Shown: one piece after another, positions 1 to 64,000 of the stretch
Position numbering within the stretch: the stretch's first letter is position 1
Layout: every line of letters starts with the position of its first letter
Assembly: GCA_016432325.1 (NCBI GenBank)
Contig: CP066684.1
Location: 1 to 64,000 of the forward strand
Direction: 5' to 3'
DNA length: 64,000 nucleotides
Source of the DNA: Candidatus Aenigmatarchaeota archaeon
GTDB taxonomy: Archaea; Aenigmatarchaeota; Aenigmatarchaeia; PWEA01; JACQIF01
The notes under the pieces: generated by a model
What the model saw: the letters and a program-made list of their open reading frames with translations, nothing else
Database searches by the model: none
What the model was told of the DNA's origin: nothing
Translations under genes and position numbers: made by a program

Positions 1-1
1 C

Positions 2-2722
2 AGTTCGGGCCTGACGCTCCGAGACCAGAACGGTGCGGGCGTGCTTTACGTGAACGGGGGGAACGTGGGCATCGGGAATGCGATCCCCGGATACAAACTT
101 GATGTTTCTGGGAGCGTCAGGGTCAATGGCCCCTTTCTTGTTAACGACCAATATGCCATTGCAACAGACGCTTCCACGATATCCGTTGGCGATATAGTCA
201 GTTCCGACGGGTTAAGAAATCTCAACCTGAAGGCCGGCGATACAAGCGCGATATTTGCAACAACCGGAGGCAACGTCGGCATCGGGACGACGAGCCCTGG
301 AGCGAAGTTGACAGTATCTGCCGACGCCGCTGCTGGCAACGATGCAGTTAGAATAACCGATGCGTCTGGTAACGATTACGGCGCATTGCAACCCAATAAC
401 GGAGTTACAATCCTTAGAACGAATAATCAACCGTTGGCCTTCAAAACTAATGGTGCTGAACGTATTAGGATAGACACGAACGGTAACGTCGGCATCGGGA
501 CGGCGAGTCCGGGGGCTCCTCTTGAAGTGGAGAAGGATGCTTTGGGTCTCCTTCGCATTGAGAGAATAACCACAACCCCCGCCCAATTTGACTTCAACAT
601 TCAGCCAATAATGAGTGGCGATAATTCAGATCTCCAAATAATTCCCAACACGAATGCAGTGGGTCAAAGCTTCTACGTGCGTGATTCAGCAGGAACTCCA
701 ATCTTTGGTATGGGCATAGATCGCGGCGGCAGAGTCGGGATTGGGACCCAAAGCCCAGTCTCAGGCTACCTCCTCGACGTCAACGGTGCGCTGCGCGTGA
801 ACGGCGTCGCCTACGCTGAAAACGGCGTCGACTTCGGCTCCGCAGGCTCTGGTTGGAGCAACATAGTTGTGAGCGATGGAGGTGGTATAAATGGCGGAGG
901 CGGCAACTCCGTTTTAATCAACAGCGAAGGTGGCATTCGATTCAAGGCTAACGCAGGCAACAGCGCGCCCCATTCGATATTCGAGATGCCAGTGGTCTTC
1001 CAGTCGAATGGCGTCTTCTCCAAGCCCGTCGTGAACATAATAGCGGACGGCACATACGGCAATCCGGCGCGGACGGCGCTGCGAGTTGAGGGAAGCAACG
1101 CGAATCCCATAGTTGACGTTTATTCGGGCAGCAGCAGCGTCTTCAAGATAACAAGCGCGGGCAGCGTACTCGTTCCCAACCTCGCCAGCTGCGATACGAT
1201 TGACACGGACTCGACGGGCAAACTTGTTTGCGGGACGGATGACGGCGGTGTCACGGGCGGCTCCGCAGGCAAGGTCGCCTTCTGGACCTCGGGCTCCGCG
1301 CTCAGCAACAACGCCAACTTCGCGTGGGACAACACGAACACACGGCTCGGAATAGGAACGGCGAGCCCAACGGCGACCCTTGATGTAAACGGTGCGGCGC
1401 TTGTTCGCGGCACCCTCCACGCGGACTATCCTGATCAAACACTATTTGTTGACGGTCCCAATAACCGCGTCGGCGTCGGAACTTCAAGCCCGCAGCAGAA
1501 ACTGAGCGTCAGCGGAAACGCAGTTGTGGACCAAAACAATGCCAACATAGGCTCCGCGCCCAGCCTGCTCCTCGGCTCTTCTGGCGACGTCGGCTTCGGT
1601 TCCAAGCGCAACACAGGCGGGAACTACAACGGACTTGACCTCTATACGGCTTATCTCGCAAGAATGAGCATTACAAGCGGCGGCAACGTCGGCATCGGCA
1701 CGACAAGCCCGTCGACCAAGCTCCACGTTGCTGGCAATGCGCGCATAACAGGTCTTGCAAGCTGTGACACGATAGACACAGATGCCTCAGGAAACCTCGT
1801 ATGCGGAACAGACGCCTCGGGCTCCAGTGGCCTGCCTGCTGGCACGTCCGGCCAGACGCTCCGCCACGACGGAACGAGCTGGGTTGCAAACAACTTCCTC
1901 TACAACGACGGTTCGCGCGTCGATGTCGGTAGCGGCGGCGTGGGCGACGCAAAATGGAAGCTCGGTGTCACGAACGTTGCGAATACCGGCGGCCTGAAGA
2001 TAGCAGGAGGAGGTAACGTCAATTCCGTGCAGATAGCGCTATCTACCCCGAGCCCGCAATTCGCTGGCAATACCAACTGGGCCATAGCGACCAACTACAA
2101 CAACCCCGGTCTTGAGTTCTTGGAATCTACTTCGTACACGACAGACCCGACGATCTCGAGGTTGTTCATGGGACAAGGAGGCAAGGTGGGAATCGGCACT
2201 ACAAGCCCATCCTATAAATTGGATGTCCAGGCAAGTGGCAGTGACAGCGGAATACGTTCGACGGTGTCAAGCGGAGGCAACGCTATTTACGGTCTCAATA
2301 CAGCGGGGTCTTACGGTGTGTTTGGTGAAGCGAATGGTGCGGGTAGCTATGGGATTTTCTGCGATGCGACGTCTTCTACGGGGCTATGTGGCGGCAATCG
2401 TGCATGGTCGGTTACATCGGATGCCCGTCTTAAGAATAATGTAATAACGATAGACAGCGCACTCGACAAGGTGCAAAAACTTCGCGGAGTGAGGTTCAAC
2501 TGGAAAGACGACCCGACAAATACCCCGCAAATCGGATTCGTCGCTCAGGAAGTAGCGCCTATTGTGCCGGAAATCGTCGTCAAGGATACGAGAGGATATT
2601 ATACGGTGAAGCAGAGCGAGCTCACCGCGCTGCTGGTCGAGGCGATGAAGGAACAGCAGAAGCAGATAGAGACCCTGCAGGTCGAAGTAGCCCTTCTCAA
2701 GGCCCGGCAAGCTGTCGGCTAA
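2..2722 (+). CDS. Tail-fibre-like surface protein with C-terminal S74 auto-chaperone domain (5' partial)
   Basis: The frame is open to the window edge: codons before the GTG at 41 still read repeat-like sequence (SSGLTLRDQNGAG), so the true start lies outside. The body is a run of repeats of the type GNVGIGTTSPxxKLxVxG, as in trimeric tail fibres, and the string LASCDTIDTD occurs twice. The last ~110 residues match the intramolecular chaperone of endosialidase (peptidase S74): a TSDARLK motif, then a GFVAQEV segment and a terminal coiled coil (EAMKEQQKQIETLQVEVALLKAR). In characterised S74 domains the chaperone trimerises, helps fold the fibre and cuts itself off at the Ser-Asp bond, which is present here. 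The next gene is a secreted transglutaminase-like protein, consistent with cell-surface work. Domain call is secure; host adhesin versus viral or tailocin origin is open. Confidence 0.85.
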   Translation, partial: SSGLTLRDQNGAGVLYVNGGNVGIGNAIPGYKLDVSGSVRVNGPFLVNDQYAIATDASTISVGDIVSSDGLRNLNLKAGDTSAIFATTGGNVGIGTTSPGAKLTVSADAAAGNDAVRITDASGNDYGALQPNNGVTILRTNNQPLAFKTNGAERIRIDTNGNVGIGTASPGAPLEVEKDALGLLRIERITTTPAQFDFNIQPIMSGDNSDLQIIPNTNAVGQSFYVRDSAGTPIFGMGIDRGGRVGIGTQSPVSGYLLDVNGALRVNGVAYAENGVDFGSAGSGWSNIVVSDGGGINGGGGNSVLINSEGGIRFKANAGNSAPHSIFEMPVVFQSNGVFSKPVVNIIADGTYGNPARTALRVEGSNANPIVDVYSGSSSVFKITSAGSVLVPNLASCDTIDTDSTGKLVCGTDDGGVTGGSAGKVAFWTSGSALSNNANFAWDNTNTRLGIGTASPTATLDVNGAALVRGTLHADYPDQTLFVDGPNNRVGVGTSSPQQKLSVSGNAVVDQNNANIGSAPSLLLGSSGDVGFGSKRNTGGNYNGLDLYTAYLARMSITSGGNVGIGTTSPSTKLHVAGNARITGLASCDTIDTDASGNLVCGTDASGSSGLPAGTSGQTLRHDGTSWVANNFLYNDGSRVDVGSGGVGDAKWKLGVTNVANTGGLKIAGGGNVNSVQIALSTPSPQFAGNTNWAIATNYNNPGLEFLESTSYTTDPTISRLFMGQGGKVGIGTTSPSYKLDVQASGSDSGIRSTVSSGGNAIYGLNTAGSYGVFGEANGAGSYGIFCDATSSTGLCGGNRAWSVTSDARLKNNVITIDSALDKVQKLRGVRFNWKDDPTNTPQIGFVAQEVAPIVPEIVVKDTRGYYTVKQSELTALLVEAMKEQQKQIETLQVEVALLKARQAVG

Positions 2723-2754
2723 ACGTTTAAGAACAGGAGCGCCGAAAACGAGAC

Positions 2755-4608
2755 ATGAAGCACGCGTTAGCGGTGTTCCTCGTCCTGCTCATCGTACCGT
2801 TTCCTGTCCTCGCCCAGGAGCGCTTCGTGCCTCAGGATACGAGCGTTCTGGACGCGCGCGTGACGTTCTCTGGAAATGTCCAGGCGACGTCCGCGTTGCG
2901 GGACCTTAACGTATCTGTTTACGCGCTGCCGACATCTGCGAGCTCCGTGGACGTGTCCGCCCCGTACACGAAAGAGGCGGACGCGCAGGGCAACGAGCGG
3001 CTCGTTCTCCAGTGGCACGACGTTTCGAGCGCTTCGTACGAAGTCGAGACGCGCGTATCCAATCGTGCGCGCCTCGAGGGCGCCAAGCGGGTCGATTTCC
3101 CCTACAGCCCGCCGCGGAGCGTTCTGAAGTATCTGGCGCCGACGCCCACGTCCGTCGTGACGCCGGATGTGCGGGGCAAGGCTCTCGAGCTGACGCAGGG
3201 CGCGGAGAACGGTTTCGAGGCCGTTACTGCGCTTTCGACTTGGATACACGAGAACGTGAAATACGACATTCGGTATGCGGGAAAATATCTTGACGCGCAG
3301 GAGGTTCTGAATGGAAAGGTCGGAGTCTGCGCGGAGTTCACGACCCTCCTGGTTTCTATGTCTCGCGCCGCAGGGATCCCCGCGCGTACGGTGGGCGGAG
3401 TCATCTACGGGCCTGACGGCAACTGGAACTATCACGCCTGGGCAGAAGTGTACCTCGACGGCTGGGTGCCTGTCGACCCGACGTGGAACGAGATAGGATG
3501 GCTGGACGCATCCCACATCGACGTCGGAACGTTCGACGACCTCAACAGGCTCAAGACGCAGATAAATTATACGTATACTGGAGCGAGACCGACTTTGCAG
3601 ACGACGCCCGTTGGCGTGGACGTCGAAGTCATACGCACCGAGCCCATGGAGAAGGTTTTCGACGTCGCGGCAGAGACGTATCCGAACGAGATAGGCATCG
3701 GAGACGCGGCGGTTGTTGAAGTGCGAACGACTACATCGACTCCGGGTTGCATAGCAACGTCTACGGAAGTCACGTCGAGCGTCGACCGCGACGGCAACGA
3801 TGTTGTCGAGGTGACGGATCCGGTGACGCTTGCCGTTTGTCCTGGAGAGCGTTCGACAGCACATTTCGTTCTGGAGTCCAAGGACGTGCGTTCCGGATTC
3901 GACTCGAATACGATCGGCATCTCGCGCGTGGCGCAGATAAGGCCTTTCCTTGGAAACGACATAGATGTTGATTTGTCCGTAGACTTCAACGACGCAGACA
4001 CGTCAGACCTCGATCTTGTCGTAGACAGCGCAACCGCGCAGAAGGGAGACAGAATAGGTTTCGAAGTGCGCACGAACGCGGGAGACTACCGCGTCTATTC
4101 TGACTTGCCGATGCACGGGGATTACGTGACGGCCGAGCGCACGGGCGACCACTACATAATAGCCGCCGCAAGCAGCGGAGAGGTCGTCCGCAAGGAGATA
4201 ACCGTTAAAGAAAACCTGCCGTTTAAGGTGACGAGCGTGGAGAAGCCGCAACGCGTCTCGTGCGGCGACTCATTCGAACTGACGCTGACCGTGCAGAATC
4301 TCAAGGACTACTTCCAGGATATTGACGTCAGGGCAACGGCCAGCGACGAACTCGAAATGGAAGAGTCTTTTACGGAGCGCGTGGAAAAAGGCGAGACGAG
4401 TCAGATTACGATAGCAGGCAAAGTCGCGGAGGAGTGCTCCGGAGCAGACCAGGTCGTCAGCGTCTCTCTTGGAGACCAGAGCGTTCATGAGACCATAAAC
4501 GTGGAGACGGCCGGATCTTTGGGCGGAGGAACCGCCGGCGGAATCTTCGATGCCATAGCCTCGTTCCTCAGGGCAATCGCGGATTTCCTTGCGTCGCTGT
4601 TTTCCTGA
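2755..4608 (+). CDS. Secreted transglutaminase-like cysteine peptidase-fold protein
   Basis: 617 residues. A signal peptide is clear (MKHALAVFLVLLIVPFPVLAQ). The transglutaminase core spans about residues 150-250: Cys192 in GVCAEFTTLL, His227 in NYHAWAEV and Asp241 in VPVDPTW form the expected Cys-His-Asp triad, so the domain looks active. Residues 280-590 look like beta-sandwich, CARDB-like modules, and the C-terminus (GGIFDAIASFLRAIADFLASLF) is a hydrophobic helix that may anchor it. Archaeal proteins of this design are usually extracellular proteases or crosslinkers; the substrate is unknown. It lies 32 bp after the S74 fibre gene on the same strand, so the two may be co-expressed. Confidence 0.85.
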   Translation: MKHALAVFLVLLIVPFPVLAQERFVPQDTSVLDARVTFSGNVQATSALRDLNVSVYALPTSASSVDVSAPYTKEADAQGNERLVLQWHDVSSASYEVETRVSNRARLEGAKRVDFPYSPPRSVLKYLAPTPTSVVTPDVRGKALELTQGAENGFEAVTALSTWIHENVKYDIRYAGKYLDAQEVLNGKVGVCAEFTTLLVSMSRAAGIPARTVGGVIYGPDGNWNYHAWAEVYLDGWVPVDPTWNEIGWLDASHIDVGTFDDLNRLKTQINYTYTGARPTLQTTPVGVDVEVIRTEPMEKVFDVAAETYPNEIGIGDAAVVEVRTTTSTPGCIATSTEVTSSVDRDGNDVVEVTDPVTLAVCPGERSTAHFVLESKDVRSGFDSNTIGISRVAQIRPFLGNDIDVDLSVDFNDADTSDLDLVVDSATAQKGDRIGFEVRTNAGDYRVYSDLPMHGDYVTAERTGDHYIIAAASSGEVVRKEITVKENLPFKVTSVEKPQRVSCGDSFELTLTVQNLKDYFQDIDVRATASDELEMEESFTERVEKGETSQITIAGKVAEECSGADQVVSVSLGDQSVHETINVETAGSLGGGTAGGIFDAIASFLRAIADFLASLFS

Positions 4609-4735
4609 TCGGCGAAAGGTTCGTCGTTCGCTGAAGTCTGCTTTAAGTACCCTCCTGAGAATATCATGGTGCGAGGGGGTCAGTAGGCAACAAAAAGGGT
4701 GCGTCGAACTGCTTTACGTCATCTGTTGTAGGAAG

Positions 4736-4746
4736 GTTTATATTTA
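4736..4746 (+). promoter_or_regulatory. TATA box for the zinc-finger gene, long leader
   Basis: GTTTATATTTA lies about 90 bp upstream of the GTG at 4831. With the usual 25 bp spacing, transcription would start near 4770 and leave a leader of about 60 nt, longer than most here. The rest of the 4609-4830 gap holds nothing I recognise. Confidence 0.5.
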
Positions 4747-4830
4747 ACTAAGTGTATAGTATAGACGAGCGGGGGCAGACAAACGACAGGTTTGCTGGTC
4801 TCTAATTGAACGAACGTTTAGTAGAGTGGG

Positions 4831-5355
4831 GTGGTTGTTGTGGTAGGTCTTGAGGAGATTCCGGTATGCAGAATGTGTTTGGAACCAGTATTCTATTCGA
4901 TATGCACGGACTGTCTGTTCAGGGATCTGAACAGGTGGCTGGAAGACAAAGCGCCGTTCATCGCCATCGAAGTCATGGAAGCGCATGACGGCCTCACGCA
5001 CTCGTTCCCCGACTCCGAGGACAATGTTGAGATGTGCGTCCGTTGCCGCGAGACAACGCATAACGTGATGTGCCCCTACTGCTACATACGCGAGATATAC
5101 CACGAGCTGCGCATGATAGACGAAGTCACGGCAGAGGAGCTTCTGCAGGATTTCAATTTCGATTTCGAAGGCAACGGCTACTTCGGCGAGCTGCCGTGGA
5201 GCCCCATCGGGTTCACGCACGTGCGCGCCTCCCACGGAACATGCGAAACATGCGGCAACGACAGCGACCGTTTGCTGGAATGGGGAGGCCATTTCATGTG
5301 CACGGGATGTCTGGAAGGCGAAGAGGAATATTGGAAACTGGCGCATGGAGGATAA
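4831..5355 (+). CDS. Small protein with several CxxC zinc-binding pairs
   Basis: 174 residues, family not recognised. Cysteine pairs are regularly spaced: CRMC and CTDC near the N-terminus, CVRC and CPYC in the middle, CETC and CTGC at the end, enough for three zinc sites. The stretches between are acidic and rich in Tyr/Trp. The start is GTG at 4831, but a GTG at 4840 is equally possible. It probably acts as a nucleic-acid or protein binding adaptor, though nothing in the sequence proves that. A 150-bp hairpin-bearing gap follows. Confidence 0.65.
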   Translation: MVVVVGLEEIPVCRMCLEPVFYSICTDCLFRDLNRWLEDKAPFIAIEVMEAHDGLTHSFPDSEDNVEMCVRCRETTHNVMCPYCYIREIYHELRMIDEVTAEELLQDFNFDFEGNGYFGELPWSPIGFTHVRASHGTCETCGNDSDRLLEWGGHFMCTGCLEGEEEYWKLAHGG

Positions 5356-5505
5356 TAACAATCGGAAGCTTGAAACCGTGGTTTCAAGATTCCTTGCTTG
5401 GAAATATGACAGGAAGTCTCGGTGCAACTCGAACCAGGAAGTTCGAAACTGGGTCGTGCGTGGTGCCAAACGGCCGAGTGCCGATAAGACTTTCGGGACC
5501 GAACG
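5356..5505. repeat. Hairpin-bearing intergenic stretch
   Basis: A perfect inverted repeat, CTTGAAACC-gt-GGTTTCAAG, covers 5369-5388. A second short palindrome (CGAAC..GTTCG) follows near 5430. The sequence resembles other hairpin elements of this window. No tRNA, 5S copy or ORF could be supported here. Confidence 0.5.
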
Positions 5506-5829
5506 GTGAAAAAAATGAAGAGCGGACATGTAGGAATAGGAGAGTCTTTCGGAATCGTGTCCTTGGCCTTTGCGGCGCAGGACGTTCACTTTCCGATAGA
5601 CAAGAACGATTTGATTGAGGAGATTGGGCAGAAGAAGATTCTATGGACGAGAAACCAGATCCTTGACATGAGAAAGGTGCTGCGCGAGGCGGATGCGAGG
5701 GAGTTCGAGAACTTCACTGACCTTCTCTCTGCGGTGTCGCACCACAGGGACAGATCGCTGAAGCAGCTAACCGATTTCAAGCGCTCGCGCTTGAAACTTT
5801 CGGACACGGGTCCGAAAGCGTTTACCTAA
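5506..5829 (+). CDS. Hypothetical protein with hairpin-encoded C-terminus
   Basis: 107 residues, no family recognised. The start is GTG 5506 or ATG 5515. The middle is helical and charged. The last ~20 codons run through two palindromes, CAAGCGC-GCGCTTG and CTTTCGGAC-GTCCGAAAG, so the tail (KRSRLKLSDTGPKAFT) may be an inserted hairpin element rather than native sequence. The stop codon overlaps the convergent ftsY stop by four bases. Confidence 0.5.
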   Translation: MKKMKSGHVGIGESFGIVSLAFAAQDVHFPIDKNDLIEEIGQKKILWTRNQILDMRKVLREADAREFENFTDLLSAVSHHRDRSLKQLTDFKRSRLKLSDTGPKAFT

Positions 5830-7001
5830 TCGAGCAGCGCCTTGAGAATCTTCTGCGAGTCGAAGCGCTCCAGATCGCCGTAAGCCTGTCCGATTCCCAT
5901 GTAGTATATCGGTTTGCCGATGGTGTGCGCCACGCTCAACGCGGCGCCGCCTTTCTCGTTGACGTCCATCTTTGTTAAGATGACTCCGTCCACTCCCACG
6001 CTCGTTGCGAACGCGCGGGCCTGCTCGACGGCGTCATTGCCGGTTAGCGAGTCAACTATCAGAATCTTCTTGTCCGGTTTTATCACGCGCATTATCTTGT
6101 GAAGTTCGTCCATCAGGTTCTTGTTGGTGTGCGCTCGGCCGGCCGTGTCTGCGAGAACTACGTCCAGAGCATGCGTTTCAGCGTAATTGACAGCGTCGTA
6201 TATCACTGCCGTGGCGTCAGAGCCGTAGTCTTGTTTCACCACGCGCACGCCCAACGCCTCGCCGTGCTTCTCAAGCTGTTGTATCGCCGCTGCGCGCCAC
6301 GTGTCCCCTGCCGCAAGCACGCACTTCAAGCCGCTCTTCTCCAGCGCGTACGCGAGCCGCGCGATTGTCGTCGTCTTGCCCGCGCCGTTGAATCCGAGGA
6401 AAACCAGCTTGTACGGACGCTTCGCCTTCTTGATTTCCTTGATTAGGTCGACCTCTTCTTGCTGCAGCACGTCAGCGACGGCGTCGCGGAGGCTCTTCTC
6501 GACAAGTTCTTCCACATGGCCGCGCTTCACCTCAGAACCGTTCAAATCTTCCCGGATCTTCGAACATATCTTCTCTGCCGTCTCGACAGCCACGTCGCTT
6601 TCCAGAAGGCCGACCTGCAAATCCCAGAGGACTTTGTTCAGTTCCTCGTCTTCGAGAGTCTTCTTGGTCAGGCTGAAGACGCGCTTCTTTACTTTCTCTT
6701 TCTTGGCCGGCGCGAGCGTTTTGTGTTCGTGTTCGATTGAAGGAGGAGGCGTTGGGATTTCGGGTTCTACGGGAACCGGCTCTTCAAGTTCGGGCCTGAG
6801 CTCTTCTTGGACAGGTTCGAGAATGTTCTCTTGCCGAATCTCGGGCTTGGCTTCTGTCGCGGGCTCCTTATGTTCAAGCTTCTCTTCGATGACTTCCTCG
6901 GCCTTTTCGACGGCCCTTTCCTCTATTTTCTCCTTCTCTTCTGCCTTGCGCGTAAGCGCGCCTATGGTCTTCTTGAGCTTGTCCTTGAGGAAGCCGAACA
7001 T
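5826..7001 (-). CDS. ftsY: Signal recognition particle receptor FtsY
   Basis: The SRP receptor GTPase that docks ribosome-SRP complexes at the membrane. I start it at the ATG giving MFGFLKDKLKK, 391 residues; upstream in-frame codons overlap the promoter. Residues 20-100 are a charged, Glu/Lys/Pro-rich linker typical of the A region. The N domain follows, then the NG GTPase with GFNGAGKTTT (203-212), DTAGRAHTN and TKMD motifs and a C-terminal GIGQAYGDLERFD. It is transcribed away from the gene at 7083 from a shared promoter region, with its TATA near 7025-7034. Confidence 0.97.
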   Translation of the reverse strand: MFGFLKDKLKKTIGALTRKAEEKEKIEERAVEKAEEVIEEKLEHKEPATEAKPEIRQENILEPVQEELRPELEEPVPVEPEIPTPPPSIEHEHKTLAPAKKEKVKKRVFSLTKKTLEDEELNKVLWDLQVGLLESDVAVETAEKICSKIREDLNGSEVKRGHVEELVEKSLRDAVADVLQQEEVDLIKEIKKAKRPYKLVFLGFNGAGKTTTIARLAYALEKSGLKCVLAAGDTWRAAAIQQLEKHGEALGVRVVKQDYGSDATAVIYDAVNYAETHALDVVLADTAGRAHTNKNLMDELHKIMRVIKPDKKILIVDSLTGNDAVEQARAFATSVGVDGVILTKMDVNEKGGAALSVAHTIGKPIYYMGIGQAYGDLERFDSQKILKALLD

Positions 7002-7082
7002 GTAGAGAGAATCGGCGTCGAAAGTTATATAAGGCGGCCCGGCCCGCACGGTTATTTAAAAGTTGTCTTGTAGTCAGTCCCT
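7002..7082. promoter_or_regulatory. Divergent promoter region, ftsY / 7083 gene
   Basis: Two TATA-like boxes face apart: TTATATAA near 7026-7033 for ftsY on the minus strand and TTATTTAAAA near 7051-7060 for the plus-strand gene. Both sit about 25 bp from their start codons, so both transcripts are leaderless or nearly so. Confidence 0.6.
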
Positions 7083-7916
7083 ATGAAATACGAGAGGACG
7101 CTGGCCAAAGTCATACGCGGGGCAGACAACTTCATGGAGCGCGTGGCTGCAGGCGGACCGACGAGCGTGTCGGAACTGAGAGAACACTCGGCGAACCTGT
7201 TGAACACGACGTACAGGGGCCTGAAGCGTGGCATGGCGCCTGAGGAGTTCGGTTGCGAGGAAAGGTCGGACAAGACGATACCATGCGTCTTTCATACCGC
7301 TCTCGGTCTTCAGGGATGCGCCTCCAGCAGAGAAGAGACATCACAAAAGATACCTCTGTCGGCCACGGACGCAGGCGCGACGCTTATCATGCTGAGATGT
7401 TACAAGGACGGCAGAGACATTGAATTCTTCCGGAACACGGAAAACAGAGTACAAGCGATGGGAGCGGCGGACAGTGGGTACTTCACAGAAGCGTCGGCTA
7501 TGGCGCTGGGTTTCGAGAGTGTGCACATGTTTAAAGAGGAGGACGGCGTCTTCACGAGTTCGCTCTTCGAGAAGGGCGATGACCTTCTGGCATGGGCCCA
7601 CAAGAAGCCTGACGCTTCCGCCACGTCATACACGAACATTCCGCGCTATGCCGACGGCCGCGCCGCCGACGAGAAGATGTTGCCAACGAGCCTGCGTAAT
7701 CTGGGTTTGCGCGTGGAGAACGTCGAGACTCTAAGCAAGGATGTCGTAGACTCTCTCAGAAGCGACAAGGAGAGCTTTGGCCTGGCCGTCCAGTATTACA
7801 AACGTGCAATAGACGCCGAGGCGGCTAGCATGCTTGGCGCATTATCCGGCAGTTTGATGATACCGATAGTAGTCATTTCGCCGCGGTCCACGAGAAACGA
7901 CAACTCCTACAACTAG
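7083..7916 (+). CDS. Hypothetical protein
   Basis: 277 residues, no recognised domain. It has the codon bias of its neighbours and a well-placed TATA box 25 bp upstream, so it is very likely expressed. Seen features: an N-terminal helical segment, a few cysteines (FGCEE, IPCVF, QGCASS) that could bind metal, and a hydrophobic stretch near the C-terminus (MLGALSGSLMIPIVVI) followed by a polar tail. No signal peptide is visible. It ends overlapping the convergent prefoldin gene by four bases. Confidence 0.6.
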   Translation: MKYERTLAKVIRGADNFMERVAAGGPTSVSELREHSANLLNTTYRGLKRGMAPEEFGCEERSDKTIPCVFHTALGLQGCASSREETSQKIPLSATDAGATLIMLRCYKDGRDIEFFRNTENRVQAMGAADSGYFTEASAMALGFESVHMFKEEDGVFTSSLFEKGDDLLAWAHKKPDASATSYTNIPRYADGRAADEKMLPTSLRNLGLRVENVETLSKDVVDSLRSDKESFGLAVQYYKRAIDAEAASMLGALSGSLMIPIVVISPRSTRNDNSYN

Positions 7917-8356
7917 TCCTTCTTCTGTCCCAGAGCCGCCTGTATCTCCGGTTCGAGCGCAGCCATCGTCGTTTGTACTCTCGTGAGGTCTTGGGCCAAA
8001 CGCTTTGAAAGCGACTCCATCTCGGTCTTGCGCTTTTCGAGAGTCCCGCGCGCGTCGTCGACGCTCTTCTTTCGCACGACATCGGCGCCGATGTTGACGA
8101 GAATCCCTGAAACGTCTGTAAGAGCGCCGTGCGTAAACGTACCGGAGCCGAGCGGCACGAGAATTTCGTCCCCTTTCTTCAGGCTCTTCATTCCCTCGAG
8201 CGTTCGGATGGTTTCAGAAACCTCTTCCATTCCTTCCGCGATGAGAGAGGCCTGCTTCTGCAAGGCTTCCATCTGGGCTGAAAGCATCTGGTATTGGTAG
8301 AGCAGAGCTTCTGCGGATTGTCTGCGTTCTTCGTTGGCCGTTTTCTTGTTTGCCAT
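7913..8356 (-). CDS. pfdA: Prefoldin alpha subunit
   Basis: 147 residues from the ATG giving MANKKTANEERR. The layout is that of prefoldin alpha: an N-terminal coiled coil (to about residue 50), a central beta region (GDEILVPLGSGTFTHGALTD) and a C-terminal coiled coil ending at AALGQKKD. Prefoldin alpha2beta4 hexamers hold unfolded proteins and hand them to the thermosome. A TATA box (ACTTTAAATAG on the plus strand, near 8374) lies about 20 bp upstream of the start. Confidence 0.92.
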   Translation of the reverse strand: MANKKTANEERRQSAEALLYQYQMLSAQMEALQKQASLIAEGMEEVSETIRTLEGMKSLKKGDEILVPLGSGTFTHGALTDVSGILVNIGADVVRKKSVDDARGTLEKRKTEMESLSKRLAQDLTRVQTTMAALEPEIQAALGQKKD

Positions 8357-8429
8357 ACTGTACGTCACCACACAGACTTTAAATAGCGCTCTCCGTGATC
8401 TTTGAACAGCGGTTCGAAGTGCTCCAAAG

Positions 8430-9119
8430 CTATATACTTTCGGTGAAACCCAGCGCTTCGTCTATTCTCTGCAGTTCGGGGCCTGTCGTGGAGCGGGACG
8501 CGGCGAAGCCGTTGCTGTTGGCCAGCACGCCGGCGCCGACGAACGGCGAGCCGAAGGCCACGGAACCGATGTCTCCGCGGACGTGGAGAACGCGCTCTAT
8601 GTGTTCGAGTTCACGTTCAGAACAGCCGCGGTGAACGAGCACACCGCGATTGGTGGCGATGCCGCAGGAGCCCACTGTATCAAGCCCTGCGATGGAACCG
8701 ATCTCTGTTTCAACGCCGAGCGCATCCGCTATCTTTGACTTGACGGCGTGCAGCTCTTTTGATATTATGCATCCTCGGTCGTTGGCGAGTATCAGGTTGC
8801 CGAGAGCCGTTTCCTTGGTCTTCAGCATCAGAACGTTCAAATCCAGTTGATCCGCCAGCCTCTTGAGCGTGCGTAACTCATCGTCTTCCATTATCTTCGG
8901 TACCACGACGCCGTTCGCGTTTGCGGCGACGAACAGGCCGACAAGGTCCGTATCCGCGACGAGAATCCTATGGCTGCCGGTTTTGAGCACCTCTTCGAGA
9001 GGAGCTATGGCCTTCTTCTGCATGGACGAACCTGCCAATATGAATTTGTCCGTGGCGAGCGCGAAGAGGCCCAGGTTCGGGTCTCCGTGTAGGTCCGTGC
9101 GAAGTATGTGCTTCAACAT
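8430..9119 (-). CDS. eif6: Translation initiation factor aIF6
   Basis: 229 residues, the usual length for archaeal/eukaryotic IF6. The pentein-fold repeats are visible (NPNLGLFALATD, NANGVVVP, NDRGCIISKEL, NRGVLVHRGCSEREL, NSNGFAASRSTTGPEL). IF6 binds the large ribosomal subunit and prevents premature joining. It is followed by other translation genes on the same strand (EF-Tu domain II-like protein lies upstream), so it belongs to a translation cluster. Confidence 0.95.
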   Translation of the reverse strand: MLKHILRTDLHGDPNLGLFALATDKFILAGSSMQKKAIAPLEEVLKTGSHRILVADTDLVGLFVAANANGVVVPKIMEDDELRTLKRLADQLDLNVLMLKTKETALGNLILANDRGCIISKELHAVKSKIADALGVETEIGSIAGLDTVGSCGIATNRGVLVHRGCSERELEHIERVLHVRGDIGSVAFGSPFVGAGVLANSNGFAASRSTTGPELQRIDEALGFTESI

Positions 9120-9153
9120 AGAGCTAGTAAGAACGTCGGTTATTTAAGCGCCA

Positions 9154-9549
9154 TCAAGAAGCCGCAAAGACTTCATCTCCCTCGTGCACGCGCTCGTTGA
9201 CGCGCATCCCTATGGATTGGCCGGGTCTCGCTTCTGTTACCTGCTCATGTTCGATTTGCATCGATGCGACGCGCTGCCTGAAGTTCGTCGAGCCGCCGCG
9301 TATGACTATCTCATCGCCCGCCTTTATCGTTGACGTCACGTCGACGACAGCGACGTTTATCTTCGGATAGAAGTGCGCGATTGTGCCGAGTTTGCGTCCG
9401 ACGGAATGAACGAGGGTCGTGGGGCCGGGCTTGGTTTGCGTCTTCGCTGCAGCCTTCTTGGGAGAGGATTTCATCGGCTTCTTTGCTGTCTTCTTGGCGG
9501 TTTTGCGCGCAGGCTTCTTAGAACTTTTCTTGGCTTTCTTCGCAGGCAT
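9154..9549 (-). CDS. EF-Tu domain II-like protein with Lys/Ala-rich N-terminal tail
   Basis: 131 residues starting MPAKKAKKSSKK. The first ~45 residues are almost only Lys, Ala, Pro and Ser, like a histone or ribosomal protein tail and likely nucleic-acid binding. The rest (VGRKLGTIAHFYPKINVAVVDV...AGDEIVIRGGSTNFRQRV...GQSIGMRVNERVHEGDEV) is a translation-factor beta-barrel of the kind annotated as translation elongation factor-like protein in archaea. No GTPase domain is present. Function is unknown; the basic tail and the neighbours (aIF6, eS24) suggest ribosome association. Confidence 0.75.
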   Translation of the reverse strand: MPAKKAKKSSKKPARKTAKKTAKKPMKSSPKKAAAKTQTKPGPTTLVHSVGRKLGTIAHFYPKINVAVVDVTSTIKAGDEIVIRGGSTNFRQRVASMQIEHEQVTEARPGQSIGMRVNERVHEGDEVFAAS

Positions 9550-9630
9550 ATCGTACACCGGTGCAGGAAAGTTCGGGGAGGTTGCTTATAAAATTACCTG
9601 TTCACGAGAATATGTATAACGGTGTTATAT

Positions 9631-9915
9631 CTACTTCTTCTCCGCAGGCGCCGCCTTTGCTTTCTTTTGGCGCAGACCTATTTTCTTCTCTCTCCAGACA
9701 AGCGCGCGCACCCGAGAAGACGCGGCTCCGTGCAGGGAGCGAACTTCGCACACTTCGGTGAGTTCGGCGTCCGCACCCACGAGTTTTGCGATTAACTGCT
9801 GCACGGTCGCGTTGGACGGCGTGGCTTCCCCGGGATGATCGATACTTACGACAAGCTCCTTCCTGTTGAACAGCTCGTTCGCACGCTCGCTGACGACCTT
9901 CAAATCGATTGCCAT
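9631..9915 (-). CDS. rps24e: Ribosomal protein eS24
   Basis: 94 residues from MAIDLKVVSER. It has the family pattern NRKELVVSIDHPGEATPSNATVQ and ends with a basic Lys/Ala tail. It is a small-subunit protein of archaea and eukaryotes. It lies in the usual archaeal neighbourhood with spt4 and rpoE upstream on the same strand. Confidence 0.93.
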   Translation of the reverse strand: MAIDLKVVSERANELFNRKELVVSIDHPGEATPSNATVQQLIAKLVGADAELTEVCEVRSLHGAASSRVRALVWREKKIGLRQKKAKAAPAEKK

Positions 9916-9973
9916 TTCATGCACACCTCATATCTTCTGTGCGGGGAAATTGAAAAGCGCAACTTTTCATATA

Positions 9974-10159
9974 TTACTTCACCTCTATAACATAGCGTCC
10001 GGCGGCTTTGACGTTCATTCCTTTCGCGATCTCGCTTTCCGCGTCGAACACAACAACAGTGCCTCTCCAGCTTCTTGTCATGTCCGTGGACTTGCACATC
10101 GGGCAGATGTCTCCCTCGACGATGCGCCTGCAGTTCTTGCACGCCTTTTCACGGACCAT
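9974..10159 (-). CDS. spt4: Transcription elongation factor Spt4 (RpoE'')
   Basis: 61 residues, typical length. The zinc ribbon shows two pairs, CKNC and CPMC, then SWRGTVVVFDAESEIAKGMNV. Spt4 pairs with Spt5 and clamps RNA polymerase on DNA. A GTG at 10165 would add two residues; the ATG at 10159 comes just after the rpoE stop, which indicates translational coupling. Confidence 0.93.
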   Translation of the reverse strand: MVREKACKNCRRIVEGDICPMCKSTDMTRSWRGTVVVFDAESEIAKGMNVKAAGRYVIEVK

Positions 10160-10161
10160 AT

Positions 10162-10869
10162 TCACTTCGCCTCCTCTGTCGCGGCCGCCTGCTCGGTTTC
10201 TACAGGAGCCTCGGTTGCGGCTTCCGCTGTCTTGACTTCCTTTGCGGCTTCCTCTCCATCCTCTTTCTTCGCTTCCTTCTTCAAACGCTCTGCGTTTGAA
10301 GTTTCCGCATCTTGCGCGGAAATCTTGGGCTCCTTGCGTTCCTTCAGTCCTTCCAGCCAGTGTATCGCACCGAGTTGAGGCTGTCTCATCGTCAGTCCTA
10401 TTTTCGCTTCCTTGGCGAACGAAACGGATATGATACGGGCGCGTACGACATCGCCTTTCTTCAGCACGCGCTTGCTCTCCTTGCCCGCGAGCACGCCGTT
10501 CTTCTTGTCCAGAGAAACGTAATCATTCATCACCTGCGATATGTGCACCAGCCCGTCCAACGGTCCCATGCGGACGAACGCGCCGAACTCCGTTATATCC
10601 ACGATCTCTCCTACGATGACCTCGTGCTCCTGAGGCATATACGTAAGAAGATTGAACTTTGCCGGGTAGTAGACTGCCCCTTCGCCCGGAACCATCCTTC
10701 CGTCTCCTACGTCGCTCACGTCTTCCACGGCGAGAACGACTCCAAGCTCTGGATTCACAACCCCTTCATACTGGTCCTGCACGGACTTCTCTATCGCGTC
10801 GGTGAGTTCGAGGCCCATCTTGCTTGCAGGGACCTTCACGTCGTCTTCGACTTCCAAAACTTTGTACAT
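10162..10869 (-). CDS. rpoE: RNA polymerase subunit E' (Rpo7)
   Basis: 235 residues; family members are usually about 180-190. The N-terminal RNP-like domain and the S1 domain (GEIVDITEFGAFVRMGPLDGLVHISQ) are intact to about residue 185. The last ~50 residues are an Ala/Glu/Lys-rich tail not found in most homologues. The start of this tail is encoded by two palindromes, CTTCAAACGC-GCGTTTGAAG and TTTCCGC-GCGGAAA (10274-10324), so it looks like an insertion of hairpin elements. Rpo7 forms the stalk with Rpo4 and binds nascent RNA. A TATA-like TATTTAAAA at about 10940 gives a leader of roughly 45 nt. Confidence 0.95.
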   Translation of the reverse strand: MYKVLEVEDDVKVPASKMGLELTDAIEKSVQDQYEGVVNPELGVVLAVEDVSDVGDGRMVPGEGAVYYPAKFNLLTYMPQEHEVIVGEIVDITEFGAFVRMGPLDGLVHISQVMNDYVSLDKKNGVLAGKESKRVLKKGDVVRARIISVSFAKEAKIGLTMRQPQLGAIHWLEGLKERKEPKISAQDAETSNAERLKKEAKKEDGEEAAKEVKTAEAATEAPVETEQAAATEEAK

Positions 10870-10975
10870 GCGAACACCATACTCTACCCTGCTTCCGTAT
10901 AGGAAAGCAAAAGGAGTATGATAAGACCGAGTTGAAGGTATTTAAAACCGACGGATCGCGGTTCAGGGAAACGAT

Positions 10976-11188
10976 TCAGGCCGGGGGCGTGGGCGTCGGG
11001 TCTGGGTATTCGTCTTTGCGGCCTCCGGGATCAATCTTTTTTGGCTGGAAGAGAACCCGAGGACGAATGCCATATCCCTCGTCCCAAACGGTGCAACCAT
11101 CCACTTCCGTGTTTCGAATGATTCTCAAGACACCCTCATCTGTGAGATGCCGTTCCCGTCTCTCGAAGTAATCTCTAAAAGTCGGCAT
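10976..11188 (-). CDS. Small hypothetical protein
   Basis: 70 residues, unrecognised. Charged N-terminal half (MPTFRDYFERRERHLTDEG), then WDEGYGIRPRVLFQPKKIDPGG and a Pro-rich end. Support for a real gene is a good TATA box (GGTTTAAATAAAC on the minus strand, about 11207-11219) at leaderless spacing from the ATG. Confidence 0.55.
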   Translation of the reverse strand: MPTFRDYFERRERHLTDEGVLRIIRNTEVDGCTVWDEGYGIRPRVLFQPKKIDPGGRKDEYPDPTPTPPA

Positions 11189-11212
11189 GGTGTACGTTAT
11201 ACACCGGTTTAT

Positions 11213-11755
11213 TTAAACCTTGTTTTCTGCGCCCAGTTTCCTCTTATACAGCGCTATCGCGTGTTCTATCGCGCGTATGGCGTCCTTGGCGCCCATCCAT
11301 GCGTCCACTTGCGCGACGCGCTCCTGCTCGCGGAACAGCGACTCGTAGAATGTCTGTATCTCTTGAAGTTGGTGCTGCTCGATGTCAGACAGATCCTTTA
11401 TTCTAGCCATGCGCGGATCCTTGTCCGGCACGCAAACAATAGCGTCGTCTCGGACGCCGTCCAGCGTCATTCTCAACAGCGCGACAGGCCTGCAGTCCAC
11501 GAGCGTACGCCGCGCGTTGGGCGCGGCACTCAGAACGATGACATCGAGAGGCGCGTTGCCTTCTGTGTACGTGCGAGGAACGAAACCAAGATCCCCCGGA
11601 GGCTTGTATGGGGTGTGTATCACGTGGGCGAGCGCGAAGATGTCCGTATGGTGGTGATACGCGTAGACGTTCGCAGAGTCCTTCGGTGTAACCACGACAA
11701 CGGTCACGATTTTAGGCACTGCCCGTCCGGGTTCAAGCGCGCTCCACAAATCCAT
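11213..11755 (-). CDS. Class I inorganic pyrophosphatase fold, active site degenerate
   Basis: 180 residues; the ATG at 11755 overlaps the TGA of the PIN gene. The whole length aligns with class I pyrophosphatase (LGFVPRTY, APLDVIVL, CRPVALLRMT, DDAIVCVPDKDP). Against the E. coli enzyme most catalytic residues are changed: Asp65 to Gly, Asp67 to Ala, Asp97 to Leu, Lys104 to Ala, Tyr141-Lys142 to Leu-Phe, and the N-terminal Lys29/Glu31/Arg43 set is not recognisable. Asp70 and Asp102 remain. The fold is kept, but normal Mg-dependent hydrolysis of pyrophosphate is unlikely. It may be a binding or regulatory paralogue. Confidence 0.8.
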   Translation of the reverse strand: MDLWSALEPGRAVPKIVTVVVVTPKDSANVYAYHHHTDIFALAHVIHTPYKPPGDLGFVPRTYTEGNAPLDVIVLSAAPNARRTLVDCRPVALLRMTLDGVRDDAIVCVPDKDPRMARIKDLSDIEQHQLQEIQTFYESLFREQERVAQVDAWMGAKDAIRAIEHAIALYKRKLGAENKV

Positions 11756-12138
11756 CACATTCCCTCCAGTTCCAGATGCGCGCGGCCCTTCATGGTTATC
11801 AGAGGCGTTCCGCGTTTGCGCAGCGCGCTTTGCAACGGCTTGTCTTGAGTAGCCACGACAGTGTCGCCTTCAGACGCCATCTCTTCTATCGCGCTGTCCG
11901 CCTTTTTCTCATGGTGCGGAACGATATGAACGTTTTTCTTTTCCACGAGCTGCAGCGCGAGCTTGGCGGCTTTGGCGTCTTTCGACTTGCCGCGCGAGAT
12001 GGAGACGAGTTCGATCACAACAGCCTCAGGAACGGCGAGCGTGTAGCTTCCTCCAAGAATCCTCCTGATCTCTCCGAAAACATCGATGCCGAACTGCCCG
12101 GGTATCATCAGGAAGTTGGCGTCCAAAACCACGCGCAT
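11755..12138 (-). CDS. PIN-domain RNase, FCF1/UTP24-like
   Basis: 127 residues from the ATG giving MRVVLDANFLMIPGQF; the longer upstream reading has no support. Acidic PIN residues are visible: Asp in LDANFLM, Glu in VPEAVVIELV and Asp in EGDTVVATQDKPL. Such archaeal PIN proteins resemble eukaryotic Fcf1/Utp24, which cut pre-rRNA. With no antitoxin gene beside it, an rRNA-processing role fits better than VapC toxin, but this is inference. Confidence 0.75.
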   Translation of the reverse strand: MRVVLDANFLMIPGQFGIDVFGEIRRILGGSYTLAVPEAVVIELVSISRGKSKDAKAAKLALQLVEKKNVHIVPHHEKKADSAIEEMASEGDTVVATQDKPLQSALRKRGTPLITMKGRAHLELEGM

Positions 12139-12167
12139 GGTTAGTTTACGCGTCGACAATAAAAAGG

Positions 12168-12854
12168 CTATTGCGCCCTCAGGAACTCCCCGACTTTCTT
12201 CACGTCCTCCGGCTTCCCGAAATCCAGCCAATAGTCCTTCAGCTCGTAAACGGCCACGTCCCCTGCGCGGGCGAGCGCGTTTATCGCGTCCGTGACTTCG
12301 TACTCCCCGCGCACGGACGGCTTTAGCGTTCGCAGGACGTCAAACACGTAAGGACTGAATTTGTAGAGGCCCGTGTTTATCAGATTCGTTGGCGGGACCT
12401 TCGGCTTCTCGAGAAGTTCGACCAGCGAACCGTTCTGCGTCACGAGGACTCCGTATTGGCTCGGATTCTCCACGCGAAGGCCCGCGACCACGCTCTGTTG
12501 GAACCGCGCCACTGTTCGGATGTCTTCGGGCGAATATAGATTGTCGCCCATCAGAACAACAAAGGACTCGCCGTTGACAAACTTCTCCGCGGCAAGAATG
12601 GCGTGGCCTGTTCCCTTCGGTTCTTCCTGATCAATTATCGCGACATCCGGATGTGCTTGGCGCAAATAATCCTCTAGAACTTCTTTCTTGTAGTTTACGA
12701 TAAGCGCGATTTCATCGATTCCTGCCTTGTTCAAAGACTCTACTATGTATTCGACGAACGGTTTGCCATTCACAGGAATCATGTGCTTGGGTTTGTCTTT
12801 TGTCAGAGGAAGCATGCGCGTTCCTTTGCCCGCAGCGAGGACGACGCACTTCAT
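12168..12854 (-). CDS. Sugar-1-phosphate nucleotidyltransferase
   Basis: 228 residues. The nucleotide-binding signature AAGKGTRMLPLTKDKPKHMIPV and a MGDNLY metal-binding segment define a hexose-1-phosphate nucleotidyltransferase. There is no left-handed beta-helix acetyltransferase part, so it is not a full GlmU. Its place in an operon-like run after glmS and yvcK/glmR suggests it makes UDP-GlcNAc or a related NDP-sugar, but UTP/dTTP-glucose specificity cannot be excluded. Confidence 0.85.
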   Translation of the reverse strand: MKCVVLAAGKGTRMLPLTKDKPKHMIPVNGKPFVEYIVESLNKAGIDEIALIVNYKKEVLEDYLRQAHPDVAIIDQEEPKGTGHAILAAEKFVNGESFVVLMGDNLYSPEDIRTVARFQQSVVAGLRVENPSQYGVLVTQNGSLVELLEKPKVPPTNLINTGLYKFSPYVFDVLRTLKPSVRGEYEVTDAINALARAGDVAVYELKDYWLDFGKPEDVKKVGEFLRAQ

Positions 12855-12864
12855 ACGCCGCACC

Positions 12865-13782
12865 TCATATCAGTACGCGTACGACCTGACCCAGCCTGTG
12901 CGGGTGGTGGCGATCGCCTTCGCCCAGCACGTCCGCGAGAACGGGTTCTGTGCCTAACGCGCGTACCGCTGCCTCGTCGACATCGACGTGGCCGTTGTCG
13001 CCGCGTCTCGAATTGAATATTGCATAATCCGGCACTCCCATCATGTAAGGCGCCAGTCTGGCGATAAAGTCAGAGCCCTTGAAGCCGGACGTTTCGCTTT
13101 TCTTTGTCGCCACGTTGCAGACATAGACAGTCTTCGCGTTGGAGTCGCAAATCGCCTTTGCGACGCCGCCGACCAGCAGATTCGGAATCACAGAAGTGTA
13201 GAGGTCTCCGGGGCCGAGGATAACAGCGTCGGCTTTCCTTATAGCCTCTAGCACAGGAGCGTAGGGCCTGGGAATCGGGTCAAGATAGACGCCTCCCACG
13301 GATCCGTCGCTCGCGCCTATCTCTTTCTCCCCGTAGATTACGCCGCCTTCCTCCATCACCGCCACCAGCGTAGCCTTTTCCAGGCTCACCGGAAGAACGT
13401 GGCGGCCTTCCCCCAAGCCGAGCCATGCTTCAGCCTCCTGCAGCGCCTCCTGCGCGTTGCCTTTCTCGAGCTGGATTGCATTGAGCATCAGATTTCCCAT
13501 GGCATGGCCGTCAAGGCTGGAGCCGCCGTTGAATCTGTAATTCATGGCGCGCGCCAATTTTGCGTGCGGCTCCTTGTCTGAGGCCAGCGCAGTGAACGCG
13601 AGCCTCACGTCGCCCCACGGCAGCGTGCCTAGTTCCTGACCAAGCCTGCCTCCGGAGCCTCCAGAATCGAACGTCGACACGACGGCGTCTATGTCAATCC
13701 AGTACTTCTTGAGTCCGGTGAGAAGAGTGTGACTGCCATGCCCGCCTCCGATCGTAACGACGCGTTTCTTCACGCCTTCCAT
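12865..13782 (-). CDS. YvcK/GlmR-type protein (CofD-like fold)
   Basis: 305 residues. Recognised by IGGGHGSHTLLTGLKKY, STFDSGGSGGRLGQELG, the LDGHAMGNLMLNA motif, LGPGDLYTSVIPNLLV and CNVATKKSET. In Bacillus the protein (also called gluconeogenesis factor) binds UDP-GlcNAc and stimulates GlmS. Here it lies directly between glmS and a sugar nucleotidyltransferase, so a link to the UDP-GlcNAc pathway is a fair inference. It ends 10 bp before the nucleotidyltransferase start. Confidence 0.92.
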   Translation of the reverse strand: MEGVKKRVVTIGGGHGSHTLLTGLKKYWIDIDAVVSTFDSGGSGGRLGQELGTLPWGDVRLAFTALASDKEPHAKLARAMNYRFNGGSSLDGHAMGNLMLNAIQLEKGNAQEALQEAEAWLGLGEGRHVLPVSLEKATLVAVMEEGGVIYGEKEIGASDGSVGGVYLDPIPRPYAPVLEAIRKADAVILGPGDLYTSVIPNLLVGGVAKAICDSNAKTVYVCNVATKKSETSGFKGSDFIARLAPYMMGVPDYAIFNSRRGDNGHVDVDEAAVRALGTEPVLADVLGEGDRHHPHRLGQVVRVLI

Positions 13783-13897
13783 GCTAACACCACCACACCA
13801 ATCTATTTAAAACGCCCCGGCGTTTTAAAGTTCTTACGAACAACGGTTCGTAAGTTTGCGAACCCTCGGTTCGCAAATACCGCCCTCACGGCGGTAA
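13783..13897. repeat. Tandem hairpins between yvcK/glmR and glmS
   Basis: Three perfect inverted repeats follow one another: TTACGAAC-aac-GGTTCGTAA, TTTGCGAAC-cct-CGGTTCGCAAA and ACCGCC-ctca-CGGCGGT. A TATA-like TTTAAA sits near 13805, so yvcK may have its own promoter. The hairpins lie just after the glmS stop and could stabilise or end that transcript, but they also match the window-wide hairpin family. Confidence 0.65.
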
Positions 13898-15655
13898 CTA
13901 TTTAACCGTCACGCTCTTCGCCAGATTGCGCGGACGGTCGGGGTCCTTGCCGCGCAGTACGGCCAGTTGATAAGCCAGGACCTGCATCGGGATTATCTGC
14001 AGTATGGGGTTGCATAGGCCCGTTTCAGGCACCTTGATGAAATAATCGAACGCCTCGTCCTTTTCAGGACCGACGCCTACGACGTACGCCCCGCGCGCGC
14101 GGACCTCGTGCGCGTTCGACAACGTCTCGCGCTTGTTTGCCGCAGAGAAAAAAACGATGCAGGGAGTGCCCTTCTCTATGAGCGCGATGGTGCCGTGTTT
14201 GAGCTCGCCCGCCTGCAAGGCCTCGACGTGTATGTATGAGACTTCCTTTATCTTTAACGCCGCCTCTTTCGCAGTCGCGTACTCGAGCTGGCGTCCTATC
14301 GTGAACACGTGTTCCATGCTCTTGAGCGTTTCTGCGAGTTCCTTCAAATGTTCCCGCGTGGAAACAGCAGTGAGGTTGTAGACGTCGTTTCTCGCGGAAT
14401 CAAGGACGCGCCTTCCTTCGTCCAGTTTCCCTTCCAGCGCGTACGCTGTCAGTACCATCAACGCGAGTTGTGCCGTATAAGCCTTAGTGGAGGCGACTCC
14501 TATCTCAGGACCGCAGTTGGTGAACAGAGCATACGATGATTCGCGGTGAAGCGTAGAACCCGCGACGTTGACGATGGCAACGACCTTCGCCTCCGCGTCC
14601 TTGGCCATTCTCACTGCCTCCAGCGTGTCTGCCGTCTCGCCAGACTGGGAAACCGCCAGGACCAGAGTGTCGGCGTCGATTAAGTGCGCGACGTTCTCGA
14701 ACTCGGACGAACGCACGGACGCGACGTTCTTGTCCGCGATCCTGGAAAACAGCAGGCGCCCGCTGATGCACGCGTGGTAGGCCGTGCCGGCGGCGACCAG
14801 CACGACGCTCTCCGCGTTTCGCACGTCCGTGGCAAGCCGGGTTATCACGGACGGATCCTGTTCAAGCGTCCTGGAAAGCGTTTCATACTGTTCCGCAATC
14901 TCCTTGAGCATGTAGTGTTCGAAGACTCCCTTTTCCGCGCTCTGCGCATCCCACTCTATCGTGCTGACGTCGCGCGTCACAGGGCCCGTCTGCAGGTTTT
15001 CGATGTGCAGGCCCTTTCCTATCACAGCAAAATCGTAATCGCCAAGGTAAACGACACGCTTCGTGTACTGCATGAACGCAGGGATGTCGGAGGCCGCGAA
15101 GTATTCGCCGTCCCCTACGCCCAGCACGAGCGGCGAGCCGTTGCGTGCCGCGACCATCGTGCCGTCCTTGTGCAGCGCTACGACAGCATAGCGGCCTTCG
15201 ATGCGTGCGACGGCATCGCGGGCGGCGTCGACGAACGTCTTGCCCTCGCGCATTCCCTGTTCGATGAGCTTCGGTATCACCTCGGTGTCCGTTTCGCTGT
15301 AGAAGACGTACTCTTTCAGGGCGGCCTTGAGCTCGCGGAAATTCTCTATTATGCCATTGTGGACGACAGCCACGGCGCCGTCGGAGCTCATGTGCGGATG
15401 CGCATTCTCCTGCGTGACGCCTCCGTGCGTGGCCCATCGCGTGTGGGCGATGCCCGTGTTCCCGCGGAGACCCGAGAATCCTTGGCTGTTGCCCAACGCG
15501 TCGACCTTTCCAACGGCCTTTACTACCTTTATGGACGGGTTGCCCACGACAGCTATTCCCGAACTGTCATAGCCCCTGTACTCCAGGCGCCTCAGTCCGT
15601 TGAGCAGTACCTCAGGTGCCTCTTTGCGTCCGCTGTAAGCGATTATCCCGCACAT
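13898..15655 (-). CDS. glmS: Glutamine-fructose-6-phosphate aminotransferase (isomerising)
   Basis: 585 residues. The N-terminal glutaminase starts with the catalytic Cys2 (MCGIIAYSG, EYRGYDSSGIAV). Two SIS domains follow, with AAGTAYHACISGRLLF, SQSGETADTLEAVRMAK and ASTKAYTAQLALM, and the usual KSVTV end. The enzyme makes glucosamine-6-phosphate, the first step to UDP-GlcNAc for glycans. It is divergent from an HTH regulator, and a palindrome lies between the two promoters. Confidence 0.97.
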   Translation of the reverse strand: MCGIIAYSGRKEAPEVLLNGLRRLEYRGYDSSGIAVVGNPSIKVVKAVGKVDALGNSQGFSGLRGNTGIAHTRWATHGGVTQENAHPHMSSDGAVAVVHNGIIENFRELKAALKEYVFYSETDTEVIPKLIEQGMREGKTFVDAARDAVARIEGRYAVVALHKDGTMVAARNGSPLVLGVGDGEYFAASDIPAFMQYTKRVVYLGDYDFAVIGKGLHIENLQTGPVTRDVSTIEWDAQSAEKGVFEHYMLKEIAEQYETLSRTLEQDPSVITRLATDVRNAESVVLVAAGTAYHACISGRLLFSRIADKNVASVRSSEFENVAHLIDADTLVLAVSQSGETADTLEAVRMAKDAEAKVVAIVNVAGSTLHRESSYALFTNCGPEIGVASTKAYTAQLALMVLTAYALEGKLDEGRRVLDSARNDVYNLTAVSTREHLKELAETLKSMEHVFTIGRQLEYATAKEAALKIKEVSYIHVEALQAGELKHGTIALIEKGTPCIVFFSAANKRETLSNAHEVRARGAYVVGVGPEKDEAFDYFIKVPETGLCNPILQIIPMQVLAYQLAVLRGKDPDRPRNLAKSVTVK

Positions 15656-15673
15656 AACATCCAGACGCGCGAG

Positions 15674-15729
15674 AGCTATATAAACAATCCTAAAATGGTT
15701 GTTATACCATTACAAAAGCTTTTATATAG
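15674..15729. promoter_or_regulatory. Divergent promoters with palindrome AATGGT-N6-ACCATT
   Basis: Between glmS (minus) and the HTH gene (plus) are two TATA boxes, CTATATAAA (about 15676-15684, serving glmS) and TTTTATATAGG (15719-15729, serving the regulator). Between them lies a perfect palindrome, AATGGT tgttat ACCATT, at 15694-15711. Its placement is that of an operator able to act on both genes; the obvious candidate binder is the adjacent HTH protein. Confidence 0.6.
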
Positions 15730-15753
15730 GTTTGTGCTTCGTATAGGCGATGT

Positions 15754-16701
15754 ATGGCCAAGAAGCTGCTGGTCGAGAGGCGCGCCGGGCGCGAGATGAC
15801 GCGTTCCATAGAGATACTGGAAAAGCCGGAGGGTGTTTCGTCCCTCGCATCCCCTCTGGCGTGGCGCATCCTCACGGAACTCTCGCACAAACCCGCCTAC
15901 CCGAACGAGCTGGCGCGCCGGATGCGCGTCCACGAGCAGAAAATTTATTACCACACCCGCAGGCTTCTTGCCGCAGGTCTGGTGGAAGTTGTGGGCGAGA
16001 CGCGCGTGCGCGGCGCTTCTGCGAAGATGCTGGCCCCCACCGCGGACGCGTTCGGCGTCGAGCTGCCTTCCACGAGGGAGGGCATCGCGCGCAAGGGCCC
16101 TTCAATGTCACCTCAGCTCAGGGATTTCCTGAGCGAATTTCTCCGACGGGGGGCGTTCGACGGTTCGATAGTCGTCGGCGCCCCCACACCCCACGGTCCT
16201 TACGATACGTCTGCGCGCGACGGGTATTACACCTCGCACCTTGCGATGTTCCTCGGCCAGTTCTGCTCTGTTCCGCAAGAACGGTTCATCGTGAAACTTG
16301 ACACGGAGGTGCGCGCGGAGCGCAAGGAGAAGCGCAACCTGATTCTCGTCGGCGGTCCGATAGTCAACACCGTTGTCGCCGATTTAGCAGCGTCGATGGC
16401 CGTCACAATGAAATACGCGGAGGGACGATGGGCCATCGTTTCAACGGCCAATGGACGTACGTACACGGACAGCCGCGACGTCCTGATAGCCAAGGTGCGC
16501 AACCCATGGGACGATTCGAAGAGGCTCATCGTTCTGGCGGGCCTTAAGGCCGCGGGAACGAAGACCTGCATCATCGCGCTCACGCAGTTCCACGAAAAAG
16601 TTCTGAAGGATTACGACAAGAACCGCGATTTTTATCGCATCCTGCGCGGATTGGACAGGGACGGAGACGGCAACGTGGACGATGTTGAAATTTTGGAGTA
16701 A
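15754..16701 (+). CDS. HTH regulator fused to an S-layer-like domain, with EF-hand loop
   Basis: 315 residues. Residues about 20-95 are an ArsR-like winged helix (SPLAWRILTELSHKPAYPNELARRM, then YYHTRRLLAAGLVEVVGE). The C-terminal half (NLILVGGPIVNTVVADLAA, later SKRLIVLAGLKAAGT) resembles the conserved segment seen in archaeal S-layer proteins, without any signal peptide or membrane helix. The end carries a calcium loop, DRDGDGNVDDVE, as in dockerins and EF hands. It probably binds the palindrome in its own promoter region and so may control glmS; the effector is unknown. Confidence 0.7.
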   Translation: MAKKLLVERRAGREMTRSIEILEKPEGVSSLASPLAWRILTELSHKPAYPNELARRMRVHEQKIYYHTRRLLAAGLVEVVGETRVRGASAKMLAPTADAFGVELPSTREGIARKGPSMSPQLRDFLSEFLRRGAFDGSIVVGAPTPHGPYDTSARDGYYTSHLAMFLGQFCSVPQERFIVKLDTEVRAERKEKRNLILVGGPIVNTVVADLAASMAVTMKYAEGRWAIVSTANGRTYTDSRDVLIAKVRNPWDDSKRLIVLAGLKAAGTKTCIIALTQFHEKVLKDYDKNRDFYRILRGLDRDGDGNVDDVEILE

Positions 16702-16723
16702 CGGCCTTGTCCGAAGAGAATGG

Positions 16724-17128
16724 TCACTTGACTTCCAGTTCCTCGACGTTTGAATTGCGCCTCAGAATCTCGCGTATCATCTTCACGTTCTCGCCGCCCT
16801 TGCCGATGACGCGCCCGCGGTCCTGCTGTTGAATCACGACAGTGACGCGCGTGCCGTTCGCCTCGACGCGCTCCGCCTCCGGAATCATGTTCTTGACGAA
16901 TTCGACCACGTTCGCGTTGTGCTCGAACACGCGGACGCGTTTCTTCAGGAGATTCTGCAACTTCTTTATGTTAGCGCCGCCCTTGCCGATGGCGAGACCC
17001 GCCTTGCCCTCCTCGACGACGAAGTAGACGTTCTCGTTGAGCACGCAATCCCGCGGCGAGACGTGCGTATGCTTCTCAAAAAGATTCATCGTGTTTATCG
17101 TATTAGAATCGAAGTCTCGGACAGACAC
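16724..17128 (-). CDS. nusA: NusA-like KH-domain transcription factor
   Basis: 134 residues if started at the GTG at 17128 (MSVRDFDSNTINTMNLFEKHTHV); TTG at 17140 would add four. Two KH domains carry the GxxG loops GKGG (AIGKGGANIKKL and VIGKGGENVKMI). Archaeal NusA lacks the N-terminal domain and S1 of the bacterial protein. It follows rpl30e in the conserved rpoH-rpoB-rpoA-rpl30e-nusA order. Exact role in archaea is unsettled. Confidence 0.9.
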   Translation of the reverse strand: MSVRDFDSNTINTMNLFEKHTHVSPRDCVLNENVYFVVEEGKAGLAIGKGGANIKKLQNLLKKRVRVFEHNANVVEFVKNMIPEAERVEANGTRVTVVIQQQDRGRVIGKGGENVKMIREILRRNSNVEELEVK

Positions 17129-17152
17129 ATTGACACCCAACGAAATAAAAAA

Positions 17153-17425
17153 TCATTTTGCCTTGCGCTTCGGCTTGGATTCAGCTGAACCGGACAGCGC
17201 CACAACAGCTACGTTGAAGGGCTTTCCATATATAACCCCAAGTTCGCGCGAATCGCCTTCGAAGCTCTCCACGTTCGCACCGGCCTTCTGCAGTTCGGCC
17301 ACGTACGCGGCCGGACAGTTCTGCGCCGTCACGACAGTGCGTGCGCCTGCGGCGACGGCGCGCTTCGCGGCCCTGAAGCCGAGAACGACAGACCCCTTGT
17401 GAGCGACAAGCGCGGCGCGATCCAT
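17153..17425 (-). CDS. rpl30e: Ribosomal protein eL30
   Basis: 90 residues from MDRAALVAHKGS; the ATG overlaps the rpoA'' stop (ATGA). The L7Ae/L30e pattern is seen (GSVVLGFRAAKRAVAAGA, TAQNCPAAYVAEL). A Lys/Arg tail ends the protein. Large-subunit protein in its canonical place between rpoA'' and nusA. Confidence 0.9.
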   Translation of the reverse strand: MDRAALVAHKGSVVLGFRAAKRAVAAGARTVVTAQNCPAAYVAELQKAGANVESFEGDSRELGVIYGKPFNVAVVALSGSAESKPKRKAK

Positions 17426-18582
17426 CACTTGACACCCTTCTTCGTTTTGGTCTTCGAGAACACCAGATCGCACATTCCTGTTCCGACAGGAGCGACCTGG
17501 TTTATCATGACGTTCTCTATTATCGAGTCCAGTTCGTCAGTCTCCCCCTCGACTGCCGCGTCCATAAGCGTCGTCACTGTGGTCTCGAAGTTCGCGCGCG
17601 CCAGCACAGAGCCCTTTTCTCCGGCGACTCCGTAGCGGCCGACGGGCTTGATGCTGCCGTCGGCGCACATCACGTCGGCTACGAGCAGGAGGTGCCTTAT
17701 GTCGACGTCCAGCCCCTGTTCGCTCAGCGTCTTGTCCGCCTCGCGGATTATCGCGTTGCGCGCCGCCTCAATTCCCAGCACTTTCTCAACCTCGCGGATA
17801 TCGTTGCATACTGTCCTGTGGCGGTCGACGCCTGGCATCGCGAGAATCTTCTTGAGGTTTGAACCTATGGTGAATATGAACCAGCTTCCCTTGTCGTCCT
17901 TGCGAACGACGACCTGTCCGATGCCCTTCAGGCCGCTTATCTGCGTGTTGAGTATGCGCACCTTTCTCTTTTGCAGGTCGCGCACGCTGAGCTCTTTCTT
18001 CGGTATGAACACAAGCGTGTCGGTGTCGAACTCGACGTTGAGATCGCGCGCGTTCTTGCGCACCGACTTCACAAGGTCGTCGCCTGTAATACCGAGACGG
18101 CCGAGGTCTTCGGCCTTTACCTTGATGTTCAGGCGGGAGTTCACGAGGTCTATGCTGTCTTCGACGGCTATGTTGTGAAGAACGGACTCCTTGATGCGCG
18201 AAGCGAGATCTGTCGCGGCCTCTTTCGTGTTGTGTTCCTCGTCCATGTATATCTCCATCGTTGGAGTGGAAGGCGTTCGGCGGGCGTCCACGATTTCGAT
18301 GAGCCTCGGCAGTCCGAGAGTCACTTCACGGCCCGCGGCGCCGACGAAGTGATAAACGCGCATGGTCATCTGCGTTGCGGGTTCTGATATGGACTGCGCG
18401 GCGATGACGCCTATGGCTTCGCAAGGCTCGTACTTGGCGTCTTCGTATATCTCGACCACCTTCGCTATGACGGCCTCTGCCTTCTTGCGGTCCGGCCTGT
18501 GCTTCTCGAGGCTCTGGACGAGGCGCTCCTTGAGGCTCTCCGGCATGTCCAAATCGCGAACGATCTCTCTGTAATCAACCAT
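17425..18582 (-). CDS. rpoA2: RNA polymerase subunit A'' (Rpo1C)
   Basis: 385 residues, usual size for the split C-terminal part of the largest subunit. It shows AIGVIAAQSISEPATQMTMRVYHFVGAAGREVTLGLPRL (trigger loop/bridge region, given here only as family recognition) and ARANFETTVTTLMDAAVEGETDEL near the end. It follows the B'-A' fusion gene by three bases, so A' and A'' remain separate proteins even though A' is fused to B'. Confidence 0.95.
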   Translation of the reverse strand: MVDYREIVRDLDMPESLKERLVQSLEKHRPDRKKAEAVIAKVVEIYEDAKYEPCEAIGVIAAQSISEPATQMTMRVYHFVGAAGREVTLGLPRLIEIVDARRTPSTPTMEIYMDEEHNTKEAATDLASRIKESVLHNIAVEDSIDLVNSRLNIKVKAEDLGRLGITGDDLVKSVRKNARDLNVEFDTDTLVFIPKKELSVRDLQKRKVRILNTQISGLKGIGQVVVRKDDKGSWFIFTIGSNLKKILAMPGVDRHRTVCNDIREVEKVLGIEAARNAIIREADKTLSEQGLDVDIRHLLLVADVMCADGSIKPVGRYGVAGEKGSVLARANFETTVTTLMDAAVEGETDELDSIIENVMINQVAPVGTGMCDLVFSKTKTKKGVK

Positions 18583-18585
18583 AAC

Positions 18586-21500
18586 TTACTCCTCCTTCGG
18601 GCCGCTTTCGACAACGGACTCCACGATGCCTTCGACGTCTATGGTTCCCCATTCGCTCTTCGAGGGGTCTATCGCGTCTTCGGAAGGCACGAACTGCACT
18701 ATCGCCTTGCGGTCGTCGCGTATCGTGCCGTCGTACTCTATCTTGAGGTCCTGAAGCGCGTTCACGAGGCGGCGTTCCATGTATCCCGAATTGCGCGTTC
18801 GCAACGACTTGTCCATCAAGCCTTCTCGGCCGTTCATGGCGTTGAAGAAGAACTCGAACGGGTTGAGGCCGTCCTTGAAGGAGGCGGCGATGAAGCCGTG
18901 GTCCCTGGGGCCGAGGTCGTCCTTCTGGAAGTGCGAAAGCGTGCGCCCCCTGTAGCCGCGGTGTATCCTGTCTCCTTGCAGCGTCATCTGCCCTATCAGG
19001 CCGCCGAGTTGCGTGATATTGACCATGCTGCCGCGCGCGCCTGAGAGGGCCATCGCAACGATGTCGTTCTCCGGCAGGTCCGCGGCGACCACCTTGCTCG
19101 CGTTTTCCAGAGCCTCTCCGAGAACGCGCATCACGTGCGCCTCCAGGCTTTCCTTCACGGTCAATCCCGGCACTATCTCCATCTTGCCGGCCTTGTAGTC
19201 CTTGAGCACCTTCGCGCACTCTTCGTCGGACGTGTTGACTATCGCGGTTATCTTCCTGCGGGCCGCGGGCGTTATGTCAAGGTCCGACGTGCTTGCCGTG
19301 AAGCCGCGGAAACTGAGATATTCGACGCCGAGATTCGACACGCGGTCGAGGAATGTCTTTGCGGCCTCGCTGCCGTACAGTTTGTCTATCCTGTCGAGCA
19401 ACAGCCCCTTTTCCCCGCCGACGGACTTGGCGTCGACTATGCCCTGGACGAGCGCGCCGTCCTTTATCACGACAGTGGCGTCCTCGTTCTGCGGGCTGCG
19501 CGCGTAGAGCGTGTTGTTGAAGCGCATGTTGAGGTCCTTCGGGAGCACGCGAGAGAACAGCTCCTTGCCCGTCACGTCGCGGTCCACGAACTCTTCTATT
19601 TCGAGGTTGGCGAGTATCTGGTTGGCGACCTCTCTGGGCACGACGGTTCCTTTCTTCGTGAGCACGTAGAGTCCTGACAGGTGGTCCTGTATGCATCCTA
19701 TTATCGGTCCTCCGAAGCGCGGGCTGCGGATGTGTTTCTGCACGAGCATCAGCATCTCGGCCTCTGTGCGGGCCTCCTCCGTCTGCGGTACGTGCAGGTT
19801 CATCTCGTCGCCGTCAAAGTCGGCGTTGTAAGGGGCGCAGGCGCACAGGTTGAGGCGGAAGGTGCGGCCGGGCATGATTCGCACGCGGTGGGCCATTATG
19901 GACATGCGGTGCAGGGACGGTTGGCGGTTGAACAGCACGACGTCGCCGTCCCTCAGGTGGCGCTCCACTGTGTATCCGACTTCTATCTCTTCCGTGATCT
20001 CGTCCTTGTTTTCGTTGGTGATCTTCTTCTTTCTGCCGTCGGGCCTTACTATGTAGTTCGCGCCGTCCAGTTCGTCCGGGCCGCGCTTGGCGTATGCCTT
20101 CAGCGACGCCACGTTCGATTCGTTGACCTTGACAGGGATTGTCAGTTCTTTGGCCACTTCGACAGGCACTCCGACCTGGTCTATGCTGAGCTTGGAGTCC
20201 GGAGATATGACCGTACGGGAAGAGAAGTTCACGCGCTTGCCCGTGAGATTGTTGCGGAAACGCCCTTCCTTGCCCTTAAGCCTCTGCGTTATCGTGCGCA
20301 ACGCGCGGCCGGAGCGGTGGCGCGCGGGCGGAACGCCTGACAGGTCGTTGTCGAAGTATGTCGAAACGTGGTACTGCAGGAGCTCGTGGAGGTCTTCCAC
20401 TATGAAGTCTGGCGCGCCTATGGAGATGTTGTCGCGCAGCCTCTGGTTGATGCGCACGATGTCGACGAGCTTGTGCGTCAGGTCGTCTTCGGAACGTTCT
20501 CCGGTTTCCAGGGTTATCGACGGGCGCATGGTCGTCGGCGGTATCGGCATGAGCGTTATAACCATCCATTCCGGCCTGCCCCCGCGGATGCCGAGCTTCT
20601 GCGCGTCCTCGTCCGGGATGCGTTCGAACCACTCGCGTATCTTGAGCGCGTTGAGAGGCTTGTTGTCCAGCGTGAACGTGTACGGCTTGCCGAGGCGTAT
20701 AGTTCCCTGCTTGGCGCCGCAGTGCTGGCACTTGTTTCTCTTGGACGCGACCACCTCGCCCACGGCCCCTTCGACGTCCTCGACGAAGCGCCTCGTGTCG
20801 AGGGCGCGTCCGCATACTTCGCATGTGGAACGCAGCAGTTTGTACAGCGTCTTGATGTAGCGCACGTGTATTATCGGGCGCGCGAGTTCGATGAAGCCGA
20901 AGTGCCCGAGGCACGTTCCGACGCCGCCTCCGCAGATGCGGCAACGCATGCCGGGATCTATGACGCCGAGTCTCGGGTCCATCACGCCGCCGTCTATCGG
21001 GTAGCCGTCGCGGTCGTAAAGCTCGGGCCTCGATATTTCGACGGTTCCTATCTTCCTGATGAGCGCCGACGATACGATGGAGAAGCTTATCGACTGTATC
21101 TTGTGCGGTTTCGAGGCCGTGACGTTGAGCCTTGGCAGGACCATCAGGGCCTTGAGTTCGTCGAGCATCAGCTTGAAGGCGTATGACATCTCGACGTCGG
21201 CGGTCTTGGAGGTCTTGCACTGCACGCAGTATACCTTGTTCTTGTTCCAGTCGTGTACGGCGATCAGCCCGCATTTTGTGCAGACCGGGATGGTGGCGGC
21301 GTCCGACGAGAAGCGTTCCTTGAGCAGCAACGACGCCCCGTGGGCGATGAGACAGTCCTTTTCCATTTCTCCGAAACGCAGACCGCCTTCGTTTGCGCGG
21401 CCTTCGGTCGGCTGCTTGGTCAGCAGGGCGACAGGACCGCGCGAGCGGGCGTGTATCTTGTTCGCGACCATGTGTTCGAGGCGCAAGTAGTATACGGAAC

Positions 21501-22902
21501 CGATAAATATCTCAGCTTCCATCAGCCTGCCTGTGCGGCCGTTGTACATCCTCTCCTTGCCGTCGCTCCTGAAGCCGAGCTTGCGCAGAAGAGCGCGTAT
21601 GTCATCCTCGCGTTCGCCGTTGAACATTGTGCCGTCCACGATCCTGCCGTCGAGGGCGCCTGCCTTGCCGCCTATCATCTCCAACAGCTGGCCGACCGTG
21701 AGACGCGACGGTATGGCGTGCGGGTTCATTATCACGTCAGGAGCGACCCCGTTCTCCGTGAAAGGCATGTCTTCCTCGGGTACGATGAGGCCGATGACTC
21801 CCTTTTGCCCGTGGCGCGACGCGAACTTGTCCCCTATCTCCGGTATCCTCTGTTCGCGGACCGTCAGCTTCACCATCTTGTTGCCGTCCTTGCTCTCGGT
21901 CAGGAGCACCTTGTCGACGACGCCCGTTTCCCCGTTGCGCATGGTGAGAGAGGTCTCGCGGCGGTTGTGTATGCCGGCCAGGAACTCGTCGCGGCCGAGG
22001 AAACGCAGAGGCGACGTCTTGCCGACCAGAACGTCCCCGCCAACGACGGCGCTTTCAGGCGATATGAGGCCGTCTTCCTCGAGAGGCCCGTACAATTTTT
22101 CGGACAGGTAGCCGCGCACGTCTTTCTCCGGTACTTTTATCTCATCAACCTGACCGCCGCCGTATCTCATCTCCTCCGTTTGGTATGTGCGGTAGAAGAA
22201 CGAACGGCCGAAGCCCCTTTCGACTGAGGCTTTGTTGACGATGACGGCGTCCTGCATGTTGTAGCCGTCGTATGATGCCAGAGCGATGACCACGTTCTGG
22301 CCTGCGGGGTGGCGGTCCAGCCCAAGTATGGGATACGTGGAGGTGCCGACGAGAGGGACCTGGGGATAGACGAGCGTGTTCGACTTCGTGTCGGTGCGCA
22401 TGTTGTAGTTGGACGCGTAGAGGCCCAGAGTCTGGCCTACCATCTTGGCGCCGAAGTTGACGCGGTCTCCGCGGTCATATTCTCCGTAGGGGATGACAGA
22501 CGACGAGACTCCGAGTATGACGAGCGGGTTCAGCTCGAGATGCGTGGTGCTCTTGTTGATGTCTTTCTCATAAAGCGCGACGATCGAGTTCTCCTCTTCT
22601 TCGGTGTCCAGGTACTCAATTACTCCTTCCTTGATGAGGTCGTCCCACACGGCCTTGCCTTTCTTCACGTCCTCGACGTGACTCTTGGTCAGCAGGGACT
22701 TGCCGTTCTCCACCACGACGAGAGGCCTGCGAACGCGGCCGCCGTCGGTGTTGATGCGGACTTCGTCCGAAACCTCATCGTAACCGACGTTGACGTGGTG
22801 CGTGACAGAGCCGGCGCGCCTCTTCTGCCTTATGAATCCGGCGAAGTCCAGCGGGCGCTCTGTGGTTCCTATCAGCGCGCCGTTGAGCAATATGTTGGCC
22901 AT
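18586..22902 (-). CDS. RNA polymerase B'-A' fusion (Rpo2C + Rpo1N)
   Basis: One open frame of 1438 residues. Residues 1 to about 595 are the C-terminal half of subunit B (GSVTHHVNVG, YDGYNMQDAVIVNKASVERG, SRHGQKGVIG, zinc pair CTKC/CVQC, end AYKLML-like DELKALMVLPRLNV). From about 598 the sequence is subunit A' (HKIQSISFSIVSSALIRKIG, DGYPIDGGVMDPRLGVIDPG, zinc cysteines, NADFDGDEMNLH at about 1026-1037). The join (NVTASKPHK, near 21115) has no stop, no linker and no start codon exactly at the junction, although an ATG lies about seven codons upstream. Each half has near-normal length and intact motifs, so this looks like a working fusion. The N-terminal half of B is the next gene upstream, A'' the next downstream. 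Confidence 0.95.
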   Translation of the reverse strand: MANILLNGALIGTTERPLDFAGFIRQKRRAGSVTHHVNVGYDEVSDEVRINTDGGRVRRPLVVVENGKSLLTKSHVEDVKKGKAVWDDLIKEGVIEYLDTEEEENSIVALYEKDINKSTTHLELNPLVILGVSSSVIPYGEYDRGDRVNFGAKMVGQTLGLYASNYNMRTDTKSNTLVYPQVPLVGTSTYPILGLDRHPAGQNVVIALASYDGYNMQDAVIVNKASVERGFGRSFFYRTYQTEEMRYGGGQVDEIKVPEKDVRGYLSEKLYGPLEEDGLISPESAVVGGDVLVGKTSPLRFLGRDEFLAGIHNRRETSLTMRNGETGVVDKVLLTESKDGNKMVKLTVREQRIPEIGDKFASRHGQKGVIGLIVPEEDMPFTENGVAPDVIMNPHAIPSRLTVGQLLEMIGGKAGALDGRIVDGTMFNGEREDDIRALLRKLGFRSDGKERMYNGRTGRLMEAEIFIGSVYYLRLEHMVANKIHARSRGPVALLTKQPTEGRANEGGLRFGEMEKDCLIAHGASLLLKERFSSDAATIPVCTKCGLIAVHDWNKNKVYCVQCKTSKTADVEMSYAFKLMLDELKALMVLPRLNVTASKPHKIQSISFSIVSSALIRKIGTVEISRPELYDRDGYPIDGGVMDPRLGVIDPGMRCRICGGGVGTCLGHFGFIELARPIIHVRYIKTLYKLLRSTCEVCGRALDTRRFVEDVEGAVGEVVASKRNKCQHCGAKQGTIRLGKPYTFTLDNKPLNALKIREWFERIPDEDAQKLGIRGGRPEWMVITLMPIPPTTMRPSITLETGERSEDDLTHKLVDIVRINQRLRDNISIGAPDFIVEDLHELLQYHVSTYFDNDLSGVPPARHRSGRALRTITQRLKGKEGRFRNNLTGKRVNFSSRTVISPDSKLSIDQVGVPVEVAKELTIPVKVNESNVASLKAYAKRGPDELDGANYIVRPDGRKKKITNENKDEITEEIEVGYTVERHLRDGDVVLFNRQPSLHRMSIMAHRVRIMPGRTFRLNLCACAPYNADFDGDEMNLHVPQTEEARTEAEMLMLVQKHIRSPRFGGPIIGCIQDHLSGLYVLTKKGTVVPREVANQILANLEIEEFVDRDVTGKELFSRVLPKDLNMRFNNTLYARSPQNEDATVVIKDGALVQGIVDAKSVGGEKGLLLDRIDKLYGSEAAKTFLDRVSNLGVEYLSFRGFTASTSDLDITPAARRKITAIVNTSDEECAKVLKDYKAGKMEIVPGLTVKESLEAHVMRVLGEALENASKVVAADLPENDIVAMALSGARGSMVNITQLGGLIGQMTLQGDRIHRGYRGRTLSHFQKDDLGPRDHGFIAASFKDGLNPFEFFFNAMNGREGLMDKSLRTRNSGYMERRLVNALQDLKIEYDGTIRDDRKAIVQFVPSEDAIDPSKSEWGTIDVEGIVESVVESGPKEE

Positions 22903-22912
22903 AGATACGCAC

Positions 22913-24391
22913 CTACTTCAGTTTGGACTGTATCGCGTCCACGAGTTTCTTGACTTCCTCATCCTTCGCGCCTGTGCTTATCTCAGCCATCAGCGAGAGG
23001 TACTTGCGCAGACCTATCGTCGGGCCTTCAGGAGTTTCCGAAGGATCGAGACGCCCCCAGTGTGTCGCGTGCAGTTCGCGCGCCGCGAAATGCTCTTGCG
23101 TCGTGGAGAGCGGGGAGATGACGTTTCTCAGGTGAGCGACGGAACGCGTGAAGTTTGCGCGTTCGAGACGCTGGGCGACTCCTGAACGGCCGCCTATCCA
23201 CACGCCCGTTGCCATGGAAGAGCGGATCTGGTTGGTCATGACAGTCGATTCGACTACGGTCGATACTGAAGGAACCTTGCCGCGCTTGGCGATTTTCTGG
23301 TAGTTGTAGTTGATGCGGGCGATGAGACCCCACTTGCCCAGCAGGATTCCACGCACGAGCATTTCGAGAAGGTCTCCGGACGTCTTGAGGCGCTTGTTTC
23401 CATAATGGTCTATGTCGTCCTCCTCTATCTCGCCCCTGGCGAGCTGCATGAGCTTGAGGGACATGCGGCCGAGGTAGAGAGCCTTCTTCTTTCTCAGGGA
23501 GCGGTCCTGCCCGATGTGCGGGAGGAGGTAGCGGTCCAGAACCTGTTCCGACTTCTCGTGCTTCTGTTCCTTCTGTGAGAGCTTCATCTTCTTGCTGATG
23601 TATTCCAGCGCGTCCTCGGACGTGGTGACGTCGGCCTCGTAGAGGTTTGAGTATATCTCTTCGATGTATTTTTCCTCGGACGTTATCGCTTCTATTATTT
23701 CCTTGTCGCTCTCAAGCCCGAGAGCGCGCATCAGAACGACTATGGGAAGGTCCTTGATGTTTGCGACGCTCGAGACTACTATCAAGCCGTCCGCCTTGCG
23801 CATGAGCATGTGCCTCTGCGCCCAGCCGCGGCTCTCGCTGTTGATGCGCATCGTCGCGACGTCCTCTTTCATTTCGAGAATCGGTTTGTTGGGCGCCACC
23901 TCTTCGATAAGGACCAGCGCCTTCTCCGTGCCGTTGACTATGAAATAGCCGCCCGGGTCGTCCGGATCCTCTCCGGCCTTCACGAGATCCTCTTCCTTCA
24001 TTCCGGCCAGAGGGCAGAGGACGCTCTTGAGCATTATTGGAATCTCTCCGATCTTGACTTCGCTCGTGGTCTGCTCGACCCCTCCTACGATGGGAGTCAT
24101 CTCGAGGAACACGGGAGCCGAGTAGGTCAGGTCGCGCAGCCTCGCTTCCATCGGCAGTATTTCGCGCATCGAACCGTCGGCCTCTTTCACCGACGGCTTG
24201 CCGAAGCGGACTTCTCCGAGCTTGACGCGGAAGTTGGCCAGCCTTTCGCTTTCCGGGGTTATCTCCCCGATTTCGTCGACGATTCTCTGGAAGCGCGATT
24301 TGACAAACACGTTGAAGCTGTCTATCTGGAACCTGACGAGCCCGCGGCTCTTCACGAACGATCCGAGCAGATGTTCAAAATCACTCGCCAT
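22913..24391 (-). CDS. rpoB2: RNA polymerase subunit B'' (Rpo2N)
   Basis: 492 residues from MASDFEHLLGSFVKSR. It is the N-terminal half of subunit B: lobe and protrusion domains, GYFIVNGTEKALVLIEEVAPN, and the end motif RELHATHWGRLDPSETPEGPTIGL. The split between B'' and B' is the position known from methanogens and haloarchaea. Ten bases separate it from the B'-A' gene; its start overlaps the rpoH stop by 11 bases. Confidence 0.96.
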   Translation of the reverse strand: MASDFEHLLGSFVKSRGLVRFQIDSFNVFVKSRFQRIVDEIGEITPESERLANFRVKLGEVRFGKPSVKEADGSMREILPMEARLRDLTYSAPVFLEMTPIVGGVEQTTSEVKIGEIPIMLKSVLCPLAGMKEEDLVKAGEDPDDPGGYFIVNGTEKALVLIEEVAPNKPILEMKEDVATMRINSESRGWAQRHMLMRKADGLIVVSSVANIKDLPIVVLMRALGLESDKEIIEAITSEEKYIEEIYSNLYEADVTTSEDALEYISKKMKLSQKEQKHEKSEQVLDRYLLPHIGQDRSLRKKKALYLGRMSLKLMQLARGEIEEDDIDHYGNKRLKTSGDLLEMLVRGILLGKWGLIARINYNYQKIAKRGKVPSVSTVVESTVMTNQIRSSMATGVWIGGRSGVAQRLERANFTRSVAHLRNVISPLSTTQEHFAARELHATHWGRLDPSETPEGPTIGLRKYLSLMAEISTGAKDEEVKKLVDAIQSKLK

Positions 24392-24671
24392 GCGATACAC
24401 CCACAACGTATCTGTAGTAGACCGTCTTCCCCGCGGTCTGGCTCTTGCGCATTATCCTCACGACGTCTCCTGCCTTAGCTCCGATTTCCTTGGCCGCGGG
24501 ATCGTTTGCCGATATTTTTGGAAGCTGCTGTTCGCTGACGTTGAACTTCTTCAGCAGGTCGGCCTTTTCTTCCTTGCCCATTATCTCGTGCTTCGGCACC
24601 ATCGAGTGTTCGGAGACGCGAATCTCCTTGTCCTCGTCGGCCGTTTCCTTTACCTTGGTCTTTGCTGCCAT
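24381..24671 (-). CDS. rpoH: RNA polymerase subunit H (Rpo5)
   Basis: 96 residues from MAAKTKVKETADED. The compact C-terminal Rpb5 domain is complete (HSMVPKHEIMGKEEKADLLKKFNV, QLPKISANDPAAKEIGAKAGDVVRIMR). The longer upstream reading runs through hairpin repeats and is not coding. First gene of the polymerase operon. Confidence 0.94.
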   Translation of the reverse strand: MAAKTKVKETADEDKEIRVSEHSMVPKHEIMGKEEKADLLKKFNVSEQQLPKISANDPAAKEIGAKAGDVVRIMRKSQTAGKTVYYRYVVGVSHGE

Positions 24672-24821
24672 ACCGAACACCATTTCTGATACGCTCGACC
24701 GACGAACTCCAATGGCGGTGCACGAGAAGCTTCGCTTCTCGGCATATGCCGAAAGCACGGCTTTCCGTGCAGCCTCTTGGAAAGACGCGCTTTCCAAACG
24801 CCCTTGCCTTGAATGTCATGG
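24672..24821. repeat. Cluster of hairpins between rpoH and tRNA-Lys
   Basis: Four palindromes in about 80 bases: CGAGAAGC-tt-GCTTCTCG, CGGCATATGCCG, GAAAGC-acg-GCTTTC with outer CACGG/CCGTG pairing, and TTGGAAAG-acgcg-CTTTCCAA. They lie where the leader of the polymerase operon should be and immediately after the 3' end of tRNA-Lys. They may be RNA processing or terminator structures, or the mobile hairpin elements seen elsewhere. Confidence 0.6.
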
Positions 24822-24932
24822 CGGGCCCGGTGGGATTCGAACCCACGGCGCTCCGGTTCCACCTTGCGGAAGATTGCTATCTTCCATTAGCCACTAAGAG
24901 CCGGATGCTCTACCAAACTGAGCTACGAGCCC
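24822..24932 (-). tRNA. tRNA-Lys(CTT) with 37-nt anticodon-loop intron
   Basis: Acceptor GGGCTCG pairs with CGGGCCC, discriminator G. D-arm GCTC/GAGC, anticodon stem TCCGG/CCGGA with loop CTCTTA | A, T-arm GTGGG TTCGAAT CCCAC. The anticodon CTT is at 24896-24898. A 37-nt intron (24858-24894) interrupts the loop at the canonical 37/38 site and folds on GGAAGAT/ATCTTCC. The mature tRNA would be 74 nt. Confidence 0.93.
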
Positions 24933-24938
24933 TGTTGG

Positions 24939-25037
24939 CGCCGCGATCGGGATTTGAACCCGAGTCAGAGCTGTGACAGAGCTCTATGCTTAGCCCAGTG
25001 TTTTCGAACACATGATAGGCCACTACACCATCGCGGC
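24939..25037 (-). tRNA. tRNA-Asp(GTC) with ~26-nt insertion before the anticodon stem
   Basis: Acceptor GCCGCGA/TCGCGGC is perfect, discriminator G73 is right for Asp, T-arm is TCGGG TTCAAAT CCCGA and the anticodon arm is GAGCT CTGTCAC AGCTC with GTC. Between the D-arm and the anticodon stem lie about 26 extra bases with a hairpin GTGTT-cga-AACAC. CAT repeats at both ends leave the splice point open by three bases; a D-loop placement (25 nt, between TGG repeats) is also possible. I could not draw a strict bulge-helix-bulge, so the site is non-canonical. Confidence 0.88.
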
Positions 25038-25094
25038 ACTGTTGACGCGATATGGAAAGCTCGGCTTTCCAAGCATCGCGGCACTGTTGACGCG
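25029..25094. repeat. 21-bp direct repeat flanking a hairpin at the tRNA-Asp 5' end
   Basis: The 21-base string CATCGCGGCACTGTTGACGCG, which includes the first bases of tRNA-Asp, occurs at 25029-25049 and again at 25074-25094. The 24 bases between hold a perfect palindrome, TGGAAAGC-tcg-GCTTTCCA. This is what insertion of a hairpin with duplication of the target would leave. Confidence 0.85.
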
Positions 25095-25282
25095 CACTAT
25101 CGTTGCGCGCTCCTCCACTTTTTGTGGAGAAGACTGATTGCTTCGTAGCACAGTTAAAACTAGAGCGAGATATCGAACTCATGCTGAACGGTGAGCTTAC
25201 CAAACTATCCAACCCCGGGGCCTCGATGACTATCAAAGTGCTGGAATTTGCATTCCAACATTACGGTCCGATGACCATAAGT
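25095..25282. other. Unassigned stretch in the RNA island
   Basis: No ORF is supported. There are tRNA-like fragments on the minus strand (a D-loop-like AGTTTGGTA and a T-loop-like TTCGAT) but no complete cloverleaf. A near repeat, CGATGACTATCAAAGTGC (25223) and CGATGACCATAAGTGC (25269), flanks the hairpin TGGAAT-ttgc-ATTCCA next to the 5S end. Could be a small RNA or a decayed tRNA. Confidence 0.35.
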
Positions 25283-25401
25283 GCTGACAGCGTCCTGACT
25301 TTCCCGTTGCATGCGCAACAGTACACGCCATATCGCTGAAGGGCTTAACTTCCAGGTTCGAAATGGAGACTGGGTGTTTCCCCTTCGCTTTGGCCGTCAG
25401 C
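25283..25401 (-). rRNA. rrf: 5S rRNA
   Basis: About 119 nt. On the minus strand it reads GCTGACGGCCAAAGCG at the 5' end, then the conserved CCATTTCGAACCTGGAAGTTAAGC block and ends CGCTGTCAGC. Helix I pairs GCTGAC with GTCAGC. It stands alone, with no 16S or 23S gene in this window, and the 3' side abuts a hairpin repeat. Confidence 0.92.
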
Positions 25402-25422
25402 GTCCTCTATGGTCTTAACAAG

Positions 25423-25433
25423 GCTTTTAAAGC
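25423..25433 (-). promoter_or_regulatory. TATA box of 5S rRNA
   Basis: GCTTTAAAAGC on the minus strand lies about 27 bp upstream of the 5S start, preceded by purine-rich CGAAA suitable for TFB. The sequence from 25434 to about 25609 shows no gene. Confidence 0.65.
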
Positions 25434-25640
25434 TTTCGGTGATTGTCGAACCGGCCTTTAACGCCACTTATGGGGCTTAATGGATTTGTTTAGAGGGCGC
25501 GTCTGCCGGAAAAAGGGCAAAAATAGGCTTCCAGGCGCGTAAGCGCCGCTTCATGAGAGTCCGCGGCTTCGCATCCTGACGTTCTTCAGTTCGACACTTA
25601 GCCCCGAATCTTTATATGCAGGAATGGACTGAATCTCGCC

Positions 25641-25832
25641 ATGGCAAAGAAAATGATGGACATGGGCGCATCGTGTTGCTCCTGTGGTTGTCCGCATCAC
25701 AAGTGGGCTCCCGCGTTCGGCTTGATCGTGGCCGGCGGAGTTTACCTGTATACGGTCAGCTGGGGATGGACTATAATCGCGCTCGGCGCCATGAAGCTGC
25801 TCGGCGGCTTCTGCAAGTGCTGCAACTGCTGA
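25641..25832 (+). CDS. Small cysteine-rich membrane protein
   Basis: 63 residues. Cysteine clusters at both ends (CCSCGCPHH and CKCCNC) bracket two hydrophobic stretches (APAFGLIVAGGVYLYTV, TIIALGAMKLLGGF) joined by SWGW. The cluster spacing suggests metal binding or disulfides on the same side of the membrane. A TATA box, TTTATATG (25611-25618), sits about 25 bp upstream of the ATG. Family not recognised. Confidence 0.65.
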   Translation: MAKKMMDMGASCCSCGCPHHKWAPAFGLIVAGGVYLYTVSWGWTIIALGAMKLLGGFCKCCNC

Positions 25833-25885
25833 CAGAGGACGCGTTATTGATTTCGTTTAGCGTCGGCTCTGTCGGAAAATTATGG

Positions 25886-26100
25886 TCCCGGGAGCGTGAT
25901 TTTCATGCACCGCCGGAAGGCGGAGTTTCTTTGCACGCGTGCTTTCTTTTTAAAGAAAGCCCGCTTTGAACACGCGACCCGCCGGTTTCTATTTGCGAAC
26001 AACGGCTACTCGTTTTCGCGCTAGGCGAAAAGTCTACAGCCGGCTGCTCTGTGGCGAATCCGTTCGCGCGAACGGCCAACTACCGCTGAGCTACCCCGGG
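25886..26100 (-). tRNA. tRNA-Tyr(GTA) with three introns (D-loop, 37/38, T-loop)
   Basis: Acceptor CCCGGGG/TCCCGGG gives the archaeal Tyr identity pair C1-G72 and A73. D-stem GCTC/GAGC is split by 31 nt (26050-26080) with hairpin CCGTTCG-CG-CGAACGG. Anticodon stem GCCGG/CCGGC, loop CTGTAG | A with GTA at 26035-26037, intron 25987-26033 (47 nt). T-stem GCGTG/CACGC, loop TTCAAA | T at 59/60, intron 25900-25964 (65 nt). The mature product would be 72 nt from a 215-nt gene. Boundaries in the D-loop may shift by a few bases. The precursor leader carries another hairpin, CCTCGAACC-GGTTCGAGG (26113-26132). Confidence 0.9.
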
Positions 26101-26153
26101 ATTTTCGAACAACCTCGAACCGGGTTCGAGGATTGCCTGAGGTTGCGACGAGA

Positions 26154-26164
26154 AGGTATAAAAG
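26154..26164. promoter_or_regulatory. Shared TATA region, tRNA-Tyr / 26186 gene
   Basis: GGTATAAAAGG serves the plus-strand gene at leaderless spacing (ATG at 26186). Read on the other strand, CCTTTTATACC is the only TATA-like box near tRNA-Tyr and would give it a leader of about 30 nt that includes a hairpin. Confidence 0.5.
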
Positions 26165-26185
26165 GCTTTGCGGGTATGCCTATCC

Positions 26186-26548
26186 ATGGACGCCATACTC
26201 AAACGGGCCCGTGAAGAGGACACTGAGTTCCTGTTCTTTCACGTCATGGGCAACGCACTCTTCCCCGTGCAAATGTATGAGCATATGTACGCGCGGACGG
26301 GCGACCCGGAGGCGATGATGAATCTCGTCCGCGTCAAGAGAATCTTCTACGAGAGGTTGGATGCCTTCGAGGAAAGCGGATACAGGCCGAACGAAAGAAT
26401 AAACCCTGCCAGCGTGGCGAGAATACACGAATTCAAACGCAGAATATGGACCGGCGGAACCCTGGAAGAACTAAAGAGTTACATGCATTCGATGAAGGTC
26501 CCGCGCTCACTGCACGTTCTTCCTGCTGCCGACGGGCATCTCGTTTGA
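26186..26548 (+). CDS. Hypothetical helical protein
   Basis: 120 residues from MDAILKRAREED, chosen because it lies about 25 bp after TATAAAAG. Mostly alpha-helical and charged, no cysteines, no membrane segment, family not recognised. The 3' end overlaps the convergent membrane protein gene by 42 bases. Confidence 0.6.
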   Translation: MDAILKRAREEDTEFLFFHVMGNALFPVQMYEHMYARTGDPEAMMNLVRVKRIFYERLDAFEESGYRPNERINPASVARIHEFKRRIWTGGTLEELKSYMHSMKVPRSLHVLPAADGHLV

Positions 26549-27922
26549 ATGCACGCGGTACTCGCGGCCCAGCCGCATGCCCTCGACTATGGCCGAAGGC
26601 AGGACGAACGAATCCACTGCCCCGACGGTCGTGGCAATCTTGTAGTGGAACATCCGGGTTTCTCCCCGTTTCATCTCTTTCACGCGCCAGACGAGTTCCG
26701 TTCCCGCCTCGACGAACTTGGCGCGTTCCGGCTGAACCTTGAAATCCTTGAAGACGCGTGCGACGGCAGGCACAAAGTCGCGGACTACTACGTTCTTCAG
26801 CGCCGTCGGCGTCGTATTCTTTATCTCAACGGCAATCGCGAACTCCTGTATGTCGTCCTTCTGCCTTCTCGATGAAAGCACGAGCTTTCGTATGTTTGGC
26901 CTCTTGCTGATTATGTATATCTGGTACGCGGCCGCGAGAACGACGAGCAGTATTATGTAGAATGGCCAGTAGCGAACCGTGTGCGTCACGGTCTCGCTCT
27001 CTCCCGGTTTCAGCGTAACCGTCCATGTGTACAGGACTTTCCCGTCTTGTTCCGACACTGCCGCGCCGGGCGCATCCGTGAAAACATTGAACGGCTTCGC
27101 AACCTCGGCTGTCACCGTTTCAGTACTCTCCGTGTTGCCTCGGTTGGTGAAAACGGTAGTCGTCGTGGAACTTAGGATTCCTTTGTCATCCTGGATGTTC
27201 TTGTCTATGATGTCGATTGCCTCTATCGTGAACTTCTTTTCCACGGTATCTAGAAGATCCTCGTCCTTTGTCAGAGTTATGCGCAGCGTGTACTGTCCCG
27301 GTTTGATAAGCTTGGTAACTTCGAGCTGTCTTTCTATCGTTTCTGTTTCGCCTCGGGACAATGATATGGTTGCGCTCTCGAACTGGATGTCCTGAGGGCC
27401 GGACGCGGTCATTTCGACTTCGACGTTGCGAAATTCCTCGGTGCCGACGTTCTCGGCGACGGCCGTCAGCTTGAGAGTTTCTCCGGGCCCTACGCTGTCG
27501 TCGGCGAACGCCACTCCTGTGATGACCACGCGGTCAACGCGTTTTATTATCAGGCAGACGCTCGTCTCGGCCTGCACGCTGTCGTTCTTGTCGGAGTACA
27601 CTGTGACAGGAATGTAGTAGAAACCGGAGGGCGCGCTCTGCGGAGCCGCGGCCGTGAGTTCGAATGTTCCGCTGCCGCCGCTTGCCAGTTTGACTGACGT
27701 GCCGTCGAATATCACCCAGCTGCGTTGCGGCCCTATGGCGGTTATCCTGAACGTGTCGCTGAATTCCTGATCGTTTGTGACGCCGATGGAATAGTGTCCC
27801 GGCGTTACGGCGCACGCCTGGTCGGCCTGTATGGTAATTCCTGCGGCCGCCGCCGGCTGCGCGTTGAGCGCAAACACGGCCAGCAGAACAGCGAGTAATA
27901 CAAATCTGCGCGCGCTTCCCAT
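26507..27922 (-). CDS. Secreted membrane-anchored protein with CARDB/NEW3-like repeats
   Basis: 471 residues. A signal peptide (RRFVLLAVLLAVFALNAQPAAAA) precedes three or four Ig-like beta domains in which lines such as SVGPGETLKLTAVAENVGTEEFRNVEVEM are typical of CARDB/NEW3 modules. One membrane helix (PFYIILLVVLAAAYQIYII, about residue 350) is followed by a further ~110-residue domain (EIKNTTPTALKNVVVRDFVP), which by topology is cytoplasmic. Likely a cell-surface scaffold; ligand unknown. Confidence 0.75.
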   Translation of the reverse strand: MGSARRFVLLAVLLAVFALNAQPAAAAGITIQADQACAVTPGHYSIGVTNDQEFSDTFRITAIGPQRSWVIFDGTSVKLASGGSGTFELTAAAPQSAPSGFYYIPVTVYSDKNDSVQAETSVCLIIKRVDRVVITGVAFADDSVGPGETLKLTAVAENVGTEEFRNVEVEMTASGPQDIQFESATISLSRGETETIERQLEVTKLIKPGQYTLRITLTKDEDLLDTVEKKFTIEAIDIIDKNIQDDKGILSSTTTTVFTNRGNTESTETVTAEVAKPFNVFTDAPGAAVSEQDGKVLYTWTVTLKPGESETVTHTVRYWPFYIILLVVLAAAYQIYIISKRPNIRKLVLSSRRQKDDIQEFAIAVEIKNTTPTALKNVVVRDFVPAVARVFKDFKVQPERAKFVEAGTELVWRVKEMKRGETRMFHYKIATTVGAVDSFVLPSAIVEGMRLGREYRVHSNEMPVGSRKNVQ

Positions 27923-27994
27923 GGAAGACAGTTCCGTCGGCCAGAATATAAAGGCTTCCCGACTGTGGAGGGAAGCTTGAACAGCGGTTCACGC

Positions 27995-28189
27995 TCAAAC
28001 CTTGAACTGAGCCACCTGGCCGATGATGTCCGCGTGCGCTATCATCGTCTGCCTGCAGCAGAAGCGGTCAAGCCCGAAAGAATCGAGCAGTTCCTTTGAC
28101 TTCTTGCCCTTCTTCAGGCCGTTCTTGTAGTCGTCCCAGTACTGGGCGACCGGCTTTCCGCACGAAAAACATCTGATTGGTACCATCAT
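27995..28189 (-). CDS. rpoN: RNA polymerase subunit N (Rpo10)
   Basis: 64 residues starting MMVPIRCFSCGKPVAQYW. The zinc-binding CFSCG and CCRQ motifs are intact, with the usual LDSFGLDRFCCRQTMIAHAD. The double ATG overlaps the TGA of the upstream gene. Closes the uL13-uS9 operon. Confidence 0.95.
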   Translation of the reverse strand: MMVPIRCFSCGKPVAQYWDDYKNGLKKGKKSKELLDSFGLDRFCCRQTMIAHADIIGQVAQFKV

Positions 28190-28536
28190 GCGACCGCACC
28201 TCTCGGTTTGGAAAGAATCCTTCCTATCATAGCCTCCCAAAATATCATTCCGTTGAGAAGCATTTCCTCTCCGTTTTCAGGGTCCATCAGGGAAATATTC
28301 TTATAACCTTTGTCCTGTAGGTGGCCCACTATGTGTGCCATTCCAAGATGGCGAGGGGCTATCCCATCCTTTGTGTAATGGTATCTGATAACCAGATATT
28401 TTACAGGGCCTTCGTCGAAAAGGCGCTTTCCTATCATATCTGCCGCGCTTTTCAAGTCAGTTCCTGTTTCCATTCCGAATGCCCTCAGCAAATCTCCATC
28501 GTTTACTACCATCAAACCATTCTTATCTACTGGCAT
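28186..28536 (-). CDS. Hypothetical protein inserted between rpsI and rpoN
   Basis: 116 residues, not recognised. Sequence is mixed alpha/beta (LLRAFGMETGTDLKSAADMIGKRL, KYLVIRYHYTKDGIAP). It starts six bases after the uS9 stop and overlaps rpoN by four bases, so it must be translated with them. In most archaea uS9 and rpoN are adjacent, which makes this an insertion. Confidence 0.6.
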   Translation of the reverse strand: MPVDKNGLMVVNDGDLLRAFGMETGTDLKSAADMIGKRLFDEGPVKYLVIRYHYTKDGIAPRHLGMAHIVGHLQDKGYKNISLMDPENGEEMLLNGMIFWEAMIGRILSKPRGAVA

Positions 28537-28542
28537 GTTAGT

Positions 28543-28962
28543 CTACCTCTTGCTCCTTTGCTTGTGCCTCCTCGGCCCTGCGGACGAGCGAGACGGTTTG
28601 TGCGGCTCGTTCCTTCTGGCGTCGCTGACGAGGAGCGCACGGTCGTAGTCGTCGAACGCGCGCCTCAGGGCCTGCGCTCCCTTGCCCGCGGAAGCGAGCA
28701 GCGCGTGCGCGATTGCCTGGCGAGTGGCCTCGGCTTGTCCGATAACTCCGCCTCCCTGAACGTGAACGTCGACGTCAACTGTCTTGGCCAGTTCTTCGGC
28801 TATCGCCAACGGCTCTGTAACCATTAGTCTTCGCATCTCCGGCTGCACGTTTTCAATGCGGACGCGGTTTATGCGTACGATGCCGCTGCCTTGCGTGGCC
28901 GTGGCTATGGCAACGGCTTCCTTTCTCCTGCCGATGACGCGCACTTCTTTGCCTTCCGTCAC
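28543..28962 (-). CDS. rpsI: Ribosomal protein uS9
   Basis: 139 residues. It contains GRRKEAVAIATATQGSG, VDVDVHVQGGGVIGQAEATRQAIAHAL and ends with the basic PRRHKQRSKR tail that reaches the decoding site. One base separates it from uL13. Confidence 0.96.
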   Translation of the reverse strand: MTEGKEVRVIGRRKEAVAIATATQGSGIVRINRVRIENVQPEMRRLMVTEPLAIAEELAKTVDVDVHVQGGGVIGQAEATRQAIAHALLASAGKGAQALRRAFDDYDRALLVSDARRNEPHKPSRSSAGPRRHKQRSKR

Positions 28963-28963
28963 A

Positions 28964-29386
28964 TCAACCGCCTCTCAACCTTTTCGAAACTTCTGCGAGC
29001 GTAACGTACTTGTGCGTGAGCTCCGCGGAACTTTTGCCTATCTTGTCCCCCTTCAAATCCTGAGGATTGTTTGAATATACCCTCAGTTTTGCGAAAGCAT
29101 CGCGTCCTCTGCCCTTCTTGTAAGGCAGCATGCCCCGTACGCTCCTCTTCAATATCGCCTCGGGCAACGTTGGATAGTAAGCTCCGTGGTGAGGATCTCC
29201 GCGAGCGCGTTTTTCCCTGTAGAGTTCGTGAATCAGTTCCGGCCTGCCTGTGATGACCGCGCGTTCGGCGTTTATCACCACGACGCGCTCGCCGCCGAGC
29301 AGCTTCTTCGCCACGCGCGTGCAGACTCGGCCCAGCACCTGCTCGGACGCGTCAATTACCGCCGTTTTTGTCTCGACCATGGACAT
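28964..29386 (-). CDS. rplM: Ribosomal protein uL13
   Basis: 140 residues from MSMVETKTAVIDASEQVLGR, the ATG overlapping the eL18 stop. Motifs: VVVINAERAVITGRP, HGAYYPTLPEAILKRSVRGMLPYKKGRG. The longer upstream reading is not supported. Confidence 0.95.
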   Translation of the reverse strand: MSMVETKTAVIDASEQVLGRVCTRVAKKLLGGERVVVINAERAVITGRPELIHELYREKRARGDPHHGAYYPTLPEAILKRSVRGMLPYKKGRGRDAFAKLRVYSNNPQDLKGDKIGKSSAELTHKYVTLAEVSKRLRGG

Positions 29387-29739
29387 CACGTTATTATCCT
29401 GACGTTTTTGCCCGAAGGGTTCTCGTCCATGAGCTCCTTGATGCTCAGGCACCTGCCCTTCGCCGCGCTTATCTTCATCACGGCGCCCATCGAAAAGTTC
29501 AGGGCCGCGACGTCTATCTTCTTCGTCAGCGTTCCGTCGGCCAGAACCTTGCCCGGCACAAGCGCGATCTCGCCGTCCTTTGCGTTTCGCGCTATCGCGG
29601 AGACGTTTACTTCCGCGGCCTGCCGTGCGGGCTTCTCCAGCCTATCGGCTACGTCGACCCAGATGCCTTTCTTCTGCTTCCTCAGCTCTTTCACGAGCGA
29701 CGCAACCAGCGGGTTCGTCGGACCTGTTCTCTTTGTCAT
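29386..29739 (-). CDS. rpl18e: Ribosomal protein eL18
   Basis: 117 residues from MTKRTGPTNPLVASLV; a GTG at 29748 would add three. The family segment GEIALVPGKVLADGTLTKKIDVAALNFS is clear. It opens the eL18-uL13-uS9-ORF-rpoN run. In most archaea it directly follows rpoD; here tRNA-Leu sits between. Confidence 0.93.
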   Translation of the reverse strand: MTKRTGPTNPLVASLVKELRKQKKGIWVDVADRLEKPARQAAEVNVSAIARNAKDGEIALVPGKVLADGTLTKKIDVAALNFSMGAVMKISAAKGRCLSIKELMDENPSGKNVRIIT

Positions 29740-29749
29740 TTCATTCACC

Positions 29750-29828
29750 GTTTGACCTTTGTGTGGTGCGGGAAGCCGTAAAGCTTCGCTTTCCGTTCCC
29801 CCAACCTTTGACGTTTATGGTGCGGGAG
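29750..29828. repeat. Imperfect direct repeat flanking a hairpin at the tRNA-Leu 3' end
   Basis: GTTTGACCTTTGTGTGGTGCGGGA (29750-29773) and CTTTGACGTTTATGGTGCGGGA (29806-29827) are near copies; the second includes the acceptor end of tRNA-Leu. Between them is AAAGC-tt-CGCTTT with flanking GGAA/TTCC. Same arrangement as at tRNA-Asp. Confidence 0.65.
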
Positions 29829-30081
29829 GTCGGAAAACCACGGTGGGCGCAACGTTTCTTTTGCACCCGTGCTTTTCTACGCGAACTGACGCACACCAAG
29901 TGTGCGTCGAGCACCTCGCGAAAAGCCCGGTTTGAACCGACGAAGGCACTAAGCCACCAGGTCTCCCTGTGGTTATGCCACACCTGAGCGTGACCTCACA
30001 CCTAAGCTTTGCCTCGCGCTCGTACTCGGAATCTCATCCGAAAGCGTGATCTGGCCCCATTGACCGCTAGGGTACTCCCGC
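29821..30081 (-). tRNA. tRNA-Leu with a 96-nt T-loop intron and interrupted anticodon arm
   Basis: Acceptor GCGGGAG/CTCCCGC with A73, D-arm CCC TAGC GGTCAAT GGG, type II variable arm GGC-ttagt-GCC and T-stem GTCGG/CCGAC identify tRNA-Leu. The T-loop reads TTCAAA | T with a 96-nt intron (29835-29930) that itself carries a hairpin GACGCACAC-GTGTGCGTC. The anticodon 5' stem CCAG and 3' ACCTGG are about 85 nt apart. At least one and probably two introns lie there (near 30/31 and 37/38), with CTCAGG or CTTAGG as the candidate anticodon piece, so CAG or TAG. I cannot decide between them. Confidence 0.8.
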
Positions 30082-30112
30082 ATACCGAGCCATAGTCTCC
30101 TCGCACGCCTTC

Positions 30113-30904
30113 TTAAGCGTATTCCGAGACCTTCTCTTCCAGTTCCTTGGCCTTTGCTTCGATGTTTTCCAAGGCAAGAGAGACTATCTGTTCAGGCTTG
30201 AGGCCGCACACCGTTTCGACGCGGAAGACGAACTTCGTTTCGTCTCCCTTTACTTCCACATACTGCGGCGAGGCTTCCACGCACGCATCGCACAGGATGC
30301 ATGCGAGTTCGTTCGCTACGCGGGCTCCGCGGCCCGAACGTTCGAAGACGTTGGTAGGACAGACGTCCAGTATCTTCTTTGCGTCCTCCTCGGGGAGACC
30401 CGGTTTGATCGTGACTTTCGGATAGTACTTGTACGACGCGACAGCGGCCTGCCACTTGGCGTGTTCGCGGCCGCGGCCCAGGCGTGCGGTAGCTTCGAGT
30501 TCAACCTTCTGCCCCTCGAGAAGCATGACGAGGGGCATGCTATCGTAGAGAGGCTTCACGTCTTCGTCGCTGCTCTTCAAATCTTTCGTGTACACGGTGC
30601 AGGGCCCTTCCTTCTTGAGTACGAGAACAACCTGGCATTCGACGCATCCCTTGCCCTCGCAGACGCACTCTTCGCGGATGTTTACCTTCTTTGGGTCGAA
30701 CGCCAACGGCACGAGCGCGAGCCTGTGCGACAGGACCTCGTTGTAGAGCGCCGACGAGTTTTCGTGGATGTCCACTTCGTCGATTGCCAGCGCAGGCACC
30801 TCTCCCATCATCGCGCGCCTCAAAGCGTTAGCGAAAGACGGGTTTATTTCGTCTGCCACGAACGTCAGCTTTTCGTCACTCTCTTCCAAAATCTTTATTT
30901 TCAT
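30113..30904 (-). CDS. rpoD: RNA polymerase subunit D (Rpo3) with ferredoxin-like domain
   Basis: 263 residues from MKIKILEESDEKL. The RpoA-like dimerisation domain (NPSFANALRRAMMGEVPALAIDEV) is complete. A cysteine-bearing insert (ECVCEGKGCVEC) and the later CPTNVF...CILCDACVEASP segment match the Fe-S domain of archaeal D subunits. The 98 residues upstream in the same frame run antisense-like through rpsK and are not coding. Confidence 0.95.
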   Translation of the reverse strand: MKIKILEESDEKLTFVADEINPSFANALRRAMMGEVPALAIDEVDIHENSSALYNEVLSHRLALVPLAFDPKKVNIREECVCEGKGCVECQVVLVLKKEGPCTVYTKDLKSSDEDVKPLYDSMPLVMLLEGQKVELEATARLGRGREHAKWQAAVASYKYYPKVTIKPGLPEEDAKKILDVCPTNVFERSGRGARVANELACILCDACVEASPQYVEVKGDETKFVFRVETVCGLKPEQIVSLALENIEAKAKELEEKVSEYA

Positions 30905-30906
30905 AA

Positions 30907-31293
30907 CTACATCCTCCTGCCCCTGCGGCCGCCCTTCTTCTTGGTCCTGTCGTGCGGTATGGGCGTGACGTCTTCTATGTCCCCGATGCGTATGCCTGCG
31001 CGCGCTATCGCGCGTATCGCGGGCTGCGCTCCCTTGCCCGGGTTGCTGGATTCGTGACCACCGGGAGCGCGAATCCTTATGTTGAGCTTTGTTATGCCCT
31101 TGGACTTCGCCTCTTCTATCGCGCGTTTGGCTGCGAGCATCGCCTGGAACGGCTGTCCCTTGTCGCGGTCGTTCTTTGTGACCATGCCGCCCGAGCATCG
31201 CGAGATAGTTTCAGCGCCTGTTATGTCGGTTATGTGTATGATTGTGTTGTTCGACGACGAATAGATGTGAGCGACCCCTATTTTGTCTGTCAT
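30907..31293 (-). CDS. rpsK: Ribosomal protein uS11
   Basis: 128 residues from [20 protein letters not shown]. Motifs [44 protein letters not shown] and the basic [13 protein letters not shown] end. Two bases from rpoD. Confidence 0.97.
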
Positions 31294-31298
31294 GAGTA

Positions 31299-31778
31299 TC
31301 ACTTCTTCTGAACCTCGACGCCCTTTATCTTGATTTGCTCTTCGAGATCCTTGGATACGAGGAACGACGGCCATACGATGCGCCTGTTGCCGACCACGAC
31401 GTGGCCGTGTGTTATCAGCTGCCTGGACTGTTTCAGCGTGTTGGCGATTCCCTTTCTATGGATGATAGTCTGCAGGCGTCGCGAGAGAACGTCGTTGACG
31501 CTGAGACCGAGCACGTCGTCCAGCCCTCCGCTTTCCTTCATGAGATTGAGCCTCGAAACGCGCGCGAGGAGCTGTTTCTGCTGACGCTCGTCTTTCGACG
31601 CGCCGAGCTCGCGCGCCTGCCTTCTGAGGCCTCTGAGAATCGACTCCGCGCGGCGCAGCTCCTGCTTGCGCCTGAGGCCGAACTCTTTCAAGAGCGCGTT
31701 CTCTCTCTCAATGCGCTTTGAGTCCCACGCCTTCAGCGGGCTTTCGATTCTCGAGCGAGACTGTTTTGGATCTCCCAT
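31299..31778 (-). CDS. rpsD: Ribosomal protein uS4
   Basis: 159 residues from [20 protein letters not shown]4 RNA-binding domain: [34 protein letters not shown]. Its start region (18 bases) is duplicated upstream around a hairpin. Confidence 0.96.
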
Positions 31779-31844
31779 GCACTTCACCAATTTCTGCGTG
31801 GGGGAATTGAAATCGCAATTTCATATTCTCCCATGCACTTCACC
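31771..31844. repeat. 18-bp direct repeat flanking a hairpin at the rpsD start
   Basis: TCTCCCATGCACTTCACC, which holds the rpsD start codon and its upstream GGTGAAGTGC, is found at 31771-31788 and exactly again at 31827-31844. The 38 bases between include ATTGAAAT-cgc-AATTTCAT-like pairing. The outer copy lies right after the rpsM stop, so the insertion appears to have pushed rpsD away while rebuilding its ribosome-binding region. Confidence 0.85.
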
Positions 31845-32434
31845 TACTTCTTCTCGGCAGGCTTTGCGCCTTCGCCGGGCTTGGCCTTCGCGCGCACGAC
31901 GCCCACGGAACCGCTCTTGCGGAATGACGAACGCGTTCTCTGTCCGCGCACGGGCTGTCCGAGCCTGTGTCTCCATCCGCGGTAAGAACCGTACCTCATC
32001 AAGTCCGAGAGTTTCTGTCTCAGAGAGACGTCGAGATCCGAAACCGTGAGGTGCCTGTCTTTTCCTGTTTCAGCGTCTTTCCTCAGGTTGAGCATGTAGG
32101 AAGGAATGTTGTAATTTGCCGGGTTGCGTACGATTTCTTCGAGCTTCTTTAGCTGGTCCTCTGTGAGCGTGCTGGTCTTTGTCAGCGGGTCCAATTCGGC
32201 CACGAGGCATATCGCCTTTGCCAGCGAGAAGTTGACGCCTCTGATGGCGCGGAGCGCGTTGAAGATGCTTGCGTTTCCGTCGAGGTCTGTCGCCATGAGA
32301 CGGACTATGTTGCGTTCGAGAGTCGGCTCGGGCTTGCCCTGTTCTTTCTTGAGGGCCTCGCGCGCCTTTTTCTCCTCTTCGCGGCGCTGCTCCTCGATCG
32401 GGTCCTTCGTCGTCTTTCCTTTCAATCCGCCCAT
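31844..32434 (-). CDS. rpsM: Ribosomal protein uS13 with N-terminal extension
   Basis: 196 residues; archaeal S13 is usually about 150. The first ~35 residues (GGLKGKTTKDPIEEQRREEEKKAREALKKEQGK) are a charged helical extension. The core follows: NIVRLMATDLDGNASIFNALRAIRGVNFSLAKAIC, and SYRGWRHRLGQPVRGQRTRSSFR near the end, then a Lys/Ala tail. First gene of the uS13-uS4-uS11-rpoD run, 49 bases after tRNA-Ser. Confidence 0.95.
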   Translation of the reverse strand: MGGLKGKTTKDPIEEQRREEEKKAREALKKEQGKPEPTLERNIVRLMATDLDGNASIFNALRAIRGVNFSLAKAICLVAELDPLTKTSTLTEDQLKKLEEIVRNPANYNIPSYMLNLRKDAETGKDRHLTVSDLDVSLRQKLSDLMRYGSYRGWRHRLGQPVRGQRTRSSFRKSGSVGVVRAKAKPGEGAKPAEKK

Positions 32435-32483
32435 TTTGACACCGATTCTTTTTCGCGTAAGCGTATTTTTGATGTTGGTTTGG

Positions 32484-32698
32484 CGCTGGGGGTGAGATTA
32501 TCAGCCCTACGCCTTGTGCAAAGCATCTCAGCAGTAGGGAATTCGAACTCACGCGGGCTTGCGCCCACCGGTTTTCTTGCCGTGTTTCTTTTGCACCCGT
32601 ACTTTTCTTTTTGAAAGAAAAGCCCGGTTCAAGACCGGCGCAGTGAATCCCTAGCCGCACGCTTGCGCGCACGGGTTACCAGGCTTTGCTACCCCAGC
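32484..32698 (-). tRNA. tRNA-Ser(TGA) with three introns (D-loop, 37/38, T-loop)
   Basis: Acceptor GCTGGGG/CCCCAGC with G73 (Ser). D-stem GCA/TGC is split by about 32 nt (32645-32676) with hairpin CGTGCGC-gcaa-GCGTGCG. Anticodon stem CCGGT/ACCGG with loop CTTGAA | A, TGA at 32629-32631, intron 32575-32627 (53 nt). Type II variable arm GGGC-gcaa-GCCC. T-stem GTGAG/CTCAC, loop TTCGAA | T, intron 32498-32542 (45 nt). Mature length would be 85 nt. A TATA (GTTTAAATG, minus strand, about 32723-32732) is well placed. D-loop borders may shift slightly. Confidence 0.9.
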
Positions 32699-32817
32699 GT
32701 ATTCTAACTGGGGTTCGGATGGCATTTAAACGTGTCTAAACGCCTCTCTGAAGCTTTCAGGCAAAGCATATAAGCTTGTCGCCAAGGCCAAAAACGGAGT
32801 TTTCGCGGCTAAAAGCA

Positions 32818-33537
32818 CTATCCGAACAGCCTGAACGGCTTGGCCTCTTCGAAACCCGCCGCGCCGATGACGAACTGCGCTTGCGTTCCCTCAGGCAGCG
32901 AGCGGTGCTTGCGCAGGACGGCGAGTCGCCTGCCCTTGTCGTCCAGTTTCAGCAGTTCTACGAGGCACTTCGACCAGTAGCGCGCGACGTCACGCGATAC
33001 GAGTTCTATCGTTCCGCGGTTGTCGAACTCGCTGTATATCTGGTTCGTTATCAGTATCGGGACGTTTGCGTCTCTCGCGAGCTTCGAGAGTATTGACAGC
33101 TGTTCAGACAGTTTCTTGTTGGCTTCCACGTGTCCGCCGTTACCCATCTCCAGCCTGTAAAGAGCGACCAGCGAGTCTATGACGACGAGCCCCGCGGCCT
33201 CCTTCTCCACGATCTTGTCCAGTTTCTTTACAAGCTCGCTCTGTTCCTTGAATGTCTTGGGTTCCATCATCAGAATCTTCTTGGAGACGCCCTCAAAATC
33301 GGCGCCGTTGCAAATCTGGGCGAGACGCTCGGGGCTGAACCCTCCTTCAGTGTCGATGAACACGACCTTCTTGCCCGCGCGCACGGCGGCTACAGCGGCA
33401 AGCAGCGCCACGTTCGTTTTTCCCGCGCCTGCGGGACCGAAGACGTTCGTCAACGACGCGTACTCTATGCCGCCGCCGAGTAGATCGTCCAGTGATTTCG
33501 CGCCCGTCGCGAGCCGAGGATTCGTGTATTCTGCCAT
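32818..33537 (-). CDS. radB: DNA repair and recombination protein RadB
   Basis: 239 residues, RecA-fold only, without the helix-hairpin-helix N-domain of RadA, as expected for RadB. Walker A FGPAGAGKTN (33-42), Walker B LVVIDSLVALYRLE, and the ITNQIYSEF region are seen. RadB is a RadA paralogue thought to help recombination. Promoter faces the small membrane gene region to its right. Confidence 0.93.
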   Translation of the reverse strand: MAEYTNPRLATGAKSLDDLLGGGIEYASLTNVFGPAGAGKTNVALLAAVAAVRAGKKVVFIDTEGGFSPERLAQICNGADFEGVSKKILMMEPKTFKEQSELVKKLDKIVEKEAAGLVVIDSLVALYRLEMGNGGHVEANKKLSEQLSILSKLARDANVPILITNQIYSEFDNRGTIELVSRDVARYWSKCLVELLKLDDKGRRLAVLRKHRSLPEGTQAQFVIGAAGFEEAKPFRLFG

Positions 33538-33613
33538 AAGGAACGACGATATTTGCCGTCTCTACGTTAAGTAGTTAACGCCGACAGCGGTAACTTTGAA
33601 ACGGCGCGCCGTT

Positions 33614-33793
33614 TCAAGTAGTTTTCTTGCGCGGCAAAAACGCGAGTATCACGGAGAATCCGAGAAACACGACGCCCAGATACAGGCTCACAACGCCGCT
33701 GCCTCCTTGCAAGCGGTAGATGCCGGCGGCCAGCGTGACGATTACCATTGCGAGAGACAGGATGAACGGAACGTTGAGATTCTTGAGGAGCAT
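33614..33793 (-). CDS. Small two-helix membrane protein
   Basis: 59 residues, read directly from the sequence: it starts MLLKNLNVPFILSLAM and ends FLPRKKTT. Two hydrophobic helices (about 8-27 and 35-53) are joined by RLQGGSG. A TATA (TTAAATATA, minus strand, near 33813-33821) is 20-25 bp upstream of the ATG. The stop codon is part of a strong palindrome, TTGAAACGG-CGC-CGTTTCAA. Function unknown. Confidence 0.6.
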   Translation of the reverse strand: MLLKNLNVPFILSLAMVIVTLAAGIYRLQGGSGVVSLYLGVVFLGFSVILAFLPRKKTT

Positions 33794-33939
33794 GTATAAA
33801 ATCGGGCACGCGTATATTTAACCGACTCCCACAACATTCGTCTTTATATAGTTTTGTGTTTACTTACACACCAAAGAACCTTTTTGCGCAGGGAAACGCG
33901 CAGAATATTCGCAAAAGTACGCTTCCGCACGGTGTCCAC

Positions 33940-34293
33940 ATGAGAATAACAATCAAACGCAGCGGCAATCGCACGGCGGTGCTGGTGTCGTTCTCCGCGC
34001 ACTCCGAGCGCTTCGAGTCGAACTACGAGCGAAACCGCTTCTATTCGGGGCTGTATGGACGTGCGCAGCGCGTCAGGCACGGACGCGACGTCTACAACTA
34101 CCGCCGCGAAGGGCTGTTGGACGAGGTGCCCCATATAAAGGTAGACAGCTCAGTTTTTATTGTAGCTCTCCAAGAAATGGAAAGGATACTGCAGTACATG
34201 CGCGATTGGCAGCCGAAAATCGAATACAAGGCTTTCCAGGTTATGCTCGAACCGGACGAATTAAAGATGCTCGAGAAGGGTGCTGAAGAATGA
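33940..34293 (+). CDS. Hypothetical protein upstream of cdc48
   Basis: 117 residues from MRITIKRSGNRTAVLV. A TATA (TTTATATAG, 33842-33850) gives a leader of about 65 nt, so the GTG at 33856 would precede the transcript start and is rejected. Mixed alpha/beta, basic N-terminal half, family not recognised. The stop overlaps cdc48 by four bases, so the two proteins are co-translated and may work together. Confidence 0.65.
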   Translation: MRITIKRSGNRTAVLVSFSAHSERFESNYERNRFYSGLYGRAQRVRHGRDVYNYRREGLLDEVPHIKVDSSVFIVALQEMERILQYMRDWQPKIEYKAFQVMLEPDELKMLEKGAEE

Positions 34294-36566
34294 CTGTCAA
34301 GGAAGTGAGGCTCAAGGTTGAAGAGTTGACGAGCCGCGACGAGTACGGCCGCGGCATCGCGCGCCTCGACTCCAGGATAATACGCGAACTAGGCCTCAAG
34401 CAGGGCGACGTCATCGAGGTGGAGGGCAAGCGAAAAACGGCTGCGATAGCAGTCAGCCCCTATCCCGGCGACGTGGGCCTCGCTATCATACGCATCGACG
34501 GCCTCGTGCGCAAGAATTCGGGCGGCGTTTCGGTCGGAGAGTTCGTCAAGGTCCGCAAGGCCGAGATAAAGGACGCGAAGAAGGTGACGCTCGCCCCCGC
34601 GCAGAAGGGAATCATCCTTCACATGTCTCCGAACATACTGCGCAACAATCTCTTCATGCGGCCGCTGCTGAAGGGCGACATCATCGTTCCCACGTCCATC
34701 GTGTCGAGGCGCGGCAGCGACGAGTTCCTCGAATCGTTCTTCGGGCCCGGCTTTGACATAATGACTCCGTTCGGTTCCTTCGGCGCGGAGACGAAACTGG
34801 CGGTCGTGAAGACGAGTCCCGAGTCGACAGTACGTGTTACCGAGGAAACGGAAATCGAGCTGAAGCCGCAGGCCGTCGAGATAGAGGAGGTCCGCGTTCC
34901 GACCGTTACGTACGAAGACATAGGAGGCCTCCGCGAGGAGATTACGAAAGTCCGCGAGATGATAGAGCTGCCTCTCAAGCATCCGGAGCTTTTCGAGCGT
35001 CTGGGCGTCGAGCCTCCGAAAGGAATTCTCATGCACGGCCCGCCCGGAACGGGAAAGACACTCCTCGCGAAAGCAGTTGCTTCCGAAGCGGGCGCGCACT
35101 TCCTCTCGATTAACGGGCCCGAGATCGTTTCGAAATGGTATGGACAGTCAGAACAGAACCTGCGCAAGATATTCAAGGAGGCCGAGGAGAACGCGCCTGC
35201 GATAATCTTCATCGACGAGATAGACGCCATCGCGCCGAAGCGAGAGGAGGTCACGGGCGAGGTCGAGCGCCGCATGGTTTCGCAGCTTTTGACTCTGATG
35301 GATGGACTCGAAGCGCGAGGCAAGGTTATCGTTATAGCCGCGACGAATCGCGTGAATGCCGTAGACCCGGCGCTCAGGCGGCCCGGGCGTTTCGACCGCG
35401 AGATAGAGATAGGCGTGCCGGACAAGAGAGGCCGCAAGGAGATTCTGCAGATTCACACGAGGAACATGCCTCTCGAGAAGGAGGTCAGCGTGGACAAGGT
35501 GGCCGAAGGCACTTACGGATTTGTCGGCGCGGACCTGGCGGCCCTCTGCAAGGAAGCGGCCATGCAGGTTCTCAGGCGCGTACTTCCTGACGTGCAGGGT
35601 CTCGAGGAAGACAAGCCGATTCCGGAAGAGATTTTGAAGAAGCTCATCGTGATGAAGAAGGACTTCGATAAGGCGCTGAAGATGATACAGCCCAGCGCAA
35701 TGCGCGAAATAATGGTCGAAGTTCCGAAGGTTCACTGGTCCGACATAGGAGGCCTGGAAGAAGTAAAAGGACGTTTGAAGGAGGCGGTTGAATGGCCTCT
35801 GAAAAACCCGGATTCTTTCAAGAGACTTGGAATCCGCCCGCCGCGCGGGATACTGCTCTACGGTCCTCCGGGATGCGGCAAGACGCTCATCGCAAAGGCC
35901 GTTGCGACAGAGAGCGACGCCAACTTCATCTCGATAAAGGGTCCCCAGGTCCTGTCAAAGTGGGTAGGCGAATCGGAAAAGATGGTGCGCGAGGTCTTCA
36001 AGAAGGCGAGACAGGTAGCGCCGTGCGTGATATTCTTCGACGAGATAGACTCGATCGCGCCTGTGCGCGGCGCCTCTTCCGATTCGCACGTAGGCGAGCG
36101 CATAGTATCGCAGATGCTGACCGAGATGTCTGGGCTCGAGGAACTCAATGACGTGGTTGTTCTAGCAGCGACGAACAGACCGGACATAATAGACCCGGCG
36201 CTGTTGAGGCCGGGCCGCTTCGATACGCAGGTTCTCATACCCTCACCAGACGCAGAGTCGCGGCTGAAAGTTCTGGAAATTCACACCAAGAACATGCCGC
36301 TTGAAAGCGTGACGCTCAAAACGCTCTCTGACAAGCTCGACGGCTACAGCGGTGCGGACGTCGAAGCCGTCTGCCGCGAGGCCGCGCTGGCCGCGTTGAG
36401 AGAGAACATAGGCGCCAAGACTGTCAAGACCAAGCACTTCAATGCGGCGCTGAAAAACGTGAAACCGAGCCTGACCAAAGAAGTCGTCGAGTACTACTCG
36501 AAACTAGACATGCAGAAGAAGGCAGCGGCCGCGGTCGAGCAAGAGGCGACGAGGTATCTGGGTTGA
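34290..36566 (+). CDS. cdc48: Cdc48/p97-type AAA+ ATPase
   Basis: 758 residues. An N-terminal double-psi barrel domain (to about 190) is followed by two AAA domains. Walker A sequences are GPPGTGKT (250-257) and GPPGCGKT (525-532); Walker B FIDEIDAI and [11 protein letters not shown] arginines lie in RRPGRFDR and LRPGRFDT. Archaeal VAT/Cdc48 unfolds proteins for the proteasome. Pore loops (KWYG, KWVG) are present. Confidence 0.97.
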
Positions 36567-37174
36567 CGCTGAACTACAAGCTCGAGACCAAGAAGGCGTA
36601 CGACAGCTACGCTGAGACCTTCGACAAAAAGTTCAGCGCCTACGTTCCATACATAGAGAAAGAACAGAAAGTTTTCATGGAGAATCTTAAAGGCAAGAAG
36701 ATTCTTGACGTGGGTTGCGGGCCTGGAAACCATTCCCTGACGTTCAAGGCGAACGGCCTCGAGCCACTTTGCATAGACATCTCGGAGAAGATGGTCGAGT
36801 TGTGCAGGGCCAAGGGCCTCGACGCCCGCGTAATGGATTTCGAGAACCCCGCGCTGCCGGCGGGCCAATTTGACGGGCTGTGGATATACACGTCCCTGCT
36901 TCATATTCCGAAAGAAAAATTCCTGCCGGTTTTGAAGCATATTCTGCAGGCCCTAAAACACGATGGAGTCTTCCTGCTTGGGATGCGCGAAGGACCCTCG
37001 TCGGAGAGGTTTGTCAAGAATCCCAAGTACGGGGAGACATTGCGATACTTCGCTGATTATACGGAAGAAGAGCTCGCGAAGATTATGAGGGACAACTTCA
37101 GGATATTGTACAAATCGAAAACAGTGATGGACGCTGAGCACGTGTATCTGAATTATTTGTGCAAGACGGAGTAA
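36563..37174 (+). CDS. Class I SAM-dependent methyltransferase
   Basis: 203 residues. TTG start overlapping the cdc48 stop. Motif I ILDVGCGPGNHSL and the following acidic LCIDIS are clear; the post-I and motif II regions (FDGLWIYTSLLHIPKEKFLPVL) resemble UbiE-like small-molecule methyltransferases. Substrate unknown. Translational coupling with cdc48 is unusual. Confidence 0.8.
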   Translation: MTLNYKLETKKAYDSYAETFDKKFSAYVPYIEKEQKVFMENLKGKKILDVGCGPGNHSLTFKANGLEPLCIDISEKMVELCRAKGLDARVMDFENPALPAGQFDGLWIYTSLLHIPKEKFLPVLKHILQALKHDGVFLLGMREGPSSERFVKNPKYGETLRYFADYTEEELAKIMRDNFRILYKSKTVMDAEHVYLNYLCKTE

Positions 37175-37304
37175 AACGCATGTTGTGGGTTCTCCTCAGG
37201 AGGATTATCGCCCTCCGTCATAGGTATCCCGCCGCCGCGCCAGATGGCTAAACCATCGCATAATAGATGGCGATTTTGATATAAAAAGGCGTTCTTAATT
37301 CCGA
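37175..37304 (-). ncRNA. Possible small RNA downstream of an orphan promoter
   Basis: The minus strand has a strong TATA (CTTTTTATATC, 37278-37288) but no ORF follows. Transcription would begin near 37258 at TGCGATGG and cross GATGG-tttag-CCATC and GGAGG-CCTCC hairpins before running into the 3' end of the methyltransferase. A guide RNA is possible; I could not assign C/D or H/ACA boxes with confidence. Confidence 0.35.
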
Positions 37305-38204
37305 CTAAGCCGTCACAACTTCCGGCTCCTTCCCCACGATAACAGTATGCTCGGCCTGCGCGACTGGCGCGTCCGACACTTCGCGCAGAGGCGGATATTC
37401 GTACAGCGAGCCGTTCTCCACAAGACCCTTTATGACGAGCGCGAGCTTGGCCGGCGTCACGTTGGCGTCACTGACGAGCCAGCGTTTCGCAAAAGGCAGG
37501 CGTGCGTAACGCTCACGCGCAATCTGCAGTATCTTCGTGCTCTCGGGCAGGCGCGTGTGGCGGTCCGATGTCCACCTGTATATTTGCGTGCCTGACGTTT
37601 CCTTTACCATTCCGACTCCTGTCGTGACGAACGGTTCTATCGCGAAGACGTCGCCTTCTTTCAGGACGTATGGAGATTTCGTTCCAATATTCGGTATCGC
37701 AGGAGCCGTATGGACCTCGTACTGGCCGACTCCGTGGCCTGTGAGGTTCACGACAGGATTGAAGCCGGCGTCCCGAATTGTTTTTTCTATTGCAGCAGAG
37801 ACGTCGCCTATCGTGTTTCCCGGAACCATGAGTTTGATGGCGTTTTGCAGGGCAAGCTCGGCCGCCGCCTTCAGCTTCCCGCCGAGTTCATTCTTCCCTA
37901 CAACCACCGTAACGGCCGTGTCAGAAACCCATCCGTCGACGTGCGCTCCGATGTCGAGTTTCACGACGTCCCCGTCTTTGAATACGCGCGTGTCGCCGTG
38001 CGACGGCAGGTCGTGCGCAGCGGTGTGATTGAATGAAACGTTGCAGGGGAACGCAGGCGCGGCTCCGAGTTCGCGTATCTTTTTCTCCACGGCCTCCGCG
38101 ACGTCGAGCGCACGCGCGCCTTCCTTGACAAGTTTCGCTCCGTAGTCTCTGGCTTCGGAGGCTATCTTTCCGGCCTTGCGCACGCTCTCTGTTTGCTCTG
38201 GCAT
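37305..38204 (-). CDS. map: Methionine aminopeptidase, type II
   Basis: 299 residues. Metal ligands are in place: Asp in VKLDIGAHVDGWVSDTA, His in LTGHGVGQYEVH, Glu in AIEPFVTTG and Glu in QAEHTVIV. The ~60-residue insertion that marks type II is present before the last Glu. Removes initiator methionine. Spaced 39 bases from the next gene on the same strand. Confidence 0.95.
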   Translation of the reverse strand: MPEQTESVRKAGKIASEARDYGAKLVKEGARALDVAEAVEKKIRELGAAPAFPCNVSFNHTAAHDLPSHGDTRVFKDGDVVKLDIGAHVDGWVSDTAVTVVVGKNELGGKLKAAAELALQNAIKLMVPGNTIGDVSAAIEKTIRDAGFNPVVNLTGHGVGQYEVHTAPAIPNIGTKSPYVLKEGDVFAIEPFVTTGVGMVKETSGTQIYRWTSDRHTRLPESTKILQIARERYARLPFAKRWLVSDANVTPAKLALVIKGLVENGSLYEYPPLREVSDAPVAQAEHTVIVGKEPEVVTA

Positions 38205-38243
38205 GTTATCGACCAGCGTAGCGGCGTCAAGAATATAAGAGCG

Positions 38244-38549
38244 TTACGATTTAATTTCATACTTCTTCCATCCCACCTCTCTCATCTGTCCGTTGGGAAG
38301 ACTGTGCGAGTCGCACCACGCGTCGTATTCTCTCTTGAGAAGAGGAAGGTCTCGTCCGTTGCCGTTACGGGCCTTTTCCTCGAGGCCTACGACGATCGCG
38401 TGCGCTTTGAAGCCGCACGCCATGACAAGATTGGCGAAGCTTTCGGAGTCATGCGATTTCATCTCGTCCAACGGACCGTACTCGGCCTCCAGTAGCTTGC
38501 AGTACTTGTCAAAGTCGTCTGTAACAAAGTCGCTATACACGTCTGCCAT
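38244..38549 (-). CDS. Hypothetical acidic protein
   Basis: 101 residues, unrecognised. Helical N-terminal half (DDFDKYCKLLEAEYGPLDEMK), three Cys, and a C-terminal LKREYDAWCDSH. A TATA (TTTTTATG, minus strand, near 38575) at leaderless spacing supports expression. Confidence 0.55.
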   Translation of the reverse strand: MADVYSDFVTDDFDKYCKLLEAEYGPLDEMKSHDSESFANLVMACGFKAHAIVVGLEEKARNGNGRDLPLLKREYDAWCDSHSLPNGQMREVGWKKYEIKS

Positions 38550-38591
38550 ATAGCTCTGGAATTAAGGCGAGAAAGCATAAAAAGGGCTTTG

Positions 38592-38828
38592 TTACTCGTA
38601 GCCTATCGCGTGTTCGTTGTACGCCTCTGCAATCTTGAAGCCCGAGTAGCCGTTTATCGCGGCCGCTATCGCTATGGCAAGCGTACCAGAAACGGGTTCT
38701 GCGGGGAGAAGCACGCCGCCGATGGCTGCGAGAATCGTGCCTGTCGCGACGTTCGCCCCGTGCACGGGCACGTCGTGTGTTTGCGACCGCGAATACAGAG
38801 AGCGTTTGAGAGACGGAGTGTGGACCAT
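38592..38828 (-). CDS. Small membrane protein with Gly/Ala-rich helices
   Basis: 78 residues. A basic N-terminus (SLKRSLYSRSQTHD) is followed by two hydrophobic segments (VATGTILAAIGGVLLPAEP and GTLAIAIAAAINGYSGF). A TATA (GTTTAAAT) sits about 25 bp upstream. No family recognised. Confidence 0.55.
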   Translation of the reverse strand: MVHTPSLKRSLYSRSQTHDVPVHGANVATGTILAAIGGVLLPAEPVSGTLAIAIAAAINGYSGFKIAEAYNEHAIGYE

Positions 38829-38845
38829 GGCTACATTATGGCCGA

Positions 38846-39208
38846 TTAGAGATTTAAACGTGCTTTAGAGCCCCTTTTGAACAGTTTGCCCAGTCCGGGA
38901 CGCAGCTCCAGAACGTACGCGCACGCCGCGCACGGTTTGTATATCTTCCATGTCAGGGGGTTGAGCTTCCAAGGCGTCGCTTCCTGCACATCGACGACAA
39001 TCCCGTTTCTATCCACGAACACCAGATCCATCGGAACGCAGAAAGGCATCTCCACTCCCCATCGCGCTTCGCGCGGGAACACGAAGAGCATGCCGTCTCC
39101 GACGTCACGCCACGAACGAAACATCATCCCGCGCATCTGGGAGAGAATGTTAAACACGGCGCGAACGCGAAGAGTCCTGCCGTGAACCGTCACTGTCGTA
39201 TTTTTCAT
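38846..39208 (-). CDS. DUF192 family protein
   Basis: 120 residues from MKNTTVTVHGRTLRVRAVF. The domain signature is visible: RGMMFRSWRDVGDGMLFVFPREARWGVEMPFCVPMDLVFVDRNG (read as family pattern) then VQEATPW and the CxxC-like CAACAYVLEL. Function of DUF192 is unknown. Its ATG overlaps the stop of the HAD gene. Confidence 0.85.
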   Translation of the reverse strand: MKNTTVTVHGRTLRVRAVFNILSQMRGMMFRSWRDVGDGMLFVFPREARWGVEMPFCVPMDLVFVDRNGIVVDVQEATPWKLNPLTWKIYKPCAACAYVLELRPGLGKLFKRGSKARLNL

Positions 39209-39864
39209 CAGATCGCGACCTCTTGAGGCGCCTTCACGAACAGTTTGAGCAGTTCGGGGATACTTCCTACGAGCATCTCGGGGTTTGATGCCAGCAGGCC
39301 TTTCGAAGTCAGGTCCGCGAGCACGCCTATGAACAGCATCTCCGCCGCGTCCGCAGCTCCCTTGTCTCTCCACGAGTCGCCGACGTAGGCGCACTGGTCA
39401 GGACGGATGCGCATATCCTTCGCGGTCTTTAGAAGTATTTCGGGGTCGGGTTTCGGCCTGTGGATGTCCTCGGCGGTTACGATGTCGTCTATCAGATGCA
39501 TCGGCACCATCCTCTTCACTGGGCCGAGATATGAGCCGCTTGAGATGGCGACCTTAAAGCCGCGCTTCTTGAGCGCTTCGATAGTGCGTACGTTCTCGTG
39601 CGGTATGCTCTCTTTTGATATGAGTTTCATGTACTCGCGCATCTTGAAATCGCTTATCCTCTTCACCGTCTTGTCGTCTGCGGTCGGAAGGAGAGTTCTT
39701 ATTATCTGGTCCTGCGGCACGCCAAACAGGTCCACGAGGTCGCTTTCCTGCATATCATAGCCGAACTTCCTGAACGCAGTTCTGAAAGAGAGAAAATGCA
39801 AACGGTTCGTCTGGGGAGCGAACGTCCCGTCGAAGTCGAAGATTACCGCGCGTATGGTGTGCAT
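39208..39864 (-). CDS. HAD-family phosphatase
   Basis: 218 residues from MHTIRAVIFDFDGTFAP; upstream residues in frame overlap polB and are not used. Motif I DFDGT, motif II AISSGS, and motif IV YVGDSWRDKGAADAA are present, with a helical cap after motif I. Phosphoglycolate-phosphatase-like. It starts two bases after the polB stop. Confidence 0.88.
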   Translation of the reverse strand: MHTIRAVIFDFDGTFAPQTNRLHFLSFRTAFRKFGYDMQESDLVDLFGVPQDQIIRTLLPTADDKTVKRISDFKMREYMKLISKESIPHENVRTIEALKKRGFKVAISSGSYLGPVKRMVPMHLIDDIVTAEDIHRPKPDPEILLKTAKDMRIRPDQCAYVGDSWRDKGAADAAEMLFIGVLADLTSKGLLASNPEMLVGSIPELLKLFVKAPQEVAI

Positions 39865-39866
39865 GT

Positions 39867-42356
39867 TCAGACCTTCTTCACAAACTTTCTTATGGTTGCT
39901 TGCGTGCCCATTCCCTTTAACTCTTCTTCTGTCACGCCCAGCACTTGCAGGACGCGCATTCCTGCAGGAACTATCTGGTTGTTTATGTAGTACTCGGCGT
40001 CTGTGCGCTCGACCGACGCGTCTTCGATAGGCTCGGCTCTCTGAGATATTGAACCCTTGCCCTCTGTTATAACATATACCACAATCATGCCCGGTCCATA
40101 TGGCCGCCCGCGCTCCTTTATCTTGCGCGCGGCGACCACGTGCGGGCCTATCTGTTTGTACTCTTCCAAGCGTTTGGTCAGCTGCTCGTGAATCGTGAGC
40201 TCCTTTATATCGACTTTCTTCTTGCGCACGCGTTCTACGACGCTCTTCATGTACGCGATCGCGCCTTCCTTGTCCTTTTTCTTCAGAACGTAGACGAGCA
40301 CGTTTCGCTGCACTTCCTTCGCCAGTTCGCACCAGTCGCGTCGCACAGTTTCGAGGCCGCGTATGGTAAGCGCGCCTTTAGAGTCTATAAGCGCGTAGCG
40401 TTTCTTGGCCGTGCCGCGCTCGGAAAGCTTTGCTTTCCGGCGTGCCGAAGCGGCCTTGCCGTTTCGTGCATAGCCTGCGCCTTTGGGAATGAAGACGCCG
40501 CGCTCGTAGATTCCCTGAAGCTCGAGCTCCATTATTCCGGGCAACTTCTTGTTCATCTGCTCGATGAACTGCGCGGCTGACTTGCCGATGTCCTTGGCCT
40601 TATCTCTTTTGACGAAACACGAATCCGTGTCCGCATAGACGACGGTGAAACCGGCCTTCTCGGCCTCCCCCATCGTTAAACTAATGTAGTATCTTCCGAA
40701 GGCCGCGCTCGCTTCCGCGCATTCGTAGCAGTACCATTTCGCGCCTGTGTATGCTAACGCTCCGTAAGAGGCGTTGGCCACCATCTTCAGCGCCTGCTCC
40801 TCAAGTTTGAGGTCCTTGTACTCTTGGGAGGCAGGCTTTAGCTTTTGCAGGCGTTCCTTGACAGCGACGCGAGCCTCGATTAATCCACGAACAGCCGCGG
40901 AATAGAAACCCTGCTTCTTCTTGCAGAAGTGGCGCTTCATGCCGGGAACTTTGTATCCATCTGTTTTGCAGCAATCGCAGTCCAGCGTCTCCGGGGATAT
41001 GTTGTGCGACGCGATTATCGAAGGATACAGGGAGCGGAAGTCCATCACCGCAATCTTTTCTTGTATTCCGCCGAGAGGCTCCCTGACGAAGCCTCCCACG
41101 TATGCCGGGCGCGCCCGCCGAGCCTCTATCTCGTCGAACCTCGGCTGGTTGGGGCTTATGCGGCCTTCTGCGTGCGCGCGTCTCACCAAATGCCACTCGA
41201 CCAATTGCGAATAAGACATGCGCGAGACGTCGAAAGGCGGCTGTCCCACCACGCGCGCAATCCCAAGAACTTCCGGAAGGAATTCGTTGGCCAGGCGGAA
41301 CGTCAGCTCGGAGTCTTTCAGGTTGTATTCGGCGAACTTTCCCAGATTGCGTTCGCTTCTCCACGCCTCGACCATCTGCTCGTACGCCAGCTCTATCTTT
41401 CTGTCTCCCAGAATCTCCGCCGCGACTGCGTCGAGCGTCAAAGTTTCCGTGTCCAGATGGTATTTCAGAACGTTGTTCACCAGCGCGTAGAGGTCGAGAT
41501 GCACGCGGCCGTTGAGACGCGCTGACGAGACGCGCATGCGGCGTACGGACGTGACCTCTTCGCCGTCTCGCGAAAGCACGAGCTTCACTTTCAGTTCGTC
41601 GCACCGTTCGCGCAGCAGCGCAAAATCAAACTCGTCTCCGTTGTATGTAACGAGAACGTCGGGGTCTGCCTCGTTTATCGTTTCGATTAGTTTTTCGATC
41701 AGTTCCTTCTCGTTGGCCACGACCGTTACGTATGCGCCGTACCTAGCCTTCTTGTAAGTGAAGACGCGTTTCGTGCTGCCGTAGACAGACGCCATGATTA
41801 TGTGCGGTTTGCCTGCCTCTTCGTATGACTCAAGATCGAATGCGAGGACGCGCAGTTTGGGCGCGACTGTCTGTTTCGACTGCGTTATCTTCTCCGCCTT
41901 TACAACCACGCCGAACTTCCAGTCGCTCTTCACGTTTTCGCCGTCGACTTCATACCACGCGCCCGGCGCGAGCGAACGGTCTATCAGATACCGCCTGTAG
42001 AAATTTACCGCATACTCGTAACAGCCGTCGTGTCCTATTTCTTTGAAACTTTTTAATGCGTCGCGGAGGTTAGGCACGTCGGACGGCGTGGACGCGTACA
42101 CCTTGAGGACGTCTCTCTCTTCTGCGCCGAGCTTTCTTTTTACGACTTCGACGCGCGCCACTTTGGGTTCCTTTATCGCGGCGATTCTGTTCTGCAGTTC
42201 TTTCGTCATTGTTTTCGGAACCGCGTAGAGGTAAGGTTCGTATGTATCTAACACGCACACCGAGCGTCCGTTCGCGTCGACTCCGAACAGGCGCACCAGC
42301 GGTCTGCCGTTCTCAACCACGTAGTCGGCGTCCAGAAGGTAAAACGCGAGCTTCAT
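39867..42356 (-). CDS. polB: Family B DNA polymerase with proofreading exonuclease
   Basis: 829 residues. Exo I FDLESY (Asp174/Glu176), Exo II YNGDEFDF, Exo III YNLKDSELTF; polymerase motif A DFRSLYPSI (439-447), motif B KMVANASYGA, motif C YADTDS (575-580). All catalytic acids are kept. Residues about 627-650 (GYARNGKAASARRKAKLSERG) are a basic insert just before the conserved KKRYALID; its DNA holds the palindrome CGGAAAGC-ttt-GCTTTCCG, so this looks like an in-frame hairpin insertion. Confidence 0.96.
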   Translation of the reverse strand: MKLAFYLLDADYVVENGRPLVRLFGVDANGRSVCVLDTYEPYLYAVPKTMTKELQNRIAAIKEPKVARVEVVKRKLGAEERDVLKVYASTPSDVPNLRDALKSFKEIGHDGCYEYAVNFYRRYLIDRSLAPGAWYEVDGENVKSDWKFGVVVKAEKITQSKQTVAPKLRVLAFDLESYEEAGKPHIIMASVYGSTKRVFTYKKARYGAYVTVVANEKELIEKLIETINEADPDVLVTYNGDEFDFALLRERCDELKVKLVLSRDGEEVTSVRRMRVSSARLNGRVHLDLYALVNNVLKYHLDTETLTLDAVAAEILGDRKIELAYEQMVEAWRSERNLGKFAEYNLKDSELTFRLANEFLPEVLGIARVVGQPPFDVSRMSYSQLVEWHLVRRAHAEGRISPNQPRFDEIEARRARPAYVGGFVREPLGGIQEKIAVMDFRSLYPSIIASHNISPETLDCDCCKTDGYKVPGMKRHFCKKKQGFYSAAVRGLIEARVAVKERLQKLKPASQEYKDLKLEEQALKMVANASYGALAYTGAKWYCYECAEASAAFGRYYISLTMGEAEKAGFTVVYADTDSCFVKRDKAKDIGKSAAQFIEQMNKKLPGIMELELQGIYERGVFIPKGAGYARNGKAASARRKAKLSERGTAKKRYALIDSKGALTIRGLETVRRDWCELAKEVQRNVLVYVLKKKDKEGAIAYMKSVVERVRKKKVDIKELTIHEQLTKRLEEYKQIGPHVVAARKIKERGRPYGPGMIVVYVITEGKGSISQRAEPIEDASVERTDAEYYINNQIVPAGMRVLQVLGVTEEELKGMGTQATIRKFVKKV

Positions 42357-42416
42357 GAAGAGACTAGGACCCCGAAATATAAGCGCTTTAAATAGCTATT
42401 TCAAAACCATCTCTCC

Positions 42417-43352
42417 ATGAATCCCGTAAAAGACATCGCGTTTACGAGAGACACCAACGACCTGATAAAGCAGTTCTCCGAATCGGGCGGCTTCACGGCC
42501 AAGAAGCTCGCTGATGGCGTGGACATTCTTGAAACAGCGTCGAAGGAATGTACGCTTATGCTGTCGTTCCCTGCGGCGCTCATAGCTACAGGCACCCGCG
42601 GCGTCGTTCGTGACCTCGTCAAGAACAAACTCGTCTCGGCCATAATGACGACGAGCGGGACTCTGGACCACGACCTCGCGCGCCTGTGGCAGGATTATTA
42701 TCATGGCTCCTTCGACGCGGACGACGCAGAACTGCACAGGAAAGGAATCAACCGCCTTGGAAACATTTTCGTGCCGAACGAGTCTTACGGAGAGGTTCTG
42801 GAACAGAAACTGCAGCCGATGTTCAAGAGACTCTACGACGAAGGCCTGAGAGACTTCTCAACGAGGGAACTTGTCTGGAAAGTAGGCGAGCATATCGCAA
42901 ACGAAAAGAAAGCCGAAGAGTCCATCACGTATTGGGCGTGGAAGAATAAGATACCCATTTTCGTTCCGGGTCCGGCAGACGGGGCGTTCGGCTACCAGCT
43001 CTGGCTCTTCTGGCAGGACGGTCACAAGGACTTCACTGTGAACGTGCTGAAGGACGAGAGCGAACTCAACGCGCTCGTGCACGACGCGAAAAAACTCGCG
43101 GCTCTGATGATAGGAGGCGGAATTTCCAAGCACCACACGATATGGTGGAGCCAGTTCCGCGGCGGGTTGGATTATGCCGTGCAGATCACATCCGCGGTCG
43201 AATGGGACGGTTCGTTGTCCGGCGCGCGCACGCGCGAAGCCGTCTCGTGGGGCAAGATAAAGGAGAAAGCGAAGCACGTCACCATAGAAGGAGACGCGAG
43301 CGTTCTTCTTCCGCTGATGGTTTCTGCGCTGATGCAGAGGCTCAATATTTGA
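42417..43352 (+). CDS. dys: Deoxyhypusine synthase
   Basis: 311 residues. Matches the family through the NAD-binding ALIATGTRGVVRDLV, the SGTLDHDLAR motif, PGPADGAFG and the active-site lysine in REAVSWGKIK (Lys280). It adds the aminobutyl group of spermidine to aIF5A. TATA boxes for this gene and for polB (divergent) lie in 42357-42416. Confidence 0.95.
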   Translation: MNPVKDIAFTRDTNDLIKQFSESGGFTAKKLADGVDILETASKECTLMLSFPAALIATGTRGVVRDLVKNKLVSAIMTTSGTLDHDLARLWQDYYHGSFDADDAELHRKGINRLGNIFVPNESYGEVLEQKLQPMFKRLYDEGLRDFSTRELVWKVGEHIANEKKAEESITYWAWKNKIPIFVPGPADGAFGYQLWLFWQDGHKDFTVNVLKDESELNALVHDAKKLAALMIGGGISKHHTIWWSQFRGGLDYAVQITSAVEWDGSLSGARTREAVSWGKIKEKAKHVTIEGDASVLLPLMVSALMQRLNI

Positions 43353-43599
43353 GAATCCAGTATTTCTCTGTTTTATCTCCTGTGTGAACGGTCTCTATTT
43401 CCAACACGCCTTCTTTTGAGAGATCCATGAACCGCTCTCTTATTTCTGGGTCCAAGCCCACGTCAGGTATCTTTCCATCAAGATCCGGTGGGATGGAGAG
43501 TCCGTCCGCCGCTCCGTGTGCTGCTTCATCTGATAGACCGCCTTCTACCAGAACGGAATAGACTCTGTATCTCAAATCCGTTTCTGTTCGAGCGTCCAT
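43342..43599 (-). CDS. Small hypothetical protein
   Basis: 85 residues, acidic, with a helix-turn-helix-like N-terminal half (ETDLRYRVYSVLVEGGLSDEAAHGAADGL) and a beta C-terminus (DLSKEGVLEIETVHTGDKTEKYWILKY). Could be a winged helix, not certain. A TATA (GGATTTAAACG) lies about 25 bp upstream. Overlaps the convergent dys end by 11 bases. Confidence 0.6.
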   Translation of the reverse strand: MDARTETDLRYRVYSVLVEGGLSDEAAHGAADGLSIPPDLDGKIPDVGLDPEIRERFMDLSKEGVLEIETVHTGDKTEKYWILKY

Positions 43600-43621
43600 G
43601 ACAAAAGATTCCCTCCAACGT

Positions 43622-44629
43622 TTAAATCCCTTTGTTTTGCGAGACTATCGACGCTCCATAGAAAGATCCAAGAACCAGACCCGCGGCGAGAGGAATCCAG
43701 TAGCTTATCAGGCGCTCGATTATTACAGCAGCAGCAGCCGCGTGCAGCGGCACGCCCAGAAGAACGAGTGCTCCAATCATGCCGCCCTCCATCAGGCCGA
43801 GACCGCCGGGCGTCGACGGCACGGTTGACAAGAGCAGGCTGACCCCCAGTACGACAACGATGACGGGCAATCCAACATTCGCCCCGACAGCCGCCAATAC
43901 GAGCGCGAAGCGCAGCATGTCGAAGAACCTCTGGGCGAGAGTGGTCGCGACTGCAATCGAGAGGGCGCGCGGATCCGAAAGACTCTCCTTGAAAACCTTC
44001 TGGAACTTTACGATGCGTGTGCGCAAGTCATGCACGCGGCTCCGTACGTTCGTACTTCTCGAGGACAGCCATTTGAGAGAGCCGTGTGCGAAGCGTGTGT
44101 GCGCGGCGAGAGAGACGAAGACGCCAATCACGACTGTTGCGGCTACGAGGCCCGCTATCATCAATGCAAGAAGCGACGTCTCAACGCCTATTACGAAAGC
44201 GGCTGTCGCGACTGCCACGAACATGGCTGTCAGGGAAACCAAGGCGTCCACGGACAGTTCCGCGGCCACTGTCGCGAGTCCGACACGCATCGGCACACCG
44301 CATTCCCGTTTCAATAGATACGCGCGTACGGGTTCGCCTGCGAACTTGGCCAACGGCGTGACGCCGTTGACGGCCATTCCAACGAACAGGTTGGCGTACA
44401 TGCTCGCGAATGGAACGTTGTAGCCGCTTCGCTGGACGAAAACTTTCCATCTTAATGTCCAGGCGACGGAAGAAAGAATGAACGCCGCGAATGCGAGAGC
44501 GACTATGTTGGGAGGGGCCGATATGAGAAGAGGAGCCAACTGGCCGAGGCCGACTGCGTTAAACTCCACAACAACGGCGACGATTCCAAGAAGAAACAGG
44601 AATACGGCAGCGTACCGTTTGAGAACCAT
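43622..44629 (-). CDS. Polytopic membrane protein, LPG synthase/flippase-like (UPF0104)
   Basis: 335 residues with about eight membrane helices. The pattern (MFVGMAVNGVTPLAKFAGEPVRAYLLKRECGVP and STVPSTPGGLGLMEGGMIGALVLLGV) is that of the lysylphosphatidylglycerol synthase transmembrane family, whose archaeal members are of unknown function, perhaps lipid-linked flippases. No synthase domain is present. Confidence 0.8.
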   Translation of the reverse strand: MVLKRYAAVFLFLLGIVAVVVEFNAVGLGQLAPLLISAPPNIVALAFAAFILSSVAWTLRWKVFVQRSGYNVPFASMYANLFVGMAVNGVTPLAKFAGEPVRAYLLKRECGVPMRVGLATVAAELSVDALVSLTAMFVAVATAAFVIGVETSLLALMIAGLVAATVVIGVFVSLAAHTRFAHGSLKWLSSRSTNVRSRVHDLRTRIVKFQKVFKESLSDPRALSIAVATTLAQRFFDMLRFALVLAAVGANVGLPVIVVVLGVSLLLSTVPSTPGGLGLMEGGMIGALVLLGVPLHAAAAAVIIERLISYWIPLAAGLVLGSFYGASIVSQNKGI

Positions 44630-44688
44630 GGCACTATTGGCGTGTGCAGCAATAAATGGTTTAAATCGTTTCCACTTCCAATATAGTT

Positions 44689-45222
44689 ATGCCAATAAAG
44701 GGTCGTGTTCATCAGCTAAGCGTAAAGCCAAGCACGCCGGGAGAAGTGGGCCTGCCCAAACTTGCTATTCCTCAGGCGGCAGTCACGCGTCTCGGAATGG
44801 CCGGTGATTACAATCAGTATAGGCAGGAAGTGCACGAGCCTCTCGGAGACGAGAGAATGGCACTGCTTTTGATGCCGCTTGAAACCATTTGGCAGTTGAA
44901 CGACGAAGACTGGCCTGTCAAGCCCGGAGACCTCGGAGAGAACATAACAACAGAGGGCATTCCTTACGGTGCTTTCGGAACGCAGATCAATAAGGGCCTC
45001 AAGTACGAACTGATCTCCGGCCACACGTTCAATATAGGGAACGACCTTGTTGCAGAGGTGGCCAAAGTCTGCAATCCCTGCCATAATCTCATGGAGCTCC
45101 CGTACGTCGGGAAGGAGAACTTCGCGGAGTTTTGCCGGACGCTTCTCGGAAGACGCGGTTGGTACGCGAGAGTTCTGGACGAGGGAACAGTGGATAGAGG
45201 AGCTCGAATCACACGGTTGTAG
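44689..45222 (+). CDS. MOSC-domain protein
   Basis: 177 residues. Residues KPSTPGEVGLPK, PGDLGENITTEG and the cysteine in EVAKVCNPCHNL are MOSC landmarks. In molybdenum cofactor sulfurases and YiiM-type proteins this cysteine can carry sulfur. No other molybdopterin gene lies nearby, so the substrate is unknown. Confidence 0.82.
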   Translation: MPIKGRVHQLSVKPSTPGEVGLPKLAIPQAAVTRLGMAGDYNQYRQEVHEPLGDERMALLLMPLETIWQLNDEDWPVKPGDLGENITTEGIPYGAFGTQINKGLKYELISGHTFNIGNDLVAEVAKVCNPCHNLMELPYVGKENFAEFCRTLLGRRGWYARVLDEGTVDRGARITRL

Positions 45223-45223
45223 T

Positions 45224-46435
45224 TTATACCAGCGCCGTCGCCAGCTTCAGGAGAGAAGGCTTCTTCATGAGCACTTTCGCAAGAACGCTCAACCTTTTGC
45301 CGTGGCAAAGCTCCATTATGGTCTCCCCGTCCAGGCTGTCCGCGAGCATGTCCATGTCCTCGTCGGCTATCTTCTCCATCACTTCGCGCACTTTTTCCAC
45401 ATTGCGGAGCATGTTCCCGCGCTCTGTCCACCAGCGTTCGTTGTACGTTGCGAGCGCCTTCGCCGAGAAGTCGTTCTTCTGTTTGGCCTCTGCGAGCACG
45501 TGCCCCAGTATGTAGCCGGCTCTCTGGGCTTCGCCTATCCCGCCGCCGTGTATCGGGTTCACCTGGTGAGCCGCGTCTCCGACAGCCGCGAAGCCGTTCA
45601 GAACCATGTTCTTCAGGAAGCCTCCGACAGGGATGCCTCCGCATACGGTGTTGACGATAGAACCTTTCCTTATACCGGGCTGCGTCGCAATCCACGCGTC
45701 CAGATATTGTTTGGCCGTCTTCTCGTAGCCCATGGAACCGATGCCTATACCGACGTTCGCGCGGTCGTCGCCCTTGGGGAATATCCAGACGTAGCCGCGC
45801 GGCGAAATCTTCGAGCCGAAGTATATTATGAGCTTGCGCGGATCCTCCATCTCGATGTCGACCATCTCGTACTGGTAGCCCGAGTCAGTCGTCTTCAGCA
45901 TCAGCGTCGAGCGCAAGCCGGCCATGCGCGTGATGCGTCCTTCGACGCCGTCCGCCCCGACAACGGCGTTGCACTTTATCTCGAAATCATCGCTCTCAAA
46001 GTTGCCTTTGACGCCTGTTATGTACGTTTCTCCGTTCTTCTGTTCCTTGACGAGTTGCGTAATCTCGGTTTTGGCTTGCACGTACGCGCCTTTGCGCGCC
46101 GCCTGCTGCGCGAGCCACGCGTCATACATCTTGCGTTCGAGAATATAACCGACTGTCTCTCCAAAGTCTATGACGACCTTCTTGCCGTTTGGAGAATAGA
46201 CTATCGCGCCGTCTATCTCCTGCGCGTAGACCTGGCGAGGAAGCTTGTCGACCATTCCCAGCGCTTGGACCGCGTAGATGCTCAGGCCTTCGCCGCATCG
46301 GACAGGGATTCCTATTTCCTGACGTTTTTCTAGAAGTGCGGTCTTGAGTCCGAGCTCTGCGCACTTGCGCGCTGTGGCCGAACCGCCTGGTCCTGCGCCC
46401 ACGACAACAACATCATATTCAGAACCCAGAACCAT
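45224..46435 (-). CDS. Geranylgeranyl reductase (archaeal lipid saturation)
   Basis: 403 residues. FAD-binding GxGxxG in VVVGAGPGGSATARK, the RCGEGLS segment, GDAAHQVNPIHGGGIGEAQRAG for the FAD pyrophosphate, and the family WIFPKGDDRANVGIG. It hydrogenates the double bonds of geranylgeranyl chains in archaeal ether lipids. A ferredoxin gene lies nine bases upstream and probably supplies electrons. Confidence 0.93.
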   Translation of the reverse strand: MVLGSEYDVVVVGAGPGGSATARKCAELGLKTALLEKRQEIGIPVRCGEGLSIYAVQALGMVDKLPRQVYAQEIDGAIVYSPNGKKVVIDFGETVGYILERKMYDAWLAQQAARKGAYVQAKTEITQLVKEQKNGETYITGVKGNFESDDFEIKCNAVVGADGVEGRITRMAGLRSTLMLKTTDSGYQYEMVDIEMEDPRKLIIYFGSKISPRGYVWIFPKGDDRANVGIGIGSMGYEKTAKQYLDAWIATQPGIRKGSIVNTVCGGIPVGGFLKNMVLNGFAAVGDAAHQVNPIHGGGIGEAQRAGYILGHVLAEAKQKNDFSAKALATYNERWWTERGNMLRNVEKVREVMEKIADEDMDMLADSLDGETIMELCHGKRLSVLAKVLMKKPSLLKLATALV

Positions 46436-46444
46436 ATGTTCACC

Positions 46445-46672
46445 TTAATGAGCGTGTTGCTTTGCCTTCGGGGGCTCGACTTTGATGCATCCTATCGGGC
46501 AGACCTTCTCGCAGAGCGTGCAGTGCGTGCACTTCTCCTCTATGAAATGTATTCCCCCGCGTTCCGTGAGGTCCAGCGCGAGAGGCGGGCACACGCCCAC
46601 GCAAGCGCCGCATCTGAGGCACTTGTCGTCGTCTATCGTCCAGCCCTGTTCCTGTCTGATGCCTTGATCCAT
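46445..46672 (-). CDS. Two-cluster ferredoxin
   Basis: 75 residues from MDQGIRQEQGW. Two [4Fe-4S] motifs: CLRCGACVGVCPP and CTHCTLCEKVCPIGC. Placed just before the geranylgeranyl reductase in the same direction, so it is the likely electron donor. A long hairpin, CATGGAC...GTCCATG with an inner GAAAC/GTTTC, precedes it at 46692-46727. Confidence 0.92.
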   Translation of the reverse strand: MDQGIRQEQGWTIDDDKCLRCGACVGVCPPLALDLTERGGIHFIEEKCTHCTLCEKVCPIGCIKVEPPKAKQHAH

Positions 46673-46814
46673 GAACTTCACCTTTTCCTCATGGACTTTT
46701 GAAACAGCAGTTTCATTTGGTCCATGCGTTACGTGAGACGCGCGTCTTAAATAGGTTGTGTCGGCGAAGTTTTGATTTGTGTGTTTCAGGAGTAAACGAG
46801 ATGGCACCATTTTC

Positions 46815-48128
46815 TTAAGGAACCAGCCTCTTCATGTCATGCGGGACGAACGTGACCTCGCGCACGTTCTTGACGCCGAGCATCTGCATGAGGAATCTCG
46901 TGAGACCGAAGCCCAGGCCGCCGTGCGGAGGCGTGCCGTAGCGGAAGAAGTCCAGATAAAACTGGACGTTTTCCATCTTCATCTTCTTTTCTGCCGCTTG
47001 CTTGAGCAGAACGTCATAACGGTGCTCGCGCTGCGAGCCTGATGTTATCTCCAGTCCCTTCCACAGCAGGTCGAAGCTTTTCGTAACTGCAGGATTCTTC
47101 TCGTTTCTCATGGTGTAGAACGGGCGAACGGCCCACGGGAACTCTGTCAGGAAAACGAACTCGTGTTTCTTCTTTTCCTGTATGTGCGTGCCCATCAGCT
47201 TCTCGCCTTCCGAATCGAGATCGGTGAAGTCATGCGTCTCCGCGGGAGCGCGGCCCGTTATCTTGTGGGCCTCCTTGATTGTGACGCGCGGGAAGGGCGT
47301 TTCCGGAACGACCACATCGACGCCGAACGCCTCCTTGATTTCAGAACCGAACTGCTTCTTGACGGATTCGAGGACGTGAACTATCATCTTCTCTTCATGC
47401 GCCATCACATCTTCTTCCGAATCTAGCCACGACATCTCGGCGTCCACTGACGTGTATTCAGTGTCGTGGCGGCTCGTCTCCGAAGGGTTCGCGCGGAAGA
47501 CCGGTGCAATCTCAAAGACTTTCTCAAAGCCGGCCATCATCGCCATCTGCTTGTAGAACTGCGGCGACTGTGCTAGGTAGCCGCTCCTGCCGAAGTACTC
47601 GACCTCGAACAGTTCTGCGCCCGTCTCGCTCGGAGAGCCCATTATCTTGGGAGAGTGTATCTCGATGAAGCCGTTCTTCAGCCAGAACTCGCGCATCGCG
47701 GCCTCGACAGCGGTCTGAATCCTAAATACCAGTAGGTTCTTCGGACTGCGCAGGTCCAGATATCTCCAGTCCAGCCGTTTGTCCAAACCCGTCGGCGTAT
47801 TGCCCCAGACGTCTATGGGCAGAGGCGTTTCGCTGCGCGAGAGTACGCTCCACTCCTTTACGACGAGCTCGTTCTCTCCCGACTTCACTTTGCCGCGGAC
47901 GACGTCGCCTGTGGCGGCGATGACGCTCTCGGGCGTGAGATTCTTCACCGACTCAAAATCTTTCACGTCGGGTTTGAAAGTCAGTTGGATAGTGCCCGAA
48001 CTATCGCGCAGTATTACGAAAGCAAGCTTTCCGACAGCACGGACGCTCTTTACCCAGCCTGCGACTGTCGCGTCGCCCTCGCTCTTCTTCGCATCTTCGG
48101 CGTGCAGACGCTTCTGAAGACGTACCAT
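46815..48128 (-). CDS. aspS: Aspartyl-tRNA synthetase
   Basis: 437 residues from MVRLQKRLHAEDAKK, the length of archaeal/eukaryotic-type AspRS. The OB-fold anticodon domain (VAGWVKSVRAVGKLAFVILRD) is followed by the class II core: motif 2 FRANPSETSRHDTEYTSVD, motif 3 GGLGFGLTRFLMQML. Its substrate, tRNA-Asp, is in this window. Confidence 0.96.
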   Translation of the reverse strand: MVRLQKRLHAEDAKKSEGDATVAGWVKSVRAVGKLAFVILRDSSGTIQLTFKPDVKDFESVKNLTPESVIAATGDVVRGKVKSGENELVVKEWSVLSRSETPLPIDVWGNTPTGLDKRLDWRYLDLRSPKNLLVFRIQTAVEAAMREFWLKNGFIEIHSPKIMGSPSETGAELFEVEYFGRSGYLAQSPQFYKQMAMMAGFEKVFEIAPVFRANPSETSRHDTEYTSVDAEMSWLDSEEDVMAHEEKMIVHVLESVKKQFGSEIKEAFGVDVVVPETPFPRVTIKEAHKITGRAPAETHDFTDLDSEGEKLMGTHIQEKKKHEFVFLTEFPWAVRPFYTMRNEKNPAVTKSFDLLWKGLEITSGSQREHRYDVLLKQAAEKKMKMENVQFYLDFFRYGTPPHGGLGFGLTRFLMQMLGVKNVREVTFVPHDMKRLVP

Positions 48129-48133
48129 GGAAA

Positions 48134-48361
48134 TCACAGGTTTGTAGCGAGGGTCCACACGATTATCCAGATGAAGACATACATGAAGGCCAGTCCCAGC
48201 GCCTTCTTCTTGAAGTCAGGGACTTTCTTGGTCAGTTGCGCGGCTGCAAGAAACGCCACTATTCCAAGCGCGTATGCGGCGTATTTGGGAACGAATGCCG
48301 AAATTGCGCCGACTGCTATGGCCAGCGCCACATACACCAAGTTGAGTTTCCTGTCGTCCAT
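48134..48361 (-). CDS. Small three-helix membrane protein, possibly EMC6-like
   Basis: 75 residues with three hydrophobic segments (LVYVALAIAVGAISAFV, YAAYALGIVAFLAAAQL, LGLAFMYVFIWIIVWTLA) and a positively charged loop KKVPDFKKK. Size and topology resemble archaeal EMC6-like insertase partners, but I see no diagnostic motif. Five bases upstream of aspS. Confidence 0.55.
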   Translation of the reverse strand: MDDRKLNLVYVALAIAVGAISAFVPKYAAYALGIVAFLAAAQLTKKVPDFKKKALGLAFMYVFIWIIVWTLATNL

Positions 48362-48448
48362 TTGCCGAACCTCGCGAGTAAGACCCGAGACTCGTCCCGG
48401 GACAGGTCGCTATTTATAACGGGGATTTAAATATACAAGGGAAAGACG

Positions 48449-49054
48449 ATGTTGCGATATCTCGTGGTGCTGCTTCTCGCCGTCGCATTCATCTTGGCTG
48501 CCAACGAAGCCGAAGCCCAACAGCAGACCGAGCTGCGCCTCTTCGTAGAGGCTTCGATAGGCGTCTCTGTGGAAGCGCCGGACAAGGTTACGCTCAACCT
48601 CGGAGAGCCCGGCGGTTTCTTCATGACCATCGTGAACGAGGGGAACATCCGCGACAAGATACGCGTCGAAGGCGCGCTGGTCCCGAAAAACGACTGGGTG
48701 GATTTCGCGTTCGCCTGCACAGGCGGTCTGGGGGAATGCGACTCCGTGCTGGGTTCCGGCATGCACACCATAGACAACATCGAGCTGACGCCTGAGATAA
48801 ACTCGACCACGGTTTTCGTCGAGATGGAAGGATGGAGAAAGACGTCCACGTTCTCTAAGGCGAACAAGCCCGTTCTCGCGCTCACCGGATACTCGCTGAC
48901 GAATTCTACAAAACAGAGCCTGAAGGCGATAGAGGTCGACGTAGTGGACCCCAACGCAAGCTTCGGTCCCCTTGCCGCGCCTGAGCTGAATCCGTACGCG
49001 AGCATAGCCCTGATGGTTCTCGCCGGAATGATTGCATACCGCGGCACCTTCTAG
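48449..49054 (+). CDS. Secreted protein with C-terminal membrane anchor
   Basis: 201 residues. Signal peptide MLRYLVVLLLAVAFILAANEAEA, a beta-sandwich (VTLNLGEPGGFFMTIVNEGNIRDKIRV, like a CARDB/NEW3 module), two cysteines that could pair (FACTGGLGEC), and a terminal helix ASIALMVLAGMIAYR. Another member of the surface protein set here. Ligand unknown. Confidence 0.65.
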   Translation: MLRYLVVLLLAVAFILAANEAEAQQQTELRLFVEASIGVSVEAPDKVTLNLGEPGGFFMTIVNEGNIRDKIRVEGALVPKNDWVDFAFACTGGLGECDSVLGSGMHTIDNIELTPEINSTTVFVEMEGWRKTSTFSKANKPVLALTGYSLTNSTKQSLKAIEVDVVDPNASFGPLAAPELNPYASIALMVLAGMIAYRGTF

Positions 49055-49087
49055 CTCTTTTTATAACAGCGCGTCATACGTTCGCTT

Positions 49088-50062
49088 ATGACAATTCACA
49101 AGGTAGTCGCTGAGTTGAAGAAGGCGCGCAAGATAGCGATACTCACGCACCACAATGCCGATCTCGACTCTGTCTGCCCGGCGCTTGTATTGAAGGAGGT
49201 TCTGCAAAACCAAGGCAAGGAAGCGATGGTAGGCGCGGCAGAGAGCGTCAGTAAAGGAGCGAGGCGCATGATAGAAGGGCACGACGTTAAGATAGACCCT
49301 GACGTGAGCGCGTACGACCTGGTCGTTACGATAGACTGTGCGTCTCCCGAACAGCTTCTTCCCATCAAGCTGGACTACACGAAACTCGTGGTTATTGACC
49401 ACCACCAACCCGGTGCGCTCGCGGAGAAGGCCGTGGCAGCGTACGTCGACTCTACGTCGCGCTCGTGCACGCAGATCGTTTACAAGATAGTCAAGGAGTT
49501 TGATGTGAAGCTGACGCCTGATATGGCCAAACTGCTCATCGCCGGAATCGTCGGAGACACCGCATACCTGCGTTTCGCTGACATCGAGATATTCGAGATT
49601 CTGATAGAACTGCTCAAGATATCGGGGAAGAAGTACCACGAGATTCTGGACCTGCTCGGTTCCGAGACGGACGTTTCCGAACGCATAGCCATTCTGAAGT
49701 CCGCGAAGAGGATTCACGCGTATTCTGTCGGAGACGTGCTGGTCGTCTTTTCCACGGTCGGCTCTTTTGAAGCGTCCGTCGCACGCTCGTTCCTGAAGCT
49801 CGGTTCGGATATAGCGATCGTTGCGGTTCCGCGCGACGGAGCCGTGCGCATCTCGGGCCGCATGAACTGGACGCTGAGGCCCAAACTGAACTTAGCGACA
49901 GAAATCTTCAAGCCCTGCGAGGCGTTCATCGGGGGCTCGGCAGGCGGGCATGACGCGGCCGCTTCGGCGAACGGCACCAAGCCCGAGAACATAAAGCGTA
50001 CGTTCGAAGAGATGCTGAAGCTCTTGGAGAAGAAGCTCGGCGCGAAAGCGAAGGAGATTTGA
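49088..50062 (+). CDS. DHH-family phosphoesterase (NrnA-like)
   Basis: 324 residues. DHH motifs are visible: ILTHHNADLDSVCPAL (motif I), VVTIDCASPEQL (motif II), VVIDHHQPG (motif III), IAGIVGDTAYLRF (motif IV), and the DHHA1 GGSAGGHDAAASA near the C-terminus. Such proteins degrade nanoRNA, pAp or cyclic dinucleotides; which of these applies is unknown. Confidence 0.9.
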   Translation: MTIHKVVAELKKARKIAILTHHNADLDSVCPALVLKEVLQNQGKEAMVGAAESVSKGARRMIEGHDVKIDPDVSAYDLVVTIDCASPEQLLPIKLDYTKLVVIDHHQPGALAEKAVAAYVDSTSRSCTQIVYKIVKEFDVKLTPDMAKLLIAGIVGDTAYLRFADIEIFEILIELLKISGKKYHEILDLLGSETDVSERIAILKSAKRIHAYSVGDVLVVFSTVGSFEASVARSFLKLGSDIAIVAVPRDGAVRISGRMNWTLRPKLNLATEIFKPCEAFIGGSAGGHDAAASANGTKPENIKRTFEEMLKLLEKKLGAKAKEI

Positions 50063-50109
50063 GAGGCCTACAGATGAATTATAAATAGCTTAGGTTGTGA
50101 TAGTGACCC

Positions 50110-50703
50110 ATGGCGACGAGCAACTATAGCATTCCGGTGAGGCGCGCAGCCTTGCCGCCGTATCTTTCTCAAAAGGAAGAATGGGCGCAAGGTGTGGCAG
50201 ACAACATCTCGTCTTTTGCCACGGCATTGACAGACGCCCCTAACAGGTCCCATGTGCGTGTTGTACCCGGCTCTAATGTAGACATAGCAGAGAACCTTTC
50301 GTGGGGGCCTGCTAAGGAGGCGTGGCTGTGGGGGTTCGTGGAGGTCGAAAATCCTCTTGGGTTTGCAGACACAGAAGACGGCTTGGTTATCCGTGTCGCG
50401 TGCAGTCGGACGTGGCGGCAGATGCCTGACGTGTTCTTCCCTAAGGCCGACGATCATCCAGTCGAAATACAGGCGCAGTGGGGCAAGTTGACAGGTTTCT
50501 ATCCAGGAGTTCCACTATCTGTCTATAGAGACCCCTACGGCCAGCTTACGGGGGAAACGGTTCTTTCGCCCAGAACGGTAGACGCTATGGCAAGAACGGT
50601 TGGCGAAAGATTTGACCGAAAGGGAGACGAGATAATGGCGCTTAGGAGTCCAGACAAACTCTGGAGAGAACAGTACGGCAGGACGGTGCGGGTGGAGCAT
50701 TAG
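50110..50703 (+). CDS. Hypothetical protein
   Basis: 197 residues, no recognised family. Rich in Trp and Pro, no signal or membrane segment. TATA (TATAAATAG, near 50080-50090) lies about 25 bp before the ATG. The cupin-like gene follows without a gap, so they form a two-gene operon. Confidence 0.6.
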   Translation: MATSNYSIPVRRAALPPYLSQKEEWAQGVADNISSFATALTDAPNRSHVRVVPGSNVDIAENLSWGPAKEAWLWGFVEVENPLGFADTEDGLVIRVACSRTWRQMPDVFFPKADDHPVEIQAQWGKLTGFYPGVPLSVYRDPYGQLTGETVLSPRTVDAMARTVGERFDRKGDEIMALRSPDKLWREQYGRTVRVEH

Positions 50704-51237
50704 ATGCCAGTCAATACAATGTCGTTCGAAGCCAAGGTTCCCCGCATAGGCACGTATTCTACGAAGGGCGCGCCCATTGCGATGGGGACCCTCGGTAAGA
50801 TTGACGGGGAGATAGACGCAGGCGCGATTAAGAGCATTAACATAGAAGACATGTTCAGTTATGATTACGCGGTTCAGAAAGAAAACAGCGCCCTCACTCA
50901 TCTGCATCCTGTGGTCGAGACCGTATGGGTCGCCAAAGGCCCGTACCACGACCCGGAGTTCGTCGATGTCGTAGGAGAGTACAAGACCGGCCAAACCGTC
51001 CAATATCCGGCGCATTCGATACACACGCCGACAAGCGACGACGGCGCGCTCCTGTTCTGCATATCCAGATTCCCGAAGTTCAACAGCAGGCGAGCCGACC
51101 AGCCCGACTCTGAAAATCCGCTCCTGAAGCATCTGACAGAACACGGCGCCGAAGTCGCGCAAGTGATGGGCGTCCCTGCTGAAACACTCATCGAATTCTA
51201 CAGACAGAATCAAGTCGTACGACCAGCGAAGGCCTAG
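50704..51237 (+). CDS. Cupin-like protein
   Basis: 177 residues. The run HLHPVVETVWV followed by PAHSIHTP has the His/Glu ... His spacing of a cupin metal site, and the beta-rich pattern around it agrees. Substrate unknown. Start is immediately after the stop of the preceding gene. Confidence 0.6.
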   Translation: MPVNTMSFEAKVPRIGTYSTKGAPIAMGTLGKIDGEIDAGAIKSINIEDMFSYDYAVQKENSALTHLHPVVETVWVAKGPYHDPEFVDVVGEYKTGQTVQYPAHSIHTPTSDDGALLFCISRFPKFNSRRADQPDSENPLLKHLTEHGAEVAQVMGVPAETLIEFYRQNQVVRPAKA

Positions 51238-51303
51238 TCGCTGCATTTAAATACCTTATCCGGCTACTCACGCCAGATGTTCGCTACATCTGCGGTGAGG
51301 GGC

Positions 51304-51552
51304 ATGGACACAGAACCTATTGTGCAAGCTATAGAGCAGATTCTCACGGACCGCGGGGTCCCGAAAAACATCAAATCCTCCTGCGATGAGTGCCTGCGCG
51401 CCCTCAAGGATGAGAAGGAAGACCTTTCCGTGCGCCTCAATACGTGCATCTCCGTTCTCGACGAAGTATCGAACGATCCGAACATCCCGATGCACACGCG
51501 GACCTTCGTCTGGAACATCGTTTCCATGCTCGAGGCGGCGCAGCACGCTTAA
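51304..51552 (+). CDS. UPF0147 family protein
   Basis: 82 residues from MDTEPIVQAIEQIL. All-helical, with DRGVPKNIKSSCDECLRAL and NDPNIPMHTRTFVWNIVSMLE as the conserved blocks of this small archaeal family. Function unknown. A TATA (ATTTAAATACC, near 51245) suits this start. Confidence 0.82.
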   Translation: MDTEPIVQAIEQILTDRGVPKNIKSSCDECLRALKDEKEDLSVRLNTCISVLDEVSNDPNIPMHTRTFVWNIVSMLEAAQHA

Positions 51553-51576
51553 ATCCTTCCATTCTAGACTGCTGTC

Positions 51577-52002
51577 ATGGAGAACGTCCAGATCAGAGAT
51601 TACACGGACGCGGATTACAACCAAGTAAAACAAATTCTGATAGAAGGAAATCTCTTTGATGAAACTCTGGACAGCAGAGACAACCTCCGGAAGAAAATAG
51701 AGCGGGATCCGGCCTCCATTATAGTCGCGGTGTTCGATAACCGTGTGATAGGCAACGCCTATATTGTAGAGGACGGATGGGCCCATTTCATATTTCGTCT
51801 GAGCGTCAGCAAAGAACACAGAAAGCGCGGTGTAGGCAAACTTCTGATGCAAGCCGCGGAGAAGAGGATGAAAGACAGAGGGACGCCGGAGGTTGGTCTC
51901 TTAGTTAGAAGCGACGACAACGAGTTAGTCGGCTACTACAAGAAACAGGGGTACACGCATTCCGAAAAGACCTTCAGGTTCATGTGGAAGAAGCTCTCTT
52001 AG
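51577..52002 (+). CDS. GNAT acetyltransferase
   Basis: 141 residues. Acetyl-CoA binding loop in RLSVSKEHRKRGVGKLLMQAAE, then GLLVRSDDNELVGYYKKQGY. RimI-like size; the acceptor is unknown. The end overlaps the convergent DUF1405 gene by 23 bases. Confidence 0.85.
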   Translation: MENVQIRDYTDADYNQVKQILIEGNLFDETLDSRDNLRKKIERDPASIIVAVFDNRVIGNAYIVEDGWAHFIFRLSVSKEHRKRGVGKLLMQAAEKRMKDRGTPEVGLLVRSDDNELVGYYKKQGYTHSEKTFRFMWKKLS

Positions 52003-52621
52003 AAAGAATCCAGAACAGTACCATCGTCGCAGTCACGCTTTCTATCGCAATCGCGTTCAGGTACGGGCCTGCTATGAAGGGTATCGGATACGGAACCGTT
52101 CCTATTACGTAATCGAAAAAGTCGTTCAGAAGGAACCACGCCAGAACGAGCGCCGCGTGCTCTCGCTTGACGCGCCCTTTCCAGACGGAGAGCAGCACGA
52201 ACGCCTCGAGAACCATTCCCACGTGAAGCGCGATAAGCGCAGCGGAGAACGACGCCTTGAGAACGAAAAACGAAGGCCAGAACAGGAGAAGAACGAACAC
52301 GGACCACACGCCGACTTTGATGAGGTAAATCGACGTCAGGAGGTTCAGCGCGGGATGCTGGTATTTCTTGAACGCGTATAGGAAAAGGAATGTTGCGAAC
52401 AGGAAGACGGCGGTAGGCGAGTCGGGCACGAGCGGCAGAAGGTAGAACGGCGTCGCCATGAACTGTTCCCAATAATAGTAGATTCCGAAGGCGACGCCGA
52501 TGAGATTGATTACGATTAGGAGAAGAGCAAGCCTCCTATCCTTTGCGAATCTTCGAACGTCCCGCGTTCGAAGTTTTCGAACCGCGTTCGAAAGCATTGC
52601 GAAAAGCCGTTTCCACTGCAT
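51980..52621 (-). CDS. DUF1405 (YpjA-like) membrane protein
   Basis: 213 residues with six or seven helices. The segment NLIGVAFGIYYYWEQFMATPFYLLPLVPDSP is the DUF1405 signature. The first ~30 residues (MLSNAVRKLRTRDVRRFAKD) are basic and encoded by two palindromes, TTCGAACG-CGTTCGAA and TTCGAA-ccgcg-TTCGAA (52558-52594), suggesting that hairpin elements extended the N-terminus. Confidence 0.78.
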   Translation of the reverse strand: MQWKRLFAMLSNAVRKLRTRDVRRFAKDRRLALLLIVINLIGVAFGIYYYWEQFMATPFYLLPLVPDSPTAVFLFATFLFLYAFKKYQHPALNLLTSIYLIKVGVWSVFVLLLFWPSFFVLKASFSAALIALHVGMVLEAFVLLSVWKGRVKREHAALVLAWFLLNDFFDYVIGTVPYPIPFIAGPYLNAIAIESVTATMVLFWILSKRASST

Positions 52622-53098
52622 CTACTTCTTCCTCTTGATTCGCATCGGATTGCCGTGAGCGAACGCTCCTGCGGGCACGTCGCGGTCCACCAGAGTCATC
52701 GCCGAGACTGTCGCGTTATCGCCTATCGTCACGCCTGCGAGTATCGTGGCGTTCGCACCAACGAGGACGCGCTTTCCTATTTTCGTCGCGCCGCGCCTCC
52801 ATTCCTTCTGTAAAAACTCGTGGCTCAGGACAGTAGCGTTGTATCCGATTATGGTCTCGTCTCCGATTTCAATCAGTTCCGGGAAGAATATGTCGAAAGA
52901 CGCGTCAAGAGCGACGCGCACGTGGCGGCCGAGCCTGATGCCGATAAGGCGGTAGAGAACGTTCTTAACCGTCAGAGGCGCGCCCCTCGCCAGCTTCATC
53001 AGGACCATGTTCTTCGTCACAGAAAAAGGATTGCGCGCGCCCATCCAGTAGTAGAGACTGTTGTGTTCTCCGACAGGGAAGCGTTCGAGACGGCGCAT
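52622..53098 (-). CDS. Hexapeptide-repeat acyltransferase
   Basis: 158 residues. Left-handed beta-helix repeats are seen in IEIGDETIIGYNATVLSH, TKIGKRVLVGANATILAGVTIGDNATVSAM and a closing VPAGAFAHGNPMRI. Similar to maltose/galactoside acetyltransferases. The DUF1405 gene starts directly after its stop. Confidence 0.87.
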   Translation of the reverse strand: MRRLERFPVGEHNSLYYWMGARNPFSVTKNMVLMKLARGAPLTVKNVLYRLIGIRLGRHVRVALDASFDIFFPELIEIGDETIIGYNATVLSHEFLQKEWRRGATKIGKRVLVGANATILAGVTIGDNATVSAMTLVDRDVPAGAFAHGNPMRIKRKK

Positions 53099-53213
53099 GG
53101 AACGTAATTGTTTCGACCTTCCTTATAGCCTTTATATAGCTTCCGTCCCGATTCCAGTACGCCCGGCGCTGACACCAGACGCGTGACGGACGAGCTGGGC
53201 AAGGTGATATGAA

Positions 53214-53651
53214 ATGGCATTTAGAACGGTAGTTTCTACGAAAGACGGAAAAGCATTCCAAAAGGAAGTCGAGGCGCCTTCTCTCGTCGGATTGAAGATA
53301 GGCGAAAAGGTCGACGGTTCGCTCGTGGGACTGAACGGCTACACGCTTGAGATTACGGGCGGCAGCGACAAGGAAGGCTTCCCGATGCGGCGCGACCTGC
53401 CCGGTCTCGCCCGAAAGAAGATTCTTCTGACAGGAGGCAGCGGATACAACGCGCCGCAGAGCGGCGTGCGCAAGCGCAAGTCCGTCAGAGGAAACACCGT
53501 GTCCGAACTTATAATACAGGTGAATCTCAAGGTCATTACGGCAGGCGAGAAGCCCGTGCACGAGCTTTGGGGAATAACGCCAAAACCACCCAAGGAAAAG
53601 TGGAAAGCGCCGGAAGGAGAAGCCAAGCCGGCGCCGGAAGAGAAGACGTGA
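53214..53651 (+). CDS. rps6e: Ribosomal protein eS6
   Basis: 145 residues. Conserved GSDKEGFPMRRDLPG and RKKILLTGG, then GVRKRKSVRGNTVSELIIQVNLKV. The Lys/Pro/Glu-rich tail is species-specific. A TATA (CTTTATATAG, 53130-53139) leaves a leader of about 50 nt with GC-rich hairpin sequence. Paired with aIF2 gamma, as is usual in archaea. Confidence 0.94.
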   Translation: MAFRTVVSTKDGKAFQKEVEAPSLVGLKIGEKVDGSLVGLNGYTLEITGGSDKEGFPMRRDLPGLARKKILLTGGSGYNAPQSGVRKRKSVRGNTVSELIIQVNLKVITAGEKPVHELWGITPKPPKEKWKAPEGEAKPAPEEKT

Positions 53652-53652
53652 G

Positions 53653-54900
53653 GTGGGCCCTTTCACGGACAAAACCTCTCTGGATTCGCGTTTCGTTCCA
53701 GAAGTCAACATCGGTCTGGTCGGCCACGTCGACCACGGAAAGACGACGCTCGTCGAGGCGCTCACCGGCAAGTGGACAGACACGCATTCGGAAGAACAGA
53801 AGAGAGGCATAACGATACGTCTCGGTTATGCGGACGTCACTTTTTACAAATGTTCGAAGGACGGCCAGTGGTGCAACGGCGCGAAATGCCCTACGTGCTT
53901 CGGAGACGCGGAACCTGTGCGCACCGTGTCGTTCGTGGACGCTCCCGGACACAGCACCCTGATGGCCACGGTTCTTTCAGGCGCTTCCATAATGGACGGA
54001 GCGTTGCTCCTTGTATCGGCGAGCGAGAAATGTCCTCAGCCGCAGACAGCCGAACATCTGATTGCACTGGACATCGTTGGAATCAGGAACGTCATCATCG
54101 TGCAGAACAAGATTGACTCTGTCGATGAAAAACGCGTGCGCGAGAGCTACGAAGAAATAAAAAAGTTCGTCAAAGGGACTGTCGCGGAAAACGCGCCTGT
54201 GATCCCAATTTCGGCTCTGCAGAGAATAAACATAGACGCGCTCATCGAGACTATACAGGAAAAGATTGCGACTCCTTCGAGGGATCCGAAGAAAGAGCCC
54301 AAGATGTACGTCGCGCGTTCCTTCGACATCAACAAACCCGGTACGTCATACGACAAGCTGAACGGCGGCGTGCTCGGCGGTTCCATCGTTCAGGGAATCT
54401 TGAACGTCGCAGACGAAATAGAGATAAGGCCGGGATGGGAGAAGGGAGGCAAATGGATGTCGCTGCGTACGACCGTGGCCGGACTTCAGAAGGTCGGGAA
54501 GAATGTGGACGAGGCGGGCCCGGGCGGCTTGCTCGGAATTTCGACAAAACTCGATCCGTTCCTGACGAAAGCAGACTCTCTCGCCGGCCACGTAGTCGGA
54601 CTGCCCGGAAAGCTCCCGCCGGTTCACACGAAGCTGCTGCTTGACGTGCATCTGCTGGAGAAGATGGTCGAGACGAGCGAGCGCGTGAAGCCCATAAACA
54701 CCAACGAGCCCCTGATGATGACCTGCGCCGTCGCGAAGACCGCTGGCGTCGTGACGTCGGCGCGCAAGGAAGGCAGGGAGGTCGAGATCGTTCTGAAACT
54801 GCCGATATGCGCGGATTACGGCGACCGCGTCGCCATTTCGCGCCTGCACCAGAATCGCTGGCGTCTTATAGGACACGGAATCATAAAGCGTGCTACTTGA
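53653..54900 (+). CDS. eif2g: Translation initiation factor aIF2 gamma
   Basis: 415 residues. GTG start one base after the eS6 stop. G1 GHVDHGKTT (24-32), the zinc knuckle CSKDGQWCNGAKCPTCFG, G3 DAPGH, G4 NKID, G5 SALQR, then domains II and III. Carries Met-tRNAi to the small subunit. Confidence 0.97.
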   Translation: MGPFTDKTSLDSRFVPEVNIGLVGHVDHGKTTLVEALTGKWTDTHSEEQKRGITIRLGYADVTFYKCSKDGQWCNGAKCPTCFGDAEPVRTVSFVDAPGHSTLMATVLSGASIMDGALLLVSASEKCPQPQTAEHLIALDIVGIRNVIIVQNKIDSVDEKRVRESYEEIKKFVKGTVAENAPVIPISALQRINIDALIETIQEKIATPSRDPKKEPKMYVARSFDINKPGTSYDKLNGGVLGGSIVQGILNVADEIEIRPGWEKGGKWMSLRTTVAGLQKVGKNVDEAGPGGLLGISTKLDPFLTKADSLAGHVVGLPGKLPPVHTKLLLDVHLLEKMVETSERVKPINTNEPLMMTCAVAKTAGVVTSARKEGREVEIVLKLPICADYGDRVAISRLHQNRWRLIGHGIIKRAT

Positions 54901-55519
54901 TGCTGAAATTCTTCACTCCCTTTGCGTTCTTCAGCTTCCCGGGGAGCGCGCGTATCTCTTCGCTGCTGCCGCTCGACATGAACGTTGCCGTGTACTCGCC
55001 GCCCTTCACGCGGAAGGACGACTCCATGTAGACGCTCTTCTTCGGGAGCATGCGCCTCACGCGTTCTATGGTGCCGGCCCCGGACGCCGTGACCGTAATC
55101 ATCTTCGCGTAGCGGCCGAAGCCGATGCGCTCGAAGTAGGCGTCTATCACCATCACAACGGCTATGAAAAAGTAGAGAAGAAGCCCTTCGGCGAACATTC
55201 CGGCGCCCATCGAGACGCCGAAGACGGCGGACGCCCATATGGAAGCCGCGGTGGTGAAACCGAAGACCTTGTCTTGGTAGCGCAGCAGGGAGCCTGCGCC
55301 GAGGAAGCCTATTCCGGTTATGATACCTCCGACCACTATTACCGGGCTGCCGCCCAGTTCTGTAGCGACCACGGTGAGCACAGAGCATCCGGTCGCAACG
55401 AGCGCGAACGTCCCGAAGCCGACCGGCTTCTTGCGTATCTGTCTCTCCAGACCGAACATGAGGGAGAGCAGAAACGTCAAACCGACGCGCAGCAGTACCT
55501 CGTAGAACTCAAGCGGCAT
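54893..55519 (-). CDS. MgtC/SapB-family membrane protein
   Basis: 208 residues. Five hydrophobic helices with the family signature GLERQIRKKPVGFGTFALVATG and GIITGIGFLGAGSLLRY, then a ~70-residue cytosolic ACT-like domain. Family members influence magnesium homeostasis and ATP synthase; exact role here unknown. Confidence 0.92.
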   Translation of the reverse strand: MPLEFYEVLLRVGLTFLLSLMFGLERQIRKKPVGFGTFALVATGCSVLTVVATELGGSPVIVVGGIITGIGFLGAGSLLRYQDKVFGFTTAASIWASAVFGVSMGAGMFAEGLLLYFFIAVVMVIDAYFERIGFGRYAKMITVTASGAGTIERVRRMLPKKSVYMESSFRVKGGEYTATFMSSGSSEEIRALPGKLKNAKGVKNFSIK

Positions 55520-55565
55520 GTTTAGACGTAACTCTGCATATTAAAATAGCCTTTCTACTATCTTC

Positions 55566-56969
55566 ATGAACCCGAGTCTTCAGGGAGTTATAACAGACGT
55601 TCTGCGCGAGGTCGTTCCCTCGCAGGAGGAGAAGGACGCTATACGCCGCCTGCAGGACAAGCTTCTTACAAGGGCGTACGCAGTTGTGAAGCAGCGGTAT
55701 TCCATAGAGCCGGTCTTCACAGGTTCCATAGCAAAGGGCACGTGGATGGCCGGCGCCAAAGACATAGACCTGTTCCTGATGTTCCACGAGCGCGTGCCGC
55801 GGGACGAGCTGGAACGCACGGGCCTCGACGTCGCCAAACAGATTGTGCAGGACATGGGAGGCCGCTGGGAGATCGCTTACGCGGAACACCCGTATCTGCG
55901 CGCTCAGATAGAGGGCCACAAAGTCGATATCGTACCTGCCTACGACGTGAAAGACGCCTCGAAGATAAAATCTGCGGTTGACCGCACGCCGCATCACGTT
56001 CGCTACATCCAGAGCGCGTTAGATAAGAATCTCCTCAACGAGGTGCGCCTCCTGAAGAAGTTCTGCGTCGGAGCAGGCGTCTACGGCTCTGACCTGAAGA
56101 CAGAAGGCTTCTCGGGCTACCTGTGCGAACTGCTGGTCGTCGAATACGGAACGTTCGAAGACGTTCTTCGTGCTGTCGTGCAGTGGAGGCCCGGAACAAT
56201 CATAGACGTCGAGGAGCATCACGCGGAGGCTTCCCTGAAGAAGAAGTTCCCGCACGATCCGCTCGTCGTGATAGATCCAGTAGACCCGAACAGGAACGTC
56301 GCCGCTGTCCTGTCGTTGGAAAACTTCCTGGTGTTTATACGCCGCGCGCGAGAGTTTTTGCAGGAGCCCAAGTTCTCGGCGTTCTTCCGTTTGCCTGTGA
56401 TGGCACCATCGATGGAAGAGTTGCAGAGGCATCTGGACGAGCGCCAGACGCGTTTCGTTTTCATCCGTTTCAGCACGCCCGACGTGCTCGACGACGTGCT
56501 CTGGCCGCAGCTTCGCAAATGCACGGAACGCGTCCGCACGCTTCTGGAGGAGAACGAGTTCGAGGTCCTGCGCACGGGAATCTGGAGTAGCGACGTGGCG
56601 ACCGTGCTCGTGATAGAACTGCTCGTGGATGAACTGCCTGCGATACAGAAGCGCCGCGGCCCGTCGGCCTTTGACGCCGCCAGCTCGAAGAGCTTCCTCG
56701 ATCACTATCGCGGCTACAACGTTTTTCTTGAGGACGGCTTCTGGGCCGTTGAATTCAAGCGCAAGAACCGCAACGCGATGGAACTCCTGCGGGCGTTCTT
56801 GGGTGAAGGCGAGTCCGAATTGAGGGCGAAGGGCGTTCCGTCATATGTAGCGGCGGCGCTTCACGAGGACGTCGAGCTTGCGACAGGAGAACACGTCGCG
56901 CGTCTGCTCAGGCGTTTCGACAGCTTGCGGGCGTTCATGTACAACTACTTCCACAGGAATTTGGTGTAA
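55566..56969 (+). CDS. cca: CCA-adding enzyme, archaeal class I
   Basis: 467 residues, the class I archaeal length. Nucleotidyltransferase motif GSIAKGTWMAGAKDIDLFLMF with Asp66 and Asp68 as metal ligands. Adds or repairs the tRNA CCA end. Relevant because most tRNA genes here encode no full CCA. Confidence 0.96.
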   Translation: MNPSLQGVITDVLREVVPSQEEKDAIRRLQDKLLTRAYAVVKQRYSIEPVFTGSIAKGTWMAGAKDIDLFLMFHERVPRDELERTGLDVAKQIVQDMGGRWEIAYAEHPYLRAQIEGHKVDIVPAYDVKDASKIKSAVDRTPHHVRYIQSALDKNLLNEVRLLKKFCVGAGVYGSDLKTEGFSGYLCELLVVEYGTFEDVLRAVVQWRPGTIIDVEEHHAEASLKKKFPHDPLVVIDPVDPNRNVAAVLSLENFLVFIRRAREFLQEPKFSAFFRLPVMAPSMEELQRHLDERQTRFVFIRFSTPDVLDDVLWPQLRKCTERVRTLLEENEFEVLRTGIWSSDVATVLVIELLVDELPAIQKRRGPSAFDAASSKSFLDHYRGYNVFLEDGFWAVEFKRKNRNAMELLRAFLGEGESELRAKGVPSYVAAALHEDVELATGEHVARLLRRFDSLRAFMYNYFHRNLV

Positions 56970-56972
56970 CTC

Positions 56973-57911
56973 ATGGTCTACCAATCCATCGCGCTTCTGC
57001 TCGGCGGTCTCGTCATAATGTTCTTCTCCAGCAAGTGGGCGATACGCTACGCCATAGGAATCTCCGAGTCGCTTGCGCTGGGCCGCTTCGCCGTCGGCTT
57101 CATTTTCATAGCCATGACGACGACGTTCCCGGAACTGGTCGTTTCCATATCGTCCACGCTTCACGGCGAACCCGGGCTCGCCGTAGGAAATGCCCTCGGT
57201 TCGGTTTTAGCCAATCTGACGCTGATACTTGGAGTGGCCGTGCTGGTGGGTGGAACAATGAGACTCAGGAAGGATCATATAGGAGACCAGATAGAGGTGC
57301 TCTTCGTCTCGGCCCTCGTCTCAATTTTCCTCCTGCAGGCAGGCTCCCTGAGCATCCTCCAGGGCCTCATACTCCTCGTCCTCTTCGCCTTCTTCGTCAA
57401 CAAAGTGCGCCGCGGAGGGATTCCGATGAAGGCCAAGCCGGACATACTCGTTTTCTTCGGCCACTTCGCGCGGTTCATAGCGTCTGTCGCCGTCCTCCTG
57501 ATAAGCAGCGAAATGATAGTTCGCGGCTCGATTCAGATGGTTGAGGCGTACGCTTTCGCGCCGGAGTTCATAGGCCTCACGATAATCGCGGTAGGCACGT
57601 CGATGCCCGAGCTTGCCGTAGGCATACGCGCCATTCATTCGAAGGAGTATGCCCTCGCTCTGGGCGACCTTGTAGGCGCTTCGGTGATCGACCTCACTCT
57701 AATCATGGGAATAGTGGCGCTCCTCAATCCAGTGCCGGTCAACCTCGCGCACGTGAGCGGAGTCATGCCGTTCATACTGGCGGCTATATTGGCAAACTGG
57801 TATTTCCTCAGCAAGAGAATCAACATCACAAGGAAGATTGCCTTCCTGCTGGTCTGTCTTTTCTTGCTATTTCTCCTCGAGCAGATAGGAATCTTAACGC
57901 TCTTCGGATGA
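56973..57911 (+). CDS. Ca2+/Na+ exchanger family protein
   Basis: 312 residues with ten helices in two inverted halves. The alpha-repeats are seen as TTFPELVVSISS...GNALGSVLANLTLILG and TSMPELAVGIRA...GDLVGASVIDLTLIMG. CaCA-type cation antiporter; ion specificity unproven. Confidence 0.93.
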   Translation: MVYQSIALLLGGLVIMFFSSKWAIRYAIGISESLALGRFAVGFIFIAMTTTFPELVVSISSTLHGEPGLAVGNALGSVLANLTLILGVAVLVGGTMRLRKDHIGDQIEVLFVSALVSIFLLQAGSLSILQGLILLVLFAFFVNKVRRGGIPMKAKPDILVFFGHFARFIASVAVLLISSEMIVRGSIQMVEAYAFAPEFIGLTIIAVGTSMPELAVGIRAIHSKEYALALGDLVGASVIDLTLIMGIVALLNPVPVNLAHVSGVMPFILAAILANWYFLSKRINITRKIAFLLVCLFLLFLLEQIGILTLFG

Positions 57912-57915
57912 TACC

Positions 57916-58887
57916 ATGCGCATATTAATCGAGACGACGGGTTTGCACAAGGAGATGCCTTCTGCGGAAGTTCTGGCCGTGGGCGGCGGCATCCCCATAG
58001 AGGAAAGAGGCAAGCTGTTTGTCGTTGACGTTACGCAGTGGGAGCCTTTGAAGAGACTGGGTTACTCGGCGCGAATAATGGAGTTCTTGGGGAAGTCCGC
58101 GTTCAACGAGCTGCCGTTCGCTCCTCAACACGTCGTGGAAGGACGTTACGCCATACGTGCGCTCAACGCCGGTTTCAAGGGAAACACGGAGGCCTTGCGG
58201 GAGTCCCTGTACGAACTGGTATGGTCGTCTTTGTCCGCGCCGCAAGTGGATTTGAAGAACCCGCAAACGGTTCTGTACGCGTACATGACGCCGAAGGAAG
58301 TCTGGTGGGGCCGCCTTCTTCACGAGTTCGGTGCCGATGCGTTCGCACAGCGCGACTCGAAACACCGCGTGTTCAAACGCGCGGTTGAGATGCAGCCTCG
58401 CAAGGCGCGTTGTTTAGTCAACCTGTCCCGCGTGCAGCCCGGCGAACGAATGCTCGACCCGTTCTGCGGTACGGGCTCCTTTTTAATCGAGGCCGCTTCC
58501 ATGGGCGTCCAGGCGTACGGCGGCGACGTGGACGGAGAGATGGTCTCCGGAGCCAAGCGTAACGCCGCGCACCTCGGTCTCGCCGCTGACGTCCGCCACA
58601 TCGATGGCCGCCTGACCAGCGGCTGGGGAGTGAAGTTCGACGCGATAGTGACGGACCTGCCTTACGGCCGCTCTGCCTCTCTCAAAAAGGTAAAGATGGC
58701 CGAACTCTACAAAGATTTTCTCGAGTCGGCGTGGGGCGTTCTCGGACCCGACAAGTACGCGGTCGTGCTGGCGCCTAAAGGAAAACTGAAGGTGCCGCCG
58801 AAGCTGTTCGCAAAGGTAAGCGCCTTCGACGAGTATGTGCACGGTTCCCTGACTCGACAGATATTCGTCCTGCATAAGAAGGACTAG
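57916..58887 (+). CDS. tRNA (guanine-N2-) methyltransferase, Trm-G10/Trm11-like
   Basis: 323 residues. N-terminal THUMP-like region, then the Rossmann domain with LDPFCGTGSFLIEAASMG and the catalytic DLPYGRS (D/N-PPY type). Archaeal homologues make m2G/m22G at position 10 of tRNA. The stop overlaps the convergent trm56 by four bases. Confidence 0.9.
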   Translation: MRILIETTGLHKEMPSAEVLAVGGGIPIEERGKLFVVDVTQWEPLKRLGYSARIMEFLGKSAFNELPFAPQHVVEGRYAIRALNAGFKGNTEALRESLYELVWSSLSAPQVDLKNPQTVLYAYMTPKEVWWGRLLHEFGADAFAQRDSKHRVFKRAVEMQPRKARCLVNLSRVQPGERMLDPFCGTGSFLIEAASMGVQAYGGDVDGEMVSGAKRNAAHLGLAADVRHIDGRLTSGWGVKFDAIVTDLPYGRSASLKKVKMAELYKDFLESAWGVLGPDKYAVVLAPKGKLKVPPKLFAKVSAFDEYVHGSLTRQIFVLHKKD

Positions 58888-59315
58888 TGCGTCGCTTCGT
58901 ACAGAACCACGGCCAGCGCGGCGACTTCCGAATGCGGCTGTTTCGTCACGGACACGTTCGCGTCGGCCAGCCCGTAGATTTCCCCCGGGACCTTCTCGCC
59001 GCCTACGACGATTAAGACGTTCTTCGCCTTCTTTATTTCGGCAATCTTCGTTTCAAACGGCTCTCCGTACATCGTCAGATGCACCTTCAAACCGTCAAAC
59101 CGTTCAACAACATTCCTCCAATCCTTTGCGTACGTCACGGAGAACTCGCCGCCGAACCCTTCTGACACCTTGCGCACCGATGACATCATCTTCTCGTCCT
59201 TGAGACCCGAGTAGACGACGGACGACGCGCCGAACGCTCGCGCCACGAGGCCGACGTGCGTGCTTATGCGCGAGTCACGGCCCGGACGGTGGCCGAGTCG
59301 CAAGACGGTTATCAT
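58884..59315 (-). CDS. trm56: tRNA (cytidine(56)-2'-O)-methyltransferase
   Basis: 143 residues from MITVLRLGHRPGRDSRISTHVGLVARAFGA. SPOUT fold, with knot region VLIVVGGEKVPGEIYGLADANVSV. It 2'-O-methylates C56 in the T-loop. This is notable because T-loops here are interrupted at 59/60, so modification would need spliced or specially folded precursors. Start overlaps the end of the C39-like gene by 41 bases. Confidence 0.93.
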   Translation of the reverse strand: MITVLRLGHRPGRDSRISTHVGLVARAFGASSVVYSGLKDEKMMSSVRKVSEGFGGEFSVTYAKDWRNVVERFDGLKVHLTMYGEPFETKIAEIKKAKNVLIVVGGEKVPGEIYGLADANVSVTKQPHSEVAALAVVLYEATH

Positions 59316-59904
59316 TCGATCTAGCCTCCTTGTTTCTATAAACGACAAGAACGTCCTCCTCTGTTCCTCTGGCTCTTCGCGCCTTGTCGAACGGGCCTCT
59401 ACATATGGCTTCAAAAGGTTCCCCGTCATGAACAAACACATTCTCTACGTCATAACCTACCACGGTGACCGCGTGGCCAACGAATGTGCCTCGCGGAAGT
59501 ACACTGAGCATATCTGCGTCAATAGCCACGATGGGGACACTGTCCCGATTCGCGAAAGAAAGCACCTCGTCGAGACTCATTATTCTCTTTTCAATCTCTA
59601 TTTTGCGATCTTTCGCTAACCTAGCGAACTTCTGAATATCATGTGGCGGAAGTTCCTTATACCATTCCAAATCCAGATCATCGCGATTGAATTCGGAGTA
59701 TTTAGAGAGCAATCTCGGCGTGAACCCCATCTCGGCCGCCGCTATAGCTAGGCCTATCGTGTTGGTCAATTCGTCCGGTCCCATCTCGCCCGCGTTTCTG
59801 ATATAATTCTCGCTTACAATCTTCCCGAAATAAGCAGCAACCATCCTTAGCGCGTTTGAACCGCAATTCGATCCTCGTTCGTAGAAGGGAATGCTTAGCT
59901 TCAT
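59275..59904 (-). CDS. Peptidase C39-like protein
   Basis: 209 residues from MKLSIPFYERGSNCGSNALRM. The Cys is followed by GSNALRMVAAYFG as in C39 peptidases, and GHAVTVVGYD...VHDGEP gives the His and Asp. The Gln expected six residues before Cys is not there (Tyr), so activity is uncertain. No membrane segment or ABC domain. The TATA region is shared with the uS10 side. Confidence 0.72.
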   Translation of the reverse strand: MKLSIPFYERGSNCGSNALRMVAAYFGKIVSENYIRNAGEMGPDELTNTIGLAIAAAEMGFTPRLLSKYSEFNRDDLDLEWYKELPPHDIQKFARLAKDRKIEIEKRIMSLDEVLSFANRDSVPIVAIDADMLSVLPRGTFVGHAVTVVGYDVENVFVHDGEPFEAICRGPFDKARRARGTEEDVLVVYRNKEARSNDNRLATRPPSGP

Positions 59905-60016
59905 AGAGACCATTTAAAGGATGGAAGTAACGTATTTAAATGTCGCACGTGACCAATAGCATACCAAATCTTCAATAGGTTGGATGTAACCGGAAGATTA
60001 CGTCTTGGTGGGTCGC

Positions 60017-60340
60017 ATGTCGTCTAAAGCGCGGATTAAGCTGACGGGAAGGGATGTGCAGAAGCTCGACGAGCTCTGCAAGCAGATAAAGGACATCGCC
60101 GAGAAGTTTGGAGTTTCTGTCAAAGGCCCTGTTCCCATGCCAACAAAGCGCTTGCGCATTCCCGTTCTTAAAACTCCCAACGGTTCCGGTACGGGCCATG
60201 GCAATGCTACGTGGGACCACTGGGAGATGCGCATCCACAAGCGTCTGCTCGACGTCGGTGCGGACCAGCGCACGCTGCGATACATAATGAAAATAGAAAT
60301 CCCGGAAGACGTGAACATCCAGATACAGCTGATTGAGTAG
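60017..60340 (+). CDS. rpsJ: Ribosomal protein uS10
   Basis: 107 residues from MSSKARIKLTGRD. Conserved VKGPVPMPTKRLRIPVLKTPNGSGTGH and HWEMRIHKRLLDV. A GGTGGG ribosome-binding site precedes the ATG. It stands apart from EF-1 alpha, its usual partner. Confidence 0.96.
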   Translation: MSSKARIKLTGRDVQKLDELCKQIKDIAEKFGVSVKGPVPMPTKRLRIPVLKTPNGSGTGHGNATWDHWEMRIHKRLLDVGADQRTLRYIMKIEIPEDVNIQIQLIE

Positions 60341-60381
60341 CACGTAACGGCCTATTTAACGTTTCTTCTCCAAGACTGCGC

Positions 60382-60732
60382 ATGGGCGTCCAAGTCGAGT
60401 TCAACACCGCTCTCGGCCTGAGAAATATTTCTGAATTCAAAATCAGCAGGAGAGTTCTGGAAGAGTGCATACCCGAGAGACTCGGCGCCGGAGAGACGTA
60501 CGCGTTCCTGAAAAAAGGCCAGAGAAACTACGCGATAGGAGACGAAATTCCTCTGGTCGAAACAGAAGGCGATAACAAGATATCACGGCCCCTCGCGAGC
60601 GTAGTAATCGAAGAGGCTGCGCACTTCCTAATCGACGGGAGCGTCCATACGAAAGGCACGTACAGGGTCGTCTCTGTATTCGATCCGAAGGACCCGGCCG
60701 TCCATTTCGAGGGCGTGAAGCGCGTACGATAA
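60382..60732 (+). CDS. Hypothetical protein
   Basis: 116 residues, not recognised. Beta-rich C-terminal half (GSVHTKGTYRVVSVFDPKDPAVHFEGVKRV) and a charged N-terminal half. A TATA (CTATTTAACG, near 60349) lies 30 bp upstream, so it is likely leaderless and expressed. Confidence 0.6.
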   Translation: MGVQVEFNTALGLRNISEFKISRRVLEECIPERLGAGETYAFLKKGQRNYAIGDEIPLVETEGDNKISRPLASVVIEEAAHFLIDGSVHTKGTYRVVSVFDPKDPAVHFEGVKRVR

Positions 60733-60784
60733 ACCTATTTAACATCTCGTTTTGCATCTCAGCCTGAGCTGGCTTTCAAAGAAC

Positions 60785-60966
60785 GCTGGGGTAGCCAAGC
60801 TTGGTTTACGGCGCCAGACTGGAAACCACACTTTTGCGAAAAGTGTGGGCAAAAACGACGAGCAAAAAACGGAAATCTGGTGGGCGCAAGCCCGCGCGAG
60901 TTCAAGCGCCTTTTTGCCGCGGCAAAAACCCGCGGGAAAACGGCCGAACGAATCTCGTCCCCAGCG
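60785..60966 (+). tRNA. tRNA-Ser(GGA) with two introns (37/38 and T-loop 59/60)
   Basis: Acceptor GCTGGGG/CCCCAGC, G73, D-stem GCC/GGC, anticodon stem CCAGA/TCTGG with loop CTGGAA | A and GGA at 60821-60823. Intron 60825-60874 (50 nt) has a hairpin CCACACTTTT-GCG-AAAAGTGTGG. Variable arm GGGC-gcaa-GCCC. T-stem GCGAG/CTCGT, loop TTCAAG | T, intron 60907-60952 (46 nt). The mature tRNA is 86 nt. A TATA (CTATTTAACA) is at 60736-60745. CC follows G73. Confidence 0.92.
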
Positions 60967-61053
60967 CCATTCAATATAACCGAGCGCTGGTACGAAACCG
61001 CAGTTTCGGCTTCCAGCGCCACGTATTTATCCTTTTGCGTGCGTACAGGAGAC

Positions 61054-61554
61054 ATGACGCAGCAGCTCATTTTAAAGAACAAGGAGACGCGTCTTATAGA
61101 CGCGCTGGTCCATAGAACGGCGTTTATCGGCGGAACAGAACGGGAAAATGATGTCAACACTGCGACCATGGCCTTTGCACGAGAGTACCATCCAGTGCTG
61201 AGGCAGCACTCCGAGGGGATTGCTCACCGGGTAGGCGGAGACCTTCTGGCCCACGTCGATAGAGAACAGCCCATGGACCTGTTCGGGATTCAGTACGAAG
61301 TCAAGACCAAAGGCGGCCTTCTGGGTTATCCGAAACGTATCTCCGAGTCATCCTTCAATTACTGGTGGAACCCGGAGGACGCCGGCGTCGTAGTAGTCTG
61401 CGCGTACACCCCGGAAGCGGTGAGGAGAATCGGTTTTGAGGGTCTCAAAGACATCGAGGCGGATTTCGGGAAGAAGTTCCCGAAGGCGTACAGTAGCCCG
61501 GTAATTAAATCCGCGTTAAGGGTGAGCACTCATTTCCGCAAGGCGCCGAAGTAG
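61054..61554 (+). CDS. PD-(D/E)XK nuclease-like protein
   Basis: 166 residues from MTQQLILKNKETRLID, chosen because a TATA (GTATTTAT) ends about 25 bp upstream and the longer frame runs through tRNA-Ser. A Glu in the N-terminal helix, then PMDLFGIQYEVKTKGG gives the Asp-x(n)-Glu-x-Lys core of this nuclease fold. Ser/Asn-rich SSFNYWWNPEDAGVVVVCAY follows. Could be a repair or restriction-type nuclease; no methylase lies nearby. Confidence 0.55.
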   Translation: MTQQLILKNKETRLIDALVHRTAFIGGTERENDVNTATMAFAREYHPVLRQHSEGIAHRVGGDLLAHVDREQPMDLFGIQYEVKTKGGLLGYPKRISESSFNYWWNPEDAGVVVVCAYTPEAVRRIGFEGLKDIEADFGKKFPKAYSSPVIKSALRVSTHFRKAPK

Positions 61555-61841
61555 CCTTTATATAGTTTGTTTTCTCACGAGAGGACGTCTCTCAACGCTT
61601 ACAGAACGTTGTAAACCTTCTGTAAAACCGTACAGCTTTCGTGCAAACGCGCGAAAGAATGCCGCTGGTCTTACAGCGCGCTGTAAGACAGCAAACGAAA
61701 GTTTGCTAATTCTACGTGACGAGCCCGAAAAAGGCGTTTAAATAGGCTTCGGACAAGGTAAACCCAGCAGAGTTTGCGGTTGCAAACTTGGTGATACGCC
61801 TTGATGGACCTATTTCAGGTCGTTAATAGGGTGAATAGAAA
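61555..61841 (+). promoter_or_regulatory. Hairpin-rich region and promoter of the uL3 operon
   Basis: A TATA (CTTTATATAG, 61557-61566) opens the stretch and has no ORF behind it. Hairpins follow: GAGAG-CTCTC, TTACAGCGCGCTGTAA and AGCAAACG-AAAG-TTTGCT. A second TATA (GTTTAAATAGG, 61738-61748) is the likely uL3 promoter and gives a leader of about 70 nt with AGTTTGC-GGTT-GCAAACT. The first promoter may make a small RNA. Confidence 0.5.
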
Positions 61842-62825
61842 ATGCCGAAAGTACACAGACCACGCAGAGGTTCGCTCCAGTATTGGCCTCGCAAGAGAGC
61901 CGCACGCATCCATCCTAACGTTTCCATAGATTCTGCGAAAGTCACGGTCGAAGGCACTCGTCCTCTCGCTTTTGCGGCTTACAAGGCCGGCATGACCCAT
62001 CTCATCGCGGTCGACGCGGTGAAGGGGTCGCCGAGCTTCAACCAGCCCATCGCCGTGCCGGTCTCTGTTCTCGACGCCCCTCCTCTTCTCGTTCTCGGTT
62101 TCCGTTGTTACGCCGCCTCCGGACGCTCTTCTGTCGCATCGTTTGACGTCTATGCGGACGGCGTTCCGAAAGAACTGCGCGTCAGTCTCAAGTCGAAGCA
62201 CAAGGCGGCCGACGTGGAAAAGAACAAGAACGTCGACAACGTGAGGCTCATCGTATCCACGCAGCCGACGAAGAGCGGAATCGCGAAGAAGACCCCTGAA
62301 ATATTCGAAGTCGACATAGGAGGCAAACTCGGCGAAAAGATAAAGTACGCCAGCGAAAAGCTCGGCAAGGAGATAACGGTCGGCGAGGTTTTCAACGAGG
62401 GACAGTTCATCGACGTCACTGCGATAACGAAGGGCAAGGGTTTCCAGGGAGTTGTCAAGCGCTTCGGCATCCGCGTCCGCGGCCGCAAGGACGAGCAGGG
62501 CCACAGGAAGATAGGCATCCACGGCCCTGAGCGCATGGGACGCATACTCTACAGCGTTCCGATGGCAGGACAGCTTGGGTTCTTCAGGCGCACCGAACAC
62601 AACAAGCAGATATTCAGGATATCAAGCGACGGCTTCTCTCCGAAAGGCGGCTTCGTCGGCTACGGCGCGGTCCCCAAAACAATGATATTCCTCAAAGGCT
62701 CCATTCCGGGCTCCAAGAAGAGGCTAGTCGTTCTGCGCGCCCCTCTCAGGGCCTCATCGAAAGGATACCCGATCGCAATACAGGAAGTCAGCGTTGCGAG
62801 CCAGCAGGGCATGAAGACTCGGTGA
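61842..62825 (+). CDS. rplC: Ribosomal protein uL3
   Basis: 327 residues. N-terminus PKVHRPRRGSLQYWPRKRA, then FAAYKAGMTHLIAVD and GVVKRFGIRVRGRKDEQGHRKIGIHGP, as in archaeal L3. First gene of the uL3-uL4-uL23 operon. Confidence 0.97.
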   Translation: MPKVHRPRRGSLQYWPRKRAARIHPNVSIDSAKVTVEGTRPLAFAAYKAGMTHLIAVDAVKGSPSFNQPIAVPVSVLDAPPLLVLGFRCYAASGRSSVASFDVYADGVPKELRVSLKSKHKAADVEKNKNVDNVRLIVSTQPTKSGIAKKTPEIFEVDIGGKLGEKIKYASEKLGKEITVGEVFNEGQFIDVTAITKGKGFQGVVKRFGIRVRGRKDEQGHRKIGIHGPERMGRILYSVPMAGQLGFFRRTEHNKQIFRISSDGFSPKGGFVGYGAVPKTMIFLKGSIPGSKKRLVVLRAPLRASSKGYPIAIQEVSVASQQGMKTR

Positions 62826-62829
62826 TTGA

Positions 62830-63630
62830 ATGGCGGATGTTCACGGACTCGACGGGAAGAAAACGGGCACGATCGAATTGCCCAAGGTCTTCCAGACGCC
62901 GTACAGGCCGGACCTGATAGCGCGCGCCGTGCTGGCGTACCAGTCCGCGCGCAGGCAGGCGTACGGCACGGACCCGAAGGCAGGCATGCGCTCAAGCGCC
63001 CACTACCACGGTTACAGGAAGTTCCGCCCTGAAGTTGTGATGATGAACAGGGAGATGGCCCGTCTGCCGCGCATCCACGGCGACGCGCCGGCGCACCTCG
63101 GAATGCGCGCGCGTCTCGTTTCAGGAGCAGTCGGCGGTCGCACGGTCCACGGCCCCCGCTCGGCGCGGATCTGGACACAGAAGCTGAACGTACGCGAGCG
63201 CATAGCCGCGATAAGGAGCGCGATAGCAGCCACAACGCGGGCCGACCTGGTGGCGGCGAGACGCCACGCATATACGGGCAGCGTTCCTCTGGTCGTTGCA
63301 GACGACATCCAGAACGTCAAGAAGACCAAGGAGCTCGTCAAGACTCTGCTCGCCTTGGGACTCGAAAAAGAAATAGAACGCACTTCGGAGAAGCGCGTGA
63401 GAGCCGGCCGCGGCAAGATGCGCGGCCGCAGGTACAAGGTCAGGAAGGGACCGTTGCTCGTCGTTTCAAAAGACGGCGGAATCGTCAAAGCCGCCGCAGG
63501 CGTGCTGGGCATGGACGTGGCTCACGTTCGCGGTCTTAACGCCGAGCTTCTGGCTCCGGGAACGCAGAGCGGACGATTGACCATCTGGAGCAAGTCGGCG
63601 GTCGAAGAGATTGGAAAAAAATACGCGTGA
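62830..63630 (+). CDS. rplD: Ribosomal protein uL4
   Basis: 266 residues. Long tunnel loop with SARRQAYGTDPKAGMRSSAHYHGYRKF and HGDAPAHLGMRARLVSGAVGGRTVHGPR, C-terminal RAGRGKMRGRRYKVRKGPLLV. Four bases after uL3. Confidence 0.97.
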   Translation: MADVHGLDGKKTGTIELPKVFQTPYRPDLIARAVLAYQSARRQAYGTDPKAGMRSSAHYHGYRKFRPEVVMMNREMARLPRIHGDAPAHLGMRARLVSGAVGGRTVHGPRSARIWTQKLNVRERIAAIRSAIAATTRADLVAARRHAYTGSVPLVVADDIQNVKKTKELVKTLLALGLEKEIERTSEKRVRAGRGKMRGRRYKVRKGPLLVVSKDGGIVKAAAGVLGMDVAHVRGLNAELLAPGTQSGRLTIWSKSAVEEIGKKYA

Positions 63631-63635
63631 TTGTT

Positions 63636-64000
63636 ATGAGTGAAGAAAAGACGGTCAAGACGGCGACAAAAGCGGTAAAAAAGGCCGCTCCGAAGAAAGA
63701 CGCAAAGGTGAAACCGAAGGCCGGAGCGCGCACGGACGCCGTTCCCACGGTAGACCCGTGGACGATACTGCAGTATCCCCATCTGACAGAAAAAAGCCTC
63801 GGAATGGTCGACAGCAGGAATACGCTTGTGTTCGTCGTCGATCCGCGCGTGACGAAGCGACAGGTCAGGTGGGCAGTCGAGCGCGCATTCGGTGTGCGTG
63901 TCGTCTCGGTCAACACTCTGAACGACATGATGAACAGGAAGCGCGCGTTTGTCAAACTCGCCAAGGAGAACAGCGCGCTTGACATCGCGACAAGATTGGG
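63636..64000 (+). CDS. rplW: Ribosomal protein uL23 with Lys/Ala-rich N-tail (3' partial)
   Basis: Read from the sequence: ATG at 63636, still open at the window end (121 codons). The first ~40 residues (MSEEKTVKTATKAVKKAAPKK...) are a basic tail. The core begins at DPWTILQYPHLTEKSLGMVDSRNTLVF and continues VDPRVTKRQVRWAVERAFGVRVVSVNTLN. The end of the gene lies outside. Confidence 0.94.
   Translation, partial: MSEEKTVKTATKAVKKAAPKKDAKVKPKAGARTDAVPTVDPWTILQYPHLTEKSLGMVDSRNTLVFVVDPRVTKRQVRWAVERAFGVRVVSVNTLNDMMNRKRAFVKLAKENSALDIATRL

Follow-up and report, generated by a model that had tools for sequence, protein, structure and literature searches.

A single gene of a small-genome archaeon of the class Aenigmatarchaeia (phylum Aenigmatarchaeota) was found to carry the B' and A' pieces of RNA polymerase in one open frame, while B and A are both still split, and the sequence evidence supports this archaeal B'-A' fusion as real. 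The gene lies in the window, that is, the whole 64,000-nucleotide stretch of DNA analysed, from a genome of family f1. The same join recurs among relatives, and Aenigmatarchaeia is likely a natural hot spot in which B' and A' were fused about 12 times independently, twice as part of a B''-B'-A' chain. The number of large-subunit chains would then be evolutionarily fluid rather than fixed, and stages of the process, with internal start codons kept in some cases and decayed in others, would be visible in living lineages.

An ORF scan revealed 1438 codons without interruption from 22902 down to 18586, which is exactly the frame given in the preliminary description of this DNA, where the strand (minus) had not been named (Table 1). 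That description had also proposed that a complete B' runs into a complete A', and profile searches bore this out. The B' part scored 880.7 bits against TIGR03670, the archaeal RpoB C-terminal half (curated cut-off 811; profile positions 1–596 of 599), and the A' part 1136.5 bits against TIGR02390 (curated cut-off 1042.55; positions 2–866 of 867). Both the B' motif GDKFASRHGQKG (residue 357) and the catalytic NADFDGDEM of the A' part (residue 1026) are intact. As had been stated earlier, B'' and A'' are encoded by genes of their own, and the arrangement of rpoH and rpoB'' upstream and rpoA'' downstream is the usual archaeal gene order. A search of the whole genome (874,769 bases in one contig) returned the fused gene as the sole B'/A' match, ruling out a second, separate rpoB'/rpoA1 elsewhere. 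As there is no other copy in the genome, the fused gene has to supply both B' and A'.

Table 1. Polymerase genes of the window and the parts of the fused gene.
Feature	Coordinates	Strand	Details
Fused rpoB'-rpoA1	18586..22902	minus	1438 aa, 159.7 kDa; ATG at 22902, stop at 18588..18586
B' part, residues 1–594	21121..22902	minus	Pfam PF04566/PF04567/PF00562/PF04560 (Rpb2 domains 4–7); TIGR03670 at residues 4–595
Join, residues 595–600 (TASKPH)	21103..21120	minus	Merged tails of B' and A'
A' part, residues 601–1438	18589..21102	minus	Rpb1 domains 1–4 and start of 5 (Pfam); TIGR02390 at residues 600–1426
B'' (rpoB2), own gene, upstream	22913..24406	minus	NF007175 above cut-off; Pfam Rpb2 domains 1–3
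A'' (rpoA2), own gene, downstream	17425..18582	minus	TIGR02389 above cut-off; GGAGG precedes ATG
RpoH (Rpb5 C-terminal domain), upstream of rpoB''	24381..24797	minus	PF01191; ORF start as predicted

The DNA at the join reads AGG CTC AAC GTC / ACG GCC TCG AAA CCG CAC / AAG ATA, and residues 590–602, which span it, include LPRLNVTASKPHK. Reading of the codons confirmed that the join contains neither a stop nor ATG, GTG or TTG, the start codon of A' having been lost; the closest ATG in frame encodes residue 587, seven codons ahead of residue 594, as previously noted. The two other minus-strand frames contain 72 and 13 stops. An error of assembly or sequencing, in which a missed indel or a miscalled stop joins two separate genes, is a concern in a lineage known mostly from metagenome-assembled genomes and with some fused relatives that are fragmented drafts. 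However, the sequence between 20951 and 21280 lacks homopolymers of length five or above, and the comparison with relatives that had been suggested earlier argues strongly against such an error. A separately assembled genome of the same genus (G001, 81% identical) carries the same fusion with the join open, a linker of equal length (VATKPA) and likewise no A' start codon, and a further 19 fused loci were found. The two genomes differ by a dS of about 1.15 and a dN of 0.13 overall, with no stop and no indel across the join. Because G001 shares the open join at this high synonymous divergence, a missed indel is very unlikely, and a sequencing artefact was rejected, G001 being fused too; we consider an error of either kind extremely improbable. 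Moreover, as the frame across the join is open in both genomes, the fusion predates the split of these two species. The dN at the junction (0.32–0.42) exceeds the gene average, and the linker is thus only loosely constrained.

The join sits between the C-terminal domain of B' and the N-terminal domain of A', both of which are parts of the clamp. For the 81 residues around it, the only PDB chain matching both sides was chain A of 3QQC (Pyrococcus), which we take, from its PDB molecule name (several subunits in one chain), to be an engineered single-chain Pyrococcus clamp. In that chain the C-terminus of B is likewise joined directly to the N-terminus of A', and the alignment of the two proteins runs through the join with a gap of a single residue; it is, however, apparently man-made and comprises the clamp domain only, whereas the present fusion is natural, unites full-length pieces and is known from genes. 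An AF2 model of residues 530–720 placed strands at 588–594 and 602–609 with a short turn between them (pLDDT >90). The best PDB match of this fragment was also 3QQC, with a poor global overlay (TMq 0.41, rmsd 15 Å) that is probably due to the rest of the clamp missing from the fragment; a longer model (residues 440–930) was poor overall (pLDDT 56), and the shorter fragment was modelled instead. Given the 3QQC match and the modelled turn, the C-terminus of B' and the N-terminus of A' should be neighbours in the clamp of a normal enzyme, where a short link would be enough. The preliminary description had pointed to the physical link that the fusion creates between B' and the catalytic Mg site. 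While this is true, the key structural fact is rather that the join falls in the clamp, between ends that should already adjoin.

The open frame, the complete parts, the single copy, the lost A' start, the conservation in G001 and the recurrence elsewhere together support one chain as the product, and very probably the gene encodes one polypeptide giving the B' and A' parts. As B'' and A'' remain separate genes, the predicted polymerase would be B'' + (B'-A') + A'' plus small subunits, a composition put forward earlier; the fusion itself, with B and A both still split, is supported by the frame, the domains, the single copy and the same-genus relative. The fused product would serve in an ordinary polymerase, in which the ratio of B' to A' would be fixed at 1:1 and the two parts would come pre-assembled; a new catalytic function is not proposed for it. 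Alternatively, one frame could yield two proteins, by a cut after synthesis or by internal initiation of A', and the working enzyme would then be B'' + B' + A' + A''. The in-frame ATG at residue 587 is compatible with initiation of this kind, and four fused relatives (G041, G048, G073 and G090) retain an ATG at the former A' start or close to it, making double expression plausible there. In the gene of the window, however, as in G001, the eight codons spanning the join include no ATG, GTG or TTG. Judged by eye, no clear Shine-Dalgarno sequence precedes the ATG at 587, whereas B' and A'' of this locus do have GGTG/GGAGG-like sites; an SD-like site also occurs in 75 of the 105 separate A' genes of the class. 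We know of no candidate protease for cutting the fused chain. Two separate proteins are therefore improbable here, and a single B'-A' chain is the preferred reading.

The preliminary description had treated the fusion as a possible singleton, which did not hold. When the frame between B' and A' was tested at class loci with adjacent rpoB' and rpoA1, 21 of 126–127 were fused, belonging to seven families (f1, that of the window, f6, f11, f12, f15, f19 and f21). This count includes one locus labelled f18, from G133, which groups with f6 and is probably an f6-type contaminant; the G133 bin holds two polymerase operons (L034 and L158), one fused and f6-like and the other separate and f18-like. Two groups have an unsplit B, namely f15 (G041, G061) and the f6-type loci (G106, G133a), so that the chain becomes B''-B'-A'. 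Its length between stops is 1920–1930 aa in f15; in the f6-type loci, which are truncated upstream by the end of the contig, it is at least 1612–1629 aa. Among the loci listed from public contig records, fused ones were confined to four records of Aenigmatarchaeota: JAPLUY010000058.1 (L045), JAHLMO010000005.1 (L055), DAOWOJ010000010.1 (L069) and JAOAJH010000001.1 (L093).

Within the class, fusion was rejected for G034, G098 and G116, where a stop is present after B'. At three loci (L138, L141 and L163, from G106, G087 and G019, respectively) one stop was counted inside the genome-search match, although the reading frame continues from B' to A' without interruption; the stop count of the genome search is accordingly not usable alone for calling a fusion. 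L182 (G118) has A' and A'' in one open frame, the sole such case among the class loci tested. In family f10, rpoB' and rpoA1 are far apart or on different contigs (L250 and L251 of G018; L252 and L253 of G025), and the usual gene cluster seems to be broken.

No fusion was found, among the matches listed, in about 880 other archaeal genomes. Five phyla were covered: that of a Woesearchaeota record (371 genomes), that of a Micrarchaeota record (245 genomes) and three other archaeal phyla (90, 91 and 87 genomes). None of the matches listed for them spanned the full length without a stop. Twenty-four candidates from other phyla with long open frames were rejected, as all of them stop within 25 codons past the end of B' (G298, G173, G289, G400, G391, G270, G353, G192, G171, G371, G244, G479, G168, G281, G719, G579, G713, G646, G692, G610, G955, G887, G1002 and G857). 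In Candidatus Micrarchaeota CG1_02_47_40 (L075), the stretch between rpoB' and rpoA1 contains near-identical tandem copies of a piece that translates as LLKMKC*K*NAENE in the frame of B'.

The number of origins was assessed with a maximum-likelihood tree of 139 tips, whose input was the polymerase genes themselves (B'', B', A' and A'', concatenated). By parsimony, the fused or separate state changed at least 12 times, read as 12 gains and no losses; six of these gains are each seen in at least two loci, and six depend on single draft genomes. A single ancient fusion in Aenigmatarchaeia, repeatedly reversed later through newly acquired stops, would cost 31 losses under the single-gain constraint. 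A tree with all fused sequences as one clade was rejected (p-AU 6e-5), and the outgroups have separate genes. Fused members do cluster in part in a clade of f12, f19 and f21, within which a gain is not easily distinguished from a reversal, but the fused members of these three families alone were also rejected as one clade. A single origin is thus unlikely. Even if the f12/f19/f21 clade had one gain followed by reversals, at least five origins are required, because f1, f6, f11 and f15 lie apart. The split between B'' and B' also varies, with at least six changes of state in the class and outgroups. One genome, G004 (L229), has a one-piece B in an order whose other tested members have a split B.

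A route to repeated fusion is suggested by the spacing of the two genes. The B'-A' spacer has a median of 20.5 nt in separate members of the class versus 48 nt in 66 loci from the public contig records without assignment to the class (p = 2e-13, a statistic that ignores phylogeny). With rpoB' and rpoA1 about 20 nt apart, loss of the B' stop where the spacer is in frame would fuse the genes. Linkers of 9–21 nt are expected from stop loss in such a short spacer, and all fused cases have linkers in this range. The fused chain would be tolerated since its ends neighbour each other in the clamp, where about five linking residues may suffice. After fusion, the internal A' start codon, no longer used, would decay. 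Within f12, one fused clade has ATG (G073), TTG (G020 and G032) or TTA (G075) at the site of the former A' start, a series consistent with decay of a disused start codon.

A search of open-access papers turned up no report of a B'-A' fusion in archaea, in keeping with the earlier remark that none of a split B was known; a paper on archaeal gene fusions and fissions does not deal with RNA polymerase in its main text (PMC11237513). The closest known system is the fused RpoB-RpoC (beta-beta') that has been well described in Helicobacter and Wolinella (PMC1557499; PMC9696931). There too, the C-terminus of the second-largest subunit continues in frame into the N-terminus of the largest one, through a homologous join between neighbouring genes, and the present gene shares this layout of one frame without a stop. 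However, RpoB-RpoC is bacterial, unites whole beta and beta' (~2900 aa) and has been described as one rare genetic event uniting a clade (PMC1557499), whereas the fusion described here is archaeal, unites half-subunits of a split B and a split A, and is recurrent. The fused gene scored far below the RpoBC cut-offs (379.3 versus 5372 for NF007172 and 350.8 versus 4632 for NF011417); judged from its sequence, it would work like the bacterial beta-beta' family but is not a member of it.

Two archaeal systems offer further parallels. A one-piece A, with A' and A'' joined, occurs in Thaumarchaeota, Korarchaeota and Pacearchaeota (PMC5484517). In both cases large-subunit pieces that are separate in relatives form one chain, but the one-piece A joins two halves of one subunit and B'-A' joins two different subunits. 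The PriS-PriL primase fusion of DPANN cluster 2 likewise unites two subunits of a single nucleic-acid polymerase, and it belongs to the same wider assemblage of archaea with small genomes, although it concerns a different enzyme and has been inferred as a single event at the base of the group (PMC7414124).

Until now, joins of this kind have been regarded as rare and singular; for archaeal A, splits and fusions are described as rare and have served in rooting the Archaea (PMC5484517). Here the B'-A' join is repeated among relatives. As B' and A' were fused around a dozen times and the B split changed at least six times, fusion and split characters of the large subunits are unsafe as phylogenetic markers in this group. 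The fused clamp would represent a natural archaeal polymerase with fewer chains. Moreover, the series from separate genes through fusions with a retained start to fusions with a lost start opens the fusion process to stepwise study.

Follow-up and report, generated by a model that had tools for sequence, protein, structure and literature searches.

A tRNA-Ser(UGA) gene interrupted by three introns almost certainly lies on the minus strand, positions 32698-32484, of the DNA analysed here, which comes from an Aenigmatarchaeota archaeon (DPANN) with a single-contig genome of 874,769 bp. The stretch under study, bases 1-64000 of that contig, is referred to below as the window. The uS11 protein shares 91% identity with that of an Aenigmatarchaeota MAG, which places the organism in this phylum. 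Three-intron tRNA genes, intron transposition and intron-rich tRNA sets are already known from other archaea, and it is the genome-wide setting of the gene, together with the splicing endonuclease (EndA) encoded in the same genome, that is more interesting than the single gene.

Gene structure and detection

The gene lies between RadB (32818-33537) and uS13 (31844-32434) and reads GCTGGGG...CCCCAGCG CCA. G1 is at 32698 and the discriminator G73 at 32484, while an encoded CCA (32483-32481) extends the gene to 32481. Its parts, all on the minus strand, are as follows.

32724-32730, minus: TATA-like TTTAAAT starting 32 nt upstream of G1, a possible promoter
32678-32698, minus: exon 1, with the acceptor 5' strand, U8, D-stem 5' strand and D-loop to GGT (3' edge +/- 1-2 nt)
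32647-32677, minus: D-loop intron, about 31 nt, with an internal hairpin; central helix CCU:AGG
32628-32646, minus: exon 2, with the D-stem 3' strand, anticodon stem 5' strand and anticodon TGA to A37
32574-32627, minus: anticodon-loop intron at 37/38, 54 nt, repeat family B; bulge-helix-bulge (BHB) helix CTTG:CAAG, 4/4 pairs
32542-32573, minus: exon 3, with A38, the anticodon stem 3' strand, long variable arm, T-stem 5' strand and T-loop to A59
32498-32541, minus: T-loop intron at 59/60, 44 nt, with a CCCTAC:GTAGGG hairpin; central helix 3/4 pairs
32484-32497, minus: exon 4, with T60, the T-stem 3' strand, acceptor 3' strand and discriminator G73
32481-32483, minus: CCA end, encoded in the sequence

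The gene was detected with a purpose-written cloverleaf search in which the D-, anticodon and T-loops may each hold an intron. This intron-tolerant scan returned only four matches in the window, Ser(GGA) (score 66), Ser(TGA) (65), Lys(CTT) (64) and Tyr(GTA) (61), and the Ser(TGA) match ends exactly at 32698 and 32484. We also built a covariance model, R1, from 14 type-I tRNAs of the genome, none of them Ser, plus ten copies with N-filled introns. It places Ser(TGA) at the same ends (29.5 bits, E 6e-5) and puts an insert into each of the D-, anticodon and T-loops. The sequence-only reading had proposed a tRNA-Ser(TGA) gene with introns in these three loops at 32484-32698; its coordinates prove exact, its three introns reappear as the R1 inserts, and the strand, which it had left out, is the minus strand. 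The spliced product is read by ARAGORN as tRNA-Ser(tga), in agreement with the proposed identity, and its cloverleaf, with a 7-bp acceptor, a long variable arm and a Ser anticodon, is that of a type II archaeal tRNA-Ser.

That standard scans would probably miss such a gene had also been anticipated, and rightly so. ARAGORN finds no tRNA in the unspliced gene, even with introns allowed, and detects none at all in the raw window, while Rfam reports only the 5S rRNA and two other tRNAs there, RF00005 missing Ser(TGA). A likeness to tRNA-Tyr had been pointed out as well, and both the scan and R1 find three introns in the Tyr gene at 26100-25886. Since three free gaps let many sequences fold as a tRNA, one might imagine a chance cloverleaf, made of unrelated pieces put together by eye, but this is barely conceivable. 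When the whole window was shuffled 200 times with dinucleotides preserved and scanned on both strands, the best score was 50, against 65 for the real gene; a model that had seen no Ser tRNA matched with identical ends; and the exons are common to the three other Ser isoacceptors of the genome. Homologues in related genomes already refute it. A split or permuted tRNA gene was likewise rejected, the four exons being colinear within 218 nt.

Several other disrupted tRNA genes occur in the window. tRNA-Tyr(GTA) (25886-26100, minus strand) has introns in the D-loop, at 37/38 and at 59/60, and an encoded CCA. tRNA-Ser(GGA) (60785-60966, plus strand) has introns at 37/38 and 58/59 and an uninterrupted D-arm. 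A tRNA-Leu, placed approximately at 29821-30081 (minus strand), has a family B T-loop intron and a disrupted anticodon arm. Two further genes adjoin the 5S rRNA (25282-25401), namely tRNA-Lys(CTT) (24822-24932, minus strand), with a 37/38 intron, and tRNA-Asp(GTC) (24939-25037, minus strand), with a D-loop intron.

Conservation and covariation among relatives

The Ser(TGA) exons are identical to those of the order-mates G009 and G004 at 73/86 and 63/86 positions, respectively. The order-mates' Ser(TGA) genes retain the 37/38 and T-loop introns; in five genomes of family f5 the third intron sits in the variable arm and not in the D-loop, while G004, from another family, has introns at all three sites of the present gene. 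We compared nine Ser tRNAs, drawn from the present genome and related ones and either spliced or naturally uninterrupted. Stem pairing held in 216/216 cells of an alignment whose splice sites were hand-chosen with the cloverleaf in mind, a choice that bears on the variable-arm strands of the f5 genes and on no other helix strand, and 11 of the 24 stem pairs carry changes on both sides. When partners were slid, 36-54% of the cells paired, with 0-3 doubly changed pairs.

These data bear on whether the locus could be a decayed pseudogene broken by insertions, with Ser(UGA) decoding taking place elsewhere. Its failure to be recognised by ARAGORN and Rfam would fit such decay, but every stem is intact and compensatory changes are seen between species, the order-mates retain two of the intron sites, and only one Ser(TGA) gene was located in the genome, among four Ser isoacceptors. 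The pseudogene reading would moreover make nearly every tRNA of the genome a pseudogene, and we regard it as highly improbable. The UCA codon is in use (8 of 1777 codons in seven neighbouring genes).

In the sister species G001, the locus next to RadB has no Ser(TGA) tRNA. In the D-loop of its Ser(GGA) gene, G001 carries a family A intron at the very point where the Ser(GGA) of the present genome runs on, GGTTTA/CGGCGCC (loci L132 and L153), so that comparison of the two D-arms exhibits the intron-free state itself. Long Ser(TGA) anticodon introns were observed in G004 and G017 (L155 and L163); that of G004 contains GATGATGA and CTGA-like motifs, and is possibly a box C/D RNA.

Predicted splice junctions

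Only the central helix was counted as evidence for a BHB, because the outer helix is supplied by the anticodon and T stems at 37/38 and 59/60, and counting it would be circular. At 37/38, CTTG (positions 32-35) pairs with CAAG near the 3' end of the intron, with bulges AA and AAA. A 4/4 central helix of this kind is reached by 1.9% of random position pairs, and the helix and bulges form in the predicted anticodon-arm fold at no more than 0.2 kcal/mol from the minimum. At 59/60, the central helix has 3/4 pairs with one C.U mismatch, i.e. a relaxed BHB, which counts against the explanation that we favour. These are the two junctions named in the sequence-only reading, and they remain the best supported ones.

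The D-loop junction is probably placed to within 1-2 nt. All likely registers share a CCU:AGG core. One of them leaves a 13-nt loop, AAGCCTGGTTCAC, which matches the uninterrupted D-loop of the order-mates, AAGCCAGGTTCAA, and has a 3/4 helix; the register with a full 4/4 helix gives a 14-nt loop, and no strict BHB also yields 13 nt. A group I intron was rejected at all three sites, as the window holds no Rfam group I match and the introns measure 31-54 nt.

tRNA disruption across the genome and the class

Combining the scan, R1 and intron-motif searches, we located 39 tRNA genes or tRNA-like loci in the genome, of which 37 are interrupted, although this census, drawn from searches and targeted stretches of the genome, is incomplete and the loci found by intron motif bias the interrupted count upward. 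All three sites are filled in 12 of the 25 fully parsed genes, and at least two further genes (L131 and L148) appear from R1 alignments to have three introns, making at least 14. With 37/39 genes interrupted and at least 14 of them carrying three introns, Ser(TGA) is typical of its own genome. A first pass of R1 over a genome detects only part of the multi-intron genes, and direct scans of the loci do better. CCA is encoded in 24 of the 25 scanned genes. One tRNA gene (L074, 1464-1710, plus strand) has an anticodon-loop intron that is best placed at 33/34, giving Val with anticodon CAC, and not at 37/38.

Only eight tRNAs in the entire genome score above the cut-off of RF00005. Among 60 relatives the RF00005 counts range from 2 to 63 and often fall below 20 even in genomes more than 90% complete, which suggests that tRNA disruption is widespread in the class. 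Standard searches recover only a handful of the tRNAs of this genome because nearly all are interrupted, and tRNA counts for such archaea are consequently misleading.

Intron families and their probable spread

One striking feature of these introns is their similarity to one another. Among 61 introns extracted we found 49 significantly similar pairs, 23 of them at different sites, against none in 100 shuffled intron sets; one group of 17 members occupies D-, anticodon and T-loops. The 37/38 intron of Ser(TGA), a member of family B, shares 93% identity over 44 nt with the T-loop (59/60) intron of tRNA-His, which argues that introns spread between genes and sites, and 96% over 25 nt with the T-loop intron of the tRNA-Leu in the window. 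Besides Ser(TGA), the family B core occurs in eight places, all of them T-loops of tRNA genes or tRNA-like loci, and it is confined to this genome among the 21 searched.

Judged from the intron sequences, this similarity is best explained by recent spread between tRNA genes and sites, and the introns of a family very probably share descent and have moved. Gene conversion between tRNA genes, or convergence, could also produce similar introns without movement, and family A is indeed found for the most part in D-loops and T-loops, some of them in tRNAs whose arms resemble one another. Neither process fits well with family B, which occupies 37/38 in Ser but 59/60 in His, between unrelated flanking exons with the 44-nt match given above, or with a family A intron in the Ser(GGA) D-loop of G001 where the present genome has none; we consider this alternative unlikely. 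The near-identical introns at different sites and genes, along with a sister species with and without an intron at one site, make the mechanism of spread testable outside the Thermoproteales.

Probable splicing machinery

The genome has an RtcB gene (C1:406386) and one EndA gene, the only one found (L093 1474-2079, minus strand, around C1:849784-850062). The EndA product of 201 aa aligns with the Methanocaldococcus jannaschii enzyme but is about six residues longer (VKLKKGPKSAKEH) in the stretch that separates the Tyr motif from the His motif; this loop (KKGPKS) matches that of Nanoarchaeum equitans (3iey_A) without a gap. In the AHxxRK motif, the Lys conserved in solved homologues is replaced by Ala or Thr in this genome (Ala) and in 29 relatives of the class. 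We take this Lys to be the third catalytic residue, and Ala at its position in the sole EndA found counts against our preferred explanation. A Lys of the loop may substitute for it, or there may be a second subunit too diverged for PF01974. Loops of such kind accompany broad substrate specificity (PMC12397907, PMC4033280), while single-gene alpha4 enzymes have been described as limited to canonical BHBs (PMC4033280).

The single EndA found probably does the cutting. The introns might instead be real but removed in another way, the EndA found being an altered one; a second endonuclease subunit that escaped recognition might, for instance, take part. The Ala or Thr at the conserved Lys position in this genome and 29 relatives, and the relaxed BHBs of the T-loop and D-loop, would be in keeping with this. 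Yet EndA is conserved and single-copy, with its remaining motifs intact and an N. equitans-like loop, the introns carry BHB-type central helices, and no Rfam group I intron was matched. Removal in another way seems to us very unlikely.

With cutting by EndA as the preferred reading, the locus would be a functional tRNA-Ser(UGA) gene, the sole one found in the genome, transcribed as a precursor with introns in the D-loop and at 37/38 and 59/60. Each intron and its flanking exons would form a standard or relaxed BHB, to be cut by the one EndA with its enlarged specificity loop; RtcB would then join the four exons, and the resulting tRNA, 89 nt long with its CCA, would read UCA codons. Gene anatomy, conservation, covariation, the relationships among introns and the presence of EndA and RtcB genes are what the sequences show, while transcription, cutting and ligation of the Ser(TGA) precursor are inferred. 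At least the anticodon intron would derive from a family of short introns that spread, by whatever way of moving, across tRNA genes and sites within the lineage.

It is conceivable, and we propose it only tentatively, at somewhat short of an even chance, that mobile BHB introns moving between D-, anticodon and T-loops invaded tRNA genes throughout the genome of this DPANN lineage, in a still recent episode of the lineage's own. An EndA encoded by one gene, with a specificity loop like that of Nanoarchaeum and an altered catalytic centre (Lys to Ala or Thr across the class), would have enabled this. For work on archaeal tRNA intron spread, the genome offers an apparently simple one-gene endonuclease to assay.

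Comparison with known systems

Multi-intron tRNA genes, with up to three introns, have been reported in Thermoproteales, e.g. tRNA-Glu(UUC) of Pyrobaculum calidifontis and tRNA-Pro(UGG) of P. islandicum (PMC4390854), and large-scale tRNA intron transposition has been described in this order (Fujishima et al. 2010, as cited in PMC4033280 and PMC4090602). Going by these accounts of it, the present genome resembles the Thermoproteales in having up to three short BHB introns per gene at canonical and non-canonical sites, and in that introns of similar sequence recur across tRNA genes and across sites. It differs in its DPANN host and the single EndA gene found, and in that three-intron genes are common (at least 14 of the 39 located) and the T-loop site 59/60 is a dominant one. 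In the Asgard archaea Atabeyarchaeia and Freyarchaeia, the passages of PMC11291895 on tRNA introns give 92-95% of tRNA genes as interrupted, over half with several introns and often at non-canonical sites. Mostly interrupted tRNA genes, multiple introns and non-canonical sites are thus shared, as far as those passages describe them, although the lineage studied here is unrelated; the same main-text passages make no mention of three-intron genes or repeated intron families. Because three-intron tRNAs are known from Thermoproteales and 92-95% interruption is described for Asgard archaea in these sources, the Ser(TGA) gene belongs to a known type. We found no report on tRNA introns in Aenigmatarchaeota in a literature search conducted largely outside subscription journals.

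The splicing endonucleases of N. equitans and ARMAN-2 have lineage-specific loops (PMC12397907). Extra residues between the Tyr and His motifs are a likeness to these enzymes, whereas the EndA described here differs in being encoded by one gene of about 200 aa with no second subunit found, and in having Ala for the conserved Lys. EndA architecture varies within the class, where we observed a one-domain single gene, a two-domain protein of about 365 aa, or two adjacent genes (G005-G013, G017, G024 and G030).

Follow-up and report, generated by a model that had tools for sequence, protein, structure and literature searches.

Most tRNA genes of this archaeon are interrupted, throughout the genome, by real introns that have multiplied by copying, a conclusion that we hold with high confidence. 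We consider it very probable that protein-spliced bulge-helix-bulge (BHB) introns have proliferated among the tRNA genes of this Aenigmatarchaeota lineage, and that their cores behave as a family of repeats restricted to such genes. The window, the whole stretch of 64,000 nucleotides analyzed here, belongs to a genome (G000) assembled as one contig of 874,769 bases with an estimated completeness of 90%. The lineage is Aenigmatarchaeota (DPANN), and ribosomal protein L3 was closest to that of JACQIF010000086.1 (69% identity).

Both strands of the window were examined with a relaxed tRNA scan that combined acceptor stem, T-stem, TTCRA and CCA. Exactly six tRNA genes were found, all with an encoded CCA. 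With a scored scanner, the six genes reached at least 31, compared to 23 or less for the rest of the window and 25 or less for reversed or complemented controls. ARAGORN (bacterial code) detected none of the six and Rfam recovered two; in the whole genome, 8 tRNA genes reached the Rfam cut-off. Genes with an interrupted T-loop escape these standard tools, and genomes of this kind can therefore appear tRNA-poor. Loci were gathered across the genome by Rfam and by motifs from the first introns, together with a systematic 464-kb sample; the motif searches bias toward interrupted genes, a bias that the systematic sample does not share. The total came to 41 tRNA genes (38 from the scanner and 3 read by eye), 32 of which had a T-loop interruption. 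Inserts in the T-loop were present in 31 of the 38 genes of the scanner catalogue and in 16 of 20 genes of the systematic sample, where CCA was encoded in all 20. At least one intron was apparent in 39 of the 41 genes, and tRNA genes occupied 0.93% of the genome.

T-loop inserts in four of the six window tRNAs had been reported in the first-pass annotation, and all four were recovered. They are given here with the number of base pairs, out of four, in the splice-site helix described below. tRNA-Tyr(GTA) (25887-26100, minus strand) has inserts of 29 nt in the D-loop, 47 nt at 37/38 and 65 nt in the T-loop, the last at 25900-25964 (4/4). tRNA-Leu (29822-30081, minus strand), with an anticodon of TAG or CAG because of an ambiguous parse, has inserts at 30/31, at 37/38 and in the T-loop (96 nt, 29835-29930; 3/4). 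tRNA-Ser(TGA) (32485-32698, minus strand) carries 34 nt in the D-loop, 54 nt at 37/38 and 44 nt in the T-loop (32498-32541; 3/4). tRNA-Ser(GGA) (60785-60969, plus strand), with its gene body extending to 60965 and an encoded GCCA end, has two introns: 50 nt at 37/38 (60825-60874; from the parse, 3/4) and 46 nt in the T-loop. Removal of both leaves a mature tRNA of 85 nt without GCCA. The T-loop is intact in tRNA-Lys(CTT) (24823-24932, minus strand), which has a 37-nt intron at 37/38, and in tRNA-Asp(GTC) (24940-25037, minus strand), which has a D-loop insert of approximately 26 nt.

The interrupted set had also been described as all type II tRNAs plus Tyr. This is true of the six window genes but is no rule genome-wide, as the 31 interrupted scanner genes are mostly type I (isotypes including Trp, Phe, His, Met, Gly, Val, Ala, Pro, Gln and Glu) and the type II tRNA-Leu(CAG), read by eye, is intact. 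With 16 of 20 genes interrupted in the systematic sample, the pattern in the window was small-sample luck. A Trm56 gene had been noted nearby, and an aTrm56-like tRNA C56 ribose methyltransferase is encoded at 58884-59441 (minus strand; PF01994, E 3.8e-33). Its proposed link to the T-loop introns is unsupported, since lying close to one tRNA gene out of 41 does not count as evidence.

A total of 81 introns were parsed in the 38 scanner genes: 31 in the T-loop, 24 at 37/38, 21 in the D-loop, 3 at 30/31 and 2 at 33/34. The T-loop was therefore the commonest site among called introns. It is also a notable one, as an intron there splits the strongly conserved TTCRANT loop, and T-arm modification and D-loop/T-loop contacts probably wait for splicing. 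The parse was incomplete for four genes (Val TAC, Ala CGC, Arg CCT and iMet) and ambiguous for the Leu gene at 29822 and the Asn gene at 851596. In the 34 genes parsed, the length left after intron removal was 70-75 nt for type I tRNAs and 81-85 nt for type II. Four introns (D-loop, 30/31, 37/38 and T-loop) were parsed in the 365 nt of tRNA-Leu(CAA) (757703-758067, minus strand). Tyr, Trp, His, Phe and elongator Met are each represented by one gene among the 41, and each of these genes is interrupted; splicing would thus be obligatory if the cell uses them.

Some genes were read by eye. In tRNA-Ile with the anticodon read as TAT (approximately 698561-698774, minus strand), an insert lies on either side of TTCGAA, suggesting introns at 53/54 and 59/60. 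tRNA-Arg(CCT) (683127-683232, minus strand), on which the parser failed, has a 30-nt intron at 29/30 whose removal yields a perfect anticodon stem. tRNA-Thr(TGT) (831659-831731, plus strand) has no intron, and its T-loop reads GGCAGAG in place of TTCRANT.

In BHB geometry, intron bases -6 to -3 pair with four exon bases, the last of which lies two before the cut. The motif comprises 3-nt bulges and a 4-bp helix, according to passages of PMC6379350. Five candidate cuts were scored in all 31 T-loop introns, with T54-R57 as the exon partner at 59/60. A cut at 59/60 gave at least three of the four pairs in 26 of 31 introns and all four in 12, compared to at least three pairs in 18% of shuffled introns. 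At the neighboring cuts, at least three pairs were formed in 5 of 31 introns (58/59) and in none of 31 (60/61). As a general cut, 56/57, 57/58, 58/59 and 60/61 were rejected, with pairing at or near chance. The 59/60 helix also had at least three pairs in 7 of 7 T-loop introns of G001 (same genus), 14 of 18 of G010 (another family of the same order) and 3 of 3 of G005 (same order).

The first-pass annotation had assigned all four window introns to 59/60 and proposed that the site be surveyed genome-wide. The survey bore out the site in general and revealed five exceptions with fewer than three pairs: Ser(GGA), Ser(GCT), Pro(TGG), Ala(GGC) and Lys(TTT). Within the window, the common site stood for Tyr, Leu and Ser(TGA) but not for Ser(GGA), where one pair of four was formed at 59/60 (intron 60907-60952) and four of four at 58/59 (intron 60906-60951). 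Pairing at 58/59 was likewise 4/4 in Ser(GCT) and 3/4 in Pro(TGG), and Ala(GGC) and Lys(TTT) had no good fit at any of the five cuts. When Ser(GGA) and Ser(GCT) are cut at 58/59, the mature loop becomes TTCAAAT, which conforms to the TTCRAAT seen in most other genes. With this cut the Ser(GGA) intron begins GCGCC exactly like the D-loop introns of its family. On the strength of the helix, the loop and the intron start we prefer 58/59 for Ser(GGA), which is probably cut one base earlier than annotated.

Base 57 and intron base -6 showed no clear covariation when four genomes were pooled. At 37/38, at least three pairs were formed in 24 of 24 introns compared to 23% of shuffled ones, in a parse that itself rewards pairing. 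For D-loop introns the corresponding values were 100% and 93%, and because shuffled introns pair nearly as well, pairing does not single out the D-loop cut positions. A MAFFT alignment of spliced tRNAs for a covariance model was dropped, as the anticodon arm of type I genes was misplaced. By their helix and the mature lengths that remain, the T-loop inserts are BHB-type archaeal tRNA introns, with splicing predicted from sequence.

Many of these introns are related to one another. BLAST among the parsed introns returned 84 related pairs at E<=1e-4, of which 39 joined two T-loop introns, 13 joined two D-loop introns and 32 crossed sites (21 D-loop with T-loop, 6 37/38 with T-loop, and 5 37/38 with D-loop). 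The largest components held 18 and 10 introns. The T-loop intron of Ser(GGA) and the D-loop intron of Val(CAC) share 97% identity over 34 nt, and the 37/38 intron of Gly(TCC) and the D-loop intron of Arg(TCG) share 90% over 99 nt. The 37/38 intron of Ser(TGA) (32574-32627, minus strand) has 93% identity over 44 nt to the T-loop intron of His and belongs to a family otherwise found at T-loop sites. Family alignments displayed a constant hairpin core on the 5' side and a divergent 3' tail. The T-loop intron of tRNA-Lys(TTT) (314349-314616, plus strand) contains an inverted, imperfect copy of a core motif from the D-loop family (at 314551, minus strand).

When three core motifs were searched against the whole genome, close matches were found at 10, 13 and 11 places, and all 34 lay inside tRNA genes. 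As the motifs were derived from tRNA introns, their presence there is expected; the telling point is that no place was found elsewhere. A general genomic repeat that merely falls in tRNAs is thereby ruled out for the three cores. Looser matches were at control level and mostly outside tRNA genes. A fourth motif, GAAACGCGNAGCGTTTC, had five of its seven matches inside tRNA genes and the other two in the trailers of Val(CAC) and Ile(GAT). The spread of introns that the first-pass annotation had suspected from a shared site is therefore well supported by near-identical long cores across unrelated isotypes and sites and by the genome-wide confinement of these cores to tRNA genes. Reverse-transcriptase (group II) mobility was rejected because no RVT_1 match was obtained in the genome at E<=1, as was Y1-transposase mobility, for which the single Y1_Tnp match was far below cut-off.

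In the mechanism that we propose, the last intron bases would pair in the precursor with exon sequence immediately before the cut (T54-R57 in the T-loop), the splicing endonuclease would cut in the flanking bulges, and RtcB would join the exons; a candidate gene for each enzyme was found. The hairpin core would be copied between tRNA genes and between sites, each copy having its own 3' tail, complementary to the local exon. Copying might occur by recombination, by gene conversion between introns or by true insertion at the DNA level. Use of the 59/60 site may predate the divergence of the order's families, or the site may have been hit repeatedly, and T-loop intron sequences would turn over fast.

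Site-adapted 3' tails are also compatible with gene conversion among introns already in place, as opposed to insertion into empty sites. A plausible although somewhat doubtful alternative is that T-loop introns are ancient and have descended vertically with each tRNA, with their similarity due solely to later gene conversion and no invasion of empty sites. T-loops were interrupted in 7 of 12 genes of G001 (8 of 20 contigs chosen by Rfam match, which favors intact genes), 18 of 24 of G010 (systematic 400-kb sample) and 3 of 20 of G005. In G002 the count was 1 of 1, and in G004, with contigs partly chosen by Rfam matches, it was 0 of 4. More distant genomes gave 2 of 4 (G014, one doubtful), 0 of 3 (G020) and 0 of 1 (G016). 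Sixty loci of various archaea fetched by L3 had mostly intact T-loops, and the sole interrupted call (L069) was doubtful and without CCA. Use of the site in several families of the order is consistent with old introns, as are the site-specific tails and the interruption, as in G000, of the orthologous Trp and Pro(GGG) genes in G001 and Gly(GCC) and Glu genes in G010, all by introns without similarity to their G000 counterparts. T-loop introns thus recur within the order, with unrelated sequences. Vertical inheritance accords less well with the low proportion in G005, with cores common to D-loop, 37/38 and T-loop sites without evident flanking homology, and with two T-loops that are filled in G000 but intact in G001. 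These are Gly(CCC) and the Asn gene beside Phe, where the insert in G000 is 138 nt; the Asn difference is, by sequence comparison, an apparent gain or loss within the genus.

Copies of tRNA ends were found beside some genes. Directly after Ser(GGA), at 60970-61021 (plus strand), comes a hairpin and then the tRNA 3' end once more, CCAGCGCCA. In 9 of 38 genes the last 10 bases (no more than one mismatch) recurred 39-85 nt downstream with a hairpin between, compared to 25 of 1384 controls; besides Ser(GGA), these copies, which include CCA, lie in the trailers of the genes at 29822, 246824, 292777, 314349, 640902, 683127, 700549 and 829953. The first 12 bases (no more than two mismatches) recurred 45-133 nt upstream, followed by a hairpin, in 6 of 38 genes (24940, 629854, 700549, 753646, 757703 and 829729) compared to 12 of 1402 controls. 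A hairpin found in the T-loop introns of Met and Gly(CCC) reappears in two trailers with 3'-end copies. Flanking end copies were weak or absent in the relatives tested, with downstream 3'-end copies in 2 of 24 genes of G010 and none of 11 of G001.

These end copies and the shared trailer hairpin are the basis of a more speculative reading, which we regard as unlikely but worth stating: non-coding hairpin DNA elements may insert only in or beside tRNA genes. Copies within genes would be spliced as introns with an exon-fitted 3' tail, and at the gene ends a second copy of the tRNA end would keep the gene whole. Movement would take place at the DNA level without reverse transcriptase, with exchange among sites in the D-loop, the anticodon loop and the T-loop. 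All this would occur in a lineage where the one splicing endonuclease detected has no lysine at the aligned catalytic position.

We think it improbable that the introns are retained, and their spread favored, as protection against mobile elements, a broken T-loop depriving tRNA-targeting integrases of their attachment site. A block to integration through disrupted tRNA genes is a published idea (PMC3293823, in a passage on Randau and Soll), and the nine genes with downstream copies of their own 3' ends look as if tRNA ends had been acted upon. These copies are, however, too near to bound a normal integrated element, and they are rare in relatives rich in T-loop introns. An artefact of pseudogenes, assembly errors or chance matches is scarcely credible: the permissive scanner does tolerate long inserts, and one control match in the sample of this genome was at threshold, but that match had no T-loop insert, scores separate genes from controls, CCA is encoded throughout the systematic sample, mature lengths are within range, essential isotypes are present as single genes, and separately assembled genomes have the same architecture.

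The splicing machinery was examined as well. One EndA-like gene was found in G000 (849784-850062, PF01974), encoding a protein of 186 aa (locus L076, 1474-2034, minus strand). It has the form of a single short alpha-like subunit, and no beta or fused copy was found in this approximately 90% complete genome. The protein matched the M. jannaschii EndA (1a79) with E 6.8e-30 and the ARMAN-2 endonuclease (4fz2) with E 3.4e-25, and its structure model had a mean pLDDT of 88.4. Passages of PMC6379350 give K282 as the catalytic lysine of ARMAN-2 EndA. Of the triad, Tyr116 and His132 are retained, and Ala163 aligns to K282; this position is Ala or Thr in all 11 aligned Aenigmatarchaeota EndA sequences, G000 included. 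The G000 protein has no loop resembling those tied in the literature to relaxed substrates, and the same passages state that only (alpha-beta)2 and epsilon2 EndA cut relaxed motifs efficiently. Without the aligned lysine and such a loop, the identity of the cutting enzyme is not secure, and this EndA poses a direct biochemical question. One RtcB gene was detected. Separately, a fused two-domain EndA-like protein of 364-372 aa replaces the single-domain one in five of the six genomes G005, G007, G009 and G011-G013, which form one family of the same order and in which Rfam finds more tRNAs; G005 gave no PF01974 match.

Our literature search found no paper on archaeal T-loop tRNA introns in DPANN, with thin coverage of subscription papers. 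For intron-containing tRNA together with DPANN, only an Asgard paper (PMC11291895) was found, and the word "intron" is absent from the main text of an Aenigmarchaeota paper (PMC8407114). As most subscription papers lie outside this coverage, the negative result is weak evidence of novelty, and at that strength the DPANN setting, the dominance of the T-loop, a tRNA with four introns, and a single alpha-like EndA without the aligned catalytic lysine may be new. A maximum of three introns per tRNA gene has been reported (PMC4033280, PMC8450103), compared to the four parsed here in Leu(CAA). The record among complete genomes assessed is 71 introns in 46 genes (PMC8450103; 217 archaeal genomes analyzed).

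Several known systems resemble this one in part. Passages of the ARMAN-2 papers (PMC12397907, PMC6379350) describe non-canonical tRNA introns in ultrasmall archaea and a homologous endonuclease; that enzyme is an epsilon2 EndA of broad specificity, whereas here it is a single 186-aa alpha-like protein with Ala163 at K282. In the portions of PMC3293823 on Caldiarchaeum, new tRNA introns are likewise linked to mobile DNA acting on tRNA genes, with tRNA fragments beside the gene. That case concerns one locus; here most of the tRNA set carries core families, and no integrase or mobile element was identified. The Asgard Atabeyarchaeia and Freyarchaeia have introns in 92-95% of tRNA genes, often at non-canonical positions, with several introns in more than half (main-text passages of PMC11291895), comparable to the 39 of 41 genes here. 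They belong to another phylum, and those passages report neither shared intron families nor a dominant T-loop site.

The closest parallel is the large-scale intron transposition of the Thermoproteales, as described in PMC4033280 and PMC4090602, which likewise places near-identical introns in several isotypes and at more than one site, with multiple introns per tRNA. The present case differs in its DPANN lineage, in the T-loop as the commonest called site and in a single alpha-like EndA, compared to the two-subunit crenarchaeal type. The mechanism of tRNA intron transposition is unknown (PMC4090602). With cores confined to tRNA genes and common to three loops, and with relatives at several distances, gain, loss and site-switching become testable in this lineage. 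In kind, the phenomenon is already known from the tRNA intron expansion of the Thermoproteales, of which this genome is a variant.
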